A stretch of 64,000 nt of DNA from Rheinheimera sp. 4Y26. GTDB lineage: Bacteria > Pseudomonadota > Gammaproteobacteria > Enterobacterales > Alteromonadaceae. Location: the NCBI RefSeq assembly GCF_025245835.1, contig NZ_JAOBWS010000010.1, positions 62,001-126,000 of the forward strand, given 5' to 3'. Below, in pieces: positions 1 to 64,000 of the stretch. The position numbers were made by a program, and so were the translations under genes. The notes beneath the pieces were generated by a model. That model was not told the DNA's origin. It worked only from the letters and a program-made list of their open reading frames with translations, and did not search any database. Within the stretch, counting starts at the first letter, position 1, and each line of letters begins with the position of its first letter.

Positions 1-833
1 TGACTCAGGTCACAGGCACTGTGGCTTATGGTTTTGAAATTAATATGGATACCAGCACAGGTGCTTTTGCCGCCGGTGATAAATTTTTGTTTAAACCTTT
101 AAGTGTTGCTGCCAACGAAATTGCACTGGCCACCACCAGGCCGGAAGATCTGGCGCTGGCATCTCCGGTGCGGGGCGACTTTACGCTGAATAACCTGGGC
201 AATGCCCGTTTTGGCGACATCAAGGTTACAGATACCACGGCGCCACCTTTTGCTACGTCCGGGGTGTTAACCGGCGGGCCCTTTACCGTGCGGTATCTTG
301 GCGGTGATGATTTTGAGATTTTTGATGGCACCAATACCTCACTGGGTACCACAGGCGCCATGCCAGGTGGTTTGTATAACAATGTGATGGCTGCGGCCGG
401 CCTTGGCACCTATGGTTTTGATTTTAACATTACCGGTGTGCCCAAACCCGGTGATACTTTTACCATCGATTACAACACCTCTGGTTTTAAAGATAACCGC
501 AATGGTTTGATGCTTTCGTCGTTACAAACAGCAGATTTGATCAGAAAAAATGCAGTTTCTACCGCTGCTGCCGATAACAGTTCATCGTTGACCGAAGCTT
601 ATGGTGATGTGGTCAGTTTTGTCGGCCAGAAAACAGCCCAAATCCGCATTGCTTCAGAGTCGGCAAAGTCGGTACTGGCGCAGTCGGAAGCCTGGTATGA
701 ATCAGTGTCCGGGGTGAATCTGGATGAAGAAGCGGCAAATTTAATCCGCTTTCAGCAAAGTTATGCCGCAGCGGCAAAGATTATTGCAACTTCACAAACT
801 ATCTTTGATACGCTGCTGCAAGCTGCGAGGTAA
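1..833 (+). CDS. flgK: Flagellar hook-associated protein 1 FlgK (C-terminal part, 5' end outside window)
   Basis: FlgK is the first junction protein between the hook and the flagellin filament; it is exported through the flagellar secretion system. The reading frame is open from base 3 with no start codon needed, so the window cuts the gene and about 276 codons remain; full-length members are usually 450-680 residues. The last 40 residues carry the conserved FlgK/FlgE tail (LDEEAANLIRFQQSYAAAAK followed by IIATSQTIFDTLL), a D0 coiled-coil helix. flgL starts 3 bases after the stop, so the two are co-transcribed. Family assignment is secure; the N-terminal half cannot be judged. Confidence 0.95.
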   Translation, partial: TQVTGTVAYGFEINMDTSTGAFAAGDKFLFKPLSVAANEIALATTRPEDLALASPVRGDFTLNNLGNARFGDIKVTDTTAPPFATSGVLTGGPFTVRYLGGDDFEIFDGTNTSLGTTGAMPGGLYNNVMAAAGLGTYGFDFNITGVPKPGDTFTIDYNTSGFKDNRNGLMLSSLQTADLIRKNAVSTAAADNSSSLTEAYGDVVSFVGQKTAQIRIASESAKSVLAQSEAWYESVSGVNLDEEAANLIRFQQSYAAAAKIIATSQTIFDTLLQAAR

Positions 834-835
834 TT

Positions 836-2065
836 ATGCGTCTTTCATTTAATCAGACATATGCCGTTAACGTGGCGGCCATTGGTAAAGCACAGGAAAG
901 GTTGCAAATGGCCAGCGCTAAGCTGGAAAAACAAACCAAAATTCTGACGCCGGCCGATGATCCGTCCGGCGCTGCCCGGGTGGCTGCGCTGGATCAACAA
1001 ATTGACAGCACAGGTCAATATCAGGTGAACAGCAATATGCTGTCAAACAGCCTGGATGTCGAAGAAACGGTGCTGCGCAGTATTCAGAGTTCAATTCAGC
1101 AAGCCAAAACCCTGGTGATCTCATTGGGCAACGGCTCAAACTCACAAACTGAAAGGGCGGCTATTGCCGGACAGCTCGCCAACGTCAGAGCAGAAATTTT
1201 TGATTTAATGAACCAGCGTGACTCCAACGGTGGTTATTTATTTTCCGGTTTTAATGAAAAAACCCAGTCGTATGAATACAACGAATCAACCGGTTATTAC
1301 GATTTTAAAGGCGATGAAGGGCAGAAGTACCTGCAGGTGTCAACCTCTGTCACTGTGCCGGCCAATGACAGCGGCAAAAACATCTTTGAAACTGTCGACG
1401 CCCGCAATAAAGCCATTAACGTCACTCCTGGCGGTGGTATCACGACCGCTGTGATTGAAGTGGCAAGCCAGTCAATTTTTGACGGTTTTTACAGTCAAAA
1501 ATATGACGGCGTCACCCCAGCCAATAACGATTATCGTGTCAGCTACACTGCACCGGATCAATACGCCATTACCCTGCAAAGTGGTGCGCCTTTAGTACCG
1601 CCCGTGGGTGGCACAGTATTGCCCGGGCAGGCGGTGAATTTTAACGGTTTAAAAATTGACCATATTGGTACTTTCCCGGGTCAGATTGATTTCAGTCTGA
1701 GCCCGCCGGCCAAGAAAAACATTCTGAATACACTGACCGATGTGATTAATGCGGTGATCCGGGATCAGCTTGATCCGGACCAGCTCAGAGAAGTGTTGGT
1801 GGATACATCGGTACAAGTCGACCGGGCTGCGTTAAAAGTGGGTGAAACTGTTTCAGCATTAGGTGGCCGCCAGAATCTGATCAGCAGTATTTCCGGCAGT
1901 CTGGAAGATTTAAAAATTGCCAACGTGGAATATCGCGCTGATATTTATGAGCTGGATTTAGTGCAGGGTATTACCGAGCTGACCAAACAGGAAACTCAGC
2001 TACAGGTGGTGCAAAGCACTTTTACCAAAGTCACTCAGCTGAGTTTATTTGATTATATCCGCTAG
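836..2065 (+). CDS. flgL: Flagellar hook-associated protein 3 FlgL
   Basis: FlgL is the second hook-filament junction protein, sitting between FlgK and flagellin. The 409-residue product begins MRLSFNQTYAVNV and has the flagellin-like D0/D1 start with the motif LTPADDPSGAARVAALDQQI near residues 37-56, and a C-terminal D0 helix (QGITELTKQETQLQVVQSTF). Length and gene order (flgK-flgL-flagellin) are those of polar-flagellum clusters. The ATG lies 3 bases after the flgK stop. A clear intrinsic terminator follows about 30 bases after its stop, closing the flg operon before the separately promoted flagellin gene. Confidence 0.95.
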   Translation: MRLSFNQTYAVNVAAIGKAQERLQMASAKLEKQTKILTPADDPSGAARVAALDQQIDSTGQYQVNSNMLSNSLDVEETVLRSIQSSIQQAKTLVISLGNGSNSQTERAAIAGQLANVRAEIFDLMNQRDSNGGYLFSGFNEKTQSYEYNESTGYYDFKGDEGQKYLQVSTSVTVPANDSGKNIFETVDARNKAINVTPGGGITTAVIEVASQSIFDGFYSQKYDGVTPANNDYRVSYTAPDQYAITLQSGAPLVPPVGGTVLPGQAVNFNGLKIDHIGTFPGQIDFSLSPPAKKNILNTLTDVINAVIRDQLDPDQLREVLVDTSVQVDRAALKVGETVSALGGRQNLISSISGSLEDLKIANVEYRADIYELDLVQGITELTKQETQLQVVQSTFTKVTQLSLFDYIR

Positions 2066-2093
2066 CTGAGCAGTACCTGTCCGACGCCAATAC

Positions 2094-2127
2094 AAAAACC
2101 AGTCATCATCCGACTGGTTTTTTGTTT
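2094..2127 (+). terminator. Intrinsic terminator after flgL
   Basis: A 9-bp perfect stem (AAACCAGTC at 2096-2104 with GACTGGTTT at 2112-2120) and a 7-base loop are followed by a T-rich run. It is 31 bases past the flgL stop and should end the flgKL transcript. Between it and the next hairpin (2128-2341) I see no gene. Confidence 0.85.
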
Positions 2128-2341
2128 TACCAGCGCCCGTTTTATCATCACCGCAACAACCGACATCGCAATAAAGCTGTCGCCTGGTATTCATGCTTTA
2201 TCCTGAATATCGTGTTGAACAGAAAATACAAAATCAGATTTAATTGTGCGGTATTGCCGCCGATATAACAGCAACAAGCAAAGCAGATCCTATAACGGGA
2301 TCTTGCTGAGGAAGCTGTTCTGATGGGAAAGGGCAGAGAGT

Positions 2342-2378
2342 GGCGCTCTTAACCATTGGGGGTAACGTTAAGAGCGCC
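2342..2378. repeat. 12-bp perfect stem-loop upstream of fliC1, near copy of the fliC1 terminator
   Basis: GGCGCTCTTAAC (2342-2353) and GTTAAGAGCGCC (2367-2378) form a perfect 12-bp stem with a 13-base loop. Almost the same hairpin recurs at 3654-3685, just after fliC1. This upstream copy has no T-run, so it is a poor terminator as it stands. The ten bases TAAGCGGAGG adjoin both hairpins: here on the 3' side (2397-2406), at the other copy on the 5' side (3641-3650). Confidence 0.8.
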
Positions 2379-2393
2379 GTTATTTGATAAATG

Positions 2394-2420
2394 CAATAAG
2401 CGGAGGCTATATAGCTTTTA
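2394..2420 (+). other. Possible relic of a flagellin translation start
   Basis: Bases 2394-2410 match the ribosome-binding region of fliC2 (4897-4913) at 16 of 17 positions (CAATAA, one mismatch, CGGAGGCTAT). Where fliC2 then has TATGGCTTTA this site has ATAGCTTTTA, so the start codon is lost. No ORF follows. A decayed start of a deleted flagellin gene is the inference; chance similarity of two strong Shine-Dalgarno regions is the alternative. Confidence 0.4.
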
Positions 2421-2528
2421 TCTGTGACAAGTCAAAAACCCATCACAGTTAAATTATATGCACAGTCTGTGCCAGAATAAAGAAAGTTTAAGTCAAACAA
2501 CCTTTTTCAAAAAATCTGCAAAAAATTC

Positions 2529-2555
2529 TAAAGTTTCCTCCCTGGCGTCCGATAA
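2529..2555 (+). promoter_or_regulatory. Sigma-28 (FliA) promoter of fliC1
   Basis: TAAAGTTT at 2529-2536, an 11-base spacer, and TCCGATAA at 2548-2555 match the FliA consensus TAAAGTTT-N11-GCCGATAA at 15 of 16 positions. It lies 68 bases upstream of the fliC1 start, and fliA itself is in this window. Confidence 0.9.
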
Positions 2556-2623
2556 ATAAGTATCAGGCAAAAATACAAACAAAACAGTTTGTTAAACGCT
2601 TTAAGCTACCAGGAGATACCACC

Positions 2624-3619
2624 ATGGCCTTATATGTAAACAGCAACATCAGCTCATTAAATGCTCAACGTCAGATGATGAACTCTGGTTTAAATCTGGA
2701 CACTTCATTCAAACGTTTGTCTTCTGGTCTGCGTATTAACAGCGCTGCCGATGACGCCGCAGGTTTACAAATTTCTGACCGTCTGGAATCACAAATCCAG
2801 GGTCTGAACCAGGGTAACCGTAACGCCAACGACGGTATCTCTTTAGCACAAACTGCTGAAGGTGCGATGGACGAGTTAACCTCGATGTTCCAACGGGTTC
2901 GTACCCTGGCATCTCAGGCATCAAACGGTTCTAACACCGACGAAGACCGTCTGGCGATTCAGGAGGAAATCCGCTCTTTAATGGCGGAAGTTAACCGGGT
3001 GGCAACAGACACCACATTCGGTGGTCAGAAACTGCTGGATGGTACTTACAAAGCAGCTTTCCAGGTCGGTGCTGATGCAGCGCAGGTCATTGGTTTCTCA
3101 ATGAAACAGGTTGGCGGTACTGCCGGTGACACCACCTTCAGTTTGTCAGGTAACGGTGGTTTTACGCTGTCAGGTATCGCTGGAATTGCCAGTAACGCCA
3201 CAGAAAAAGCCTTAACTGATGTACTGAATACCAAACAGATTTCAGCGTTAAGCAGCATTGATAGCGCCTTTGCCTTGTCAGACGCCGCTTTTACCGCGAT
3301 TTTCTCTAAAACCGGTATCAGTGTGTCTACTCAGCTGAACGCTCAGCTGGTACTGGCTGGTATGGATTCGTTAATCGCTGTAGTTGACAAAAAACGTGCG
3401 GAATTGGGTGCGGTGCAAAACCGGTTCCAGTCAACCATTCGTAACCAGGCCAACATCAGTGAAAACCTGGCTGGCGCTAAATCACGGATCAAAGACGCAG
3501 ACTTTGCATCAGAAACTGCAGCTTTAACCCGCTCACAAATTTTACAACAGGCTTCGTCTACCATCCTGGCCCAGGCGAACCAAAGACCTCAGGCAGCTTT
3601 AAGTCTGTTACAGGGTTAA
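2624..3619 (+). CDS. fliC: Flagellin FliC1
   Basis: This is a filament subunit, 331 residues, a compact flagellin with complete D0/D1 ends and a short middle domain. The N-terminus has the hallmark SSLNAQRQ and KRLSSGLRINSAADDAAGLQ; the C-terminus has ENLAGAKSRIKDADFA and ends ASSTILAQANQRPQAALSLL. The start ATG has AGGAGA 7 bases upstream. It is transcribed alone from the sigma-28 promoter at 2529 and ended by the hairpin at 3654. By hand alignment it differs from FliC2 at about 37 of 330 positions (about 89% identity), and the middle domain is unusually well conserved between the two. It is the likely acceptor for the nonulosonic acid made by the downstream operon; acceptor residues cannot be told from sequence. 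Confidence 0.97.
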   Translation: MALYVNSNISSLNAQRQMMNSGLNLDTSFKRLSSGLRINSAADDAAGLQISDRLESQIQGLNQGNRNANDGISLAQTAEGAMDELTSMFQRVRTLASQASNGSNTDEDRLAIQEEIRSLMAEVNRVATDTTFGGQKLLDGTYKAAFQVGADAAQVIGFSMKQVGGTAGDTTFSLSGNGGFTLSGIAGIASNATEKALTDVLNTKQISALSSIDSAFALSDAAFTAIFSKTGISVSTQLNAQLVLAGMDSLIAVVDKKRAELGAVQNRFQSTIRNQANISENLAGAKSRIKDADFASETAALTRSQILQQASSTILAQANQRPQAALSLLQG

Positions 3620-3653
3620 TAGTTAACAAGTCCTGAAGCTTAAGCGGAGGTTG

Positions 3654-3691
3654 GCGCTCTTGACATGGGGTAATGTTAAGAGCGCTTTTTT
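3654..3691 (+). terminator. Intrinsic terminator of fliC1
   Basis: GCGCTCTTGAC (3654-3664) pairs with GTTAAGAGCGC (3675-3685) with one G-T pair and a 10-base loop, followed by six Ts. It lies 34 bases after the fliC1 stop and is a near copy of the hairpin at 2342-2378. Confidence 0.85.
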
Positions 3692-3766
3692 GTTGGATAG
3701 CAGTACTTTTCATCCGGCTTTGCAGCTGTCTCTGGCTGTTCAGGCTGGACATTGAGGAGGCAGGTC

Positions 3767-4654
3767 ATGCAGTTCGATCAGATCCCGCAATCACTGTGCA
3801 GTCCGTTCCAGTTGTTTTCAGCCGTTGCACCCTCGGTTGTTGTCCCCTGGTATCCATCGTTTTTTGCCGCAAAACAACTTCGTCTGATCTCAGGCCAACA
3901 CAGCTTTTGGCAACTGTGCTGTGACAGAAGCCTGCAGTCAGGCTTCGGGCCAGCTAGTGCTGCTCGTCCCGGTGTTGTAGTTCCGGAACCTGGGCAACAA
4001 GAGCCCGGGCTGATGCCATTTGCGATTCAGACTGCGGCAAACCCAAAAATTCAAAACTTTAGTGGCAACACCATCTTTGCTTTTGGTGTTGCCACTGCAG
4101 TTTTCCAACCAGCAGCCGATTTGGTGCAGGCTAAAACCCGGTTGCAAAGCGTAAGGCCCACGCTGGCTGATGCAAGCTTTAGCGCTGCGGCTGAAGCATC
4201 AGACTGGCGAACGGCGATACAAGCACCGATACCCACACCGAGATCAACACCGAAGTGGATGACTGCTGCCACAGCTGAAGCGGCGATAACTTCAATCAAT
4301 GCCAACACAGCAGCAGACGCCAGCCGCGATCACCATAGTGGCAAGGGTAACAACTGCATTGGTCGCAACAATATTCAAATGCTGGCATGTCAAAAACGGC
4401 AGCTCTATCAGTCGGATAACACAAGGCACCTGACGCCTGACGACAGGTTATCCGATAACCAGACAGCCTTTAGCCGGGCGCCGGCAAAGATGAATCAACA
4501 GCGGCAATTTACAGCAGCGGCTTTGGCCTGGTGCTGGCCGATATTTGCAGTCAGCAGGCATCAAGTTGCCGCAAAGCGTGCTTTGCATGCACTTCGGGTG
4601 CAAAATTCCGGGCTGCCAAAACAAAAAATGTCTGTAGCACAAAATTTTTTTTGA
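3767..4654 (+). CDS. Unrecognised ORF between the flagellin genes (295 aa)
   Basis: An open frame of 295 codons fills most of the gap between fliC1 and fliC2. Its ATG has a near-ideal Shine-Dalgarno (GAGGAGG, 6 bases upstream), which is the main support for translation. I recognise no family. The product is rich in Ala, Gln, Pro and Ser, has no convincing signal peptide or membrane segment, and has scattered Cys and Trp. The frame contains a long inverted repeat (4053-4104) and a 15-base palindrome (4446-4460). A hydrophobic minus-strand ORF (4051-4308) overlaps it, so the coding strand, or whether this DNA codes at all, is open. No sigma-28 or sigma-54 promoter is seen just upstream, and it starts after the fliC1 terminator. 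Confidence 0.4.
   Translation: MQFDQIPQSLCSPFQLFSAVAPSVVVPWYPSFFAAKQLRLISGQHSFWQLCCDRSLQSGFGPASAARPGVVVPEPGQQEPGLMPFAIQTAANPKIQNFSGNTIFAFGVATAVFQPAADLVQAKTRLQSVRPTLADASFSAAAEASDWRTAIQAPIPTPRSTPKWMTAATAEAAITSINANTAADASRDHHSGKGNNCIGRNNIQMLACQKRQLYQSDNTRHLTPDDRLSDNQTAFSRAPAKMNQQRQFTAAALAWCWPIFAVSRHQVAAKRALHALRVQNSGLPKQKMSVAQNFF
4053..4104. repeat. Long inverted repeat in the fliC1-fliC2 gap
   Basis: A perfect 13-bp stem (4061-4073 with 4084-4096, AGTGGCAACACCA and its complement, 10-base loop) is extended after a 2-base internal loop by a further 6 bp (AAAACT 4053-4058 with AGTTTT 4099-4104). No T-run follows. It lies inside the unrecognised ORF. Confidence 0.8.
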
Positions 4655-4736
4655 AAGCAAGTCACTGTTTTGACTTGAGAAAAATTAGGCTTTTTGTGGT
4701 ATCTGAAATTATTTTTAAATTTTTTAAAAAAATTCC

Positions 4737-4763
4737 TAAAGTAATTCAGAACGCCGCCGATAG
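4737..4763 (+). promoter_or_regulatory. Sigma-28 (FliA) promoter of fliC2
   Basis: TAAAGTAA at 4737-4744, an 11-base spacer, and GCCGATAG at 4756-4763 match the FliA consensus. It sits 151 bases upstream of the fliC2 start, so the transcript has a long, structured 5' leader. Confidence 0.85.
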
Positions 4764-4849
4764 CTTAAACAAGGGGAACTGTAATTGCAGCGACCTTGTG
4801 TTAAAAGTCTCATTATCACAATGAGTTAGGTCCAAGAAGTTCGTTTACA

Positions 4850-4889
4850 TGCTGTTTTAGCGGTTAGGGGTAACCTGTTAAAACAAGCA
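4850..4889 (+). promoter_or_regulatory. Structured 5' leader of fliC2 mRNA
   Basis: A nested hairpin: TGCT (4850-4853) and GTTTTA (4854-4859) pair with TAAAAC (4879-4884) and AGCA (4886-4889); the inner stem is GGTTA (4862-4866) with TAACC (4871-4875) around a GGGG loop. It ends 14 bases before the Shine-Dalgarno (CGGAGG, 4904-4909). A smaller hairpin precedes it (CTCATT 4809-4814 with AATGAG 4820-4825). A role in mRNA stability or translation control is inference. Confidence 0.55.
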
Positions 4890-4914
4890 TTATTATCAAT
4901 AATCGGAGGCTATT

Positions 4915-5907
4915 ATGGCTTTAGCAGTCAATACCAACGTCAGTTCGTTAAACGCCCAGCGTCAATTAATGAACAGCGGTACCAACCTGGATACATCGTT
5001 CAAACGTTTGTCTTCAGGCTTACGGATCAACAGCGCAGCTGATGACTCTGCAGGTTTGCAAATTTCTAACCGTTTAACTGGCCAGATCAACGGTCTGAAC
5101 CAGGGCATTCGTAACGCCAACGACGGTATTTCTCTGGCTCAAACTGCTGAAGGTGCAATGGACGAAGTAACGTCCATGTTCCAGCGTGTTCGTACTCTGG
5201 CATCTCAGGCATCAAACGGTTCTAACACTGATGAAGACCGTCTGGCGATTCAGGAAGAAATCCGCTCATTAATGAGCGAAGTAAACCGTGTTGCTCAGGA
5301 TACAACTTTCGGTGGTCAAAAACTGCTGGATGGTTCGTACAAAGCCAGCTTCCAGGTGGGTGCTGACGCAGCTCAGGTTATTGGTTTCTCTATGAAACAA
5401 GTAGGCGGTACTGCAGGTGACACCACTTACAGTCTGTCAGGTAACGGTGGTTTTACGCTGTCAGGTATTGCTGGTGTAGCCAGTAACGCCACAGAAAAAG
5501 CCTTAACAGATACGCTGACCACCAAACAAATTTCGGCTTTAAGTGGTATCGACAGTGACTTTGCACTGACTGATGCTGCTTTCACCGCAATTTTCACCAA
5601 AACCGGTATCAGCGTATCTACACAGGTAAATGCGCAGCTGGTGCTGGCGGGGATGGACTCGTTAATTGCCGTGGTTGACAAAAAACGTGCTGAGCTGGGT
5701 GCGGTACAAAACCGGTTCCAGTCTACCATCCGTAACCAGTCAAACATCGCTGAAAACCTGTCAGGCGCCCGTAGCCGGATCCAGGACGCAGACTTTGCAG
5801 TTGAAACTGCATCTCTGACCCGTTCTCAAATCCTGCAACAGGCCAGTACTTCGATTTTGTCTCAGGCAAACCAGCGGCCACAAGTCGCCTTGTCATTACT
5901 GGGCTAA
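4915..5907 (+). CDS. fliC: Flagellin FliC2
   Basis: Second filament subunit, 330 residues, with the same architecture as FliC1: N-terminal D0/D1 (NTNVSSLNAQRQ, GLRINSAADDSAGLQISNRL), a short middle domain, and C-terminal D1/D0 (GARSRIQDADFAVETASLTR, ending VALSLLG). The start is set by CGGAGG 5 bases before the ATG. The gene has its own sigma-28 promoter, a long structured leader and its own terminator, so it is transcribed apart from fliC1 and flaG. Two similar flagellins next to each other are common in polar-flagellated gammaproteobacteria, where they occupy different stretches of the filament; which is major cannot be read here. Confidence 0.97.
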   Translation: MALAVNTNVSSLNAQRQLMNSGTNLDTSFKRLSSGLRINSAADDSAGLQISNRLTGQINGLNQGIRNANDGISLAQTAEGAMDEVTSMFQRVRTLASQASNGSNTDEDRLAIQEEIRSLMSEVNRVAQDTTFGGQKLLDGSYKASFQVGADAAQVIGFSMKQVGGTAGDTTYSLSGNGGFTLSGIAGVASNATEKALTDTLTTKQISALSGIDSDFALTDAAFTAIFTKTGISVSTQVNAQLVLAGMDSLIAVVDKKRAELGAVQNRFQSTIRNQSNIAENLSGARSRIQDADFAVETASLTRSQILQQASTSILSQANQRPQVALSLLG

Positions 5908-5913
5908 TCGTGA

Positions 5914-5948
5914 AAAATGGCCAGCTCAGTGAGCTGGCCATTTTGATT
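5914..5948 (+). terminator. Intrinsic terminator of fliC2
   Basis: AAAATGGCCAGCTCA (5914-5928) and its exact complement (5930-5944) form a 15-bp stem ending in a T-rich tract. The hairpin begins 6 bases after the fliC2 stop. Confidence 0.9.
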
Positions 5949-5953
5949 TTGTG

Positions 5954-5967
5954 TCACCATATGGTGA
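5954..5967. promoter_or_regulatory. 14-bp perfect palindrome upstream of flaG
   Basis: TCACCATATGGTGA is a perfect palindrome between the fliC2 terminator and the flaG start (33 bases before the ATG). It could be an operator for a dimeric regulator. No sigma-28 or sigma-54 promoter could be matched in this short gap. Confidence 0.35.
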
Positions 5968-6000
5968 ACAGTGGTATTACGATTAACTGAGGAGGCAATT

Positions 6001-6429
6001 ATGGGTTACGATACAACCTTGTCTCTGGACAGAGAATTACCTGATTTATTCTCTGGCAACAGAACAAAAATCGTTAATGAAACCGAGGCCTTACCGGCAG
6101 TAGGTAAAGCAGAGGCTAAACTGTCGTCCGGTCAGGATGAAACAGCGGCAGATGCTGAAAAATCAGAACAATCAGCAGAGATGGTCGACAATGACCGGAT
6201 CAGAGAGTCGTTAGAGTCACTCAACCAGTTTATTCCACTGGTCAACACCAACCTGGTGTTCGAGTTTGATGACTTAAACGAGCCACCTATAATTAAAGTC
6301 ATCGACAAAGAAAGCAAAGAGCTTATTCGTGAAATTCCGTCACGGGATTTGGATAAAGTTGCTAAAGCTTTTGGTGATATGGTCGATACACTGAATAAGT
6401 CCGGCGCTTTATTTAATACTGAAATTTAG
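6001..6429 (+). CDS. flaG: FlaG family flagellar protein
   Basis: FlaG proteins affect filament length in polar flagella; their biochemical role is not settled. The product is 142 residues: a poorly ordered acidic first half and a conserved second half (about 70-135) with NTNLVFEFDDLNEPPIIKVI and a DKESKELIREIPSRD motif typical of the family. I chose the ATG at 6001, preceded by GAGGAGG, over an in-frame upstream start at 5971 that lacks a ribosome site. It leads a flaG-fliD-fliS-fliT-maf run. Confidence 0.93.
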   Translation: MGYDTTLSLDRELPDLFSGNRTKIVNETEALPAVGKAEAKLSSGQDETAADAEKSEQSAEMVDNDRIRESLESLNQFIPLVNTNLVFEFDDLNEPPIIKVIDKESKELIREIPSRDLDKVAKAFGDMVDTLNKSGALFNTEI

Positions 6430-6448
6430 GCCGCAAGGGGAAGATAAC

Positions 6449-7849
6449 ATGGCAGGTATTACTTCAGCAGGTGTAGGTTCTGGTCTTCCGTTGGAAGATA
6501 TCATTAATGCTACCCTGAATGCAGAAGACCAACCCAAGCTTAAACGCTTTGAAGCAACCAAAACCCGGCTTAATGTCGAGTTATCTGCTTTGGGTGCCGT
6601 GAAGTCTGCGTTATCTGCGCTGCAGGATATTATGAAAAAACTGGCAGACCCCGATAATTTCAGTAAACGCATTGCCAGTATCCGGCAGCCTGCTTCGGGC
6701 GACCTGATTTCTGTCGCAACCACCGACAAATCAACCACCGGCAGTTTTAATATTGAAGTGACACAGCTGGCGCAAGGCAGCCGTGCTATGTCTAATGCTG
6801 CTTTTACTGCACCCACAGATGTGGTCAATGCCACTGCAGGTAAGTTAACGTTAAAAGCCGGTACTAAAGATTTTGCGGTGGATATTGCCGCAGGCGCTAC
6901 TTTAGAAGATATCCGTAATGCCATTAACAGTGCAGAGACCAATTTTGGTATTACCGCCAACATCATCAATACCGGTGGTGCAACACCAACCTCAAAATTG
7001 GTGATTACCTCCAATGTGACAGGTGCTGGCAATGACGTCATCATCGAAAACGACAATGCCGATTTAGACGCAGTGTCGACCGTCGCTTTTGGTGGTGGTG
7101 CCGGCGGTATGACTATTGCTGCGGCCGATATGGCCAAAGATGCCATCGCCAAAGTAGATGGTGTTGAAGTCACCAGCTCGTCAAACAAATTCAGCAACAC
7201 CATTCAGGATTTAAGTTTCACCGCGCTAAAAGTCGGTGATGCCGGTGAAAAGGCCCGTATTGATGTGTCTTACGACACGGCCGGTGTTGAAAAGCTGATG
7301 GAAGAATTTATCAAAGCCTACAACAACGCTGTGGGGACCATTGATTATCACACCAAAGTGGGTGCTGGTTTATATGGTGATTCCACCATGCGCGGCTTAA
7401 AAACCCAGCTTACCAACAGCTTGCAGCAGGTCGTCACAGGCGCTGGTCCTTTTGAAACGATTTTTGACGTGGGTTTGGGTCTGAAAAAAGACGGCACTCT
7501 GGAAAAATCCAGCCTGGTGCGCAGCATGAGTGAAGCCTTAACCGACAACTACGCTGACTTTGGCAAATTGTTTTCCTCAACCGACGGCTTTGCCAAAAAT
7601 ATCAGCAGCTTGCTGGAAAAAAATCTGGATGCCAAAGGTTCATTTAAATTCCGCACCGACAACATCAATCTGTCGTTAAAAGATTTGGAAGTCGAGCGGG
7701 AAAAGCATGATTACCGCATGTCACAAATGGAAGTGCGGTTAAGAGCGCAATATTCAAGTCTGGATTCATTAATAGCCCAGATGCAGAGTTCTGGTATGTA
7801 TCTGCAATCACAATTGGGTAGTTTACCTGGTTTTGTAAAATCTAAATAA
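6449..7849 (+). CDS. fliD: Flagellar cap protein FliD (HAP2)
   Basis: FliD forms the cap at the filament tip and folds flagellin as it is added. The 466-residue product has the FliD N-terminal domain (starting MAGITSAGVGSGLPLEDIIN, then a coiled coil around residues 25-70), a middle beta-rich domain, and the FliD C-terminal domain with a terminal coiled coil (KDLEVEREKHDYRMSQMEVR) and the usual ending LIAQMQSSGMYLQSQLGSL. The length is normal. It begins 19 bases after flaG with AAGGGGAAG upstream and is followed 19 bases later by its chaperone-partner gene fliS. Confidence 0.96.
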   Translation: MAGITSAGVGSGLPLEDIINATLNAEDQPKLKRFEATKTRLNVELSALGAVKSALSALQDIMKKLADPDNFSKRIASIRQPASGDLISVATTDKSTTGSFNIEVTQLAQGSRAMSNAAFTAPTDVVNATAGKLTLKAGTKDFAVDIAAGATLEDIRNAINSAETNFGITANIINTGGATPTSKLVITSNVTGAGNDVIIENDNADLDAVSTVAFGGGAGGMTIAAADMAKDAIAKVDGVEVTSSSNKFSNTIQDLSFTALKVGDAGEKARIDVSYDTAGVEKLMEEFIKAYNNAVGTIDYHTKVGAGLYGDSTMRGLKTQLTNSLQQVVTGAGPFETIFDVGLGLKKDGTLEKSSLVRSMSEALTDNYADFGKLFSSTDGFAKNISSLLEKNLDAKGSFKFRTDNINLSLKDLEVEREKHDYRMSQMEVRLRAQYSSLDSLIAQMQSSGMYLQSQLGSLPGFVKSK

Positions 7850-7868
7850 CAGCTGACAGGGGATAACC

Positions 7869-8288
7869 ATGAGCATTAAGTTTTATCAAAAAGAAGCAAC
7901 CAAAACCCGGTTAGCCGATGCCAGCCCATATCAGGTGATTCAGTTATTAATGTCAGGTGTGCTGGACAATCTGGCCTTAGCCAAAGGTGCACTGAGCCGT
8001 AAAGATTTTGAAGCCAAAGGCCGTGCTTTATCAAAAGCGTCCGCTATTCTGGAAGCCTTACGCTCTTGCCTGGACGACAGTCTGGCACCTGAACTGACCA
8101 ATAATTTATATGCTCTGTACAGTTATATGATTGAACGGCTGATTGATGCTGCCGTTGAAAAAGAAAATACCAATGCCATTGACGAAGTGAGCGAACTGTT
8201 TAAAACCATTAAGTCGGCCTGGGACGAAATTCCGATGGAAGCACAGATGCAGGCGGAGCAAGCCAGAGGCATGGCCAATGTTGGCTGA
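7869..8288 (+). CDS. fliS: Flagellin export chaperone FliS
   Basis: FliS binds the C-terminal D0 of flagellin in the cytoplasm, prevents early polymerisation and hands it to FlhA. The 139-residue product has the family's four-helix pattern: YQKEATKTRLADASPYQVIQ at the start and LYALYSYMIERLIDAAVEKE in helix 3. It overlaps the next gene by 11 bases, suggesting translational coupling. Confidence 0.95.
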   Translation: MSIKFYQKEATKTRLADASPYQVIQLLMSGVLDNLALAKGALSRKDFEAKGRALSKASAILEALRSCLDDSLAPELTNNLYALYSYMIERLIDAAVEKENTNAIDEVSELFKTIKSAWDEIPMEAQMQAEQARGMANVG

Positions 8289-8577
8289 TCAGCAGCTGTT
8301 ACAACAACAAATTTCCCGTTTTGAAGCTTTGCTTGCTGCTGAACAATACGACGAGGCCTGTCAGGCTTGTGTTGAAATTCAGCAGCATCTGATGTTATTT
8401 CAGCGCCAGGGCAATACGGCTGATGTTGCTGACGATATCAGAGCGTTAAAATCCTTGTTTGATATCAAAATTGAAGAGCTGAAAAAAAAGCTACACCAGA
8501 TCCAGATAACTGTTGCTTCCCTTGACCAGTTTCGGTCTAATAAAGTGAGTGAAGCTTATCAGAAGAACAATTATTAA
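8278..8577 (+). CDS. FliT-position small flagellar protein
   Basis: A 99-residue, highly charged, all-helical product encoded directly after fliS. Position and size are those of FliT, the FliD chaperone, but the sequence is weakly conserved and I see no diagnostic FliT motif; it may be one of the short FliT-like proteins of Shewanella and Vibrio relatives. The ATG lies inside the fliS end (11-base overlap) and its stop overlaps the maf start by one base (TAATG), so it is translationally tied to both. Confidence 0.75.
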   Translation: MLADQQLLQQQISRFEALLAAEQYDEACQACVEIQQHLMLFQRQGNTADVADDIRALKSLFDIKIEELKKKLHQIQITVASLDQFRSNKVSEAYQKNNY

Positions 8578-10658
8578 TGTCAAATGAAATCGAGAAACAA
8601 TTAGCTGACATTGAATCAAAACTCGCTGAAGTTGTTGCACAAAAAGAACGCGAACTTTTATTTGAACAAGAATCACAACAACGTTTTGAAGCCAACCTGC
8701 AAGCTTTCCAAAAATATTATCCTGACGTTTATAACACCATCAAAGAATATAAAAAACGTGATGATTTTAAGTTTATTGTCAGAGAAGGTGGGCTCGCCGA
8801 TTTTATTCCGTCCGGTCAGACTATTCCTTTGTATGGCGTGGACATCAAAAAAACTGTTGCCAGTCAGGTAGACAGATACCGCGACAAAGCTTTTTTCAGC
8901 ATGACCAAATATGGTTTTGGCGTAAAAAGTGAAGATGTTCGCATTCACATCCGCTATATGCATGCATTGGATCAGCAACTTGCTGATTTTTATGCGCAGG
9001 ATCTGACACCTATTAGCCAGCTGCCGCCTCATTTCCCAAGTGCCATTATTTTTGGCATTGGCCTTGGTTATCATATTCCGTTGTTGCTCGAGCAACACTC
9101 TTTTGATTATTTGTTTATTTGTGAACCTGATTTAGAGCTGTTTTATGCCAGCTTATATTGTATTGACTGGGCAGCTATCATTCATGACATTGATGAAAAG
9201 GGAAAAACATTATTTTTGCAGGTGGGTGTCAGTTATAAACACTTTTTTGCAACTTTAACTTCTGTTTCCGCCGACATCGGTGCTTTTTCACTGGTGCGTA
9301 GTTATTGTTATCAGCACTATCCATCACCTGAAGTCAACAAACTCATTAAAGAGTTTTTTGACCGTTACCGTGATTTACAATTAGGTTTTGGTTTTTATAA
9401 CGACGCTATTACCGGCCTGGCTCATGGTATTGAAAACCTGAACCAGGGCTACGAGTTGTTTTATGTGGATCCAAAAGCAGAAAAATTCCCATATGCCGAT
9501 GTACCGGTGTTTGTTATCGGCAACGGCCCTTCGCTCGATGATGCTTTTGAATTATTACAGCAAGTTAAAGACAGAGCTTTGATTTTTGCCTCAGGCACTG
9601 CACTTGGCTCTTTATTAAAAATGGGCATAGATCCGGATTTCCACGTGCTGGTTGAAAGACCCAAAATTACCTATGACATTCTGCTCGATACCCAGCCCAA
9701 AGAAGTGTATGAAAAACTTAATCTGCTGACCGTCGATGTGATGTATCCGGATGTGCTGGATTTATATCAGTGGGCTGGGGTAGGGCTAAAAGGCCCGGAA
9801 GCGGCCACTTATTTTATTTATCAATACATAGCATTAACACGGCATAAGTTATTAAAAGCCATGCCAAATTGTGGCCCGCTGGTGGTGAATACTGCATTGT
9901 CTTTTGCAGTGTCTATGGGTTTTAAAGAGATTTATCTGGTGGGTGTCGACAACGGTTATATTAATAAAGCCACCCACTCTAAGTTCAGTATTTACAGTGA
10001 TGAAAGTTTAGATTTTAAACGTACCGTCAATAAAAACGCGACCAATAAATTAGAAGGCAATTTTGGTGGCACTGTGATGGCCACTGATTTATTAAAGGTT
10101 GCCAAAATTCAGATTGAAAACCTGATTAAATCAGCCAAAAACACCTTCTTTTATAACGTCGGTTTTGGCGCCAAACTTGAAGGTGCCCATCCGCTCACCG
10201 TTGAAGATGTATTAGTACCGAAAAAGTTGATTGATAAAACCACTGTGGTGGCAGACGTCAAAAAGCGCTTTTTTATCGACTTTAAACTGAATATTCAGGA
10301 AGCTGACATTAACTTCAAATTGCTGGATGAAGTATGTGAGCATATGATTTCAATTGCGAAGGAACCTGTGACAAACCGGGTGGAAGCTTCGGATTTATTG
10401 ATGCGGCAGGCTCGTTATCTTTATGCATTTAATGGTACAAAATTTACCTATATCTTCCATATGATCAAAGGTTCATTATTGTATTTTCATTGTCCTATGC
10501 TGACCATGTTATACAGCTTTGAGGAAGAAGAAGAGACCATGGCGCAGTTTGAAAAATCCAGACAGTTGTGGATTGATTATTTAACCGATATTAAAAATGA
10601 TTTCCCGCTGAACTGGAATACCAAGTGTGACTGGGGGCTGGAACAACGCAACCTGTAA
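8577..10658 (+). CDS. maf: Motility accessory factor (Maf) flagellin nonulosonic acid transferase
   Basis: Maf proteins transfer CMP-activated pseudaminic or legionaminic acid to Ser/Thr of flagellin in the cytoplasm before export. The 693-residue product has the central Maf/DUF115 region (about residues 290-500) with VPVFVIGNGPSLDDAFELLQ and IYLVGVDNGYINKATHS, preceded by an N-terminal domain with IFGIGLGYHIPLLLEQHSFD and CEPDLELFYASL. It overlaps the preceding stop (TAATG), placing it in the flagellin-chaperone operon, and converges on the operon that makes its presumed donor. Which nonulosonic acid it uses is inferred from that operon. Confidence 0.9.
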   Translation: MSNEIEKQLADIESKLAEVVAQKERELLFEQESQQRFEANLQAFQKYYPDVYNTIKEYKKRDDFKFIVREGGLADFIPSGQTIPLYGVDIKKTVASQVDRYRDKAFFSMTKYGFGVKSEDVRIHIRYMHALDQQLADFYAQDLTPISQLPPHFPSAIIFGIGLGYHIPLLLEQHSFDYLFICEPDLELFYASLYCIDWAAIIHDIDEKGKTLFLQVGVSYKHFFATLTSVSADIGAFSLVRSYCYQHYPSPEVNKLIKEFFDRYRDLQLGFGFYNDAITGLAHGIENLNQGYELFYVDPKAEKFPYADVPVFVIGNGPSLDDAFELLQQVKDRALIFASGTALGSLLKMGIDPDFHVLVERPKITYDILLDTQPKEVYEKLNLLTVDVMYPDVLDLYQWAGVGLKGPEAATYFIYQYIALTRHKLLKAMPNCGPLVVNTALSFAVSMGFKEIYLVGVDNGYINKATHSKFSIYSDESLDFKRTVNKNATNKLEGNFGGTVMATDLLKVAKIQIENLIKSAKNTFFYNVGFGAKLEGAHPLTVEDVLVPKKLIDKTTVVADVKKRFFIDFKLNIQEADINFKLLDEVCEHMISIAKEPVTNRVEASDLLMRQARYLYAFNGTKFTYIFHMIKGSLLYFHCPMLTMLYSFEEEEETMAQFEKSRQLWIDYLTDIKNDFPLNWNTKCDWGLEQRNL

Positions 10659-10661
10659 AAC

Positions 10662-10690
10662 GGCAGAGCCCGTGATGGCTCTGCCCCTTT
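10662..10690. terminator. Bidirectional terminator between maf and the leg operon
   Basis: GGCAGAGCC (10662-10670) pairs perfectly with GGCTCTGCC (10677-10685) around a 6-base loop. Read on the minus strand the hairpin is followed by GTTTTA and ends the nine-gene sugar operon; on the plus strand CCCTTTATATT follows, a weaker signal for the maf transcript. Confidence 0.8.
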
Positions 10691-10735
10691 ATATTCACTC
10701 TTCATTCTTTGCAGTGCTTGAGTCAGCATTGTGCT

Positions 10736-11491
10736 TTATAACGTAAAACCATCATCCACAATAATATTCTGACCGTTGATATATCTGGCTTCGTCTGACA
10801 GCAGGAACAAGACAGTTCCTGCCATACTTTGCGGCGGCAGCATGCCGGTTCCCAGGCATTTTCCCCGGTACTTTTCTGTAAATTCAACAGGTTGCTGGTC
10901 CAGAATACCGCCAGGGCTTATTACATTGACCCTGAAGTTGCTGTGGCCCACGTACTTGCACACATACTTGCTCAGATGAATAAGCGCCGACTTGATAGCG
11001 GCGTATTCCACCGGCATGGTAAAGGCAACATCCTGATAAATATCAAATTCCGGGGCAACAACCCCATAAATAGACGCAAAATTCACCACAGCTAACGGGC
11101 GCTGATGCTCAAGGAAATATTTGGCGCAGCTTTGTAGCAGGAAAAATGATGAGCCCAGATTCAGCGCCACATTGTCGTTAAAATCGTCCAGCGTCACGGC
11201 TAAAAAGTCGGTGCCATATTTTTTATTGCGCGGATAAATACAATTCACCACACCGTCAATGTGCTGATGCTGCGCAAAAAAGGCGGTGACCTGCTCAGTG
11301 TTGGTTAAATCCAGCTGTATTAAATTCAGCGCCGGAACTGACAAATCCACACCTGCACCGCTCAGCCGTTGTTGTAATAAATCCAGGCTTAAATCACAGG
11401 CCAGCACCTGATGCCCGGCGGCCAATAAAGTGTGGACTATATGTTTGCCCAGCAGGCCGGCGGCACCCGCCACCATTATTGTTTTAGCCAT
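10736..11491 (-). CDS. Short-chain dehydrogenase, PtmA-like
   Basis: Classical SDR oxidoreductase of 251 residues. The NAD(P)-binding motif GAAGLLGKHI is at residues 8-17, the catalytic YxxxK is EYAAIK, and NVISPGGI follows in the usual place. In Campylobacter jejuni ptmA is part of the set that feeds the GDP-sugar route to legionaminic acid; here it is the last gene of the equivalent operon, so a role in making or modifying the sugar is likely while the substrate is unknown. I use the ATG at 11491 rather than a TTG one codon upstream. It overlaps the neuA-like gene by 8 bases. Confidence 0.8.
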   Translation of the reverse strand: MAKTIMVAGAAGLLGKHIVHTLLAAGHQVLACDLSLDLLQQRLSGAGVDLSVPALNLIQLDLTNTEQVTAFFAQHQHIDGVVNCIYPRNKKYGTDFLAVTLDDFNDNVALNLGSSFFLLQSCAKYFLEHQRPLAVVNFASIYGVVAPEFDIYQDVAFTMPVEYAAIKSALIHLSKYVCKYVGHSNFRVNVISPGGILDQQPVEFTEKYRGKCLGTGMLPPQSMAGTVLFLLSDEARYINGQNIIVDDGFTL

Positions 11492-12185
11492 CAAATGCAG
11501 CTCCGTTTGTTAGCAGCGACTCAGCAAATAAAAAATCATAGATATCGTCGATATCGACAGCCCGTTGTTTCGGTACTTCAACACTTGTCACTTTACCGGC
11601 AAAAAGCGCATTATTTTCAAGAATATAATTGACTCTGGCTGCATAGACCACAGTGGTAATATCAAAAGCTACAGGGGCGTCCTGCCGTCTTTTTATCGCT
11701 GGCTGATCGTTGATAAAAAGACAAACCTCATCCGTACCTTTGGGTTTAACCATATTAAAGTAGGGGTTACGCGCAGCTGGAGTAACACCAATACAGATAT
11801 CAGCCTTGCTGCTGTGCAGTTGTGTCAGAGCTGCAGTCACATCTTTGGCGGCGCGCAGCGGGCTGGTGGCTGGTAAGCTGACAAAGGTGTCAAACTGTAC
11901 ACCTTGTTGCTGAACGTAACGAATGGCATGTTGCCAGGCCAGCCATTCAGCAGCAGTATCACTGGCAAGCTCAGCCGGCCGGCGAATAACCAAAGCGCCA
12001 GCTGCTTTGGCAACTGCGGCTATTTCATCACAGTCGGTTGATACATAAACAGCTGAAATGTCAGCAATTTGTTTTGCCACTTCAATGGAGTAATGCAATA
12101 AAGGTTTGCCACAAAGCGGCTTGATATTTTTGCCCGGTAAACCTTTAGAGCCACCGCGGGCAAATACAAAAGCAATCACACTCAT
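11484..12185 (-). CDS. legF: CMP-nonulosonate cytidylyltransferase (NeuA/LegF/PtmB-like)
   Basis: This enzyme activates a free nonulosonic acid with CTP to give the CMP-sugar used by Maf. The 233-residue product starts with the family signature FVFARGGSKGLPGKNIKPLC and has the conserved SLPATSPLRAAKDV and the C-terminal AVDIDDIYDFLFAE. It is in an operon with NeuB- and NeuC-type enzymes, and legC/legB favour a legionaminic-type substrate over sialic acid. Substrate identity is inference from context. Confidence 0.9.
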   Translation of the reverse strand: MSVIAFVFARGGSKGLPGKNIKPLCGKPLLHYSIEVAKQIADISAVYVSTDCDEIAAVAKAAGALVIRRPAELASDTAAEWLAWQHAIRYVQQQGVQFDTFVSLPATSPLRAAKDVTAALTQLHSSKADICIGVTPAARNPYFNMVKPKGTDEVCLFINDQPAIKRRQDAPVAFDITTVVYAARVNYILENNALFAGKVTSVEVPKQRAVDIDDIYDFLFAESLLTNGAAFDG

Positions 12186-12218
12186 AAAATCTCCGGCTTT
12201 AGCTGCGCTGCTGTGGGT

Positions 12219-13208
12219 TTATCTGCCAAAACTGGCCTGCTGTTGTTTGGCCTGTTCAATCAAAGACAGGGTACAAAGCGCATCGTCCACAGTGGCAAGC
12301 ACTGTGTTTGTTGTGCCCGGCTGGCGGAGCTGTTGCTCAAAGGCGCTCAACATCTGCAGATACATCTGGTTGCGCTGATATTCGGGTTCACTGAATAACA
12401 GTTGTTGCTCGGAGCCGGTAAATAACCAGATGCTGTTTTGCACCAGATCCCATTCCAGCCGCGCTTCTGTGGTACTGATCATACAGCGGCGCTGCACTGT
12501 TTTTTGCAGGAAATCCTGATGCAGGCTGACTGAGGCGCCACTTTGTGTGCTCATGAATAAATCAGCCTGATCTTCCACATCAATGTCCAGCAAACCGCTC
12601 TGCTGTAATTGGCTGTAATGCAGCTGCAGCGAGCCAAATAAATAATGCAGATAATCCAGCTCATGGCTAAGTTCCAGCAGCACACCACCACCAAGTGATG
12701 CCCTGGCCGATACACTGTGCCGGTAGTCTTTGCCCGGCCGCCAGTCAGGCAGATACTGTGCTACATGACAGTTGATATGCAGCACTTTGCCAAGGTTGCC
12801 GTTTTGCAGGGTACTTTTTAATAGCTGCAACGCCGGTAAAAAACGCAGGCAATAAGCCACTGCCACAGGTGTTGTTGGGTTCGCCAGACTGAGTTGCTGC
12901 ATTTGTTTTCCCTCTGCGAGGGTCGCTGCCAGTGGTTTTTCCACCAATACCGGAACGTGCTTTGCCAATAACGCGCTCATAAACTGCAGATGGCTGGAGG
13001 CGGGGGAGGCCACAATACAATAATCGGGCTGGATCCTGAGCAGTTCATCAAGGTTCGCCGGATACACAATATCAGCGTCACGCTCAGCTGCAGCGATAAC
13101 ACCGGTGGCACCCAGCCAATAAATGCGCGCCCCGGGATGCAACAAACGCAAATTGCCGATGTGGCGCCGGCCAATACTGCCGGCGCCAATCACCGCAATG
13201 TGTTTCAT
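12219..13208 (-). CDS. Gfo/Idh/MocA family oxidoreductase
   Basis: NAD(P)-dependent sugar oxidoreductase of 329 residues. The Rossmann motif IGAGSIGRRHIGNL lies at residues 6-19, the family lysine motif VLVEKPLA near residue 100, and a C-terminal alpha/beta domain contains GGGVLLELSHELDYLHYLFG. Its ATG overlaps the upstream stop (ATGA), so it is coupled to the ptmE-like gene. Such genes appear in nonulosonic acid islands but are not among the core legionaminate steps; it may act on the sugar precursor or decorate the product. The substrate cannot be named from sequence. Confidence 0.85.
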   Translation of the reverse strand: MKHIAVIGAGSIGRRHIGNLRLLHPGARIYWLGATGVIAAAERDADIVYPANLDELLRIQPDYCIVASPASSHLQFMSALLAKHVPVLVEKPLAATLAEGKQMQQLSLANPTTPVAVAYCLRFLPALQLLKSTLQNGNLGKVLHINCHVAQYLPDWRPGKDYRHSVSARASLGGGVLLELSHELDYLHYLFGSLQLHYSQLQQSGLLDIDVEDQADLFMSTQSGASVSLHQDFLQKTVQRRCMISTTEARLEWDLVQNSIWLFTGSEQQLLFSEPEYQRNQMYLQMLSAFEQQLRQPGTTNTVLATVDDALCTLSLIEQAKQQQASFGR

Positions 13209-14266
13209 GCCGGTAACCTTAAGTTATGCACGTCAATCTGTGCTCTTTGGTAGTCATCAATGCGGCCTATATCCAGCCAGTACTCGTGGATAGGGAACAT
13301 GGAGACTTTTTTGGTGAGCTCAATATTCTGCTCCAGCAAGGTCGGCATATCGATACGTTGGTTTGGCTTTACCTGAGCACGCACTTCCGGATTGATCACA
13401 TAAATACCGGCGTTGACAAAAAGACGCTGAATGGGTTTTTCCACCATGCTGAGCACGCGCTCGCCGTCGCCGTTAATAACGCCAAAAGGAATTTGATATT
13501 CATAATCGCGCACACACATAGTGGCGTCAGAGTGGCTCTTATTATGAAACTCCAGCAGTTGTTCAAAATCCACTGTGGTTAACAAGTCACCGTTCATTAA
13601 TAACACCGGCAGTTTAGGTGCATCTGGCGGCAGCAAGCCAAGTGCACCCGCCGTGCCCAAAGGTAAGTCTTCATAAATATATTTAATGCTGACGTTCCAT
13701 TTGGAGCCATCGCCAAAATATTGCTGAATTTGCTCCGGCATATAATGCAGCGAAATATAAAAATTATGAAAACCAGAGCGGATAAAACTCAAAAGCACCA
13801 GCTCCAGAATTGGCTTGTCGCCTACTTTGAGCATAGGTTTAGGGCAATCATTGGTCAGCGGTTTTAACCTGGTGCCAAAACCACCGGCCATTAAAAACAC
13901 CGGATTGTCATGTCTGAATTCAGGTGAGTTGCGCTGCAGAATTTCAAGGTCAACCACTTTGCCGTTTTCAAGCAGTGGAATAGACAATAAACCTTTTTCA
14001 TTCATCAACTTAATCAGTTCGCGTCTGGATGTTCCGATTTGGGCCGTCACAGGGTGATTGTTCATCACGGCACTGACCGGGCTGTCCAGCGAGAAATTTT
14101 TTAACAATCCGCGGCGGATATCACCATCTGTGACCACTCCCAGCAGTTGTTGGGTTTCTGAAACCACCAGCGCAATACGCAAGGACGCCTGATCGATGAT
14201 CTTCAGGGCATCACGGATAGAGCTGTCAGGGGCGATAAGGACTTGTTTCCACTTTTGTTCCATCAT
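13205..14266 (-). CDS. ptmE: CBS-domain sugar-phosphate nucleotidyltransferase (PtmE-like)
   Basis: The 353-residue protein has two CBS domains (about 1-115) fused to a nucleotidyltransferase (about 120-350) with the signature GGFGTRLKPLT followed by PKPML, and the acceptor-site stretch LPLGTAGALGLL. This fusion matches C. jejuni PtmE, a glucosamine-1-phosphate guanylyltransferase that opens the GDP-sugar route to legionaminic acid. CBS domains suggest allosteric control by an adenosyl nucleotide. The start has GAGG upstream and lies 7 bases after neuD; its stop overlaps the next start. GDP specificity is inferred from family and context. Confidence 0.85.
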   Translation of the reverse strand: MMEQKWKQVLIAPDSSIRDALKIIDQASLRIALVVSETQQLLGVVTDGDIRRGLLKNFSLDSPVSAVMNNHPVTAQIGTSRRELIKLMNEKGLLSIPLLENGKVVDLEILQRNSPEFRHDNPVFLMAGGFGTRLKPLTNDCPKPMLKVGDKPILELVLLSFIRSGFHNFYISLHYMPEQIQQYFGDGSKWNVSIKYIYEDLPLGTAGALGLLPPDAPKLPVLLMNGDLLTTVDFEQLLEFHNKSHSDATMCVRDYEYQIPFGVINGDGERVLSMVEKPIQRLFVNAGIYVINPEVRAQVKPNQRIDMPTLLEQNIELTKKVSMFPIHEYWLDIGRIDDYQRAQIDVHNLRLPA

Positions 14267-14273
14267 GATGACC

Positions 14274-14924
14274 TCACATAACGATAAAGTGCCGTGCCGG
14301 ATAAACTTTTTGCTGCTCTAGCAAATCACATACCAAAGTAGCGCCTGCTGCCACCAAAGCTGCCTTGCCAATGGCGATATTCTGGATCACAGTGGCACCG
14401 GCGCCGATAAACACCTGCTCGGCGCAGTGTACATTGCCGCAGAGCACAGCGCCTGGCGCCACCATCACATGGGCATCCAGTTTGCAGTCGTGTTCAATAA
14501 CCGCAGCAGTGTTTACAATACAGTTCTGTGCAATCTGCACTCCGGCATTGACAATACTGCCATCCAGAATTTGTACCCCTTCACCCAGACTGCAGTAGGC
14601 CGACACCAGCGCTTTTTCTGAGATGACACTGGCAAACTGGTAACCCTGGGCTTTGAACTTATCAAAAATCTGCATCCGCCTGTGTTCACCAGGTAAGCGG
14701 CCAACGGCGTTCACCAGCAGCACTTCATCCGGGGAAAACTCACTCATTTGCTCGTCCAGGTGATATTGTTTGATGCTGGCGAAAGGGGTGGCTAACTGCG
14801 CTTTTTCGGCGCAAAAAATTGCCGCAGGCATTTGTTGTTGCCGCGAGAGAATATCCAGCAGCACCCGGGCATGACCACCGGCACCAATCATCACCAGCTT
14901 TTTAGTTGTCGATAAGTTCGTCAT
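14274..14924 (-). CDS. legH: NeuD/PglD-type acetyltransferase (LegH role)
   Basis: A 216-residue left-handed beta-helix acyltransferase. The N-terminal Rossmann-like part has the family motif VMIGAGGHARVLLDIL (about 12-27); the C-terminal half is a run of hexapeptide repeats (VISEKALVSAYCSLGEGVQI onward) with the catalytic His in AVIEHDCKLDAHV. In the operon this is the best candidate for N-acetylating the 4-amino sugar made by LegC, although NeuD proteins can also O-acetylate the finished nonulosonate. An in-frame upstream start (14990) would run far into neuB; the ATG at 14924 gives a normal length and a 23-base overlap with neuB. Confidence 0.82.
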   Translation of the reverse strand: MTNLSTTKKLVMIGAGGHARVLLDILSRQQQMPAAIFCAEKAQLATPFASIKQYHLDEQMSEFSPDEVLLVNAVGRLPGEHRRMQIFDKFKAQGYQFASVISEKALVSAYCSLGEGVQILDGSIVNAGVQIAQNCIVNTAAVIEHDCKLDAHVMVAPGAVLCGNVHCAEQVFIGAGATVIQNIAIGKAALVAAGATLVCDLLEQQKVYPARHFIVM

Positions 14925-15987
14925 GCTGATAATCCCTGTTGATGGTGCTGCCAAGCAGCTGCCAATAATCAAATGGACTTTTGCCATCACCCGGTCTTTT
15001 GCAGACTAAATCTTCAGCTTTAAAAGTGTCGCCTGCTTTAAGCGGCCGTGCCGCCACCAGTGATTTTCGAATCAAAGTCCGGTTTTTCAGCTCAGAAGCG
15101 GCTGGTTCCTTGCGGCCATGGCCCAGCACCAGCTCTACCTGACGAATGCCATCCACCATAGCTTTGAGTTCTGCAGGCTCCAGCGAGGCCTGATGATCAG
15201 GCCCTGGCAGGTTTTTATCCAGGGTAAAATGTTTTTCAATGACAGTGGCATCACGGGCCACTGCGGCCATCGGCACCACAATACCCTGACTGTGGTCGGA
15301 ATATCCGACCGCCAGGCCAAATTCCTGACGTAAGGTATCCATGGCTTTTAAGTTAATGTCGGCAAAAGGCGCCGGATATTCGGTGGTGCAATGTAATAAG
15401 GTGACTTTTTGTTTCAGTTGCTGCTGACCTTCGGCAGAGTTAAAGGCGCTGGCAAAATCAGCGCTGCTCTTTGGCAACGCAGTTGCTGGCGCCGTCATGC
15501 CATAAGCCAGTACAGCCAGCGCATCACGGATTTCAGTTAAGGTGCTGACGCCAGTCGATAAAATAATATCGGCGCCGGTGCGGGCATATTGTAATAACAA
15601 CGGGGCATTGGTGATTTCACCGGACGGAATTTTCAGCACCGGCAATTGCAGCCTGGCTAAAAACTGCAGGCTTTCGCTGTCAAAAGCGGTCGACATAAAA
15701 CGGATGCCAAGCTCGTTACATTTTTTGATCAGCAGCAGATGGTCGGCATGACTGAGTTGCAGTTTTTTTAACATATCCAGCTGATTGCCGTTATTTTGTG
15801 TATTTTCAGCCTGATATTCTGCTTTTTTGGCTCTGTTCGTTACCAGTTGCTCTGCGTTGAAGGTTTGAAACTTCACCACATCAGCACCGGCGGCACTGGC
15901 TGCTTCCACCAGCTGCAACGCCAGTTCTAAACTGCCATTATGGTTTACGCCGGCTTCGGCAATGATCAGGGTTTTGTTCATCAGCAT
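14902..15987 (-). CDS. legI: Nonulosonic acid synthase (NeuB/LegI-like)
   Basis: Condenses phosphoenolpyruvate with a six-carbon 2-acetamido sugar to form a nine-carbon nonulosonic acid. The 361-residue product has the NeuB barrel with IIAEAGVNHNGSLELALQLV at the start, VVKFQTF, LKIPSGEITNAPLL, LHCTTEYPAP and VIEKHFTLDKNLPGPDHQ, and a C-terminal SAF/antifreeze-like domain (about 295-355) with RKSLVAARPLKAGDTF. All landmarks of a working enzyme are present. The context favours 2,4-diacetamido-2,4,6-trideoxymannose as substrate, hence LegI. Confidence 0.93.
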   Translation of the reverse strand: MLMNKTLIIAEAGVNHNGSLELALQLVEAASAAGADVVKFQTFNAEQLVTNRAKKAEYQAENTQNNGNQLDMLKKLQLSHADHLLLIKKCNELGIRFMSTAFDSESLQFLARLQLPVLKIPSGEITNAPLLLQYARTGADIILSTGVSTLTEIRDALAVLAYGMTAPATALPKSSADFASAFNSAEGQQQLKQKVTLLHCTTEYPAPFADINLKAMDTLRQEFGLAVGYSDHSQGIVVPMAAVARDATVIEKHFTLDKNLPGPDHQASLEPAELKAMVDGIRQVELVLGHGRKEPAASELKNRTLIRKSLVAARPLKAGDTFKAEDLVCKRPGDGKSPFDYWQLLGSTINRDYQHDELIDN

Positions 15988-15995
15988 CTGCGCTC

Positions 15996-17135
15996 TTAAT
16001 GAATATCAAAAAACTTTTTGTGCGCAGTCAGAGGTAATTCCGCCAATAACCGGGCGACCGTCTGGCTGGTCTGTCCTGCGTCATAAGGGTTATCGGCGGC
16101 GCTCAGCAGATCTTTAGTCTGCAGTGCCTGTTGGATGGCATGGCTGATGGCCAAAGGCTCGGGCGGGCAATGCACTATATGTTTGGAACACTCGCGGCCT
16201 TGCTGGCGTACACCAACATTTACCACAGGCACCGCCAGTGACGGAATTTCAATAATGCCGCTGGAAGAGTTCCCAATCACCAGTGCAGCATGGCTGACCA
16301 CATCCAGATAACGATGGCCAAAAGATGCCACAGTTTTCACTTTGCTGTTGCCGGCTTGCCACTGCTGCAGCGCCTGAATAATCACCTTGCCGCCGTTGTC
16401 GGCATTGGGGTAACTCGCCACTACTGCATAGTTTTGTTGGCTTTCAAGTGCCTGAATAAGCGCTGCAATGCCAGCGGCGGGGGCTTCATCTGCAGCTGTA
16501 ACCGGATGATAAGTTAAAAAGATAAATTCAGTGTCTGGTGCAAGCCCCAAAAAAGCCAGGGTATCAGCGCGGCTGGCGCGCTGTTGCCCCCTGATATTAT
16601 CCAGGCCAATGGCCCCTACGTTAAACACGCGCTCCGGGTTTTCACCCAGCTGGATCACCCTTTGGCGGTGCTGCACACAAGAAGTGGCGTGGTAACTGCT
16701 CATTTTGGTGATGGCATGGCGAATGGCATCATCATAAGCACCTTCGGTAATTTCACCGCCGTGCAGGTGCAGCACAGGAATTTGCATAATAAGCGCAGCT
16801 TGCGCCATACCCAGGGCTTCATACCTGTCACCAAGCAGCACCAGTAGATCGGGCCTGAGCCGCTCCAGCGCATCGGCATAACCAATAATGCCAAGGCCAA
16901 GGCTTTTCAGAGTGCCTACCGCGCTGTCGGACGATAATAAAGTTTCAATTCTGGCGGCTATGGCAAAACCATCCTGCTCAATACTTTTTACCGTATAACC
17001 ATAATCGGGCGACAGGTGCATGGCTGAAACAATCAGCTGCAGCTCAAGCTCAGCATGTTGCTGAATTTGTTTAAGCAGCGGGAATAATAATCCGTACTCA
17101 GAGCGGGCACCGGTGAACACTGCAATTTTTCTCAT
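15996..17135 (-). CDS. legG: Hydrolysing NDP-sugar 2-epimerase (NeuC/LegG-like)
   Basis: Hydrolyses and 2-epimerises an NDP-activated 2-acetamido sugar, releasing the free mannose-configured sugar for NeuB/LegI. The 379-residue product has VFTGARSEYGLLFPLL at the N-terminus, LHLHGGEITEGAYDDAIRHA mid-protein and VGNSSSGIIEIPSL in the C-terminal domain. The start ATG has AAAGGAG 7 bases upstream, and that whole initiation region is the last unit of a 20-bp tandem repeat running back into legC (17131-17240). Two tiny ORFs with 4-base overlaps link the legC stop to this start. Confidence 0.93.
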   Translation of the reverse strand: MRKIAVFTGARSEYGLLFPLLKQIQQHAELELQLIVSAMHLSPDYGYTVKSIEQDGFAIAARIETLLSSDSAVGTLKSLGLGIIGYADALERLRPDLLVLLGDRYEALGMAQAALIMQIPVLHLHGGEITEGAYDDAIRHAITKMSSYHATSCVQHRQRVIQLGENPERVFNVGAIGLDNIRGQQRASRADTLAFLGLAPDTEFIFLTYHPVTAADEAPAAGIAALIQALESQQNYAVVASYPNADNGGKVIIQALQQWQAGNSKVKTVASFGHRYLDVVSHAALVIGNSSSGIIEIPSLAVPVVNVGVRQQGRECSKHIVHCPPEPLAISHAIQQALQTKDLLSAADNPYDAGQTSQTVARLLAELPLTAHKKFFDIH

Positions 17136-17240
17136 GCCTGGACTCCTTTACTCATGGCTTTATTCCTTTTTTTATGTCTGGACTACTTTGCTTATGGCTG
17201 CGCTCCCTTGCACATGGCTGCGCTCCCTTGCTCACGGCTG
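17131..17240 (-). repeat. Tandem 20-bp repeat of a translation-start module, legC-neuC junction
   Basis: Five consecutive 20-bp units and half of a sixth occupy 17131-17150, 17151-17170, 17171-17190, 17191-17210, 17211-17230 and 17231-17240. On the minus strand each reads roughly AAGGGAGCGCAGCCATGAG: a Shine-Dalgarno, seven bases, and ATG (ATA in two units, GTG in the half unit). The neuC start is the final unit and the legC stop lies in the first. Read in order: the legC TGA overlaps a GTG (GTGA) that opens a 27-codon frame (17235-17152); its TGA overlaps an ATG (ATGA) opening a 7-codon frame (17155-17132); that TGA overlaps the neuC ATG (ATGA). Confidence 0.9.
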
Positions 17241-18392
17241 TAGCCCGGGGGCGACCGAACTTGGCAGATTGACCAGACGTTTGGCCAGCCATTCACTGTG
17301 GCTAAGGCTACCGCGCGGGCAATCTTTATACATGGGCAAATGGTGCATCAGCTCCCACACAGGCCTGGTCATAATGCCCTGGTTATTGCTTTGTTTCAGA
17401 AGCAATTGTTGTTGCTGCTCATTGGCACAAATCACGGCATTTAACCAATAGTTGGATTTGGCATAAGCAGGCTCAGCCACAAACTGATAATCGCTGTCTT
17501 GCAAAAAGTTCTGGTATAACCCGGCTAAAGCTCTTTTATTGGCAAGATATGAAGGTAATTTTGTCAGTTGGGCACAGCCTAAAGCGGCGTTTAAATTGGG
17601 CATGCGAAAGTTAAAGGCTACTTCGTCGTGAAAAAACTGATAAGGATGGGCAACTTTGGCGGTGGTGGTGACATGTTTACAATGCACCCCATCCTCTATC
17701 TGCTGACAAAGCACCATACCACCACCGCCTGTGGTGATAATTTTATTGCCGTTAAAACTTAAAGCGCCAAAACGGCCAAAGGTGCCGGTATGACGGCCAC
17801 GATAAAACGAGCCGAGGCTCTCGGCGGCATCTTCTATCAACGGTAATTGCCATTCACTACAAATAGCAACAACTTCATCAAGTTGCACCGGATGACCAAA
17901 GGTGTGCATAGGCACAACAGCGCCAATTTTTTGACCTGTGCTGCGAAGTACAGTGTTGCCGGCGGCATTTTTGCCGCATTGTTCAGTTAAAAACTGCTGC
18001 AGTGCATCCGGGCATAAGCCCAGGCTCATGGGCGACACATCAACAAAAGCCGGTGTGGCCCCCAGAAAATGCACGGCATTACAGGTGGCAACAAAAGTCA
18101 GCGCCTGAGTGATCACAATATCGCCCTGGCCCACACCGGCCAGATGTAAAGCTGCCTGTAAGGCGGCTGTACCATTGACGGTGGCAACGGCGCGGCTGCT
18201 TTGGCAAAAAGCGGCCATCTGTTGTTCAAACTGGTCAACAAAAGGGCCTGCGCTGGAAACAAAAGTACTGTCTAAACAAGCCAGCAGACTGGTTTTTTCC
18301 GCATCATTAAACAGTGGCGCATGCAGTGGAATAGGGCCTGTGCTTTGATAAATGTCGCGGATAAAACTCAGCAGCGCTTTTGTGCCTGTCAT
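17232..18392 (-). CDS. legC: DegT/DnrJ/EryC1 sugar aminotransferase (LegC-like)
   Basis: PLP-dependent transfer of an amino group to C4 of the 4-keto-6-deoxy NDP-sugar made by LegB. The 386-residue product has the family fold: NGTAALQAALHLAGVGQGD near the N-terminus, IEDAAESLGSFYRG mid-protein, and the Schiff-base lysine K217 in SFNGNKIITTGGGG. Its ATG overlaps the legB stop by one base (TAATG). The stop lies inside the 20-bp tandem repeat that leads to neuC, and its last codons (GLQP) are encoded by a repeat unit, so the repeat may have altered the natural C-terminus. Confidence 0.9.
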   Translation of the reverse strand: MTGTKALLSFIRDIYQSTGPIPLHAPLFNDAEKTSLLACLDSTFVSSAGPFVDQFEQQMAAFCQSSRAVATVNGTAALQAALHLAGVGQGDIVITQALTFVATCNAVHFLGATPAFVDVSPMSLGLCPDALQQFLTEQCGKNAAGNTVLRSTGQKIGAVVPMHTFGHPVQLDEVVAICSEWQLPLIEDAAESLGSFYRGRHTGTFGRFGALSFNGNKIITTGGGGMVLCQQIEDGVHCKHVTTTAKVAHPYQFFHDEVAFNFRMPNLNAALGCAQLTKLPSYLANKRALAGLYQNFLQDSDYQFVAEPAYAKSNYWLNAVICANEQQQQLLLKQSNNQGIMTRPVWELMHHLPMYKDCPRGSLSHSEWLAKRLVNLPSSVAPGLQP

Positions 18393-19576
18393 TACATTTT
18401 TCCATCCAGATATTTGCCGGTGTCCTGATGCATAAAACCAGGTAAAGTGGCGATAAATAATTTGACTATATCGGCCTTGTGCCAGACAGGTTGAGCTTTG
18501 ATCTGGTTTATTTGCTGGTAAAAGTGCGTCAGCTGCTGATTATCAGCTGCGCTCTGGTGCAACACACCAATCTGCTGATAACTGTGAAAATCTGGGCTGT
18601 CTTGCTGCTCGTAAAATTCTTCAGCTTCTTTTTCACCCGTGGTATCCGACGGACTAAAGACACAGGGCCATTGACCCTGAGCCGGTAGTGTGGCCATTAA
18701 AGCGCGTGCTTCTTGTTCTGTGCTGCAGAGCTTTGGCGTAAAACCATGGTTTTTCAGGAATTTCTCCGCAATGCTTGTCATGCTGATCAGCTGACTTTCA
18801 TTAAGTTTGGGAAAATACACATCACGGTTCTGGCCAAAACAGCAGGACATAATACAAAGCACTGCTGCTTCATGATCGGTAATAAAATAACGTCTGATAT
18901 CGCTGGGTGCTGCTAAAGGTTGTTGTTTTTGCAGTCGTTTTTCAAAGCCATGTAATAAAGAACCGTCGGAGAAGGCCACATTGGCAAAGCGGGCGGTGGA
19001 GATGTTGATCTGGTCGCTGTAGCTGGCCAGCACCAGCTCCATAATACGTTTGGACGCGCCCATCATATTGACCGGATTGGACGCTTTGTCGGTGGACACA
19101 CAAAAGTATTTTTTCACACCGGCCTGCACCGACTGGCGCAGCGTTTTTTCGGTGTTCAGAATATTCACATCAATCATCCGCATCAGGGTAAACACGTCTT
19201 TTTCGCTGCGCACATGTTTCAGCGCCGACAGGTTCAGTACATAGTCGTATTTGCCGTCGCTGCTGATAAACCTGTCATAAGCCAAAGAACCGATATCAAG
19301 TGCCAGCGCCTGGAAATCAGCCGGGAAAATGTCAAAGCTACTGCGCAGGTCGCGCACCAGTTCAACCAGATTGTTTTCACTGAGGTCAACCAGATGTAGC
19401 TTGGCAGGGCCGTAACTCATCAAAAGCCGTGTCACTGCCTGGCCAATAGAGCCGGCCGCACCCAGCACCAGACAGGATGAATTGCCAAGCAGGCTGCAAA
19501 GTTTGTGATGATGGGCCTGTAAATCGTCGTCCAACATTTCAGATGGGCGGCCTAAATACTGTAAGACATTTTCCAT
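18392..19576 (-). CDS. legB: NDP-GlcNAc 4,6-dehydratase, CapD/LegB-like
   Basis: First committed enzyme of the operon: NAD-dependent removal of water from an NDP-N-acetylglucosamine to a 4-keto-6-deoxy sugar. The 394-residue product has an extended SDR fold with the nucleotide motif LVLGAAGSIGQAVTRLL (about 36-52), LNLSALKHVRSEKDVF, and VSTDKASNPVNMMGASKRIM, the Polysacc_synt_2/CapD signature in which MxxxK replaces the SDR YxxxK. A soluble form, without the membrane domain of PglF. It opens the operon; no clear Shine-Dalgarno is seen at the ATG. GDP versus UDP substrate is undecided by sequence. Confidence 0.87.
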   Translation of the reverse strand: MENVLQYLGRPSEMLDDDLQAHHHKLCSLLGNSSCLVLGAAGSIGQAVTRLLMSYGPAKLHLVDLSENNLVELVRDLRSSFDIFPADFQALALDIGSLAYDRFISSDGKYDYVLNLSALKHVRSEKDVFTLMRMIDVNILNTEKTLRQSVQAGVKKYFCVSTDKASNPVNMMGASKRIMELVLASYSDQINISTARFANVAFSDGSLLHGFEKRLQKQQPLAAPSDIRRYFITDHEAAVLCIMSCCFGQNRDVYFPKLNESQLISMTSIAEKFLKNHGFTPKLCSTEQEARALMATLPAQGQWPCVFSPSDTTGEKEAEEFYEQQDSPDFHSYQQIGVLHQSAADNQQLTHFYQQINQIKAQPVWHKADIVKLFIATLPGFMHQDTGKYLDGKM

Positions 19577-19598
19577 AAAGCACTGACTTTTGGTTATT

Positions 19599-19611
19599 TG
19601 ATTTTAAATCA
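19599..19611. promoter_or_regulatory. 13-base palindrome upstream of legB
   Basis: TGATTTTAAATCA (6-bp arms around one base) lies 22 bases upstream of the legB start and within any plausible core promoter of the operon. It could be an operator, or just AT-rich promoter DNA. I could not fix a convincing sigma-70, sigma-54 or sigma-28 promoter on the minus strand here. Confidence 0.3.
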
Positions 19612-19792
19612 GTCTATTAGAAAACTTATCGGGCGACAAACCCAAGCGCTGAAATCACTGCTGAGCTCAAGCGGGCGAAGTTGAACCCCGGGGTTAGACA
19701 AAGTGTTTGCCAGAGGCTGCGCACAGGCCGTGGAACATCAGGTCAATGCGGCATATACTCAAACTCCCACTGCCGGAAAAAGGTAAGTTGCC

Positions 19793-20587
19793 GTGAAAAT
19801 TAACACCAATATTGCTGCCGAACCGCTCAAACAAAACAAGATAGATTCAGACAATCTGCTCAAACAACTGGCCAGTGCCAGAAGAGTGAACAGTGCCGCC
19901 GACGACGCTGCAGGTTTACAAATCATTGACCGGTTAACGGCGCAGGCCAACAGTGCCAGTCAGGGCATGCGTAATTTGTATGACGGCATGTCGCTGGCGG
20001 CAGTGGCTGAGCAGACGCTGGCCGGTGTCAGCGAGGGGTTATCTGAGCTTGATAGTCTGACAGTGCAGGCCGGGAACGGCGCCCTGACCGATGCCGATCG
20101 TGCCGCCATTGCAGAACAAGCTGCGCAAATCAGCAAGTCGATGCAACAACAAATCGACAACAGCAGTTTTGCCGGTGTGAAACTGTTTGCCGAAGATAAA
20201 CAAATTGCCTTTAGCAGTGGCGATACGCTTTTGAACCTGAACACGCCGGGGCTGGCCGGTGCGGTCAGTGGTAATGGTTTGGATGCTATTGATTTTAATA
20301 CGGAAGCTGGCCGCAGTGCGGCGCAAAACAGTATCCAGAGCCTGAGTAAAACAGTCAATGCCGCCAGGGCAGACTTAGGCGCAGGTGTGAATACCTTTGC
20401 TGGCGCCGCACGTGGCCTTGCCAGCGCCAATGAAAATGTCAGTGCTGCCCGCAGCAGAATTGAAGATTTGGATTATGCCAGCGCTGTTTCCCGGCAGGTT
20501 GCCAATGGAATCAAGGAACAAGCTGCTGTTGCAGTAAGCATCCAGGGCCGAATTTCTGCCGAACAGTCATTGAAATTATTAGCATAA
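19793..20587 (+). CDS. Short divergent flagellin-like protein
   Basis: A 264-residue flagellin paralogue outside the flagellin cluster, between the sugar operon and flrA. The N-terminal D0/D1 part starts MKINTNIAAEPLKQNKIDSD, has an abbreviated D0, and keeps RRVNSAADDAAGLQIIDRLT; the C-terminal part keeps ENVSAARSRIEDLDYASAVS and ends SIQGRISAEQSLKLLA. The middle domain is reduced to a few dozen residues. The start is GTG with AAAAAGG upstream; no ATG fits. I find no sigma-28 promoter; a weak TATACT (19754-19759) is the only -10-like element. A strong terminator follows. Function is unknown: minor filament protein, junction variant or regulator are all possible. Confidence 0.85.
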   Translation: MKINTNIAAEPLKQNKIDSDNLLKQLASARRVNSAADDAAGLQIIDRLTAQANSASQGMRNLYDGMSLAAVAEQTLAGVSEGLSELDSLTVQAGNGALTDADRAAIAEQAAQISKSMQQQIDNSSFAGVKLFAEDKQIAFSSGDTLLNLNTPGLAGAVSGNGLDAIDFNTEAGRSAAQNSIQSLSKTVNAARADLGAGVNTFAGAARGLASANENVSAARSRIEDLDYASAVSRQVANGIKEQAAVAVSIQGRISAEQSLKLLA

Positions 20588-20619
20588 TTGCTTTTGCTGA
20601 AGTACCTGTCGCCAGCAAA

Positions 20620-20659
20620 CGCTAATTTTTTGACACTAGCGTCAAAAAATTAGCGTTTT
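20620..20659 (+). terminator. Intrinsic terminator after the flagellin-like gene
   Basis: A perfect 15-bp inverted repeat (20620-20634 with 20641-20655, CGCTAATTTTTTGAC and its complement, 6-base loop) followed by TTTTA. It separates the short flagellin gene from flrA. Confidence 0.85.
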
Positions 20660-20662
20660 ACC

Positions 20663-20690
20663 TTGCAAGCCTGCAATGCCTTTGTAAGAA
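20663..20690 (+). promoter_or_regulatory. Candidate sigma-70 promoter of flrA
   Basis: TTGCAA (20663-20668), a 16-base gap and TAAGAA (20685-20690) resemble a housekeeping promoter 30 bases before the flrA start. flrA, as the top of the cascade, is expected to have a housekeeping promoter. Confidence 0.4.
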
Positions 20691-20720
20691 TGAAAAAAAA
20701 GCAAAGAGCAGTGCCGCGCC

Positions 20721-22175
20721 ATGACCCCGAAGCTTTATATTCTTGATCAGCAGGAACAACGTGCCCAGCGTCTGAGTATTATTCTGACTTTTGTGGCGGA
20801 GCCGCATCAGCTGGTCAGTGAAACTGAACTACAACAGGCACTGGCAAGCGACGCTAAAGCCGTAGTACTGCTGGGCGCGCTCACCAGTCAGCGGCATGAA
20901 CAGCTGATAGAACAATACCCGCAAGCGGCGTTTTTACTGCTCGGCGAAACCTTAAAATCTTTGCTCAAACACGCCAATGTGGTTGGCTTGCTGACCGAAC
21001 CTTTTGCTTATGCATCTCTTACCCAGCACCTGCGCGATTGTCAGGAATACCATAGATTATTGCCAGGCCAGCGTCAGCACGAAGTGCAGGCGCGTTTTGT
21101 TGGTATGGTTGGCTTGTCGCCACAAATGCAGCAAGTGCGTTTTTTAATTCAGCAGGTGGCAAGAACAGACGCTAACGTACTGATTTTAGGCGAGTCCGGC
21201 ACAGGTAAAGAGGTGGTGGCACGCAATATTCATGTGTTGTCGCATCGCAGTGAAGGCCCTTTTGTGCCTATTAACTGCGGTGCTATTCCGGCAGAACTGT
21301 TGGAAAGTGAGTTATTCGGCCATGAAAAAGGCGCTTTTACCGGCGCTATTTCCACCCGTAAAGGCCGGTTTGAACTGGCGCAGGGCGGCACACTGTTTTT
21401 AGATGAAATTGGTGATATGCCCCTGCCAATGCAGGTGAAGTTACTGCGGGTGTTGCAGGAGCGTACTTATGAGCGGGTTGGCGGTAGTCAGCCGATTAAA
21501 GCCGATGTGCGTATTATTGCAGCTACCCACCGTCAGCTCGAAGATATGATAAGCGATGGCCGCTTTCGCGAAGATTTATTTTACCGGCTCAATGTATTTC
21601 CGATTGAAACTCCGGCGCTGAAAGAGCGTGCCGAAGATCTACCTTTGTTATTGCAGGAATTACAACACAGGCTGGAGCAGCAGGGCCAGGCAGCCATTAA
21701 ATTTACCGAAAGAGCCATTGCCAGCCTGAAGTTGCATCCCTGGCCGGGCAATGTGCGGGAGCTGGCCAACCTGGTGGAAAGGTTAAGCATTATGTATCCG
21801 CAGCAGGTGATTGATGTGGCTGAATTGCCGCAAAAATACCGTCACCTCGATGTAGAAAGTTATGTGCCACATTACCCTGAAGCGCTGCAGGAAAGAGACG
21901 CTATTAACGAGCTGTTCCAGTTTGACCAGGACGAGGATGACAGTGCCGCTGAATTTGGCCCGGCACAAAGTTCAATTGAGCAGTTGCCGGATGAAGGTCT
22001 GGATTTAAAACAATTCCTGGCCGATCTGGAAATTTCTTTGATAAGCCAGGCGCTGGAGCGACACGATTATGTGGTGGCCAGAGCTGCCGATATTTTGTGT
22101 TTACGCCGCACCACTTTAGTGGAAAAAATGCGCAAATATAATCTGGTGCGTGACGAGCTGAACACCGAAGAATAA
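20721..22175 (+). CDS. flrA: Flagellar master regulator FlrA (FleQ-type sigma-54 activator)
   Basis: FlrA starts the polar flagellar cascade by driving sigma-54 promoters, first that of flrBC. The 484-residue product has an N-terminal FleQ-type receiver-like domain (about 1-115) without a clear phospho-acceptor set, an AAA+ domain with Walker A GESGTGKE (157-164) and the sigma-54 contact loop GAFTGA (204-209), and a C-terminal Fis-type helix-turn-helix ([20 protein letters not shown]). In Pseudomonas FleQ binds cyclic di-GMP and FlhG-type ATPases oppose it; flhG is in this window. The ATG follows a terminator and a possible sigma-70 promoter. Confidence 0.95.
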
Positions 22176-22241
22176 CCGGCTTGTCAAATTTTTGGCTGGC
22201 ATTTTTCGCTGTAACTTTTTGAAATTCATCATTATTTTTAA

Positions 22242-22257
22242 TGGCATGCTTTGTGCT
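22242..22257 (+). promoter_or_regulatory. Sigma-54 promoter of flrBC
   Basis: TGGCATGCTTTGTGCT has the required GG-N10-GC spacing and matches TGGCACG-N4-TTGCW at all but two conserved positions. It lies 36 bases upstream of flrB, as expected for FlrA-dependent transcription of flrBC. Confidence 0.85.
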
Positions 22258-22293
22258 TTACCCCGTTAGTATTTTTATCTGACGGGGACTTGT

Positions 22294-23628
22294 ATGCAAA
22301 GCATCGCTGTTGTTGCCAAAGCCAGCAAAACGCCGGGCCGCATTGTTGCGCCAACGCCGTTATTTGAGCTGGTTTGCGCTGACCAAACCGACAGTGCCAA
22401 CTTAGTGCCGGCCACTGTGCTGTTTACCGGCAACGCGGCCAATAGCACTGCAGGCAGGTCTGACCGCGGCAAACCACAAGCAAAGCAGGGCAGCATAGTC
22501 ACAGCCTTGTTTCCTCAGACCTTATATCAGACAGCTGCCGGTCTTACATCGGCCGCACCTTTGTTGACTGACTTCACTTCAATACCAAACCCTCCTTCGG
22601 CGCAGCTGCAGGAACTGAAACGGCTGCAACATATTCTGCAGGCCTTGCCAACAGGGGTGGTGGTGCTTGATAGCAAAGGTTATGTGCAGCATGCCAATCC
22701 GGTGGCTATTGAAATGCTGGGCGAGCCTTTGATCTGGCAACGCTGGCTGGATGTGATCACCCGCAGTTTCCGGCCGCGTAGTGACGATGGCCTCGAGGTG
22801 TCGTTACACGATGGCCGCCGGGTACAGCTGGCGATCAGTGCGCTGGAAGACGGCGCTGGTCAGCTCATAGTGCTGACCGACTTAACCGAAACCCGTCAGT
22901 TACAAAGCCGCATTGCCCATCTGCAACGTTTGTCGTCGCTGGGCAAAATGATGGCGTCGCTGGCGCATCAAATCCGCACGCCGTTATCCAGTGCCATGTT
23001 GTATGCGCAGAATTTGTGCAGTCAGAAAATTGCTCCAACAGCCCGGCTGCAATTTCAGCAAAAACTATTAAACCGGTTGCAGGATTTAGAGCAACAGGTC
23101 AACGATCTGTTGCTGTTCGCCCGCTCTGGTCGTGAGCAGCAAGTGGCGCCTTTGTCGCTGCAGCAGCTGTTAAACGAAGTACATAACTCAGTAGAAACCC
23201 TGGTGCAACAAGAGCAGGGCAATATTGAGCTACTGCTGCCAGAGCCGGATCTGCTGATCCTGGGCAACCACACCGCACTTTCTGGTGCCATGGCCAATCT
23301 CATTCAGAATGCACTGCAACACGCTGGCCCTGGCGCCCGTATTCAGTTGTCAGCACTGCCAGGCCCTGATGGCAAACAGGTGCTGCTGGCGGTAGAAGAC
23401 TCAGGTCCTGGTGTGCCCAGGGCACTGCAACAACAAATATTTGAACCCTTTTTTACCACCCGCTCAAGCGGCACAGGCCTTGGCCTTGCGGTAGTGCAGG
23501 CTGTTGCCCATTCCCATCACGGCTCAGTGCGCTGTGTGGACGGCAAAGCCGGTGGTGCCAGATTTGAAATGATTTTGCCGGTATTGCCAGCCACAGCCGC
23601 TGTGCAATCAGGCCAACAGGAGGAGTAA
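22294..23628 (+). CDS. flrB: Two-component sensor kinase FlrB
   Basis: FlrB autophosphorylates and passes phosphate to FlrC. The 444-residue product is soluble: a variable N-terminal part (1-105), a PAS-like domain (about 107-200, beginning RLQHILQALPTGVVVLDSKG), a HisKA domain with the phospho-acceptor H225 in SLAHQIRTPLSSAM, and a C-terminal ATPase domain with the N box NLIQNALQHA, G1 DSGPGVP and G2 GTGLGLAVVQAV. There is no transmembrane segment, as in other FlrB/FleS kinases. The ATG at 22294 follows ACGGGGAC. flrC starts 4 bases after its stop. Confidence 0.94.
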   Translation: MQSIAVVAKASKTPGRIVAPTPLFELVCADQTDSANLVPATVLFTGNAANSTAGRSDRGKPQAKQGSIVTALFPQTLYQTAAGLTSAAPLLTDFTSIPNPPSAQLQELKRLQHILQALPTGVVVLDSKGYVQHANPVAIEMLGEPLIWQRWLDVITRSFRPRSDDGLEVSLHDGRRVQLAISALEDGAGQLIVLTDLTETRQLQSRIAHLQRLSSLGKMMASLAHQIRTPLSSAMLYAQNLCSQKIAPTARLQFQQKLLNRLQDLEQQVNDLLLFARSGREQQVAPLSLQQLLNEVHNSVETLVQQEQGNIELLLPEPDLLILGNHTALSGAMANLIQNALQHAGPGARIQLSALPGPDGKQVLLAVEDSGPGVPRALQQQIFEPFFTTRSSGTGLGLAVVQAVAHSHHGSVRCVDGKAGGARFEMILPVLPATAAVQSGQQEE

Positions 23629-23632
23629 TAAA

Positions 23633-24994
23633 ATGCAACAGACTAAAATTCTGGTGGTGGAAGATGACGCCGGTTTACGCGAAGCACTTTGTGACACCTT
23701 GCTGCTGGCGCAATATCAGGTGATCGCCGCTGACAGTGCCGAGCAGGCCATGCAGCTGCTCAAACAGCATAAAATCCGCCTGGTGGTGAGCGATGTGCAG
23801 ATGCAGGGCATGTCGGGGCTGGATTTATTAAAATCAGTGAAGCTGAATTATCCGAATCTACCCGTGCTGATGATGACGGCTTATGCCACTGTCAATGATG
23901 CAGTGCAGGCTATCCGGTTAGGCGCAGTTGATTATCTGGCCAAGCCGTTTTCGCCGGAAGTGCTGGTTAATACCGTCGGCCGTTATGTGCAAAGTGACGA
24001 AACCCCGGCTTTTGAGCCGATAGTGGCAGCGCCTGTCAGTCAGCAGCTGGTAAAACTGGCCGCCAAAGTGGCACGTTCTGATGCCAGTGTGATGGTGCTT
24101 GGCCCAAGCGGCTCAGGTAAAGAAGTGCTGGCGCGTTATATTCACCAGCAATCACCACGCCACGACGGCCCTTTTATTGCCATTAACTGCGCCGCCATTC
24201 CGGAAAATATGCTCGAATCTACCTTATTTGGTTATGAAAAAGGTGCTTTTACCGGTGCTATTGCTGCTTGCCCGGGCAAGTTTGAACAGGCGCAGCAAGG
24301 CACTATTTTGCTCGATGAAATCAGCGAAATGGATTTAAACCTGCAGGCCAAGTTACTTAGGGTATTGCAGGAGCGGGAAGTGGAGCGTTTGGGCTCGCGT
24401 AAAACCATCAAGCTGGATGTGCGGGTGATTGCCACCAGTAACCGCGATTTGCGCCAGACTGTGGCGCAGGGGCTGTTCCGCGAAGATTTATTTTACCGGC
24501 TCAATGTGTTCCCGCTGACCTGGCCGGCACTCTCAGACAGGCCGGAAGATATTCTGCCTTTGTGCCGGCATTTACTGGAGCGCCATTGCCAGCAAGCGGG
24601 CACGGCCACTCCGGAGCTGACGCCAACGGCCGAGCGTAAATTGTTGCAGCATAACTGGCCTGGTAATGTGCGCGAGCTGGATAACGTGATGCAAAGGGCA
24701 CTGATTGTCCACAGCACAGCTGAGATCACCGCCGATGACATTTTGCTGGAGTCGACTGAATTTAGCAGTCAGTTCCAGGAACCGGCGCCGGTTGCGGTAG
24801 CTGCTAGCAACGATCCTGATTTAAGTTTATTTAAATCAGGTGTGTATGAGCAGGAACACCGTATTATTCTGGAAACGATGAAAGCCTGTGCCAACAGACG
24901 CAAGGAAGTGGCCGAGAAACTTGGCATCAGCGCCCGTACTTTAAGGTACAAACTGGCGCGGATGCGCGAGTCCGGTATTCAGTTACCCGCCTGA
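23633..24994 (+). CDS. flrC: Response regulator FlrC (sigma-54 activator)
   Basis: FlrC activates the next tier of sigma-54 promoters (basal body, hook and export genes). The 453-residue product has a receiver domain (1-120) with D54 as phosphorylation site in VVSDVQMQGMSG and the conserved K of DYLAKPFSPE, an AAA+ domain with Walker A GPSGSGKE (157-164) and GAFTGA (204-209), and a C-terminal Fis-type helix-turn-helix (ANRRKEVAEKLGISARTLRY). It overlaps nothing but is only 4 bases after flrB, so they form one operon. Confidence 0.95.
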   Translation: MQQTKILVVEDDAGLREALCDTLLLAQYQVIAADSAEQAMQLLKQHKIRLVVSDVQMQGMSGLDLLKSVKLNYPNLPVLMMTAYATVNDAVQAIRLGAVDYLAKPFSPEVLVNTVGRYVQSDETPAFEPIVAAPVSQQLVKLAAKVARSDASVMVLGPSGSGKEVLARYIHQQSPRHDGPFIAINCAAIPENMLESTLFGYEKGAFTGAIAACPGKFEQAQQGTILLDEISEMDLNLQAKLLRVLQEREVERLGSRKTIKLDVRVIATSNRDLRQTVAQGLFREDLFYRLNVFPLTWPALSDRPEDILPLCRHLLERHCQQAGTATPELTPTAERKLLQHNWPGNVRELDNVMQRALIVHSTAEITADDILLESTEFSSQFQEPAPVAVAASNDPDLSLFKSGVYEQEHRIILETMKACANRRKEVAEKLGISARTLRYKLARMRESGIQLPA

Positions 24995-25012
24995 TATAAC
25001 AGCAGCACAGCA

Positions 25013-25037
25013 GCAGGGCCGTCAGGCTCTGCCGTTT
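25013..25037 (+). terminator. Candidate terminator after flrC
   Basis: GCAGGGCC (25013-25020) pairs with GGCTCTGC (25025-25032) with one G-T pair, followed by CGTTTTG. The T-run is short. The rest of the gap to fliE (25038-25274) holds no gene I can support. Confidence 0.5.
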
Positions 25038-25274
25038 TGTGTGATGCTTTTTATCTGCAAAGATGCGCGTCTGGTGGTTCTTGCTGCACAGGTTTTAGTC
25101 CGGCATTGGCCATTTGCAACCAGGGGCATTTGCGTTAATGGCCCTGTGTTAGCCTGCTGCTTTTTTAATTCCTTACAACACCAGCTTCAGTCTTTTGCCT
25201 CTGCTTTTCTGGGGTGTCAGCATTTTGACATTACAATGTTTAATATAACTCACTGAATTTAAATAATTAAATTA

Positions 25275-25290
25275 TGGCACGCCTTGTGCT
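25275..25290 (+). promoter_or_regulatory. Sigma-54 promoter of the fliE operon
   Basis: TGGCACGCCTTGTGCT matches the consensus TGGCACG-N4-TTGCW except one base, with exact GG-N10-GC spacing. It lies 46 bases before fliE, the expected FlrC-dependent promoter of fliEFGHIJ. Confidence 0.92.
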
Positions 25291-25336
25291 TAATACTGTT
25301 ATTCCGGCTTCAGGCTGTTGTAACAGGTAATTAATC

Positions 25337-25672
25337 ATGGATATCAAAGGTGCCGCTTTATTTCAGGAAATGCAGGCTTATGCGCAGCAGGCCCGCAATT
25401 TATCCAACGACATTCAACCCCGTGATGTACAACTGAACAATACCAGTCAGTCTGAGTTTGGCGATCTGTTTAAGCAGGCGCTGGACAATGTCAATGCCTT
25501 ACAAAAAACATCCAATACCCTGGCCACAGCCGTTGAAATGGGCGATCCAAAAGTATCTTTGGCTGAGGCGATGATTGCCGGACAAAAATCCTCAGTGGCC
25601 TTTGAAGCCACTGTGCAGGTGCGCAATAAGCTGGTGGAAGCTTATAAAGAAATTATGGCGATGCCGGTGTAA
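25337..25672 (+). CDS. fliE: Flagellar hook-basal body protein FliE
   Basis: FliE joins the MS ring to the proximal rod and is the first rod protein exported. The 111-residue product has the normal size and the family's C-terminal part SVAFEATVQVRNKLVEAYKE and EIMAMPV. It heads the operon below a strong sigma-54 promoter and is followed 9 bases later by fliF. Confidence 0.96.
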   Translation: MDIKGAALFQEMQAYAQQARNLSNDIQPRDVQLNNTSQSEFGDLFKQALDNVNALQKTSNTLATAVEMGDPKVSLAEAMIAGQKSSVAFEATVQVRNKLVEAYKEIMAMPV

Positions 25673-25681
25673 TAGGGGGGC

Positions 25682-27400
25682 ATGACTGTGGCTGAATCAA
25701 CTTCAACTGAATTAACCTTAAGCAGCAATGACTTTGGCCAGAGCGGCGAAGACAATGCGCAGCAGGAACAAAAGTCAGGCTTTTTAGGCTCTATGGGCGG
25801 CATGGATATAGTGCGCCAGATGACGCTGATCATTGCACTGACCATTTGTATTGCTATCGCCATCCTGATCATCCTGTGGGCGCGTGAACCGGAAATGCGT
25901 CCGCTTGGCACCTTTGAAACTTCTGAGCTTATTCAGCATCTGGATTATCTGGACGCGCAGAAAATTGAATACAAACTGGAAGGCAATGTGATTTCGGTAC
26001 CTGGCGACAAATATCAGGACATCCGCCTGGGTTTAAGTCGTGCCGGTTTGCAAAAAGAAGCCAGTTCAGGTGAAGAAATTCTGATGAAAGACAGCGGCTT
26101 TGGTGTCAGTCAGCGTCTGGAAATGGAACGACTGAAACACAGCCGTGAACAACAACTGGCCAGAACCATTGAAGAGTTCCAGAGTGTGGCCCGCGCCAGA
26201 GTGTTACTGGCGATTCCAAAAGAAAACATTTTTGCCCGCACCGAAAAACAACCTTCAGCCACTGTGATGATTTCAGCCCGCGGCGGCAAAACCATTAAAG
26301 ACAGTGAAGTTGACGCTATTGTGGATTTAGTGGCTTCAGCAGTGCAGGGGCTTGAACCAGCTAAAGTGACGGTGACAGATCAAAACGGCCGTTTGCTGAA
26401 CAGCGGCTCACAAGATGCCAGTTCTGCCCGTTCGCGCCGGGAATATGAGGTAGAACAAAAGCGGGAAGAAGAATACCGCCAGAAAATTGACTCTATTCTG
26501 ATCCCGGTGCTGGGTATTGATAATTACACCGCTCAGGTGGATTTGCAGATGGATTTCACCACCACAGAACAAACACAAAAACGTTTTAATCCGGATTTGC
26601 CGGCGGTGCGCAGTGAAATGACCATTGAAGAAAACAGCGTCGGTGGTGGTTCTATGGGCATTCCTGGTGCCTTATCCAATCAGCCGCCGCTGGATTCTAA
26701 TATTCCGGAAAAAGCCAACGATGGCAGCACGCCAGTGGTGCCTGGCCGCAACAGCAAAGAACAAACCCGTAACTATGAACTCGACACCACCATCAGCCAT
26801 TCCACCCAGCAGTCGGGTGTGATCAAGCGTTTAAGTGTGTCAGTGGCTGTTGACTATAAAATGACGCCAGCCAGTGGTGATGAACCGGCCAAAGCTGAAC
26901 CCAGAACCCAGGCTGAAATTCAGAATATCCGTCGTTTGTTACAAGGTGGTATTGGTTTTGATGTGCAGCGCGGCGACACTATTGAAGTGGTATCTGTGCC
27001 CTTTACCCGCGAAACTGTGGTTGAGGCCGCTGAAGTACCGATTTACGAGCAGGAATGGTTCTTACGGGTGGTGCGTCTGGCCTTAGGTGCGCTGGTGATT
27101 ATCGTGCTGATTATGGCGATAGTACGGCCTATGCTGAAGAAACTGATTTACCCTGAAGATACCACTGAATCTTATGATGAACATTCGCTGTCGCGTGGTC
27201 TGGATTTAGGCGATGATACCATCGACATGCTGAGCAAAGAGTTTGATGTGAAGTCGGTTGGTTTTGCGCCGGACGGCACCCTGATGTTGCCGGACCTGCA
27301 TGGTGATGAAGACTTATTAAAGGCGGTGCGTGCGCTGGTGGCGAACGAACCAGAACTGTCCTCACTGGTCGTGAAAAATTGGTTGGCTGAAGATGAGTAA
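25682..27400 (+). CDS. fliF: Flagellar MS-ring protein FliF
   Basis: FliF forms the MS ring in the inner membrane, the base on which rotor and export gate are built. The 572-residue product has a transmembrane segment at about 47-67, ring-building motifs in the periplasmic part (RLGLSRAGLQKE, RARVLLAIPKENIFAR), a low-complexity linker around 300-350, a second transmembrane segment at about 459-484 and a cytoplasmic tail that binds FliG, ending LVVKNWLAEDE. The start has a GGGGGG stretch just upstream. It overlaps fliG by 8 bases. Confidence 0.97.
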   Translation: MTVAESTSTELTLSSNDFGQSGEDNAQQEQKSGFLGSMGGMDIVRQMTLIIALTICIAIAILIILWAREPEMRPLGTFETSELIQHLDYLDAQKIEYKLEGNVISVPGDKYQDIRLGLSRAGLQKEASSGEEILMKDSGFGVSQRLEMERLKHSREQQLARTIEEFQSVARARVLLAIPKENIFARTEKQPSATVMISARGGKTIKDSEVDAIVDLVASAVQGLEPAKVTVTDQNGRLLNSGSQDASSARSRREYEVEQKREEEYRQKIDSILIPVLGIDNYTAQVDLQMDFTTTEQTQKRFNPDLPAVRSEMTIEENSVGGGSMGIPGALSNQPPLDSNIPEKANDGSTPVVPGRNSKEQTRNYELDTTISHSTQQSGVIKRLSVSVAVDYKMTPASGDEPAKAEPRTQAEIQNIRRLLQGGIGFDVQRGDTIEVVSVPFTRETVVEAAEVPIYEQEWFLRVVRLALGALVIIVLIMAIVRPMLKKLIYPEDTTESYDEHSLSRGLDLGDDTIDMLSKEFDVKSVGFAPDGTLMLPDLHGDEDLLKAVRALVANEPELSSLVVKNWLAEDE

Positions 27401-28424
27401 TGTAGAGAACAAACCGGCCTTTGATGTCGGCAAATTAGATGGCGTGGAGAAGGCCGCCATCCTGCTGCTGAGTTTATCGGAAGAAGACGCAGCCCAGATC
27501 TTAAAACATCTCGAACCCAAACAAGTGCAAAAGGTTGGTATGGCGATGGCGCAGATCGAAGATCTGAACCAGGCAAAAATCTCTGCGGTGCACCGTTTGT
27601 TTATCGAGCAAATTCAGAACTTCAGCACCATCGGCTTCCAGAGTGAAGACTTTATCCGCCGTGCCTTAACTGCGGCTCTGGGTGAAGAAAAAGCCTCGAA
27701 CCTGATTGACCAGATTATTCTGGGCGGTGGTGCTAAGGGTCTGGATTCGCTGAAATGGATGGACTCTAAACAGGTAGCCAACATTATCCGCAACGAACAC
27801 CCGCAAATTCAGACCATTGTGCTGTCGTACCTGGAGCCTGAGCAGTCAGCGGAGATTTTGTCGCAGTTCCCGGAAAAAGTGCGGCTGGATTTAACCATGC
27901 GCATTGCCAACCTGGAAGAAGTACAACCTGCGGCATTACAAGAATTAAACGAAATTATGGAGAAACAGTTTGCCGGTCAGGCGGGTGCCCAGGCGGCGAA
28001 AATGGGCGGCTTAAAAGCAGCGGCCGACATTATGAACTACCTCGATACCAATATCGAAGGCCAGCTGATGGATTCAATCCGCGAGCACGACGAAGAAATG
28101 GCACAACAAATCCAGGACTTAATGTTTGTATTCGAAAACCTGCTGGAAGTGGACGACAGGGCAATTCAGGCCATTCTGCGCGAAGTACAGCAGGATGTGC
28201 TGATGAAGGCGCTCAAAGGCACAGACGACAATTTAAAAGAGAAAATTCTGAAGAATATGTCCAAACGGGCGGCGGAACTTTTGGCAGACGATCTGGAAGC
28301 CATGGGGCCGGTGCGGGTCAGCGAAGTAGAAACAGCCCAAAAAGAAATTCTGTCCACAGCGCGTCGTCTGGCCGATGCCGGCGAGATTATGCTCGGCGGT
28401 GGTGGCGGCGAAGACTTCCTGTAA
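27393..28424 (+). CDS. fliG: Flagellar motor switch protein FliG
   Basis: FliG couples the stators to the rotor and takes part in direction switching. The 343-residue product shows the N-terminal FliF-binding domain (VEKAAILLLSLSEEDAAQIL), the middle domain with EHPQIQTIVLSYLEPEQSAE, and the C-terminal domain with LMFVFENLLEVDDRAIQAIL and the charged torque helix KNMSKRAAELLADDLEAMGP. All three domains are complete. It overlaps fliF; a hairpin (28432-28457) separates it from fliH. Confidence 0.97.
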   Translation: MSNVENKPAFDVGKLDGVEKAAILLLSLSEEDAAQILKHLEPKQVQKVGMAMAQIEDLNQAKISAVHRLFIEQIQNFSTIGFQSEDFIRRALTAALGEEKASNLIDQIILGGGAKGLDSLKWMDSKQVANIIRNEHPQIQTIVLSYLEPEQSAEILSQFPEKVRLDLTMRIANLEEVQPAALQELNEIMEKQFAGQAGAQAAKMGGLKAAADIMNYLDTNIEGQLMDSIREHDEEMAQQIQDLMFVFENLLEVDDRAIQAILREVQQDVLMKALKGTDDNLKEKILKNMSKRAAELLADDLEAMGPVRVSEVETAQKEILSTARRLADAGEIMLGGGGGEDFL

Positions 28425-28431
28425 GCCAAAG

Positions 28432-28457
28432 CAGGCAGTGGCAAGCGCCGCTGCCTG
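28432..28457. repeat. Intercistronic hairpin between fliG and fliH
   Basis: An 11-bp GC-rich stem with one G-T pair (28432-28442 with 28447-28457) and an AAGC loop, not followed by Ts. It is more likely an mRNA stability or processing element than a terminator, because fliH has no promoter of its own that I can see. Confidence 0.5.
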
Positions 28458-28497
28458 AGCCCATACTGATCAGGTTCTATTTATTGAGTTGTAAGCC

Positions 28498-29391
28498 ATG
28501 AGCACCAACGCATTCCAACAAAAACGCCCATTTAAACCTGAAGAAGGTGTGATGGATATTTTAAAAGACTGGCCGATGCCGGACGATGAGCAGCAGGGCG
28601 ATCACAGTTCAGAGCATCAGGCTGACGACTTTTCCGCACAGCACAATGCTAAGGTGCAGGTGCAATCGCCAGCCAGTCAGTATAAAACCAACGCTTTTTA
28701 TAAGATAAAACCTGAACCAGGCCGGCCCAAACCCAAAGTGCAGGAAGAACTGACTGTTAAACCATTAACGGCAGAAGATATTGAAGAGATCCGTCAGGCC
28801 GCTTATGACGATGGTTTAGCCCAGGGTAAAGAAGAAGGTTTTAGCCAGGGTTATGCAGAGGGCCGCGAGCAGGGTTATCAGGACGGCATGCAACAAGGCC
28901 AGGCCGAAGGTAAAAAACAGGGTTTGCAGGAAGGTGAAAGCCTTATTCGCGAGCAATTAGCCCAGTTGCAGGCTTTGCTTGAACAATTACAAAAACCTTT
29001 GCAAAAAGTCGATGCACAAGTGGAGCAGGCGCTGTTAACACTGAGTCTGGCCATGGCGGAAGCTGTGATTGGTGTGGAAGTCAAAACCAATCCGCAGCTG
29101 ATTTTGCAAACCTTACGTCAGGCGGTGGAGGCTTTGCCTTATCAGGCAGAAAAACTCACCATCAAATTACATCCCGATGATTTAGCCGTGGTACGCAGCC
29201 ATTACACTGAGCAGGATTTAACAGAGCGGCAGTGGCAACTGCGTGCCGAGCCTGCCTTTGAGCGGGGTGATTGTACTGTGGAATCGGCAGAATCAACGGT
29301 TGATCGCAGTCTGAAATTAAGATTACAAAGCAGTTTGGAGCACTTTTTGCAGGAGCCTGTGCAGAGCCCGTCAGCACCGACGGAAGATTGA
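28498..29391 (+). CDS. fliH: Flagellar export regulator FliH
   Basis: FliH is the peripheral stator that holds the FliI ATPase at the export gate and links it to FliN. The 297-residue product has a disordered N-terminal part, then the family's Gly-repeat helix (about 100-150) with GxxxG-type spacing (GLAQGKEEGFSQGYAEGREQ onward), and a C-terminal FliI-binding domain (about 165-280). The glycine-repeat helix is long. It starts 73 bases after fliG and fliI follows 27 bases after its stop. Confidence 0.95.
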   Translation: MSTNAFQQKRPFKPEEGVMDILKDWPMPDDEQQGDHSSEHQADDFSAQHNAKVQVQSPASQYKTNAFYKIKPEPGRPKPKVQEELTVKPLTAEDIEEIRQAAYDDGLAQGKEEGFSQGYAEGREQGYQDGMQQGQAEGKKQGLQEGESLIREQLAQLQALLEQLQKPLQKVDAQVEQALLTLSLAMAEAVIGVEVKTNPQLILQTLRQAVEALPYQAEKLTIKLHPDDLAVVRSHYTEQDLTERQWQLRAEPAFERGDCTVESAESTVDRSLKLRLQSSLEHFLQEPVQSPSAPTED

Positions 29392-29418
29392 CGCAGTGAT
29401 CCCACTGCAAGGATAGGC

Positions 29419-30756
29419 ATGAGTACTTCAAGTCTGGCAGAGCGTTTACTGCAACAACAACAATATATTAAACCCAACAAAGCTGTGGTGGCCGGCCGTC
29501 TGGTGCGGGTGGTTGGCCTGACGCTGGAAGCTACTGGCCTCAGTGCCGCTATCGGCCAAACCTGTGAAGTCGAAACCGCTGCCGGCCAGCTGCAGGCCGA
29601 AGTCGTGGGTTTTGCCAAAGACCGTATTTTCCTGATGCCCAAAGATGATGTGACAGGTGTAGTACCTGGCGCCCGTGTCACGCCTTTGCTTGGTTACAAA
29701 GGGGTGCCGCTCAGTATGGCGCTGCTTGGTCGTGTCATTGACGGTGCCGGTAAACCACTGGATGGCCGTGGTCCTGTGCTTGCCAATGAATACAGTACCG
29801 GCAAAAAAGCCCCGATCAACCCCTTACAACGCCGTCCTATTAAACAGCCGCTCGACGTTGGCGTGCGCGCCATCAACAGCATTATTACCGTGGGCAAAGG
29901 CCAGCGTATGGGTCTGTTTGCCGGCTCAGGTGTGGGTAAATCTGTGCTACTTGGCATGATGACCCGCGGTACCGCTGCTGATGTGATAGTGGTGGGGCTG
30001 GTTGGTGAACGGGGCCGCGAAGTAAAAGAATTTATTGACGAAATTCTCGGTGATGAAGGCCGCAGACGAGCCGTGGTGGTGGCAGCACCTGCCGATGTTT
30101 CGCCGCTGATGCGCCTCAAAGGTTGTGAAACTGCAGTGCAGGTGGCTGAGTATTTCCGTGATCAGGGGCTGGATGTGTTGTTACTTTTGGATTCTGTCAC
30201 CCGTTATGCCCAGGCGCAGCGGGAAATAGCGCTAGCGGTGGGCGAACCGCCCGCCACCAAAGGTTACCCGCCATCGGTGTTTGCCAAATTACCGGCGCTG
30301 GTGGAGCGCGCAGGTAACGGTGCTGAAGGTCAGGGCTCTATCACAGCTTTTTATACCGTACTTTCTGAAGGCGATGATTTACAGGACCCTATTGCTGATG
30401 CCGCCCGGGCTATTCTGGACGGCCACATAGTATTGTCTCGTCAACTGGCCGACAGCGGTCATTTCCCGGCCATTGATATTGAAAAATCCATCAGCCGGGT
30501 GATGCCTGCTGTGACCAGCCAGGAACATCAGCTGCTGGCGCGTAGTATCAAACAGCTGTACGCCAGTTACAGTCAAAGCAAAGATCTGATTGCTATCGGT
30601 GCTTATGTGAAAGGGTCCGATCCAATGCTGGATCTGGCCATCAGCCTGATGCCAAAAATCAGTAAATTCCTGCAGCAGGGCATGACTGATGTGGTGCCTT
30701 ATGATGAAAGTCTGAGTTTGCTGTCTGGCTTAGTGCCTCAAGGCAGAGGAGTCTGA
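29419..30756 (+). CDS. fliI: Flagellum-specific ATPase FliI
   Basis: FliI is the F1-like ATPase that primes substrates for the flagellar type III export gate. The 445-residue product has the beta-barrel N-terminal domain, the Walker [12 protein letters not shown] (about 171-181), Walker [20 protein letters not shown] and the conserved [18 protein letters not shown]. Length is normal. fliJ follows 2 bases after its stop. Confidence 0.97.
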
Positions 30757-30758
30757 AT

Positions 30759-31211
30759 ATGGCATTACCACAATTACAGTTGCTGGCCAAAGTGCAGCGC
30801 GAAAAAGAAGACAAGCTGCAGGCGCTTTATATTCAGGCACAACAATTTGCCAAAAATCAGCAGGATAAATATGACGGCCTGGCCAATTACCGCACTGATT
30901 ATATCCGCCAGAGCCAGCAGCGCGGCATGCAGGGGGTGCAAAGCCGCCAGTTTAACCAGTACCTGGCTTTTATTACCAAGCTGGATCAGGCGCTGGAACA
31001 ACAAAATATGCAGGTGCAACAAGCCAAAAAAGTGGCGGAAACCCGGCGCGTCAACTGGATTTTGATGCAGCGTAAACGCAAAGCCATTGATTTGTTGATT
31101 GAAAAAGAGCTGGAAAAAATGGCCATCAAAGCACAAAAACAAGAACAAAAAATGCTGGATGAAATTGCCACCCAACAGTTTTTCCGCAATTTGCACAGCG
31201 AAGCAGGTTAA
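30759..31211 (+). CDS. fliJ: Flagellar export protein FliJ
   Basis: FliJ is the central stalk of the FliI ring, contacts FlhA, and escorts chaperones. The 150-residue product is a long antiparallel coiled coil rich in Gln, Lys and Glu (LAKVQREKEDKLQALYIQAQ at the start, FLRN-like FFRNLHSEAG at the end). Position directly after fliI and length identify it. It ends the fliE operon; 223 bases separate it from fliK. Confidence 0.92.
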   Translation: MALPQLQLLAKVQREKEDKLQALYIQAQQFAKNQQDKYDGLANYRTDYIRQSQQRGMQGVQSRQFNQYLAFITKLDQALEQQNMQVQQAKKVAETRRVNWILMQRKRKAIDLLIEKELEKMAIKAQKQEQKMLDEIATQQFFRNLHSEAG

Positions 31212-31289
31212 TTGTCGGGCAAAAAAAGCCTTGGGCCTGTCGCGGTAAAACCCGTGTTCAACAAAGCACCTATAACTTTCTTTCAGCTC

Positions 31290-31305
31290 TGGCGCGATTT
31301 TTGAA
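31290..31305 (+). promoter_or_regulatory. Candidate sigma-54 promoter upstream of fliK
   Basis: TGGCGCGATTTTTGAA fits TGGCACG-N4-TTGCW in the -24 part and TTG, but the -12 element has GA in place of the near-invariant GC. It sits in the only sizeable gap between fliJ and fliK. Treat as weak. Confidence 0.3.
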
Positions 31306-31434
31306 TAGCTTTTAACACAAACAGGTTCGGCACTTTTACAGAACAACAGCAAAGCGCCCACAGGCGACAAGCATCAAGGTTCTGTATCGCAGGTTGCACC
31401 AACACCTGACAAGTTCAGGGTTATGGGAGTTCAG

Positions 31435-33462
31435 ATGAGTATCGATATGCAGTTTTCTTTGTTAAGCAGTGACTTAGATGCAGCACCTTCAGGTTCAGCC
31501 CGAGCCCGTGGCAGCGATGCCGACAATGGGTTTGCTGAGGCATTTGACGAGCAACTGCAACAGGTAAACGACGCCGAATCGGCCAGAGCTTCTGGTAAAA
31601 ATCAGCAGCCAGCGGGGCAGGAAGTTGCCACTTCGCAAAAAGCTCAGGCTGAGCTTGCCGCTACTGCAACAGCAGATCCTTCTTTGGCAGAAGAAGTGTC
31701 TGCAGAGCCGTCGTCACAACTGTCGCCTCTTAATCTGCTGTCTGAAACGGAAGAAGGGACTGGTAAGTCCGGCAATATGGAAGCCGGCATCGAGGCCGAA
31801 CGGGCCGCTTCGTTATTTCAGTTAATTGCCAGATCGCGTGATTACGCCGCTGAACTGGAGCCGGGGGCTAAGGGCGCTATGGCTCAAAATAATGCTGAGA
31901 TAGCTGTCGATAGTGCGAACGCTGGCACAGCTGATGAGGCGGCGCTGTTGCCGGAGCAGCTGCAACAACCAGAACAACTGAATACTGAGCTCAATGCTGC
32001 TCGGCTGAAAACTGCATCTGCTGCAACTGATATCAGCGGTCAGGACGAAACAACCAGCCTGACACTACAGGCGTTAGCTGTGTCAGGCGAGGCCGGAACT
32101 GACGCAGCTGCGGAAGGCGCTGCACAGAATACAACAGAGCAAGCCCTGGCACAGCAAACGGCAATACAGCAAAAGTTGGCAGAGCAGAGCACTGCACAAC
32201 AAGATACCGATCAGCAAAACACCCGGGCACAAGCAGGTCTGTCTTCGACATCAGCAGACGACTTATCTGCACAAGCTGCACAGTCAACTGAGGCTCTAAA
32301 GCTGCAATCTGAACTGAAGGGGGATGTGGGTGCAAAAGCAGCTGAGAGTGTCGCGGCAGAGCCTGCCGGAACCCGTCAGGATGGCAACCAGGGCGCCCTG
32401 AGCCGGGCAGAAAAATTCTTTGCTGAGCAGGGCATGCCAGAGCAGAAAGAACAACAAGTGATTGAACTTAGCGCTCTGGAGTCAGAAACCACAGCAGGTC
32501 AGACCCAGCCGCAGTTGGCAAAAACAGCAGAACAACAAGCCGCCAGTGCTTTGAGCAACAGCCACAATCCGGTTACCGCTCAGCAGGGCGCAGCAGAAAC
32601 TGTCAGCACTGACAGTGCACAATTGACAGAGCAGAACCAACTGGCCGCTACATTGCTGGGGCAAACGCCCAGCCCGGTGTCTGGTAAAGAGAAAAATAAA
32701 GGCATGACAGCGGCTTTTGCTGAATTTCAGAAATCGGCCAATGCTGCGTTAGCACAACAACAAAAACAGCAGCAACAAAACGAAGCAAAATACAGCACAG
32801 CGCCTGGCAAGGCCGGTGCTGAAGCTGCGCTAGCAGAAACGCTGACAGCAGCGATGCCGATGCCGCAGCAGGACGGCGCAGTTGTGCCGGTGCTGGCGGC
32901 AACTGACAAATCTTTGGCAGCAACTTCGGCTTTTAGTCAGGCCGGTTCTCAGTCTGGCTCGCAGCAGGGTTCTCAACAGCACAGCAGTTTTAGCCAGATT
33001 TTAGCGACTAAACAGGCTGATCAGCAGATCCAAACCCAGCCGGCGTTATCTTTGCTCGAACCCAACGCCGCCACTCAGCTCAAAGAGCGGGTGATGTATC
33101 AGGTGAATCAAAAAATTCAGAGCGCCGACATCCGGTTAACGCCGGAAGATTTGGGCTCGGTGCAAATTAAAATAAATCTGCAGCAGGAGCAGTTGTCGGT
33201 GCAATTTGTGGTGCAACAAAGTGCCGCCAAAGAAGCGCTGGAGCAACAAATGCCCAGATTAAAAGAATTGCTGCAGGAGCAAGGCATGGCGCTGACCGAC
33301 GGTCAGGTGCATCAGCAGCAGGGTGAGCAGCATCAGCAGCAGGATGAAAGACGTACGACCGGCCGTGGCAATACTTCTGGTCATTCGCAGCCAGAAGATG
33401 AAGAGGTGCAGCATCAGGTGCAGGTCGCAGTGTCTGACCGGATGGTGGATTATTACGCATAA
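31435..33462 (+). CDS. fliK: Flagellar hook-length control protein FliK
   Basis: FliK measures hook length and switches export specificity through FlhB. The product (675 residues from this start) is a long Gln/Ala/Ser-rich disordered ruler (about 1-530) followed by the conserved Flg_hook domain (about 540-630) with ADIRLTPEDLGSVQIKINLQ and a Gln/His-rich tail. I chose the ATG at 31435, which has GGGAG 5 bases upstream, over an ATG 4 codons earlier. The ruler contains many imperfect short Gln-rich repeats, so its length may vary among strains. Confidence 0.9.
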   Translation: MSIDMQFSLLSSDLDAAPSGSARARGSDADNGFAEAFDEQLQQVNDAESARASGKNQQPAGQEVATSQKAQAELAATATADPSLAEEVSAEPSSQLSPLNLLSETEEGTGKSGNMEAGIEAERAASLFQLIARSRDYAAELEPGAKGAMAQNNAEIAVDSANAGTADEAALLPEQLQQPEQLNTELNAARLKTASAATDISGQDETTSLTLQALAVSGEAGTDAAAEGAAQNTTEQALAQQTAIQQKLAEQSTAQQDTDQQNTRAQAGLSSTSADDLSAQAAQSTEALKLQSELKGDVGAKAAESVAAEPAGTRQDGNQGALSRAEKFFAEQGMPEQKEQQVIELSALESETTAGQTQPQLAKTAEQQAASALSNSHNPVTAQQGAAETVSTDSAQLTEQNQLAATLLGQTPSPVSGKEKNKGMTAAFAEFQKSANAALAQQQKQQQQNEAKYSTAPGKAGAEAALAETLTAAMPMPQQDGAVVPVLAATDKSLAATSAFSQAGSQSGSQQGSQQHSSFSQILATKQADQQIQTQPALSLLEPNAATQLKERVMYQVNQKIQSADIRLTPEDLGSVQIKINLQQEQLSVQFVVQQSAAKEALEQQMPRLKELLQEQGMALTDGQVHQQQGEQHQQQDERRTTGRGNTSGHSQPEDEEVQHQVQVAVSDRMVDYYA

Positions 33463-33557
33463 CGGGTTATCAAACAGCGCTCTGGCACAATCTTGATTGC
33501 GTTTGCCAGGACAAGCGGTAAATAATAGCAAAAAACCGCAACTGAACCGGAGTTCAC

Positions 33558-34091
33558 ATGGCTGCTGAAAAAGATTTGCAAATCGCTGATGGCGGAGCAA
33601 AAAAGAAAAAAATGATCATCATTGCCGCGGCAGTGGTGGTGTTGGGAGCGGGCGCTGGTGGCTATTTTGCATTCAGTGGTGGTGATGCCCCTGAAGCGGC
33701 ACCGGCCACAGCAGACGCAGCCGCAGCAGAAGGTGAAGCGGCGCCGGCCAAAGCTGCGAGTGGTGAATTAGGCACAGCCTTGTATGTGTCGATGCCACGA
33801 CCCTTTGTGTTTAATGTGCCGGGAGCATCGCGTGATCGGCTGGTGCAAATTAAAGTACAAATACTGGTGCGTGGCACCAATAACGAAGAAATTGCCAAAC
33901 AGCATATTCCGTTAATGGAAAGCACCATGCTCAGAACTTTTAGTAAAGCCAATGCAGATGATCTGGTCACTGCTGCCGGCAAAGACACTTTAAAAGCGGC
34001 GGCACTGAAAGATGTGCAGGAAGCGCTGATTGGAGTGGCGGGCAGCCCGATAGTGGAAGAGATCCTCTTTACCGGTTTTGTAATGCAATAA
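33558..34091 (+). CDS. fliL: Flagellar basal body-associated protein FliL
   Basis: FliL is a single-pass inner-membrane protein that rings the stator and aids torque. The 177-residue product has a Lys-rich N-terminus, a transmembrane segment (about 17-37, IIIAAAVVVLGAGAGGYFAF), an Ala-rich linker and the periplasmic FliL domain (about 70-177) ending VEEILFTGFVMQ. It leads the fliLMNOPQR-flhB stretch, possibly from the fliK promoter. Confidence 0.95.
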   Translation: MAAEKDLQIADGGAKKKKMIIIAAAVVVLGAGAGGYFAFSGGDAPEAAPATADAAAAEGEAAPAKAASGELGTALYVSMPRPFVFNVPGASRDRLVQIKVQILVRGTNNEEIAKQHIPLMESTMLRTFSKANADDLVTAAGKDTLKAAALKDVQEALIGVAGSPIVEEILFTGFVMQ

Positions 34092-34121
34092 GTCTGAGCA
34101 TGCAGACAGAGGGTAACCAAC

Positions 34122-35216
34122 TTGACTGATTTACTGTCACAAGACGAAATAGACGCGCTACTGCATGGTGTTGATGACGTCGAAGAAGAAGAAATAGAGG
34201 ACGGTTCCGGCCCCGGTGGTCGTTCTGCCCTTGAATACGATTTTTCTTCTCAGGACCGTATCGTCCGTGGCCGGATGCCGACGCTGGAAATGGTGAACGA
34301 GCGTTTTGCCCGCCATATGCGGATCAGCTTGTTTAACATGATGCGCCGCACCGCCGAAGTGTCGATCAATGGTGTGCAGATGATCAAGTTTGGTGAATAC
34401 GTGCATACGCTCTTTGTGCCAACCAGTTTAAATATGGTGCGTTTCCGTCCGCTCAAAGGCACAGGCCTGATTACCATGGAAGCCCGGCTGGTCTTTATTC
34501 TGGTGGACAACTTTTTTGGTGGTGATGGCCGTTATCACGCCAAAATTGAAGGCCGGGAATTTACCCCGACCGAACGCCGTATTATCCAGATGCTGCTCAA
34601 ACTGATATTTGAAGATTACAAAGAAGCCTGGGCGCCGGTGATGGACGTGTCTTTTGAATATCTGGATTCAGAAGTAAACCCGGCCATGGCCAACATTGTC
34701 AGCCCGACTGAGGTGGTGGTGATCAGTTCTTTCCACATTGAACTGGATGGCGGTGGTGGTGATTTCCACGTGGCTTTGCCCTATTCAATGCTGGAGCCTA
34801 TCCGCGAACTGCTGGATGCCGGTGTACAAAGTGACAAAGAAGACACTGATTTGCGCTGGAGTAAGGCACTGCGCGATGAAATTATGGATGTGAAGGTAAA
34901 CCTCAGCACCAAAATGATGGATGTGGAGCTGACGCTGGAGCAAGTGATGAATATGCAGCCAGGCGACATTATTCCGGTGGAAATTCCGGAACATATCACA
35001 GTGCTGATTGAAGATTTACCGACTTACCGCGCCAAAATGGGCCGCTCCCGCGACAATGTGGCGCTGAAAATTATTGAGAAGATTAAACGACCAGAGTCGG
35101 TTAAATCTGAAATGCACGTATTTACCAAAGGCGGCCGTCGGTTAGACAGTGACGCCGATATCAGTGAATTAGAAGCAGATTTAATCTTATCTGAACAACC
35201 AGAGGACAGATGGTAA
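34122..35216 (+). CDS. fliM: Flagellar motor switch protein FliM
   Basis: FliM is the C-ring subunit that binds phosphorylated CheY and reverses the motor. The 364-residue product starts with the CheY-binding peptide LLSQDEIDALLHGVDD, continues with the middle domain (VNERFARHMRISLFNMMRRT, MEARLVFILVDNFFGG) and ends in a SpoA-type domain (LRDEIMDVKVNLSTKMMDVE). The start is TTG with GAGGG 9 bases upstream; no ATG fits the N-terminal motif. fliN overlaps its stop. Confidence 0.96.
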   Translation: MTDLLSQDEIDALLHGVDDVEEEEIEDGSGPGGRSALEYDFSSQDRIVRGRMPTLEMVNERFARHMRISLFNMMRRTAEVSINGVQMIKFGEYVHTLFVPTSLNMVRFRPLKGTGLITMEARLVFILVDNFFGGDGRYHAKIEGREFTPTERRIIQMLLKLIFEDYKEAWAPVMDVSFEYLDSEVNPAMANIVSPTEVVVISSFHIELDGGGGDFHVALPYSMLEPIRELLDAGVQSDKEDTDLRWSKALRDEIMDVKVNLSTKMMDVELTLEQVMNMQPGDIIPVEIPEHITVLIEDLPTYRAKMGRSRDNVALKIIEKIKRPESVKSEMHVFTKGGRRLDSDADISELEADLILSEQPEDRW

Positions 35217-35614
35217 TGGCTGACGATAAAGACACCATGGACGAATGGGCGGCGGCTTTAGCCGAAGCCGAAGGCGCGAGCCCCGGCGACGGTGCAGAGC
35301 CGGTTGAACTGGAAGAATTGCAGGAAGAACGGGCGCCGATTTCGGCCGATGAAAAACGCAAACTGGATACCATTTTAGATATTCCGGTGACCATTTCGAT
35401 GGAAGTGGGACGTGCCAAAATCAGTATCCGTAACCTGCTGCAATTAAACCAGGGTTCGGTAGTGGAGCTGGAGCGGGTTGCAGGTGAGCCGTTGGATGTG
35501 CTGGTAAACGGCACCCTGATAGCCCACGGTGAAGTGGTGGTGGTCAACGATAAATTTGGTATTCGTTTAACTGACGTCATCAGTCAGATTGAACGGATTA
35601 AGAAGTTACGCTGA
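35216..35614 (+). CDS. fliN: Flagellar motor switch protein FliN
   Basis: FliN completes the C ring and docks FliH/FliI. From the ATG at 35216 the product is 132 residues: an acidic, Ala/Glu-rich N-terminal part and a SpoA domain (about 50-130) with ILDIPVTISMEVGRAKISIR and LVNGTLIAHGEVVVVNDKFG. An alternative ATG two codons upstream (35210) is too close to the AGAGGA at 35201; the chosen start overlaps the fliM stop as TAATG with a 9-base spacing. It overlaps fliO at TGATG. Confidence 0.95.
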   Translation: MADDKDTMDEWAAALAEAEGASPGDGAEPVELEELQEERAPISADEKRKLDTILDIPVTISMEVGRAKISIRNLLQLNQGSVVELERVAGEPLDVLVNGTLIAHGEVVVVNDKFGIRLTDVISQIERIKKLR

Positions 35615-36045
35615 TGCGCTGTTGTTTGACTGCTTTTGCCGTTAGCGCATCTTTATTGCCTCTGCAGTTGCTGGCCCAAGTGGCAGAGCAGGCGCCTGCT
35701 GCAGCTGCCGCAACCAAAGAAGTCAGCAAAGCATCGGCCAATTTACCCGGAGTCGGGCAGATCGTCATTTCTTTGGCGCTGGTGATTGGTCTGGTACTGA
35801 TGTTGGCTTTTGCCTATAAAAAAATGCAGTTCAGACTGCCGGGAGCAAAACATTTTCGCATTGTTTCCACCTTAAGTGTTGGCCCAAGAGAACGCATCTT
35901 AGTTATTGAAATACAAGGAAAACAACGGGTGATTGGCGTTACACCCAATAACGTAAATTTCCTGTTTGATTTAGAATCTCCCCTTCCTGAAGAAAAGTTG
36001 GCATCAGATTTTCATACGCAGTTACAGTCGTTCCTGAAAAAATAG
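35614..36045 (+). CDS. fliO: Flagellar biosynthetic protein FliO
   Basis: FliO assists assembly of the FliP pore of the export gate. The 143-residue product has a signal-like N-terminus (CCLTAFAVSASLLPLQLLAQ), an Ala-rich periplasmic stretch, one transmembrane segment (about 50-70) and a cytoplasmic domain with GPRERILVIEIQGKQRVIGV. Sequence conservation is low in this family, but length, topology and position between fliN and fliP are diagnostic. Confidence 0.93.
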   Translation: MRCCLTAFAVSASLLPLQLLAQVAEQAPAAAAATKEVSKASANLPGVGQIVISLALVIGLVLMLAFAYKKMQFRLPGAKHFRIVSTLSVGPRERILVIEIQGKQRVIGVTPNNVNFLFDLESPLPEEKLASDFHTQLQSFLKK

Positions 36046-36054
36046 ATAGATGTC

Positions 36055-36798
36055 ATGTTCAGATTGGTTTTCCTGCTGCTGGTGCTGCTAAGCCCGGCAG
36101 CTTTTGCCGACAACGGTGCGATGTCGGCACTGCAAATTACCACCAACCCAGATGGGTCCCAGGAATACAGTGTGACACTGCAAGTCCTGGCCATGATGAC
36201 GGCGCTGAGTTTCCTGCCGTCGATGATCATTATGATGACCTGTTTCACCCGTATTATTATTGTGCTGGCGATCTTGCGTCAGGCCATGGGTCTGATGCAA
36301 AGCCCGTCCAACCAGGTGCTGATTGGCATTACCTTGTTTATGACCTTTTTTATTATGGCGCCGGTGTTTAAGCAGGTGAATGACACTGCGCTGCAGCCTT
36401 ATCTGGCCGAGGACATGACCTCATTGCAGGCGCTGGACGCCGCAATTATTCCGGTGAAGGCTTTTATGCTGCAACAAACCAGGGTGAAAGACTTAGAAAC
36501 CTTTGCTGATATTGCCGGCCATCCACCTGTCGCCAGTAACAAAGATTATCCAATTACCATCGTTATTCCGGCTTTTGTTACCAGCGAGCTCAAAACCGCC
36601 TTTCAGATTGGTTTTATGATTTTTATCCCGTTTTTAATCATTGACCTGGTGGTTGCCAGTGTGCTGATGGCCATGGGTATGATGATGTTGTCACCAATGA
36701 TAGTGGCGCTGCCATTCAAACTGATGATGTTTGTATTGGTCGATGGCTGGTTATTGGTGATGGGGACTTTAGCAACCAGCTATGGGGTAGGGACTTAA
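36055..36798 (+). CDS. fliP: Flagellar export gate protein FliP
   Basis: FliP is the main subunit of the export pore. The 247-residue product has a cleavable signal peptide (about 1-19, ending AAFADNG) as known for FliP, then four hydrophobic segments with the signatures [20 protein letters not shown] and [20 protein letters not shown], followed by [20 protein letters not shown]. The family is complete. fliQ begins 1 base after its stop. Confidence 0.97.
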
Positions 36799-36799
36799 C

Positions 36800-37069
36800 A
36801 TGACACCGGAAATTTTTGTTGATGTGCTGAACGATGCACTTTATATGGTGATTTTACTGGTCAGCGTCATTATTCTGCCGTCGCTGGCAATAGGTTTGGT
36901 GGTGGCGGTGTTTCAGGCTGCAACCTCTATTAACGAACAAACTTTAAGCTTTTTACCCCGTTTAATTGTGACTTTGCTGGCGCTGATGTACGGCGGTCAC
37001 TGGATGACACAAACCCTGATGGATTACACCACGGGTTTGTTCCTCAGTATTCCGACTGTGGTGAGCTAA
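36800..37069 (+). CDS. fliQ: Flagellar export gate protein FliQ
   Basis: FliQ is a small two-helix subunit of the FliPQR export pore. The 89-residue product has two membrane segments and the family motif VVAVFQAATSINEQTLSFLP between them. Length and position between fliP and fliR are standard; neighbours are 1 base away on each side. Confidence 0.96.
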   Translation: MTPEIFVDVLNDALYMVILLVSVIILPSLAIGLVVAVFQAATSINEQTLSFLPRLIVTLLALMYGGHWMTQTLMDYTTGLFLSIPTVVS

Positions 37070-37070
37070 G

Positions 37071-37844
37071 ATGGAATTCCCGCTGCAAACCCTGATGCAG
37101 GCCATTGCAGATTTTCTGCTGCCGCTGACCCGGATTGCAGCAATGTTTTCGCTGATGGCAGGTTTAGGCGCCAAAACTGTACCTACCCGGATCAAAATGG
37201 GCCTGGCAGTGATGTTCACCCTGATTATTATGCCGGTGATCCCACCTGCCACAGATGTCAATTTAATGTCGTTTAATACCGTGATTCAGGTGATGCAGCA
37301 GATGATCATCGGCATGGCGATTGGCTTTATTTCGTTGATGTTTATCAATACTTTTATTCAGGCCGGCCAAATTCTGGCTACTCAGACAGGTTTAGCTTTT
37401 GCATCAATGATTGACCCGTCCAGCGGTGTCAGTGTGCCTTCAATTGGCCAGTTTTATCTGATTTTGGCCACTTTATTGTTTTGGGTGTACGACGGTCATC
37501 TTATTATGTTCCAGATGGTGGTGTTTAGTTTTACCTCCTTGCCGATAGATGGCGGCTGGTGGGATGTATCCCATTACTGGACTGTCGCCGAATTTGGCCT
37601 TTGGATTTTTTCTGCATCGCTTGCCATTGTGTTAGCGCCTGTCACCGCTATGCTGCTGGTGAATATGGCCTTTGGCATCATGACGCGCGCCGCCCCTCAG
37701 TTGAATATTTTTGCCATTGGTTTCCCTGTTACCATGATTTCCGGTTTATTGATCATGTGGCTGACGATGGACACTTTTGCCTATCACTTTAATCTGCAAT
37801 GGCAGCACGGTATTGAATATACCTGCAAGCTGATTGGCTGCTAG
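37071..37844 (+). CDS. fliR: Flagellar export gate protein FliR
   Basis: FliR caps the helical FliP/FliQ/FliR pore. The 257-residue product has about six membrane segments and the conserved RIAAMFSLMAGLGAKTVPTR, FVNTFIQAG-like FINTFIQAGQILATQTGLAF and MTRAAPQLNIFAIGFPVTMI. The length is normal. The flhB Shine-Dalgarno (AGGAGG) overlaps its TAG stop. Confidence 0.96.
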   Translation: MEFPLQTLMQAIADFLLPLTRIAAMFSLMAGLGAKTVPTRIKMGLAVMFTLIIMPVIPPATDVNLMSFNTVIQVMQQMIIGMAIGFISLMFINTFIQAGQILATQTGLAFASMIDPSSGVSVPSIGQFYLILATLLFWVYDGHLIMFQMVVFSFTSLPIDGGWWDVSHYWTVAEFGLWIFSASLAIVLAPVTAMLLVNMAFGIMTRAAPQLNIFAIGFPVTMISGLLIMWLTMDTFAYHFNLQWQHGIEYTCKLIGC

Positions 37845-37852
37845 GAGGTCTC

Positions 37853-38983
37853 ATGGCAGCTGATACCGATATGGAAAAAACCGAAGACCCCACGAGTAAG
37901 AAGCTCGAGGACGCGGCGAAAAAAGGCAATATCGCCCGCTCCAAAGAGCTTGGAACTGCTTTTGTATTAATGGGGTCGAGTCTGGGTTTGTTGATTTTTG
38001 GCAGTGAGCTGGCCAATACCACTTTGCAGGTGTGCCGGCGTTTGTTGTCGCTTGATGCCAAAGATATGTTTGAAACCAATTCGATGTTTACTGCCATGGG
38101 CGCCGCTTTATCCACGGTGATGCCGCCGCTTCTGAAACTCTTTGCCGTGATTGTAATCGCCGCTTTTGTCGGCAATACCTTGCTTGGCGGTTACAACTTT
38201 ACCTGGTATGGCGCCAGTTTCCGGCCGGAAAAAATGAATCCAATGTCCGGCTTAAAGCGGATGTTTGGCCTGCAGTCTCTGGTGGAGCTTCTGAAAAGTA
38301 TCCTGAAAGTGGCGGTGGTGGCTGGCTGTGCTTACATGATCCTCAACATCTTTTTTGACGATATTATGGCGTTGTCGTTAATGAATGACTTTGACGATAT
38401 GTCAGACGCGCTTTATTTGCTGGGCTGGATGTTTTTTGCTTTGTGCGCCAGCATGATTATTATCGCTGTGGTCGACGCGCCTTATCAGAGCTGGAATCAT
38501 CATAAACAGATGATGATGACCAAACAGGAAGTCAAAGACGAATACAAAAACTCCGAAGGTAACCCGGAAATCAAAGGCCGTATTCGGCGCATGCAAATTC
38601 AGATGTCGCGCCGGCGTATGATGCAGGCGGTACCGACCGCCGATGTGGTGGTGACCAACCCGACCCACTATTCAGTGGCATTAAAATATGAGCAGGGTAA
38701 ACACCGTGCCCCAGTGGTGGTGGCCAAAGGGGTGGATGAGGTTGCGCTTTATATCCGCCAAATTGCCGACGCTAACAAGGTGCCGATAGTGCAGTCACCG
38801 GCGCTGGCCCGTTCTATTTATTTCACCACTGAAATTGATCATCCAATTCCGGACCAGCTGTTTGCCGCTGTGGCCCAGGTACTGGCTTATGTATTCCAGC
38901 TTAAAGTGTACAAAAGAGGTAAAGGCCAGAAACCAAGACCTCTGGCGAAAGATCTACCTATCCCAGAGGGTTACCGCCATTAA
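37853..38983 (+). CDS. flhB: Flagellar export switch protein FlhB
   Basis: FlhB controls which substrates pass through the export gate. The 376-residue product has a cytoplasmic start (EKTEDPTSKKLEDAAKKGNI), four membrane segments, and a cytoplasmic domain with the self-cleavage motif N269-P-T-H (VVTNPTHYSVALKY). All features for autocleavage and the switch by FliK are present. AGGAGG precedes the ATG. A gap with a sigma-54 promoter separates it from flhA. Confidence 0.97.
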   Translation: MAADTDMEKTEDPTSKKLEDAAKKGNIARSKELGTAFVLMGSSLGLLIFGSELANTTLQVCRRLLSLDAKDMFETNSMFTAMGAALSTVMPPLLKLFAVIVIAAFVGNTLLGGYNFTWYGASFRPEKMNPMSGLKRMFGLQSLVELLKSILKVAVVAGCAYMILNIFFDDIMALSLMNDFDDMSDALYLLGWMFFALCASMIIIAVVDAPYQSWNHHKQMMMTKQEVKDEYKNSEGNPEIKGRIRRMQIQMSRRRMMQAVPTADVVVTNPTHYSVALKYEQGKHRAPVVVAKGVDEVALYIRQIADANKVPIVQSPALARSIYFTTEIDHPIPDQLFAAVAQVLAYVFQLKVYKRGKGQKPRPLAKDLPIPEGYRH

Positions 38984-39146
38984 AAAGTCAAAGTCTGCCA
39001 AAAAAGAGCGCGGAAAAGCCTCACTCGGAGCTGTGCTGACGCCTTCAATGTATGCGGTGTAAGATGCTGATTATTCACTGATAAGTTCCTGAATTTGCAC
39101 CTTATATTGCATCTGATGCCTGTTGATATCCCAAGACGCTACTAAC

Positions 39147-39162
39147 TGGAACAGTTTTTGCC
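39147..39162 (+). promoter_or_regulatory. Sigma-54 promoter of flhA
   Basis: TGGAACAGTTTTTGCC keeps the GG-N10-GC spacing and most of the consensus TGGCACG-N4-TTGCW. The predicted start of transcription is near 39172, which lies after the TTG at 39158 and so argues that flhA starts at the ATG at 39200. Confidence 0.75.
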
Positions 39163-39199
39163 TAAGCCTTCACAGCGTCAATTTTTTATCAGGCTTTTT

Positions 39200-41311
39200 A
39201 TGCAACTTCCTTCAGTTTTCGGCAAATTTGACCGCAGTCAGTTACAACATGCCAAAGGGGTGGCCACACCGCTGTTGATTATGGCCGCACTCGCCATGGT
39301 GGTGTTGCCGATGCCGCCTATTCTGCTAGATGTGTTGTTCTCCTTTAACATTGCACTGGCGCTGGTGGTGTTACTGGTGACCATTTATGTCAGAAAACCT
39401 TTGGAATTTGCCATTTTCCCTTCTGTGTTGCTGGTGGCCACTATTTTGCGGCTGGCGCTAAACGTTGCCAGTACCAGGGTGGTGCTGCTGGAAGGTCATA
39501 ACGGCCCAGGAGCTGCCGGTGCTGTCATCGAATCTTTTGGCCACGTGGTGATTGGCGGCAACTTTGCCGTGGGCATAGTGGTGTTTTTAATCCTGATCAT
39601 CATTAACTTTGTGGTGGTGACCAAAGGTGCCGGCCGTATTGCGGAAGTAACTGCCCGTTTTACGCTGGATGCAATGCCGGGTAAACAAATGGCCATTGAT
39701 GCCGACTTAAACTCAGGTTTTATCGACCAGGATCAGGCGCGTAAACGCCGCGATGAAGTCACGGCCGAAGCTGACTTTTATGGTTCGATGGATGGTGCCA
39801 CCAAGTTTGTCAAAGGGGATGCCATTGCCGGTTTAGTCATTGTGGGCATCAACCTGGTCGGTGGTTTGTTTATCGGCATGATCCAACATGATTTAGCCTT
39901 TAGTGAATCTTTAGAAATTTACACGCTGCTGACCATAGGTGATGGTCTGGTTGCGCAAATCCCGGGTTTATTGTTGTCTATTGGTACTGCCATTATTGTG
40001 ACGCGGCAGAACAAAGATACCAATATGGGTGAGCAGATGTCGGGTCAGCTTGGCAATATCAAGGTGCTGACGGTTGCCGCTGCTTTGTTATTTATCATGG
40101 GCATAGTGCCAGGCATGCCGCATTTTGCGTTTTTATCGCTGGCAGCTGCTGTCGGTGGTGCCGCTTATTTCCTGCAACATCAGAAGAAAAACCCGGGTGC
40201 CGAACTGGTTGGTCGTGGTAAAGCTGAGCTGGTGCCAGGTGCTTCGGAAAACATTCAGCCACAAAAAGAAATCAGCTGGGACGATGTACAGCCGGTCGAC
40301 ATTATTGGCCTGGAAGTGGGTTACCGGTTAATTCCGTTGGTAGATAAATCCCAGGGCGGTGAATTGCTGACCCGGATCAAAGGTGTGCGGAAAAAACTGT
40401 CGCAGGAGCTTGGTTTTCTGGTGCCGGCCGTGCATATCCGCGACAACCTGGATCTGGAGCCCAACACTTACCGTGTCACCCTGATGGGCGTGACCAGTGG
40501 CAGCTCAGAACTTCGTCATGACAATGAGCTGGCGATTAACCCGGGCCAGGTGTTTGGCACAGTGAAGGGGATTGCCACCCGCGACCCGGCCTTTGGTCTG
40601 GAAGCCGTCTGGATCCCGAAAAACCAGCGGGAACATGCGCAAACTCTGGGTTACACAGTGGTGGATGCGGCAACTGTGGTGGCCACCCATTTAAGCCAGA
40701 TTTTAAGCAACAACGCAGCCAGCCTGCTTGGCCATGAAGAAGTGCAGAACCTTTTAGATATGCTGGCAAAAACTTCGCCCAAACTGGTGGAAGCCCTGGT
40801 GCCCGATACCATGGCGCTGACGGCAGTGGTGAAAGTGCTGCAAAACCTGCTGCATGAAGGTGTGCCGATCCGCGATATGCGCACCATAGTACAGACCTTG
40901 GTGGACTATGGCGCGCGCAGTCAGGATATTGACGTATTAACTGCGGCCTGCCGGATAGCGCTGCGCCGGTTAATAGTGCAGGAAGTGGCAGGTTCAGCCG
41001 ACGAAATTGCCGTGATGACTTTTGCCCCTGAACTTGAGCAGATGCTGCATCAATCGATGCAGGCGGCCGGCAATGACGGATCCGGCATAGAACCTGGCCT
41101 GGCTGAACGTATCCAGAACTCGCTCAGAGAAGCCAGCCAGCAGCAGGAACTGAGCGGTGAACCTGCAGTGTTGTTAACTTCCGGCATATTGCGCTCAGTG
41201 ATGGCACGATTCGTGAAATACACTATCCCAGGACTGCGGGTATTGTCCTATCAGGAAATTCCGGATGACAAACAGGTTCGGATCGTCAGTGTGGTAGGAC
41301 AGGCGGGTTAG
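39200..41311 (+). CDS. flhA: Flagellar export apparatus protein FlhA
   Basis: FlhA is the large export-gate protein whose cytoplasmic ring receives chaperone-substrate complexes. From ATG 39200 it is 703 residues, the normal length, with eight predicted membrane segments (about 20-325), the FHIPEP-type signature region (LRLALNVASTRVVLLEGHNG, DAMPGKQMAIDADLNSGFID), and a C-terminal cytoplasmic domain (about 350-700). An upstream in-frame TTG (39158) would add 14 residues but falls inside the -12 element of the sigma-54 promoter, so I reject it. flhF follows 10 bases later. Confidence 0.96.
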   Translation: MQLPSVFGKFDRSQLQHAKGVATPLLIMAALAMVVLPMPPILLDVLFSFNIALALVVLLVTIYVRKPLEFAIFPSVLLVATILRLALNVASTRVVLLEGHNGPGAAGAVIESFGHVVIGGNFAVGIVVFLILIIINFVVVTKGAGRIAEVTARFTLDAMPGKQMAIDADLNSGFIDQDQARKRRDEVTAEADFYGSMDGATKFVKGDAIAGLVIVGINLVGGLFIGMIQHDLAFSESLEIYTLLTIGDGLVAQIPGLLLSIGTAIIVTRQNKDTNMGEQMSGQLGNIKVLTVAAALLFIMGIVPGMPHFAFLSLAAAVGGAAYFLQHQKKNPGAELVGRGKAELVPGASENIQPQKEISWDDVQPVDIIGLEVGYRLIPLVDKSQGGELLTRIKGVRKKLSQELGFLVPAVHIRDNLDLEPNTYRVTLMGVTSGSSELRHDNELAINPGQVFGTVKGIATRDPAFGLEAVWIPKNQREHAQTLGYTVVDAATVVATHLSQILSNNAASLLGHEEVQNLLDMLAKTSPKLVEALVPDTMALTAVVKVLQNLLHEGVPIRDMRTIVQTLVDYGARSQDIDVLTAACRIALRRLIVQEVAGSADEIAVMTFAPELEQMLHQSMQAAGNDGSGIEPGLAERIQNSLREASQQQELSGEPAVLLTSGILRSVMARFVKYTIPGLRVLSYQEIPDDKQVRIVSVVGQAG

Positions 41312-41321
41312 GAGTTAAAAC

Positions 41322-42749
41322 ATGAAAATTAAACGTTTTGTAGCCAAAGACATGCGGACAGCTTTAACCGAAGTTAAAGAGTTTCTAGGCCCGGATGCCA
41401 TTATTTTATCAAACAAAAAAGTGGCGGGTGGTGTTGAGATTGTCGCCGCTGTAGACCCGGAGGCCGCGCCAGCCAAGGCTCAGGCGGTCGCTGCTGAAAG
41501 TGCCGCCGCAAAACCTGCTGCCAAATCCCGCCTCGATATCCGGGTTGGTGATGACGAGGAAGAAGCCGAGCCTGCAGATTCGCTGCGCGCTTTATTGGCC
41601 CGTCAGATGATTAAACAGCAAAAAGCAGCGCCTGATGTTCAGGCAACAGCTGCCGTCAATCCGCTGACGCAAAATTTGCAAAGTGCGATGCAGGCTCCGC
41701 GTCAAAGTCCGTTAAAAGCCAGAACAGAGCCACAGGAGCGTCAGAATTCTGTCGTTTCAGGGCCAAATCTGCAGGAGCTATCGGCGCTGCAGAAACAACA
41801 AGCCAGTCTGATGCAGCAACAATTTGACGTGATGCGCCAGGAAATGCAGTCGATGAAACAACTGCTGCAACATCAGGTGTCGGGTTTAATGTGGCAAGAC
41901 CTCGCCAGACGCGAGCCAGTGCGCGCACTGGTGATTGAACAGCTGATGCAACTTGGCCTGTCTGAAGCCATGGCCGATCAGCTTGCCTGTTTTATGCCGG
42001 AAGATATCAGCGATCGTGATGCCTGGAGCTGTGCGCTGGAATTGTTGGCGGGTCAGCTGACCACTACCAATGACGACATCATGCGCCGCGGTGGTGTGAT
42101 TGCGTTGGTGGGGCCTACTGGTGTGGGTAAAACCACTACTGTTGCTAAATTGGCAGCACAGTTTGCCAAACGCCATGGCGCCGATCAGGTGGCGTTGATT
42201 ACCACTGACACCTTCCGTATTGGCGCTTTTGAACAGTTAGCCACTTTTGGCCGTATTATCGGCTGCCCGGTGAAACAGGCCAAAGATCACGAAGAACTGA
42301 CATTATTGTTAACCCAGTTACAACAACGTAAGTTAATTTTGATCGACACCGCCGGCATGAGTCAAAGAGACGTGCGCCTGGCTGAAAATCTGTCGGCTTT
42401 GATGCATAATTCGCGTGTCAAAATAAAGAGTTATCTGGTATTGTCAGCGACATCCCAAGCAAGGGTCATGCAGGAAACTGTTGACCACTTTAAACGAATT
42501 TCACTGGCAGGTTGTATTTTCACCAAACTTGATGAATGCTTAAGTCTGGGCGAAATTATCAATGTCGCTGTTCAAAATGCGTTACCTGTCAGTTATTTGA
42601 CCAACGGTCAAAGGGTTCCGGAAGATATCGAAATTGCTGAAGCAACGGCGATGGTCACGCAGGCAGAACAATTACGCATGGCCCACACCAGTTCGGGGCA
42701 TCAGTGGTATCAGGATGGTTTGACCCGGACGGAAGCAACCTATGCATAA
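41322..42749 (+). CDS. flhF: Polar flagellar placement GTPase FlhF
   Basis: FlhF is an SRP-type GTPase that fixes the site of the polar flagellum. The 475-residue product has a basic N-terminal B domain (starting MKIKRFVAKDMRTALTEVKE), an Ala/Gln-rich linker, then the NG domain with G1 LVGPTGVGKTTTVAKLA (about 262-278), ITTDTFRIGAFEQL, and the G3 LIDTAGMSQRD. AGGAGTT precedes the ATG. It overlaps flhG by 8 bases, fitting the need for balanced FlhF/FlhG levels. Confidence 0.96.
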   Translation: MKIKRFVAKDMRTALTEVKEFLGPDAIILSNKKVAGGVEIVAAVDPEAAPAKAQAVAAESAAAKPAAKSRLDIRVGDDEEEAEPADSLRALLARQMIKQQKAAPDVQATAAVNPLTQNLQSAMQAPRQSPLKARTEPQERQNSVVSGPNLQELSALQKQQASLMQQQFDVMRQEMQSMKQLLQHQVSGLMWQDLARREPVRALVIEQLMQLGLSEAMADQLACFMPEDISDRDAWSCALELLAGQLTTTNDDIMRRGGVIALVGPTGVGKTTTVAKLAAQFAKRHGADQVALITTDTFRIGAFEQLATFGRIIGCPVKQAKDHEELTLLLTQLQQRKLILIDTAGMSQRDVRLAENLSALMHNSRVKIKSYLVLSATSQARVMQETVDHFKRISLAGCIFTKLDECLSLGEIINVAVQNALPVSYLTNGQRVPEDIEIAEATAMVTQAEQLRMAHTSSGHQWYQDGLTRTEATYA

Positions 42750-43623
42750 TCATGAATTAACTTACGATCAAGCCAGTGGCCTGAGAAGAATGAAACAGCG
42801 TATGGTCAAAGTAATAGCGGTCACAGGTGGTAAAGGTGGGGTCGGTAAAACCAACGTCACACTGAACCTGGCGATGGCCATGGCCCAAATGGGCAAAAAG
42901 GTGCTGGTGCTGGACGCCGACCTTGGTCTGGCCAATTGTGACGTGATGTTGGGCCTGAGGGTCGAACGCAACTTGTCTCATGTGTTATCCGGTGAAGCTG
43001 AGCTTGACGATATTCTGGTCACTGGCCCATTTGGCATTAAGATTGTGCCCGCTACATCCGGCACTCAATCTATGACTGAACTAAGCCCGGCCGAGCATGC
43101 TGGTCTTATCCGCGCTTTTAGCGAATTAAAAACCTCTTTTGATGTATTGCTGGTGGACACGGCCGCCGGTATTTCAGATATGGTGTTAAGTTTCTCCCGT
43201 GCTTCACAGGATGTGTTGGTGGTGGTTTGTGATGAACCTTCGTCAATTACCGACGCTTATGCCTTAATGAAAATTCTGAGCCGTGAACATGCAGTGCAAA
43301 AATTTAAAATTGTCGCCAATATGGTGCGCAGTTTAAAAGAAGGCCAGGAGCTTTTTGCCAAATTAAGCCGGGTCACCGACAGGTTTTTGGATGTGACTTT
43401 AGAGCTGGTTGCGACTATTCCTTTTGATGAAAATGTGCGAAAAGCGGCCCGCAAGCAAAAGGCGTTTATTGAAGCATTTCCTAAAACGCCGGCATCGCTG
43501 GCAGTTAAAACCCTGGCGACCCGTGCTGTGCAATGGCCGGTACCGCCCAGTGCATCCGGTCATCTCGAGTTTTTCCTGGAGCAACTTGTGCAACCACAGC
43601 ATGAACCACGGGGTATGGCGTGA
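42742..43623 (+). CDS. flhG: Flagellar number regulator FlhG (FleN)
   Basis: FlhG is a MinD-type ATPase that limits flagellar number and opposes FlhF and FlrA/FleQ. The 293-residue product has an N-terminal helix DQASGLRRM (residues 9-17), the FlhF-GTPase activating motif, the deviant Walker A TGGKGGVGKTNVTLNLA (about 28-44), Walker B LLVDTAAGIS, and a C-terminal amphipathic membrane-targeting helix region (FLEQLVQPQ). It overlaps flhF and fliA (GTGA), so all three are coupled. Confidence 0.96.
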   Translation: MHNHELTYDQASGLRRMKQRMVKVIAVTGGKGGVGKTNVTLNLAMAMAQMGKKVLVLDADLGLANCDVMLGLRVERNLSHVLSGEAELDDILVTGPFGIKIVPATSGTQSMTELSPAEHAGLIRAFSELKTSFDVLLVDTAAGISDMVLSFSRASQDVLVVVCDEPSSITDAYALMKILSREHAVQKFKIVANMVRSLKEGQELFAKLSRVTDRFLDVTLELVATIPFDENVRKAARKQKAFIEAFPKTPASLAVKTLATRAVQWPVPPSASGHLEFFLEQLVQPQHEPRGMA

Positions 43624-44339
43624 ATAATCGCCTCGCAGCCTACGGCGCTGCTAATCAGATGCAGTTACTGGTGGAAAAACATGCGCCACTGGTGAAACGT
43701 ATTGCCTATCACCTGCTGGCAAGGTTACCCGCCAGTGTGCAGGTTGATGATTTAATTCAGGCCGGTATGATAGGTTTGATTGAGGCTGCAAAAAACTTTG
43801 ACGGTACTAAAGGTGCCAGTTTTGAAACTTTCGCCGGGATCCGCATCCGTGGTTCCATGCTCGATGAAATCCGTCGTGGCGACTGGACCCCCCGTTCTGT
43901 GCACCGTAATGCCCGTCTGATTGCTGAAACAATAGCCGAACTCGAAGCAGAACTGGGCCGGGACGTAAAAGATGTTGAAGTTGCTGAAAAACTTGATATA
44001 ACTTTAGATGAATACCACCATATGCTGAGTGATGTCAGTAGTGGACGCATCATCGGTATCGAAGACTTAGGTGTCACCGACGATGCCTTGGTTACTGCAG
44101 ATGATCGTGAAAATGATCATTTATATGAAGAGCAGGCTAACGATTCGTTTCAACAGGCTTTAATAAAAAATATCAGTAGCTTACCTGAGCGGGAAGCAAT
44201 AGTATTGTCGCTATATTATAATGACGAACTAAATCTGAAAGAGATTGGCGAAGTCTTAAGCGTCAGCGAGTCTCGTGTCAGTCAAATCCATAGTCAGGCA
44301 CTGGTGCGGTTAAGAGCCCGGATGCAGGACTGGTTGTAA
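43620..44339 (+). CDS. fliA: RNA polymerase sigma-28 factor FliA
   Basis: FliA transcribes late flagellar genes, including the two flagellins at 2529 and 4737 in this window. The 239-residue product has region 2 (VDDLIQAGMIGLIEAAKNFD, GIRIRGSMLDEIRRGDWTPR), region 3 and region 4 with the helix-turn-helix NLKEIGEVLSVSESRVSQIH. The start is GTG, overlapping the flhG stop. No FlgM binding can be judged; flgM is not in the window. Confidence 0.96.
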   Translation: MNNRLAAYGAANQMQLLVEKHAPLVKRIAYHLLARLPASVQVDDLIQAGMIGLIEAAKNFDGTKGASFETFAGIRIRGSMLDEIRRGDWTPRSVHRNARLIAETIAELEAELGRDVKDVEVAEKLDITLDEYHHMLSDVSSGRIIGIEDLGVTDDALVTADDRENDHLYEEQANDSFQQALIKNISSLPEREAIVLSLYYNDELNLKEIGEVLSVSESRVSQIHSQALVRLRARMQDWL

Positions 44340-44380
44340 TACTTGAGAATAACCATTGAGGTATCTCGTCGGAGGGGATT

Positions 44381-44764
44381 TTGGATAAGAATATGAAAAT
44401 TCTTGTGGTAGACGACTTTTCTACTATGAGACGCATCATCAAAAACCTGTTGCGCGATCTTGGCTTTACCAACGTGTCGGAAGCCGATGACGGCAGTACT
44501 GCACTTCCAATGTTGCAAAACGGCGATTTCGATTTTGTAGTGACAGATTGGAATATGCCGGGTATGCAAGGTATTGATTTACTGCGCGCTATTCGTGCTG
44601 ATGCCCGACTGAAACACATCCCGGTATTGATGGTGACTGCGGAAGCCAAAAAAGAACAAATTATTGCCGCGGCCCAAGCCGGTGTGAACGGTTATATCGT
44701 TAAACCTTTTACTGCAGCCACCTTACAAGAGAAGTTGTCTAAAGTTTTTGAACGCTTAGGTTAA
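44381..44764 (+). CDS. cheY: Chemotaxis response regulator CheY
   Basis: CheY carries the signal from CheA to FliM. The 127-residue single receiver domain has the acidic pocket D11/D12, phosphorylation site D56 in [13 protein letters not shown]86 in LMVTAEA and K108 in YIVKPF. The start is TTG with GGAGG 5 bases upstream; the ATG four codons later has no such spacing, and Vibrio-type CheY proteins have the same N-terminal extension before [11 protein letters not shown]. Confidence 0.96.
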
Positions 44765-44789
44765 CCGTATCTGACAAAGGAGTGGCGCC

Positions 44790-45548
44790 ATGTCTGCAAT
44801 TACGGCACCTATGATCACCTTGGAACAGGCTCGTGAGCTTGTGCAGTTGTTGGAAATGGAGCAGCAGGAAGCTGCAAATGAACTTGTGCAGGGGCTTGCA
44901 GTGCCCGGCTCCTCCGAGTTGTTCGCCGAAGTGGGTAAACTTACCCGTCAGTTACACGATTCCCTGAAAAGTTTTCAGGTAGACCCTGCCATTGATAGTT
45001 TACTCACTGAAGACATTCCTGATGCCAAACGCCGGCTGAATCATGTGATCGATATGACAGAACAAGCCGCCAATAAAACAATGGATGCGGTGGAATCTTG
45101 TCTTCCTATTGCCGATAAGCTCAATTCCGGAATTTCTGATTTGTTGCCAAGTTGGCAACGGCTGATGCATCGGGATATGAAAGTTGGTGAATTCAAAGAG
45201 TTATGCCATAGTCTTGACGGTTTTCTGCAGCAAGCTTCTGCAGATGCCACTGCCTTGCAATCATCACTGACTGAAGTTTTGATGGCGCAGGATTATCAGG
45301 ATCTCACCGGACAAATTTTGCGTCGTGTTATTGAGCTGGTGCGTGAAGTTGAAGACAGTCTGATAGGGCTTCTGACAGCATTTGGTCATCAAAATATCGC
45401 TGTACTGGATAAACCAGCGCCTGTGGTTGCGAAAAAACCTAAAGCAGGCCATGAAGCTGAAGGCCCGATTATTGACGCGCAGTTGCGGGATGATGTGGTG
45501 CACGGCCAGGACGACGTTGATGATTTATTATCGAGTTTAGGTTTTTAA
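44790..45548 (+). CDS. cheZ: CheY phosphatase CheZ
   Basis: CheZ removes phosphate from CheY. The 252-residue helical product has the active-site stretch LMAQDYQDLTGQILRRVIEL with the conserved Asp/Gln pair and ends with the CheY-docking tail DVDDLLSSLGF. AAGGAG lies upstream of the ATG. Presence of cheZ, rather than a phosphate-sink CheY or CheC/CheX, is typical for these gammaproteobacteria. Confidence 0.95.
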   Translation: MSAITAPMITLEQARELVQLLEMEQQEAANELVQGLAVPGSSELFAEVGKLTRQLHDSLKSFQVDPAIDSLLTEDIPDAKRRLNHVIDMTEQAANKTMDAVESCLPIADKLNSGISDLLPSWQRLMHRDMKVGEFKELCHSLDGFLQQASADATALQSSLTEVLMAQDYQDLTGQILRRVIELVREVEDSLIGLLTAFGHQNIAVLDKPAPVVAKKPKAGHEAEGPIIDAQLRDDVVHGQDDVDDLLSSLGF

Positions 45549-45563
45549 GAGAGGTGCGGTAGC

Positions 45564-47816
45564 ATGGGCTTTGATTTAGATGAGGACATTTTACAGGATT
45601 TCCTAGTCGAAGCCGGCGAGATCCTCGAGCTGTTGCAGGAGCAGTTGGTCGAACTAGAAAATAACCCCGACGATGCCAGCTTATTAAATGCAATATTTCG
45701 TGGTTTTCATACGGTTAAAGGTGGTGCCGGCTTTCTGTCGCTGACAGAGTTGGTGGATGCCTGTCATGGTGCAGAAAACGTCTTTGATATTCTGCGCACC
45801 GGAAAAAGAAGGGTGACGTCTGAATTAATGGACGTGATCCTGCAGGCATTGGACGCCATTAATGAAATGTTTGCCAATGTTCAGAACCGGCAACCGCTTG
45901 AACCTGCCTCGCCTGAATTATTAGATGCATTACACCGCCTGAGCGAGCCCGAGTCAGAAGACGAAGTGCATGCCGCACCTACGGTTGCGGCTCCTGTTGC
46001 CGCTGAAGAACCTGAAATGAGCCTGGATACTTTTGATGCGGCAGTGTCGCTGGAAGTTGAAGGTGGCGGTGAAGCCAATTCAGGTTCAGTGGACGATATC
46101 ACTGAAGATGAATTTGAGCGTTTGCTTGATGAACTGCATGGCACTGCAGCACCAGGCCGCTCAGAGCCTGTGATGGCCAAAACCGTGACGGCACCGGTAA
46201 TGGATTCAGGTTCGGACGATATTACCGATGATGAATTTGAAGCCATTCTGGATCAATTACATGGCAAAGGCTCTTTTGTTCCTGCCAGCCATGAATCAAC
46301 GCCAGTGGTAAAAGCTGCTGCGCCTGCAGCTCCTGCTGCAGCTGAAAAGTCACCGGATGATATCAGCGATGAAGAGTTTGAATCCTTATTAGACGAGTTG
46401 CACGGCAAAGGTAAAGCACCAGTCGGGTCGGCTGAAACTGCAAAACCAGCAGCTGCTGCAGCTAATCCTGCAGCGCCTGTAGCGCCGGTGGCAAAAGCCG
46501 CTGCGCCTGTAGCCAAAGCTGAACCTGCCAAAGCTGCTGAAGTTGTCAAAGCCCCTGCTCCTGTTGCAGCCGCAAAAGATAAAGACGCTGATGACAGCAA
46601 AGGTGCAGCCGCTGATACCACGGTACGGGTTGACACCAAACGCCTTGACCAGATCATGAATATGGTTGGTGAGCTGGTATTGGTGCGTAACCGCTTGGTG
46701 AGCTTGTCTGCAGCCGCCCAGAATGAAGAAATGAGCAAAGCGATTTCGAATCTGGATGTGGTGACAGCCGACTTACAGGGTGCGGTGATGAAAACCCGGA
46801 TGCAGCCAATCAAAAAAGTATTTGGCCGTTTCCCGAGGGTAGTGCGGGATTTAGCAAGGTCGTTACAAAAAGAAATCAACCTCGAGCTTGAAGGTGAAGA
46901 TACAGATTTAGATAAAAACCTGGTCGAAGCGCTGGCTGACCCGCTGGTGCACTTAGTGCGCAACTCGGTGGACCACGGTATTGAAATGCCGGATGTGCGG
47001 GCCAAAAGTGGTAAGCCACGTACAGGTCTGGTGAAACTGGCAGCGCAGCAGGCAGGGGACCATATTCTGTTGACCATTCAGGATGATGGTGCTGGTATGG
47101 ATCCGGAAAAGCTGAAATCCATTGCCATTAAGCGTGGTGTGCTGGATCCGGATGCAGCGGCGCGGATGTCGGATACCGAAGCATTTAACCTGATTTTTGC
47201 GCCTGGTTTCTCCACCAAAGAGCAGATTTCGGATATTTCCGGCCGTGGTGTGGGTATGGATGTGGTGAAAACCAAAATCAACCAGCTCAACGGTACCGTG
47301 CATATTCATTCGAAGTTAGGGCAAGGCACCTTACTTGAAATTAAGGTTCCGTTGACATTAGCCATATTACCGACCTTGATGGTGGTGGTGGGCAAACAGC
47401 CATTTGCATTGCCACTTGCCACAGTGAATGAAATTTTCCATCTCGATCTGTCCAAAACCAATATTGTTGATGGCCAGTTAACCATAGTGGTGCGTAACAA
47501 AGCCATTCCGCTGTTTTATCTGGAGCATTGGCTGGTGCGCGGTTCGAATCAGAAACTGCGTCGTGAACAAGGCCATGTGGTGATTGTGCAGCTGGGCACG
47601 CAACAGGTTGGTTTTGTCGTGGACTCGCTGGTTGGTCAGGAAGAAGTGGTGATCAAACCGCTTGATGCCTTGTTGCAGGGCACGCCCGGCATGGCGGGCG
47701 CCACTATCACATCAGACGGTGGTATAGCGTTAATCCTGGATGTACCAAACCTGCTCAAACATTACGCGAAAAAGTCCAAGATCAAGTTTGACCGGTTTAA
47801 CAATTTAACTTCATAA
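45564..47816 (+). CDS. cheA: Chemotaxis histidine kinase CheA with three LID-like repeats
   Basis: CheA phosphorylates CheY and CheB in response to receptors. The 750-residue product has P1 (phospho-acceptor H49 in [13 protein letters not shown]), a long Ala/Pro linker in place of a recognisable P2, the P3 dimer helices ([20 protein letters not shown]), P4 ATPase ([32 protein letters not shown]) and P5 CheW-like domain. In the linker an acidic module, DDIxDxEFExLLDxLHGKG, occurs three times (about residues 175-194, 217-236, 263-282); it resembles the LID modules of Vibrio CheA that bind ParP. ParC and ParP are encoded downstream. Confidence 0.96.
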
Positions 47817-47827
47817 GCGAGTCATCT

Positions 47828-48973
47828 ATGTCGATCAAGGTATTAGTGGTAGATGATTCGAGCTTTTTCCGTCGTCGCCTGACCGAAATTCTGGCAGGCG
47901 ATATGGAATTAACTGTGATAGGCACTGCCAATAATGGCAGGGAAGCGGTTGAAAAAGCGCTGGAGTTAAAGCCCGATGTGATCACTATGGACGTGGAAAT
48001 GCCGGTGATGGACGGTATTGCCGCAGTGCGCGAAATTCTGAAGCAACAAAGGGTGCCTATCCTGATGTTTTCTTCGCTGACGCATGCCGGCGCCAAGGCA
48101 ACTCTGGACGCGCTTGATGCCGGTGCTGTAGATTTCCTGCCGAAAAAATTTGAAGATATTGCCCGTGATAAAGGCGAAGCTATTGAAGTGCTGCGCCAAA
48201 GGGTAAAAGCGGTCGCCCGCCGTCGTTTATTCGTGCGCCCGGCTGCCACAGCCGCAGCGCCAGCTCCTGCTGCACGGCCAGCACCGGCCCCCATTGCCCG
48301 CACGCCGCTGGCCCGCGCCGAATTATTAAAAAGCCCGGAGCGCGCTGAAAATACAGACGCTGTTTCAGAGCGTCCCTTTAAAGCTTCGGGTAAAAGTTAC
48401 AAATTGCTTGCTATCGGCACCTCAACAGGTGGCCCGGTTGCACTGCAAACTATTATCACCGCGCTGCCTGCCAATTTCCCGTTACCTATAGTGTTGGTGC
48501 AGCACATGCCTGCTGCTTTTACCGGTGCTTTTGCGGCGAGGTTAAATTCACTGGCAAAAATTGAAGTACGCGAAGCTGTTGACGGCGATTTGTTAAAACC
48601 AGGTGTGGCTTATCTGGCCCCCGGTGGTAAACAAATGCTGGTTGAAGGCTCGGAGAATCAGGCAAAGCTTCGTATTAAAGAAGATGATTCACCCCGCATC
48701 ACTTTTAAACCCAGTGTCGATATTACCTTTGGTACTGCCGCCAAAGTGTTCAGCGACAAAGTGCTTGCCATTGTATTAACAGGTATGGGGTCGGATGGTC
48801 GTGATGGTTGTCGTTTACTCAAACAATTTGGCTCCCGCATCTGGGCGCAGGATGAAGCCAGCTGTGTGGTGTATGGCATGCCGCAGGCCGTGACCAGTGC
48901 AGGCTTAACCGATGTGGAAGTCAGTTTGCCGGAAGTCGCCGGCAAAATAATGGCGGAAGTCGGTCATGGATAA
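47828..48973 (+). CDS. cheB: Chemoreceptor methylesterase CheB
   Basis: CheB demethylates (and deamidates) receptors for adaptation. The 381-residue product has a receiver domain with D55 ([13 protein letters not shown]), an Ala/Pro-rich linker (about 140-175) and the methylesterase domain with the catalytic Ser in [13 protein letters not shown], His in [12 protein letters not shown] and Asp in [11 protein letters not shown]. The partner methyltransferase cheR is not in the window. It overlaps the motor gene motC by 8 bases. Confidence 0.96.
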
Positions 48974-49709
48974 ACTGTCAGTTGCCGGTTTGATTCTGGG
49001 GCTTGCGGCCATTGCCAGCGGTTACACACTGCATGGTGGTGATTTAGCAACCCTATTTGATATACCAGCGCTGGTGATAGTACTGGGGGGGACGCTTGGT
49101 GCAGTGCTGTTCCAGACTCCGTTACCGCAGTTTACCGTCGGTATCAAAATGTTGGCCTGGGTGTTTCGCGCCCAATATGTGCCACTCAATGCCACAGTTG
49201 AGCGTTTGATTAACTGGGGTACAGCTGCCAGAACCAATGGCTTTTTATCACTGGAAGCTGAGGCCCTGCAGGAAAGCGATCCTTTTTTGCATAATGCGTT
49301 GAATTTGTTGGTAGATGGCGTGGAGCCCACCGTATTGCAAGACGCACTGGATGCTGAACTGACGCTGGAACGTGAACGTTTAATGCGTTCGGCCCGTATT
49401 TATGAGGCGATGGGCGGTTATAGTCCGACTATTGGCATTATTGGTGCTGTGCTTGGCCTTATTCAGGCCATGCAGAACATCGATAAACCTGAATTATTAG
49501 GCAGTGGTATTGCAACAGCTTTTGTTGCCACTGTGTACGGGGTTGGTTTTGCCAACCTGGTGTTTATTCCCATTGCCAACAAATTGAAAAGTGTGGTGGT
49601 GCAGCGCACCTTGTATCAGGAACTGATAGTCGAAGGTGTGGTATCTATCGCCAATGGTGAAAACCCGCGTGTTATAGAGCGTAAACTCGCAGCTTATCGG
49701 ATCGGATAA
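48966..49709 (+). CDS. motC: Flagellar motor stator protein MotC (MotA family)
   Basis: MotA-family proton or sodium channel subunit of the stator. The 247-residue product has four membrane segments and the MotA/TolQ/ExbB core with [20 protein letters not shown] and [20 protein letters not shown]. The position next to cheB and before motD/parC is that of Pseudomonas motCD. Whether this pair is the main or a second stator cannot be told without the rest of the genome. Confidence 0.92.
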
Positions 49710-49713
49710 CCTT

Positions 49714-50706
49714 ATGTATCGGTATCGTGAACGTCATCAGCAGATGGATCAGGAGCCACTCGACCGCTGGCTGGTGTCATATGCTGATTATGTCACGCTG
49801 ATGTTTGCACTTTTTGTGGTGTTGTATTCCTTGGCAATTGCCAAAGAAGAAAAATTTAAGACCATTTCAACCACCTTGTCTCAGGTTTTTGAAAAAGCGT
49901 CAGTGCCACAGAGCGGGGTAAAAGGCCCGGACGTACTGACAGACAACAAACCGCGCAGTGATTATCAGAAGTTTGGTTCGTCTTTGGAGACAGCTACAGG
50001 GCCAGAACTGGTGGCGGATGCCAAAGAACAAAATGTGCAAAAAGAGCCGCAGTTTGGCAATCCTCTGGTTTCATTACAGGAGCAGCTGACCCAATCTCTG
50101 GCTAACCTGATTGAACAGGGCGTTGCCAAGGTGGAAAATGACGAAGATTGGCTGACAATTCAGCTCAACAGTGGTTTGTTGTTCCCAAGTGGTAGTGCAG
50201 TACAAACCTCGTCAGCCAGGGTACTGCTCAAAGAAATTGTCGGAGTTCTGAACCAGACCAGCAATATAGTGCGGGTGCGTGGATACACTGATAATCAGCC
50301 GATGAGCAATGAAATTTTCCCGTCGAACTGGGAATTGTCGATGGCAAGAGCCACCGCTATTTTACGTGAATTACAAAGTTTGGGGGTGAAGCCTGAGCGG
50401 TTGGCGGCTGAAGGTTATGGCGAATTTGCACCTTTTGCTGACAACAGTACTGAACAGGGCCGGGCAGAAAACCGCAAAGTGGTCATTGCCATTTCTAAAT
50501 TTGCGGCGCGGCCACTAAAAACACAATCACAGTTGCCATCTGAAGCAACACCGGCAGAACTGCAACAGGTGTTACAACAGGCCACAACTTTGCCAGCCGA
50601 AGATGGCACCATTCATGTTATTCGCTTACCGCACGGGGGGATCAGAATTACTTCTGCACCACCGACACCGGCAGATAACACAGAACAAAAAAACGGGAAT
50701 AACTAA
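49714..50706 (+). CDS. motD: Flagellar motor stator protein MotD (MotB family)
   Basis: MotB-family stator subunit anchored to peptidoglycan. The 330-residue product has one membrane segment (about 20-42) with the ion-binding D25 in VSYADYVTLMFALFVVLYS, a plug/linker, and an OmpA-like domain (about 145-265) with VRGYTDNQPMSNEIFPSNWE and GYGEFAPFADNSTEQGRAEN. A disordered C-terminal extension of about 60 residues follows. motC lies 4 bases upstream and parC starts right after its stop. Confidence 0.92.
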   Translation: MYRYRERHQQMDQEPLDRWLVSYADYVTLMFALFVVLYSLAIAKEEKFKTISTTLSQVFEKASVPQSGVKGPDVLTDNKPRSDYQKFGSSLETATGPELVADAKEQNVQKEPQFGNPLVSLQEQLTQSLANLIEQGVAKVENDEDWLTIQLNSGLLFPSGSAVQTSSARVLLKEIVGVLNQTSNIVRVRGYTDNQPMSNEIFPSNWELSMARATAILRELQSLGVKPERLAAEGYGEFAPFADNSTEQGRAENRKVVIAISKFAARPLKTQSQLPSEATPAELQQVLQQATTLPAEDGTIHVIRLPHGGIRITSAPPTPADNTEQKNGNN

Positions 50707-51495
50707 TTGGTCGTTTGGACTATTGCAAATCAAAAGGGTGGTGTGGGTAAAACCACCACTACGGTCACATTAGGTGCGCTTCTGGCAGAGCGTGGCCATA
50801 GGGTGTTATTGATTGATACCGATCCCCATGCGTCATTAACCTATTATTTTGGCATTGATGCTGAAGAGCTGGAAAACAGCGTTTACGACATTTTTATCCG
50901 TGGTAAAACCATCAGCAAAGAAGAGATCATGCAGTCTTTGTGTCCAAGTGGCATGAATAATCTGGATATTCTGCCCTCATCAATGGCGCTTGCCACGCTG
51001 GACCGTTCTTTGGGTGATAAAGGTGGTATGGGCTTAATTCTGAAAAAAGCCCTGGCCAAAATTGCCGACGAATATGATTATGTGCTGATTGATTGTCCGC
51101 CAGTGATTGGGGTATTGATGGTGAATGCCATGGCAGCCTGCGACCGTATCCTGATCCCGGTGCAGACCGAGTTTTTGGCGCTTAAAGGCCTGGACCGGAT
51201 GCTGGCTACTATGCAGCTGATGCAAAGCAGCAATCAGCCCGGCTATCAGTTCACTATAGTGCCAACCATGTACGACAAACGCACTAAAGCCTCACTGGAA
51301 GCTTATAAAGAACTCAAAGCAAAATATGGTGATTTAGTCTGGTCGGCAGTGATCCCTATCGACACTAAAATGCGCGATGCCAGTCTGGCACAAACGCCGC
51401 CGCCTGTGTATGCGCCCAAATCCCGTGGTGTTTTTGCCTACAATACCTTGTTAACTTACTTGCTGCAGTTAAGCCCGGAGCCTGTGCATGAGTGA
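50707..51495 (+). CDS. parC: ParA-family chemotaxis array positioning ATPase ParC
   Basis: ParC directs chemoreceptor arrays to the cell pole in Vibrio and relatives. The 262-residue MinD/ParA-type ATPase has the deviant Walker A NQKGGVGKTTTTV (residues 8-20), a switch region with DTDPHASLTYYFG, and Walker B VLIDCPPVIGVL. The start is TTG immediately after the motD stop; no ATG precedes the P loop. It overlaps parP by 8 bases. Confidence 0.92.
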   Translation: MVVWTIANQKGGVGKTTTTVTLGALLAERGHRVLLIDTDPHASLTYYFGIDAEELENSVYDIFIRGKTISKEEIMQSLCPSGMNNLDILPSSMALATLDRSLGDKGGMGLILKKALAKIADEYDYVLIDCPPVIGVLMVNAMAACDRILIPVQTEFLALKGLDRMLATMQLMQSSNQPGYQFTIVPTMYDKRTKASLEAYKELKAKYGDLVWSAVIPIDTKMRDASLAQTPPPVYAPKSRGVFAYNTLLTYLLQLSPEPVHE

Positions 51496-52261
51496 TTTAG
51501 TTGCCAGTCATAAGGTGATGCGCAACTATCTGGCTGCGCTCTTAACCGAAGAGCAGGAGCCGGAGGTTCAGACCAAAGTTGCTGAAGTGAAAAAACAGCA
51601 ACTGAATCAGCTATTGGCAACAGTGCAACCTGACAAGCCTAAAGCTGCAGCAGTTCCGGCTGCAACAGCAGCACCTAAGATTGAAGCAAAAGTTCAGCCG
51701 GAAATTGTCAAACCAGCACCGGCTGCTACAGCCAACAAAGTTGTGGTGCCAGAGGTTGTTGTAAAAGCAGTTCCGCCGGCAGCGCCTGCGATGCCTGTTG
51801 TTGAAAAAACCTACCGGCAGGGCCGTTTCCAGGCACTGTTTTTTGAGGTGGCCGGTTTAAAAGTAGCATTACCGCTAAAAGATTTAGGCGGCATTCATAA
51901 AATCACTGCGATCAACACTTTACCCGGCAAGCCGCTCTGGTATAAAGGGGTGATGTTATACCGCGAGCAAAAAATTAATGTGGTCGATACCGCCCGCTGG
52001 GTGATGCCAGAAAAGTACGACCAACAACTGGCAGAAAGTCTAAACTATCAATATGTTATTATGCTGGGCAAAAGTTCATGGGGTATCGCCTGTGAATCCT
52101 TGATCAACACAGTAGCCTTAGAACAAGAAGATGTAAAATGGCGTGAGGCCCAGGGTAAACGCCCATGGTTAGCCGGATTGATTAAACAACATATGTGTGC
52201 TTTGTTAGATGTGGATGCCTTGATTGCGTTGCTCGCGCAGGGCGCAGGCAGTTCAGACTAA
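51488..52261 (+). CDS. parP: CheW-domain coupling protein ParP
   Basis: ParP links ParC to CheA and protects polar arrays. The 257-residue product has an N-terminal part that would contact ParC, an Ala/Pro/Lys/Val linker (about 50-105) and a C-terminal CheW-like AIF domain (about 110-250) with RFQALFFEVAGLKVALPLKD and LNYQYVIMLGKSSWGIACES. Its order parC-parP-cheW is that of Vibrio. CheA in this window has three LID-like repeats to bind it. Confidence 0.9.
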   Translation: MSDLVASHKVMRNYLAALLTEEQEPEVQTKVAEVKKQQLNQLLATVQPDKPKAAAVPAATAAPKIEAKVQPEIVKPAPAATANKVVVPEVVVKAVPPAAPAMPVVEKTYRQGRFQALFFEVAGLKVALPLKDLGGIHKITAINTLPGKPLWYKGVMLYREQKINVVDTARWVMPEKYDQQLAESLNYQYVIMLGKSSWGIACESLINTVALEQEDVKWREAQGKRPWLAGLIKQHMCALLDVDALIALLAQGAGSSD

Positions 52262-52288
52262 GCACGGACCAAGGTAGAGGAGCGATTC

Positions 52289-52783
52289 ATGAGCAATTTA
52301 TTGGCGCAAGCAGGTAATAGCAAAGAACAAAGTGATGTAGTACTGCAATGGGTGACCTTTAAGCTGCAGGAAGAAACCTACGGTATTAACGTAATGCAGG
52401 TGCAGGAAGTGTTGCGTTATACCGACATAGCTCCGGTGCCTGGTGCGCCTTCTTATGTGCTTGGCATTATCAATTTGCGTGGTAACGTAGTGACCGTTAT
52501 CGATACCCGTTCACGTTTTGGTTTACCGCCTTCTGATGTTACCGAAAACAGCCGTATTGTGATTATCGAAGCGGACAAACAGGTGATTGGTATCCTGGTC
52601 GACAGCGTGGCTGAAGTGGTTTACTTACGTGGTTCCGAAATTGACACTGCGCCAAATGTTGGCACAGATGAAAGCGCTAAATTTATTCAGGGTGTATCAA
52701 ACCGCGATGGTGAGTTGTTGATCCTGGTTGATCTGAACAAATTGCTCACTGATGAAGAGTGGGACGAAATTACCAGTATTTAA
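52289..52783 (+). CDS. cheW: Chemotaxis coupling protein CheW
   Basis: CheW couples receptors to CheA. The 164-residue product has the CheW beta-barrel signatures VLQWVTFKLQEETYGINVMQ and YVLGIINLRGNVVTVIDTRS and ends with LILVDLNKLLTDEEW. AGAGGAG lies before the ATG. It follows parP by 27 bases. Confidence 0.96.
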   Translation: MSNLLAQAGNSKEQSDVVLQWVTFKLQEETYGINVMQVQEVLRYTDIAPVPGAPSYVLGIINLRGNVVTVIDTRSRFGLPPSDVTENSRIVIIEADKQVIGILVDSVAEVVYLRGSEIDTAPNVGTDESAKFIQGVSNRDGELLILVDLNKLLTDEEWDEITSI

Positions 52784-53249
52784 GCGGTTCCTGCCTGTGC
52801 CTTTTCCGATTGAATGGTTAACCCTTGCCATAGTGCCAGCAGTAGCAATACTGCTGGTTTTTGTTGTGGTGTGGCAACACAAAATAACGCAGCGGCAATT
52901 GTTGTTGCAAACTGAGCGGATGGAAGAGTTGCAGCAAGCGCTGAATATCAGCCGGGCCGAAGTGGAAGAGTTGCGAAACGGTGTGATTGGTGTTGGCCAG
53001 CGTATTTTGTCGGCAGAGCGTTTGTTACAGCAATTGCAGTTATCGCAGCAAAGCCAGGCGGCTGAGCTGGAGCAGTTATCAGAACATCAGCAAAAAATTC
53101 AGCTGGCCGATCCAGAATCAAAACTTTACAGCAGGGCGATGAAGATGGTGCAACTTGGCGCCGGTCTTGATGAAATTATGCAGGAATGTGAATTACCCCG
53201 TGCCGAAGCCGAGTTACTGCTGAATCTGCATCGCCAGCAACAAGGCTAG
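52752..53249 (+). CDS. DUF2802 family membrane protein downstream of cheW
   Basis: The 165-residue product has one N-terminal membrane segment (about 22-44), a long coiled coil (about 48-115, Gln/Glu/Leu-rich) and a C-terminal DUF2802-type motif (residues about 122-160, KMVQLGAGLDEIMQECELPR then AEAELLLNLHRQQ). Such proteins end the chemotaxis operon in Vibrio, Shewanella and Pseudomonas; the function is unknown. The frame begins inside cheW; a GTG at 52797, beyond the cheW stop with AAGCGG upstream, is an equally likely start and would give 150 residues. Confidence 0.85.
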   Translation: MKSGTKLPVFKRFLPVPFPIEWLTLAIVPAVAILLVFVVVWQHKITQRQLLLQTERMEELQQALNISRAEVEELRNGVIGVGQRILSAERLLQQLQLSQQSQAAELEQLSEHQQKIQLADPESKLYSRAMKMVQLGAGLDEIMQECELPRAEAELLLNLHRQQQG

Positions 53250-53560
53250 TTTGTTGACCACTATTGATCTTGAGTCTGGCATCAGGTGTTGAATGATGCC
53301 ATCAAAGTCGATGGCTGAGTGGTTTTTCAGAGCTGTGTTGTGGTCTTTGTTATTTTATCCGCCCCTGTTGTAACTGAATCCCCCCTGTCGCAACTGAAGT
53401 ACCGCTATCGTAAAACCGTTGCGTTATTTTGTTCCTTTATCAGCCGCAACAGCCCGAATACTGCGGGATCTGCGCTGTTATTGCCCCCTGCAATGCTGTT
53501 ACTTTACCCCCAGGTTTGATAAGCTGCGTGCTATTTACGGCTAAGCTACGGGATCTGCTT
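53250..53560. other. Non-coding gap between chemotaxis and polysaccharide clusters
   Basis: No gene is supported here. A 7-bp hairpin (GGCATCA 53278-53284 with TGATGCC 53294-53300) may end the chemotaxis transcript but has no immediate T-run. A 20-bp imperfect direct repeat sits at 53361-53380 and 53381-53400 (core CCCCTGTNGNAACTGAA). No ops/JUMPstart element was found. Confidence 0.5.
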
Positions 53561-54691
53561 ATGTTAAAGGTACTCAGTGTGTTTGGAACCCGGCCGGAAG
53601 CTATTAAAATGGCGCCGCTGGTTAACTTATTAAAACAGGATCCGGCCATCGACAGCCGTGTTTGTGTCACAGGTCAACACCGTGAAATGTTAGATCAGGT
53701 GCTGAAATTGTTTCATATCGTACCTGAGTATGATTTGGCCATTATGAAGGCCGGCCAGGATTTGTATGACGTATCCACCAGTATTCTGTTAAATATCAAA
53801 CCTGTACTGCGTGATTTTAAGCCTGATATTGTTCTGGTTCATGGCGATACCAGCACGACTTTTGCTGCAGCACTGGCCTGTTATTATGAAAAAACCGCTG
53901 TGGGACATGTTGAGGCCGGGCTTCGAACCGGCAATATTTACAGCCCATGGCCGGAAGAAGCTAACCGACGTTTAACCGGTGCTATTACCACTTTGCACTT
54001 TGCGCCAACTGCTACCTCAGAGCAAAATTTGTTGGCGGAAAATGTTGATCCGGCCAAAGTGTTTGTCACAGGTAATACAGTGATAGACGCGCTGCATCAG
54101 GTGGTTGCCAAGATTGACGCCGACCAGCAATTATCCGCCGATTTTGCCAGCAAATTCCCTTACGGTCAGGACGGTCGCAGACTGATTTTAGTCACAGGCC
54201 ATCGCCGTGAAAGTTTTGGGGCTGGTTTTGAAAACATTTGTGCTGCACTTAAAGCCATTGCTGAACAGTTTCCGGATGCTGACATTGTGTATCCGGTGCA
54301 TTTAAATCCGAATGTGCGTGAGCCTGTGTTCCGTCTGCTCAGCAATGCCTCTAACGTGCATTTAATTGAGCCGCAGGATTATTTGCCTTTTGTCTACCTG
54401 ATGAGCCGCAGTTACCTGGTACTGACCGACTCAGGTGGTATTCAGGAAGAAGCGCCTTCTTTGGGCAAACCTGTGCTGGTGATGCGCGATACCACAGAGC
54501 GGCCTGAAGCTGTAGCTGCAGGTACTGTGAAGCTGGTGGGTACTGATAAAGATAAAATTGTCAGTGAAGTCAGTAAATTGATGACCGATAGTCACTATTA
54601 TCAGACCATGAGTTTTGCCCACAACCCCTATGGTGACGGTCAGGCCTGCAGCCGTATTGTGGATGCGATAAAAGCTTATTTTGCAAAATAA
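53561..54691 (+). CDS. wecB: Non-hydrolysing UDP-GlcNAc 2-epimerase WecB
   Basis: Interconverts UDP-GlcNAc and UDP-ManNAc. From ATG 53561 the product is 376 residues, the usual length, with [60 protein letters not shown] and [20 protein letters not shown]. The frame is open a further 44 codons upstream but that part is not family-like and has no ribosome site. It differs from the NeuC/LegG enzyme at 15996, which releases the nucleotide. It starts the polysaccharide cluster. Confidence 0.93.
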
Positions 54692-54801
54692 CAGATAAAC
54701 GGAACAGGCCACAAAGGCAGCAGCACTTTGTGGCTTTTGACGTTGTGGCGCCAGCCTGAACTCAACAGCCTGAGCAGACAACAACAAGGACAGCACAGTA
54801 T

Positions 54802-55827
54802 ATGATGAATACATTCGAACAACGCCAGCAAGAATTACTGGCAGCACCCAAAACCTGGCTGGTGACAGGCTGCGCCGGTTTTATTGGCTCTAACTTATTA
54901 GAAACCTTATTAAAGCTGAACCAGAAAGTGGTGGGGCTGGATAATTTTGCCACTGGTCACAGGCACAATCTGCAACAGGTGCAGCAGTTAGTCACGCCAG
55001 AGCAGTGGCAGGCCTTTCGTTTTATTGAAGGGGATATCCGCGAGCTCAGTGATTGCCAGAAGGCGGTTGCCGGTGTCGATTATGTGTTACATCAGGCTGC
55101 TTTAGGCTCAGTGCCGCGCTCTATTAATGATCCTATTGCCACCAACAACACCAATATCAGCGGTTTTTTAAATATGCTGCAGGCGGCCAAAGAAGCCGGC
55201 GTGCAGGGTTTTGTCTATGCGGCTTCGAGCTCCACTTATGGTGATCATCCGGCTTTGCCCAAAGTGGAAGCCAATATTGGTAATCCGCTGTCACCTTATG
55301 CGGTTACTAAATATGTCAATGAGCTCTACGCCGACGTATTTTCCCGCTGTTACGGTTTTCACAGCATAGGGCTTCGTTATTTTAATGTGTTTGGCCCAAG
55401 ACAAGACCCTAATGGTGCTTATGCTGCTGTGATCCCCAAATGGACAGCTGCAATGCTGGCGGGCGACGATGTAGTGATCAACGGTGATGGTGAAACCAGT
55501 CGTGATTTTTGCTTTGTCGCCAATGCGGTACAGGCCAATATTCTGGCTGCCACCACCGCACTTGGCAAAAGTGAAGTCTTTAATGTGGCTGTGGGTGACA
55601 GAACCACATTAAACGATTTATTTCACGCCATTCAGCAAAGGCTCAGCGCCAATGGTGCCCACTACCAGAAAGAACCACAGTACCGCGATTTTCGCGCTGG
55701 TGATGTGCGCCATTCACAGGCCGATGTCAGCAAAGCGGAGCGGTTATTGGGTTATGTACCAAGCCATACGCTCAGTGCAGGTCTGGCGGTTGCTATGCCC
55801 TGGTATATCCAGCACAACAGCAAATAA
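54802..55827 (+). CDS. UDP-N-acetylhexosamine 4-epimerase (WbpP/TviC-like)
   Basis: Extended SDR of 341 residues that likely interconverts UDP-GlcNAc and UDP-GalNAc, or their uronic acids. Motifs: [19 protein letters not shown] (about 19-37), [20 protein letters not shown], the catalytic YxxxK in [14 protein letters not shown], and [20 protein letters not shown]. The extra N-terminal helix before the Rossmann motif is typical of WbpP/TviC. The TviB-like dehydrogenase beginning at 63451 is its usual pathway partner, suggesting UDP-GalNAcA as product. Confidence 0.9.
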
Positions 55828-55870
55828 GGCGCAGCTTCGGTTCTGTGCAGCTTACAAAAAGGCATATTGA

Positions 55871-57211
55871 ATGAAAGTCACAGTTTTTGGCATTGGTTAT
55901 GTCGGGTTAGTGCAGGCAGCTGTGCTGGCCGAAGCCGGGCATAAAGTTTGTTGTGTGGATGTGAATCCTAAAAGGGTTGCAGATTTACAAGCCGGAATTA
56001 TTCCTATTTTTGAACCTGGTTTATCTTCGCTGGTACAGCAGGGTGTGGCACAGGGCCTGCTGGAATTCACCACAGACGCTGCCACAGGTGTGCACTTTGG
56101 TGAATTACAGTTTATTGCGGTGGGAACACCGCCGGATGAAGACGGTTCGGCCGATTTAAAGTACGTGTTAAAAGTGGCGACCAGCATTGCCGAGCATATG
56201 ACCAGCCCTAAAGTTGTGATTAATAAGTCCACGGTGCCGGTTGGCACCGGCGATAAAGTTAAAGCTGTGATTGCTCAAACTCTGGCGCAGCGTCAGGCTG
56301 ATATTGATTTTGCCGTAGTCTCAAACCCGGAGTTTTTAAAAGAAGGCGCGGCGGTGGCAGATTGTCAGCGCCCGGATCGTATTATTCTGGGCACCGACAA
56401 CCCTTGGGCAGAACAGCAATTACGCGAGTTGTATGCGCCTTTTAACCGCAATCATGACAAAATTATTGTGATGGATGTGCGAAGCGCCGAGCTCACCAAA
56501 TACGCCGCCAACTGCATGCTGGCCACCAAAATCAGTTTTATGAATGAAATGGCCAATTTAGCTGAGCTGTTGGGGGCTGATATTGAGCAGGTGCGCCACG
56601 GCATCGGCTCTGATCCACGCATTGGTTACCACTTTATTTACCCCGGCTGTGGTTATGGCGGCTCTTGTTTCCCTAAAGATGTGCAGGCGCTTATCCGCAC
56701 TGCGGAACAAACCGGTTATAACACCAGTCTGCTCAAGTCGGTCGAAGCGGTGAATAACGCGCAAAAACACAAGTTATTTGCCAAACTGGCACAGCATTTT
56801 GCTGGCGAACTGGCCGGTAAAACCATCGCTATCTGGGGTTTGAGTTTTAAACCCAATACCGACGATATGCGCGAAGCGCCAAGCCGGGCCCTGATGGAAG
56901 CCTTATGGGCGGCCGGTGCCAGGGTACAGGCCTTTGACCCCGAAGCCATGGAAGAAACCCAGCGGATTTATGGCATCAGAGCAGATTTACAGCTGGTGGG
57001 CACCAAAGAAGCCGCTTTGCATCAGGCTGATGTATTGGTGATTTGTACTGAGTGGAAAACCTTCAGATCACCCGATTTTGACCTCTTAAAACAAAGCCTG
57101 CGTCAGCCAGTGATTGTGGATGGCCGTAATCTGTTTGACCCGGCCAAAATGCAGCAACTTGGTTTTGCTTATTATGCAATAGGGCGGGGCGACAGTGTGC
57201 GTAAGTACTAA
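55871..57211 (+). CDS. ugd: UDP-glucose 6-dehydrogenase
   Basis: Oxidises UDP-glucose to UDP-glucuronate with two NAD+. The 446-residue product has the dinucleotide motif [53 protein letters not shown], and the catalytic Cys in [14 protein letters not shown]; the three-domain length is normal. It provides GlcA for the polymer, alongside HexNAc derivatives. Confidence 0.93.
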
Positions 57212-57271
57212 CGCCGCAGCAGTTTATACAAGGGTTCCTGATATAAAAATGGTTTTCGTAAGCGAGGGTAA

Positions 57272-58294
57272 ATGAAGGTTATTGTGACGGGAGGCGCGGG
57301 CTTTATTGGTTCTGCACTGGTCAAAGCTATTTTGCAGGATACGACCTGGCAGGTGCTGATCATTGATAAACTGACTTATGCCGCCACCCCGCCGGATCTA
57401 TCTGAGCTGAATCCCGATGGGCGATGCAGCTTTGCCCGGCTAGATATATGTTGTGCAGAGGCTTTGTCTGAGCTTATCCACAATTATGCACCTGACGCTC
57501 TCTTTCATCTTGCTGCTGAGACTCACGTCGACAGGTCTATTTCAGGGCCGGCGGATTTTATTCAGTCCAATATTTATGGCACTTATCAGTTACTTGAAGT
57601 GGCAAAACAGTATTGGCTGGGTTTATCTGATGCCAAAAAACACACTTTCAGATTTTTGCATGTGTCGACAGATGAAGTGTATGGCGACATTGCCGCGGAT
57701 GCGCCGGCGGCAACCGAGCTGCATCCTTATGCGCCGAGCAGTCCCTATTCCGCTTCAAAAGCCGCAGCGGATCACCTTGTGATGTCCTGGCACCGCACTT
57801 ATGGCTTGCCGGTCATTATTACTCACAGCTCTAATAATTTTGGTCCGGGTCAATATCCGGAAAAGCTGATCCCAAGGATGATTTCCAATGCACTCATGCT
57901 CGAGCCTTTACCGCTGTATGGCAATGGTCAGCAAATCAGGGATTGGCTTTATGTTGAGGACCATGTGCAGGCGCTGATCCTGGTGATCCAGCAAGGGCAG
58001 GTTGGTAGCAGGTACAATATTGCCGGAGATAACCAATTAAAAAATTTAGATTTAGTTCTGATGCTGACAGAACTGCTTGATGAGTTGGCGTTTGAAAAAA
58101 GAGGTACAGTGCAGAGTTACCGTCATTTGATTCAGTTTGTTCAGGACAGGCCCGGTCACGATATCCGTTATGCGCTGGACGCGTCAAAGATCAGGCATGA
58201 ACTGGGCTGGCGCCCCGCGGCGGATTTTAAACAGCGCCTGCGTGAAACTGTTTTATCGCATCTTGCTGGCGCAGAAGAGAGCCAGGATGGTTAA
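57272..58294 (+). CDS. rfbB: dTDP-glucose 4,6-dehydratase RfbB-like
   Basis: Converts dTDP-glucose to the 4-keto-6-deoxy intermediate of 6-deoxyhexoses. The 340-residue product has IVTGGAGFIGSALVKAIL, FHLAAETHVDRSISGPADFI, the catalytic triad motif VSTDEVYGDI, PYSASKAAADHLVMSWHRTY and NNFGPGQYPEKLIPRMI. The usual partners rmlA, rmlC and rmlD are not adjacent, so either they lie elsewhere or the product goes to another 6-deoxy amino sugar. GAGGG precedes the ATG. Confidence 0.92.
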   Translation: MKVIVTGGAGFIGSALVKAILQDTTWQVLIIDKLTYAATPPDLSELNPDGRCSFARLDICCAEALSELIHNYAPDALFHLAAETHVDRSISGPADFIQSNIYGTYQLLEVAKQYWLGLSDAKKHTFRFLHVSTDEVYGDIAADAPAATELHPYAPSSPYSASKAAADHLVMSWHRTYGLPVIITHSSNNFGPGQYPEKLIPRMISNALMLEPLPLYGNGQQIRDWLYVEDHVQALILVIQQGQVGSRYNIAGDNQLKNLDLVLMLTELLDELAFEKRGTVQSYRHLIQFVQDRPGHDIRYALDASKIRHELGWRPAADFKQRLRETVLSHLAGAEESQDG

Positions 58295-58479
58295 AACGGG
58301 AAATGCAAAGTTTGAATTGTGTTTAGTAACAGTTGATTACATGGAAAAACCTCGCTGTTGAGCAATCAGACATAGTAGAATATCCGGCTCGCGTTTTAGT
58401 GCCTATATGAGCCTTGATGTGTAACCTTATGTTTTGTATTGGTTTTGCGCGAATTTTATAAGAAAGATGGAGTAACATA

Positions 58480-61287
58480 GTGACAAATTTTTTTAGAAAG
58501 CTTACCGCCTTTTTAGCTGTTGGATGTCTTTCATTTGCCCTGCAAGCGGCTACCCCGTCTCCTGCAATGATGGCTCAGTTTAATAAGTTGCCAAAATCGG
58601 AGCAGGCCCGGATTGCAAAACAATACGGCCTTAAAGTCAGCGATCTGAAAAAATCAAAATCAGAAAACTCGTCAGATACTGAAGAGAAAAAAGAGTCGGA
58701 GACCTTTTCAGAAAAAAACAAAAACTCAGCAAAAGAAGAATTTCCGGCTGAAATGAAAAGCAAGGAGCCGGTGCGGTTTGGCTTAAGCTTTTTTGAAAAT
58801 ATTGATACAGAGCTCGACACAAAATCAGGTACTCCGGTGCCGAGTAACTATCGTATTGGCCCGGATGACGAGCTCAGAGTGCAGGTTTTTGGCGCTAAAC
58901 CAATGGATGAAGAGCTTCAGGTTGCCAGAGACGGTACTGTATCTATCAGTGAGATTGGTGTGGTTTCGGTTGCCGGCCTGACTTTTGCCGAAGCAAAACA
59001 ATCAATTACCCAACGTATTCAGGCCGCCAACGTCGGCGCTGAAGTGAACGTCAGTATGGGACAGTTGCGCACCATCAGCGTTATTGTGGCCGGCGAAGCT
59101 AAAAGGCCCGGCTCATACACTGTTCCGGCCTTATCTTCAGTGGTTGATGTATTAGTGCAGGCTGGTGGTATCAGCGACATTGGTGCGCTGCGTGGCATTC
59201 AGTTACAGCGCAAAGATGGCACAAAAATAGCCGTAGATTTATACCGCTTATTGCTTGGCGGTGATTCAAATGTTGATCAAGCTTTACAAAATGGCGATGT
59301 GGTCTTTATTGCGCCTTATGCCGCTTTAGCGGAAGCTGCCGGCGAAGTATTACGCCCGGCTCTGTATGAAATTGGCACCAACGAAACTGTTGGTGATCTG
59401 GTCAGAATGGCAGGCGGTGGTAAAGCGCAGGCATTTTTAAATGGCGTCACGCTTGAGCGCATTGAAAAAAATGCGGTGCGCACCATGATCAATCTCGACC
59501 TTTCATCGGCCAGTGATTTACAACAACCAATCCGTAATGGCGATGTGGTTCGTTTTGGTAAAGTGTCGTCAAATATTCAGAACAAAATCGAAATTATTGG
59601 TGCTGTGGCAAGGCCTGGTGTTTACGCCCACCGCGAATCTATGCATGTCAGCGATATCTTGTCATCAATCTGGGCTGATTTAACTATTGATACCGATTTA
59701 GACTACGCCCTGGTGGTGAGTCGTTCCGGTAGCAACAATAAAATATCAATTCAGCAATTTAACCTTGGTAAAGCCATAGAGTTTCCAAAAAGTACTGATG
59801 ATCTGCTGTTACAGGGTCAGGACTCTATTTACGTATTTAGTTATAACGCGCCGAGACTTCGGGATGAAGTGGATACCTTATTGTTTGAGCGTTATCAGGA
59901 AGCATTAACCTTATCCGGTGAGATGACGACGTTAAATAAAGAATTAACGCCTGAACTGAGCGAGCAGTCTGAGGAGCAGGTCCGCTCTTTGATTTCCAAA
60001 GCCGGTTTTACCAGCCTGGCTTTTAGCCTGGTGTTGAATGAAGAAGAAACAGCACTCGCTGAAAAGCGTCAGCTGGTTGAAACCGAAGACTCTAAGCGTC
60101 AGCGTGAATTAATGCAGCGTTTGCCCGAAAGTCACCACAAGCTTGTGGCGAGGCTGATGCGCGAGTTTCTTGACGACGTACATAAAAAGCCTGAGATACG
60201 GCAACTCTCTGCAGGTCTGACACGCGAAGAGTTGTTATTTAACCTGCTGAATGAATTAAAAACCCGCAGTTCTGGGGTATCAAATCATGCCGTTGTGTAT
60301 GTGTCTGGTGAAGTGAAATATCCGGGTCAATATCCGAAACCAGAGCAGGGCTCAGTTGAAGACTTAATTGCTGCAGCAGGTGGTTTGTTGCCTGGCGCCT
60401 TCCTTGAACGGGCCGAGTTAACCAGAGCCACTATTAACGAAAGTGGTGCTGTTCAGGTTGAACACATGGATATCAAGCTGTTTGACGAATTGTCGCAAAA
60501 GACGCAAACGCTGTTACAAAGCCGCGACAGGTTAAATGTGTTCCGTCTGACTGACTGGGATCAGGAACAGCGGGTCACTATTGCTGGCCAGGTCCGGTTC
60601 CCGGGCGAATATTCAGTGCGCAGCGGCGAAACTCTGGCTGATGTGTTAAAACGCGCCGGTGGCCTGACACAAAACGCTTTTCCTCAGGGCGCTGTGATGA
60701 TCAGGGAACAGGTGAAAGCTCAGGAAGTTGAGCAAATTACCAAACTGACACAACAATTACGCCGCGACATTGCAGCCCGCACTTTATCAGCGGAGTCAGC
60801 GACCCTGAGTACTCAGGATGCCTTGTCGATGCTGAGTGAAATTGAAAAAGTGAAACCGGTTGGGCGACTGGTTGTTGATGTAAAAGCTGTGGCTGAAGGC
60901 AGTCAGGATGATGATTTTGTTCTGGAAAACGGCGATTACCTGATGATCCCAACCCGCAAAACCACAGTGTCCATTGTGGGTGAAGTACAACATCCTTCCA
61001 GCCACAGATACAGAGCTGGCCTGACACTGGACGATTATATGCGTTTGGCGGGCGGTTCGAGAAAACGGGCTGATGAAGACCGTGTTTATATTATCCGTGC
61101 CGATGGTTCAGTACTGGTGCCGCAAAAACAAAGCTGGTTTGCTTTAAGCAGCGAGGAAATTCAGCCAGGCGATACCATTGTGGTGCCACTTGATACTGAA
61201 TTTAAAGACAATATTAGTTTATGGGCTCAGCTCACCCAAATTTTCTATCAAAGTGCAGTTGCTTTAGCCGCAATTAATTCGTTTTAG
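58480..61287 (+). CDS. Multi-SLBB polysaccharide export protein (Wza family)
   Basis: Outer-membrane polysaccharide export protein, 935 residues, more than twice the length of E. coli Wza. A signal peptide (about 1-23, ending LQAATP) is followed by a charged Lys/Ser/Glu linker, the Poly_export domain (about 120-200, SNYRIGPDDELRVQVFGAKP) and about six SLBB-like units marked by G(E/A)xxxPGxY-type motifs (for example VAGEAKRPGSYTVPALSSVV, VSGEVKYPGQYPKPEQGSVE, IAGQVRFPGEYSVRSGETLA). A Cys at residue 16 gives only a poor lipobox (LAVGC). The start is GTG with GGAG upstream. Large SLBB proteins of this type occur in Shewanella-like polysaccharide clusters. Confidence 0.9.
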   Translation: MTNFFRKLTAFLAVGCLSFALQAATPSPAMMAQFNKLPKSEQARIAKQYGLKVSDLKKSKSENSSDTEEKKESETFSEKNKNSAKEEFPAEMKSKEPVRFGLSFFENIDTELDTKSGTPVPSNYRIGPDDELRVQVFGAKPMDEELQVARDGTVSISEIGVVSVAGLTFAEAKQSITQRIQAANVGAEVNVSMGQLRTISVIVAGEAKRPGSYTVPALSSVVDVLVQAGGISDIGALRGIQLQRKDGTKIAVDLYRLLLGGDSNVDQALQNGDVVFIAPYAALAEAAGEVLRPALYEIGTNETVGDLVRMAGGGKAQAFLNGVTLERIEKNAVRTMINLDLSSASDLQQPIRNGDVVRFGKVSSNIQNKIEIIGAVARPGVYAHRESMHVSDILSSIWADLTIDTDLDYALVVSRSGSNNKISIQQFNLGKAIEFPKSTDDLLLQGQDSIYVFSYNAPRLRDEVDTLLFERYQEALTLSGEMTTLNKELTPELSEQSEEQVRSLISKAGFTSLAFSLVLNEEETALAEKRQLVETEDSKRQRELMQRLPESHHKLVARLMREFLDDVHKKPEIRQLSAGLTREELLFNLLNELKTRSSGVSNHAVVYVSGEVKYPGQYPKPEQGSVEDLIAAAGGLLPGAFLERAELTRATINESGAVQVEHMDIKLFDELSQKTQTLLQSRDRLNVFRLTDWDQEQRVTIAGQVRFPGEYSVRSGETLADVLKRAGGLTQNAFPQGAVMIREQVKAQEVEQITKLTQQLRRDIAARTLSAESATLSTQDALSMLSEIEKVKPVGRLVVDVKAVAEGSQDDDFVLENGDYLMIPTRKTTVSIVGEVQHPSSHRYRAGLTLDDYMRLAGGSRKRADEDRVYIIRADGSVLVPQKQSWFALSSEEIQPGDTIVVPLDTEFKDNISLWAQLTQIFYQSAVALAAINSF

Positions 61288-61346
61288 TACATAGGATGAT
61301 AATTTGGTTGCGTTTGATGTTTCATTTGTAACGCGACACAGCAATG

Positions 61347-61373
61347 GCTTTGCCCGGATCTTCCAGGCAAAGC
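61347..61373 (+). terminator. Possible weak terminator after the SLBB gene
   Basis: GCTTTGCC (61347-61354) pairs with GGCAAAGC (61366-61373) around an 11-base loop, followed by TGTTTATTT. It may only attenuate, since the wzz-like gene has no clear promoter of its own. Confidence 0.45.
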
Positions 61374-61458
61374 TGTTTATTTAAGTTAGATATATGAATT
61401 CGCTAACAAAGTTTATGTTTCAAAGGTATTTGAAATTCTGTTGATCTAGGAGTTATTC

Positions 61459-62409
61459 GTGATTCAAACCGAAAGTAGACAAAAGACTGAAATGCAGATT
61501 GGTTTTCTCGACATTGTTGCTGAGCTTACTCGCTATAAAGTCCTGGTACTGCTCTTTATGGTCATGGTCTCGATACTCTCAGTCTGGATTTCTCTAAAAA
61601 TGCCGAATGTGTATCAGACGGTTGGGATTTTCGCCCCTGCGACAGACAAAAAATCCGGTTTGGGTGGATTGGGTAGCCAAATCGGTGGTTTAGCGTCGTT
61701 AGCTGGTATTAGTTTATCTGCTGGTGGAGCCGTTGATAAAACAGACCTGGCAATTGAGTTGCTGCGTTCAAAAGATTTTATCTCCCGTTTTATTCAAAAG
61801 CATGATTTAAAAATATTGGTCATGGCGGGAGATGGTTGGGACATAAACACCAACGAGATTCGGATTGATCAAAAAAAATACGATACAGAAAATAAGATAT
61901 GGCTTAGAACTCCAAAAGCGCCCAGATTGCCAGAGCCTAGCTTGCTTGAGGCTGCAGAAGAATTTAGCAAACTAATGGACGTGTCTAAAGATAAAACCAC
62001 CTCTATGGTTAAAATCACCCTTGAATATTATTCGCCCGTTTTAGCCAAAAAGTGGCTGGATTTGCTGGTTGAAGAGGTTAACGAAGAAATCAGGCAACGC
62101 GATGTTTTAGAAGCAAAAGCAAGTATTGATTATCTGAATAATCAGCTTGCCACAATTAACATCGCAGACATAAGAGAGTCAGTGATTCAAATTATACAAG
62201 ATCAAACAAAAACTTTGATGTTAACTAATATCCGAAAAGAGTATGCGTTAAAAACCGTAGACCCGGCATTTATTCCGGAAGAAAAGTCCAAACCCCGCAG
62301 AGCAATTATCGTGATTATGTCCGTATTTTCTGCATTTTTACTGTTGATGTTTGTTGCTTACTTAAAGATCTCTTTGTCATTTGTGAGTAGAAACAATAGA
62401 GATGAATAA
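61459..62409 (+). CDS. Wzz-type chain-length determinant protein
   Basis: Polysaccharide co-polymerase that sets chain length. The 316-residue product has an N-terminal Wzz domain with a membrane segment (about 30-50, VLVLLFMVMVSILSVWISLK), a periplasmic coiled-coil region (about 200-265, VEEVNEEIRQRDVLEAKASI), the Pro-rich approach to the second segment (DPAFIPEEKSKPRRAII), and a C-terminal membrane helix (about 283-307). There is no kinase domain. The start is GTG with TAGGAG upstream; it overlaps the next gene by 8 bases. Confidence 0.88.
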   Translation: MIQTESRQKTEMQIGFLDIVAELTRYKVLVLLFMVMVSILSVWISLKMPNVYQTVGIFAPATDKKSGLGGLGSQIGGLASLAGISLSAGGAVDKTDLAIELLRSKDFISRFIQKHDLKILVMAGDGWDINTNEIRIDQKKYDTENKIWLRTPKAPRLPEPSLLEAAEEFSKLMDVSKDKTTSMVKITLEYYSPVLAKKWLDLLVEEVNEEIRQRDVLEAKASIDYLNNQLATINIADIRESVIQIIQDQTKTLMLTNIRKEYALKTVDPAFIPEEKSKPRRAIIVIMSVFSAFLLLMFVAYLKISLSFVSRNNRDE

Positions 62410-63406
62410 TCGCGTTGTGCAAAGCATAAATTACTCGTTAATGTATCAGGATGAAAAAGGAGCCCGATTTCTCCCGCTTTTTATTTCAATACTTGTTGCA
62501 ACATGCTTTGTACTGATTGATTGGCCAAGTGTATTTGGTGGAGACTTTGAAGATAGGCAAGTATTTTTTTACATTTTCTTAGGCAAGACTGACTACGATA
62601 TTCCTCTGAGCTTTGAGACGTTTTTCTTTTATTTGTTTAATGAACAGTTATGGGATAAAGGTGTTCGCTATCTGAATGTCGAAGTTGGATTAACAGTGCA
62701 GGAGATATTTCATGTTGTATCGTTCTTTACTGTTTTTTCATATGCTTATTTTATTGCTATTCGTGTTGGGTTGTTTGGTGTTCTTTTCCTTATAAATCCG
62801 TTGGTCGTTGATTTAGCATATTCACAACTCAGACTTGCTGCCGCGATGTCTTTTATATTGGCGGCATATAACATTAGGAATACTCTGGTAAGAGTATTCC
62901 TTTTGTCCAGTGCGTTTTTTATACACACTGCAACTTTTCTCTTTGTATTTATTGCACTTGCTTGCGCACATCTGCTTAAAAAATCTTATAAGGACAACTA
63001 CAGTAGATATCTCACGCTCTTTTTACTCACACTGGTAGGTTTTTCAGTGGCGACAGTTGTCGGCCCCTTGCGTGCAGTGATACTCGAATTCATCGGTGAC
63101 AGGAGGGTTGACTACGACATTGCAGCGTCAACGATGCTCTATGCATCGATGTGGATATTATTGTTATGTATTAGTATTTTCCAAAATAAAGAATTTATTA
63201 ATAATCTGACAAATGCCATCGCCATCGTATTTTTATCTGTTTTTGTGTTCTGTACGGTATTTTCTGTGTATGGAGTCAGGTTTTTAGCTGCCGGCTTTCC
63301 GTTTATTATTGTCATGTTACTGAGATTATCGCCTGTGGAGCGTCCTTTCGTTATCATGATGTTTTCCGGTTACGCCATGGTTCAGTGGTTTCTTTGGTTC
63401 AGGTAA
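62402..63406 (+). CDS. EpsG-like membrane protein, candidate polysaccharide polymerase
   Basis: The 334-residue product is almost wholly hydrophobic with about nine to ten membrane segments, and has the EpsG-type region around RLAAAMSFILAAYNIRNTLV followed by FFIHTATFLFVFIALAC. EpsG-family proteins are polymerase candidates in Wzx/Wzy-like systems. It is more AT-rich than the flagellar genes, typical for polymer-specific genes. It overlaps the wzz-like gene by 8 bases. Polymerase function is inference from fold and position. Confidence 0.75.
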   Translation: MNNRVVQSINYSLMYQDEKGARFLPLFISILVATCFVLIDWPSVFGGDFEDRQVFFYIFLGKTDYDIPLSFETFFFYLFNEQLWDKGVRYLNVEVGLTVQEIFHVVSFFTVFSYAYFIAIRVGLFGVLFLINPLVVDLAYSQLRLAAAMSFILAAYNIRNTLVRVFLLSSAFFIHTATFLFVFIALACAHLLKKSYKDNYSRYLTLFLLTLVGFSVATVVGPLRAVILEFIGDRRVDYDIAASTMLYASMWILLLCISIFQNKEFINNLTNAIAIVFLSVFVFCTVFSVYGVRFLAAGFPFIIVMLLRLSPVERPFVIMMFSGYAMVQWFLWFR

Positions 63407-63450
63407 CTCGTGGTGCCGAATTTAACAATTAATTTAATGTAAGGGATGAT

Positions 63451-64000
63451 ATGAATACGAGTTTTTCAGTTGATAAAATTGCCATTATTGGCCTTGGGTA
63501 TGTTGGTTTACCTCTTGCTGTAGAGTTTGGTAAAGTTTTACCAACGGTTGGCTTTGATATTAATGCCCATCGTATTGCCGAATTGCGTTCAGGTAACGAT
63601 CATACGCTGGAAGTCTCGCCAGAAGAGTTATCTCAGGCTTCACTGCTTACTTTTGAGTCTGATATTGAACAAATCAAAAGCGCAAATTTTTATATTGTGA
63701 CAGTGCCGACACCTATTGATGAACACCGGCAACCTGATCTTACCCCTTTGATCAAAGCCTCTGAAACATTGGGTCGGGTGGTTAAAAAGAATGACATCGT
63801 CGTTTTTGAATCCACTGTGTACCCTGGTGCGACTGAAGAAGTGTGTGTTCCGGTGATTGAGCGTATTTCAGGTCTGAAATTTAATCAGGACTTTTTTGCC
63901 GGATATAGTCCTGAGCGCATCAACCCAGGTGATAAAGAGCACAGAGTTACCACCATTAAAAAAGTAACCTCTGGCTCCACACCCGAAGTTGCTCAGTTTG
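63451..64000 (+). CDS. tviB: UDP-N-acetylhexosamine 6-dehydrogenase TviB/WbpO-like (3' end outside window)
   Basis: Nucleotide-sugar dehydrogenase that makes UDP-HexNAc uronic acid. 183 codons are visible: the Rossmann motif IAIIGLGYVGLPLAVEFGKV, NFYIVTVPTPIDEHRQPDLT, VFESTVYPGATEEVCVPVIE and GYSPERINPGDKEHRVTTIK, which is typical of TviB/WbpO. AAGGGA lies upstream of the ATG. With the WbpP/TviC-like epimerase at 54802 it would give UDP-GalNAcA. The catalytic Cys domain lies beyond the window. Confidence 0.9.
   Translation, partial: MNTSFSVDKIAIIGLGYVGLPLAVEFGKVLPTVGFDINAHRIAELRSGNDHTLEVSPEELSQASLLTFESDIEQIKSANFYIVTVPTPIDEHRQPDLTPLIKASETLGRVVKKNDIVVFESTVYPGATEEVCVPVIERISGLKFNQDFFAGYSPERINPGDKEHRVTTIKKVTSGSTPEVAQF

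Follow-up and report, generated by a model that had tools for sequence, protein, structure and literature searches.

There is dispute over the distance that a bacterial ribosome can cover between terminating and restarting, and the question is raised in a concrete form by the junction between legC and neuC in Rheinheimera sp. 4Y26. In the window that we analysed (the whole stretch of 64,000 nucleotides, to which all unlabelled positions refer), 96 nt separate the legC stop from the neuC start, and they are filled by five 20-bp units (17235-17136, minus strand). Do these units carry ribosomes from one gene to the next, or are they an idle repeat in front of a gene that is translated on its own? 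The elements of the junction, in the order of transcription, are as follows, with G008 denoting the nearest relative found, Rheinheimera sp. UBA8519:

17232..18392, minus strand: legC, a LegC family aminotransferase (TIGR04181, E 1.6e-155), whose TGA (17234-17232) forms the first junction
17216..17235, minus strand: unit 1, GTGAGCAAGGGAGCGCAGCC, headed by GTGA, the GTG overlapping the legC TGA
17152..17235, minus strand: 27-codon relay ORF from the frame trace, with a GTG start and a TGA within the ATGA of unit 5 (17155-17152)
17196..17215, minus strand: unit 2, ATGTGCAAGGGAGCGCAGCC, headed by ATGT, stop lost
17192..17215, minus strand: side mini-ORF of 7 codons, from the ATG of unit 2 (17215) to the TAA of unit 3, without an overlapping restart
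17176..17195, minus strand: unit 3, ATAAGCAAAGTAGTCCAGAC, headed by ATAA, start lost, Shine-Dalgarno (SD) sequence degenerate
17156..17175, minus strand: unit 4, ATAAAAAAAGGAATAAAGCC, headed by ATAA, start lost; 19/20 identical to G008 unit 2, which has ATGA there
17136..17155, minus strand: unit 5, ATGAGTAAAGGAGTCCAGGC, headed by ATGA, identical to G008 unit 3 and holding the neuC SD
17132..17155, minus strand: 7-codon relay ORF MSKGVQA from the frame trace, with its TGA inside the neuC ATGA; also in G008
17143..17149, minus strand: AAAGGAG before neuC, the strongest computed anti-SD pairing of the array (-8.2 kcal/mol)
15996..17135, minus strand: neuC, a UDP-GlcNAc 2-epimerase (NeuC_NnaA; TIGR03568, E 5.2e-129)

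Both genes belong to a compact cluster (8577-19576) that also includes neuB and neuD, together with a nucleotidyltransferase, a legF/PseF-like cytidylyltransferase, an oxidoreductase, an SDR and a dehydratase-like gene, and that adjoins a PseD-like flagellin modification protein and a flagellin-like ORF at 19793, the latter named by eye. None of the other cluster junctions looked at is as wide as the legC/neuC gap, the second longest measuring about 33 nt. Between 16900 and 17500 we found nothing that matches a sigma-70-like promoter; a terminator-like match occurs there once (0.9 expected), on the other strand. The open literature that we searched yielded nothing on Rheinheimera with legionaminic acid.

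A first-pass annotation, made from the sequence alone, had described the junction as a tandemly repeated translation-start module, and this description was borne out. TRF reports a period of 20 with 5.7 copies (17127-17240, 74% matches, 0% indels), the top score (81) among 22 rows for the whole window, and the 100-nt spacer matches itself best at a lag of 20 (self-match 0.71), a value reached by none of 2000 dinucleotide shuffles (maximum 0.535). The consensus unit has ATGA at its head, an A/G-rich, SD-like middle and the next ATGA directly after it; an intact unit thereby forms a mini-ORF of 7 codons that ends in a TGA overlapping the following ATG (24 - 4 = 20 bases). All units in the window array and in that of G008 are exactly 20 bases long, without any indel. 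A CCCCTGTCGCAACTGAA-like unit of 20-21 bp occurs elsewhere in the window, in two imperfect copies (53357-53398) just upstream of an ORF at 53429.

The units are less uniform than the annotation had it, which placed an SD and an ATG or variant in every unit. Both elements are present in units 1, 2 and 5 (SD AAGGGAG or AAAGGAG); unit 3 reads AAAGTAG and unit 4 AAAGGAA at the SD position, and both have ATAA, which is no start codon. In the window's genome, damage affects three of the five internal ATGAs. Units 1 and 2 are identical at 18/20 positions and all other pairs at 11-16/20, so that the near-identity of units in a phase-variable tandem repeat (contingency locus) is not found in the window array. 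Unit 2 (17215-17211) reads AUGUG, a motif at which initiation in overlapping frames has been reported (PMC9841429).

Frame tracing nevertheless recovered the continuous chain with the frames that had been proposed, and the side mini-ORF, read from the sequence, also agrees with the proposal. The path begins where the legC TGA overlaps a GTG (17235-17232), runs through 27 and then 7 codons and ends at neuC, each step being a -4 overlap. Overlapping stop and start codons, by which termination-reinitiation is judged, were found at every path step in three genomes.

The three genomes differ in the number of units at this junction. Our genus set comprised 22 genomes, one per species and including that of the window (G000), and 11 of the 22 contain a neuC relative at the cut-off used. 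In G008, whose NeuC is 95% identical, the array, which comes from a metagenome-assembled genome, consists of three units, all with ATGA, in a spacer of 56 nt, and forms a perfect relay of MSQVAQA, MKKGIKP and MSKGVQA. A third species, G018 (NeuC 85%), has no array, and its legC and neuC share one ATGA; the unit numbers are therefore 5, 3 and 0. Window unit 4 agrees with G008 unit 2 at 19/20 positions, and window unit 5 with G008 unit 3 at 20/20. The two arrays differ on the legC side of these shared units, where the window has three units and G008 one, between flanks that are both well conserved. That one unit (G008 unit 1) is identical to each of window units 1-3 at 13/20 positions and to unit 5 at 15/20.

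We then considered 39 loci from the genus and family, leaving out nine weaker family matches without a locus. A co-directional legC lies upstream of neuC in 25 of the 39. In the 23 such loci other than the two arrays the spacer, measured from automatically chosen neuC starts, ranges from -14 to +30, and since it is +17 or less in 21 of them, close spacing is the norm. With a tight junction as the usual state, the array is most simply explained as an insertion by duplication. We found no further array and no spacer above 30 among the family loci with legC upstream, and among 395 family genomes only G000 and G008 gave a DNA match across the array. A 26-base stretch in G071 (L280:201-226) is 96% identical to part of units 3-4 (E 2.3e-4); no tandem repeat was found around it, and the match is probably due to chance.

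The length of the unit bears directly on the chain. When an ATGA junction is duplicated with a period of 0 mod 3, the downstream gene acquires an N-terminal extension; with 1 mod 3, a relay forms only at even unit numbers; and with 2 mod 3, it forms at every unit number tried, from 1 to 6. Since 20 is 2 mod 3, each intact copy makes a mini-ORF that ends in the ATGA of the next copy. The earlier statement that frames shift with the loss or gain of one unit thus does not hold where units are intact: each starts and ends in the same relative phase, so that gain or loss causes no frame shift and the chain reaches neuC at 1 to 6 units. The neuC gene itself keeps its own start whatever the unit number. 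The 77- and 53-bp MIRUs (mycobacterial interspersed repetitive units) of senX3-regX3 follow the same rule (2 mod 3).

We further asked whether the array bears traces of selection. In simulations of neutral substitution, which assume a star tree from the consensus, the relay stayed intact in 14.1% of runs for the window (five units) and 6.3% for G008 (three units), and in 25.5% and 13.0%, respectively, of those in which the legC stop survived; because of these rates, two intact relays are not extraordinary. Both relays were kept in 244 of 20000 column permutations. Single-base deletions would break the relay in 100 of 100 cases in the window array and in 42 of 60 in that of G008, and none is present. 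The two neuC-proximal units are identical to those of G008 at 39/40 positions, as compared to 55/68 fourfold sites in the 240 nt of each gene that border the array, and are thus more conserved than these sites (binomial about 0.002); unit 4 alone (19/20) does not differ significantly (binomial about 0.08), and 40-nt coding windows with at most one difference from G008 are common (522/2211). Being post hoc and drawn from two related arrays that share two units, these tests hint that the array is kept by selection.

We propose that tandem duplication of an overlapping junction has made a ribosome relay, which survives by tying neuC translation to that of legC, an explanation that we consider evenly balanced between right and wrong. 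The starting state would have been a single legC/neuC -4 overlap (ATGA), as still found in G018, and the duplication would have arisen in the ancestor shared by Rheinheimera sp. UBA8519 and the species of the window. It could have been tolerated or selected, as the 2 mod 3 period would hand ribosomes on at any copy number. Ribosomes ending legC would stop and restart at one junction after another and in this way cross 96 or 56 nt to neuC, with mini-ORFs (24 nt each if intact) replacing a bare gap by -4 overlaps. In native E. coli gene pairs, a distance of 38 nt abolished 80-100% of re-initiation, and in the two pairs tested the upstream gene needed no more than its last 15 nt for it (PMC10666635); neuC should therefore be largely uncoupled from legC by an unfilled gap of 96 or 56 nt. 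As a counter-case, coupling over long spacers has been found in other work, cited by PMC10666635 and PMC12548453, and the matter is not settled. The anatomy, the frames, the unit numbers and the close spacing in relatives are observed directly, whereas we infer the function of the array: ribosomes would take the junction-to-junction path, and the translational tie of neuC to legC would be the reason for which the array survives. Against the relay stand the weak computed SD before the first junction (-2.5 kcal/mol; -1.7 and -2.2 before the first two junctions in G008), the damage to internal ATGAs and the strong SD of neuC, which would allow this gene to start by itself.

The array could also be a neutral relic, left by replication slippage that multiplied the junction, with neuC translated de novo thanks to its strong SD and with mini-ORFs that have no role. 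We regard this as a real possibility that falls short of probable. The neuC gene may indeed start independently from its own SD (-8.2 kcal/mol), three of five internal ATGAs have decayed, relays remain intact in 6-14% of neutral runs (13-26% given the legC stop), and arrays at gene starts exist with a period of 19 as well (L224, L233 and L236; see below). Against it stand the intact relay in both species, free of indels, and the conservation of the last two units beyond that of nearby fourfold sites. Alternatively, the repeated SD-like A/G-rich stretches might act as a landing pad, concentrating 30S subunits and boosting neuC initiation regardless of the mini-ORFs. Computed anti-SD pairing before the six window junctions ranges from -1.3 to -8.2 kcal/mol: it is strong in units 1, 2 and 5, with their AAGGGAG or AAAGGAG (-7.6 to -8.2), and intermediate in unit 4 (-5.6), as such a role would have it. 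The SD is, however, degraded in unit 3 (-1.3) and in G008 unit 1 (-2.2). Moreover, the computed RNA fold of the region does not differ from that of shuffled sequence (z 0.14), so that no special openness is seen, and we find this explanation unlikely.

Least probable of all, to a degree that makes us doubt it strongly, is the switch put forward in the first-pass annotation, by which changes in unit number within a population would tune NeuC and hence the flagellin sugar. The two species do differ in unit number (5 and 3), with the difference confined to the legC side between well-conserved flanks. Yet frequent slippage is poorly supported, because the units are too diverged except for units 1-2, leaving fast tuning by copy number without support, and an intact relay is indifferent to the number of its units.

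To look for comparable arrays elsewhere we scanned other genomes for repeated ATGA junctions. In a loose-gap scan of viral sequences, periods 18, 21 and 24, such as coding repeats would produce, dominated the matches listed, and later scans were therefore limited to periods that are not multiples of 3. A pattern of three ATGAs with AGGA between them, at periods 19 or 20, yielded 63 loci in a collection of 84,980 species. These do not form one phenomenon, as at least 26 of the 63 belong to another tandem-repeat class. By a rough motif count, 26 loci have an ATGAC junction and a flank like TTCGCTTCGCTC, 8 have only unequal periods and 29 are neither, including the Rheinheimera locus (L168), L170, L206 and L224; by eye, L182, L188, L189, L213 and L221 among these 29 also resemble the other class. 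Units of that class are like TCGCTCAGGATGACAGAAGGA, with a period of 19 or 20 (for example L163, L173, L199, L205, L216 and L222), and occur in Bacteroidales, Lachnospiraceae, beta-proteobacterial and other genomes; the ATGA in them seems not to be a gene start. A further repeat, in Edaphobacillus lindanitolerans (L223:1227-1390, minus strand), has about 11 ATGAAATAAGGAGCGTCGAT-like units of period 20, the last of which opens a 2-codon frame only.

Judged by their flanking ORFs, several of the scanned loci are arrays at gene starts, and in three comparable junction arrays (L170, L206 and L234) the relay reaches the next gene. In L170, from an Anaerolineae MAG, the upstream tail KGNAP recurs as MSKGNAP in the repeat; neither flanking ORF has a Pfam match above the cut-off. 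L206, from a Peptococcaceae MAG, has RNase HII followed by UPF0102, with the mini-ORF MKAGETG, and the viral L234 has a glycosyltransferase/FkbM gene, MNIGVKR twice and then a UDP-glucose dehydrogenase that starts with MNIGV. In L234 and L170 the unit visibly combines the beginning of the downstream gene with the end of the upstream one. The same origin is therefore supported for the Rheinheimera unit, which extends from one start codon up to, but not including, the following one and looks like a fusion of the beginning of neuC with the end of legC, though less clearly (8-10/20 alike to the legC tail in fixed register). The relay also arrives at the downstream start in the viral arrays L233, L236, L243 and L128, in the last of them at an in-frame ATG lying three bases before it. 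Overall this holds for 8 of the 10 arrays traced, the exceptions being L153 (viral) and L211 (genome), a success that the scan pattern itself favours by selecting intact relays.

Arrays at gene starts with a period of 19 include L224, for which no long upstream ORF was found, L233 and L236. Requiring ORFs of at least 70 codons on both sides and a stop at the first junction left, of 77 equal-period rows, L170, L206, L234 and L217 at period 20 and L233 at period 19; L217 belongs to the other repeat class and its ORFs have no PHROG match, and L168 (period 20) was cut one unit short in this count. A preference for a period class was not established among these 77 rows. We tentatively suggest, as a possibility rather than an expectation, that duplication of ATGA junctions is a recurrent natural way of lengthening an operon junction without uncoupling it, in which selection keeps the 2 mod 3 phase, and that Rheinheimera, L170, L206, L234 and, by units of greater length, the MIRUs would follow one arithmetic rule. 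If the relay works, it would explain how such duplications are tolerated in operons and provide a phase rule for MIRU-like repeats. The natural series of 0 units (spacer of -4 nt), 3 units (56 nt) and 5 units (96 nt) is of use here, as scanning and relay predict different neuC output along it.

MIRUs are interspersed, apparently mobile units of roughly 50-100 bp. The legC/neuC array differs from them in that its unit is only 20 bp long, occupies a single locus and seems to have arisen in place. The unit consensus, when up to 2 mismatches are allowed, occurs only at the legC/neuC locus in G000 and G008 and nowhere in G018; exactly 3 mismatches give 8, 7 and 1 matches outside the array in G000, G008 and G018, with 2, 1 and 2 for reversed-pattern controls. 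Across the 22 genus genomes, a double-unit pattern with up to 2 mismatches is likewise confined to this locus, and at 3 mismatches it has single matches in G009, G012 and G019 and one control match in G014. The size of the unit and this restriction to one locus argue that the array is not a MIRU. The ends of the unit resemble the flanking genes, more clearly so in L170 and L234, and the sequences point to local duplication as the probable source of the array.

The likeness to MIRUs is nonetheless close, as those of the senX3-regX3 intergenic region are also short-ORF units coupled to the next gene at -4. MIRU units of this kind measure 77 and 53 bp (PMC4213456, PMC2453075), vary in tandem copy number between strains and species (PMC2453075) and are thought to alter expression of the next gene little (PMC12548453). 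The short ORF with -4 overlaps at both ends is present in both of our arrays, perfectly in G008 and with a longer first ORF in the window.

Other known systems share single features with the array. Termination-reinitiation at ATGA overlaps has the same geometry at each path junction; it normally involves one junction, whereas here mini-ORFs link a series of three junctions in the window and of four in G008. Very short ORFs set the translation of the next gene in the axe-txe minigene (PMC8708949) and in mgtQ between mgtC and mgtB, the latter reportedly acting via alternative RNA stem-loops and acidic residues (PMC8092293), but neither involves tandem repeats of a junction. In bicistronic designs, a short leader ORF delivers the ribosome to a coupled gene (PMC12548453); these are engineered, whereas the legC/neuC array is natural. 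The TAACTGA heptamer repeats of marine Beggiatoaceae are likewise direct repeats just before start codons, yet they consist of 7-bp units with little SD character and occur genome-wide, and the main text of that paper nowhere mentions coupling or reinitiation (PMC4679880). Among the titles and abstract openings listed in the open literature searched, none describes such a 20-bp junction array. Taken against these systems, the legC/neuC array comes closest to a small, probably home-made version of the mycobacterial mini-gene repeats.
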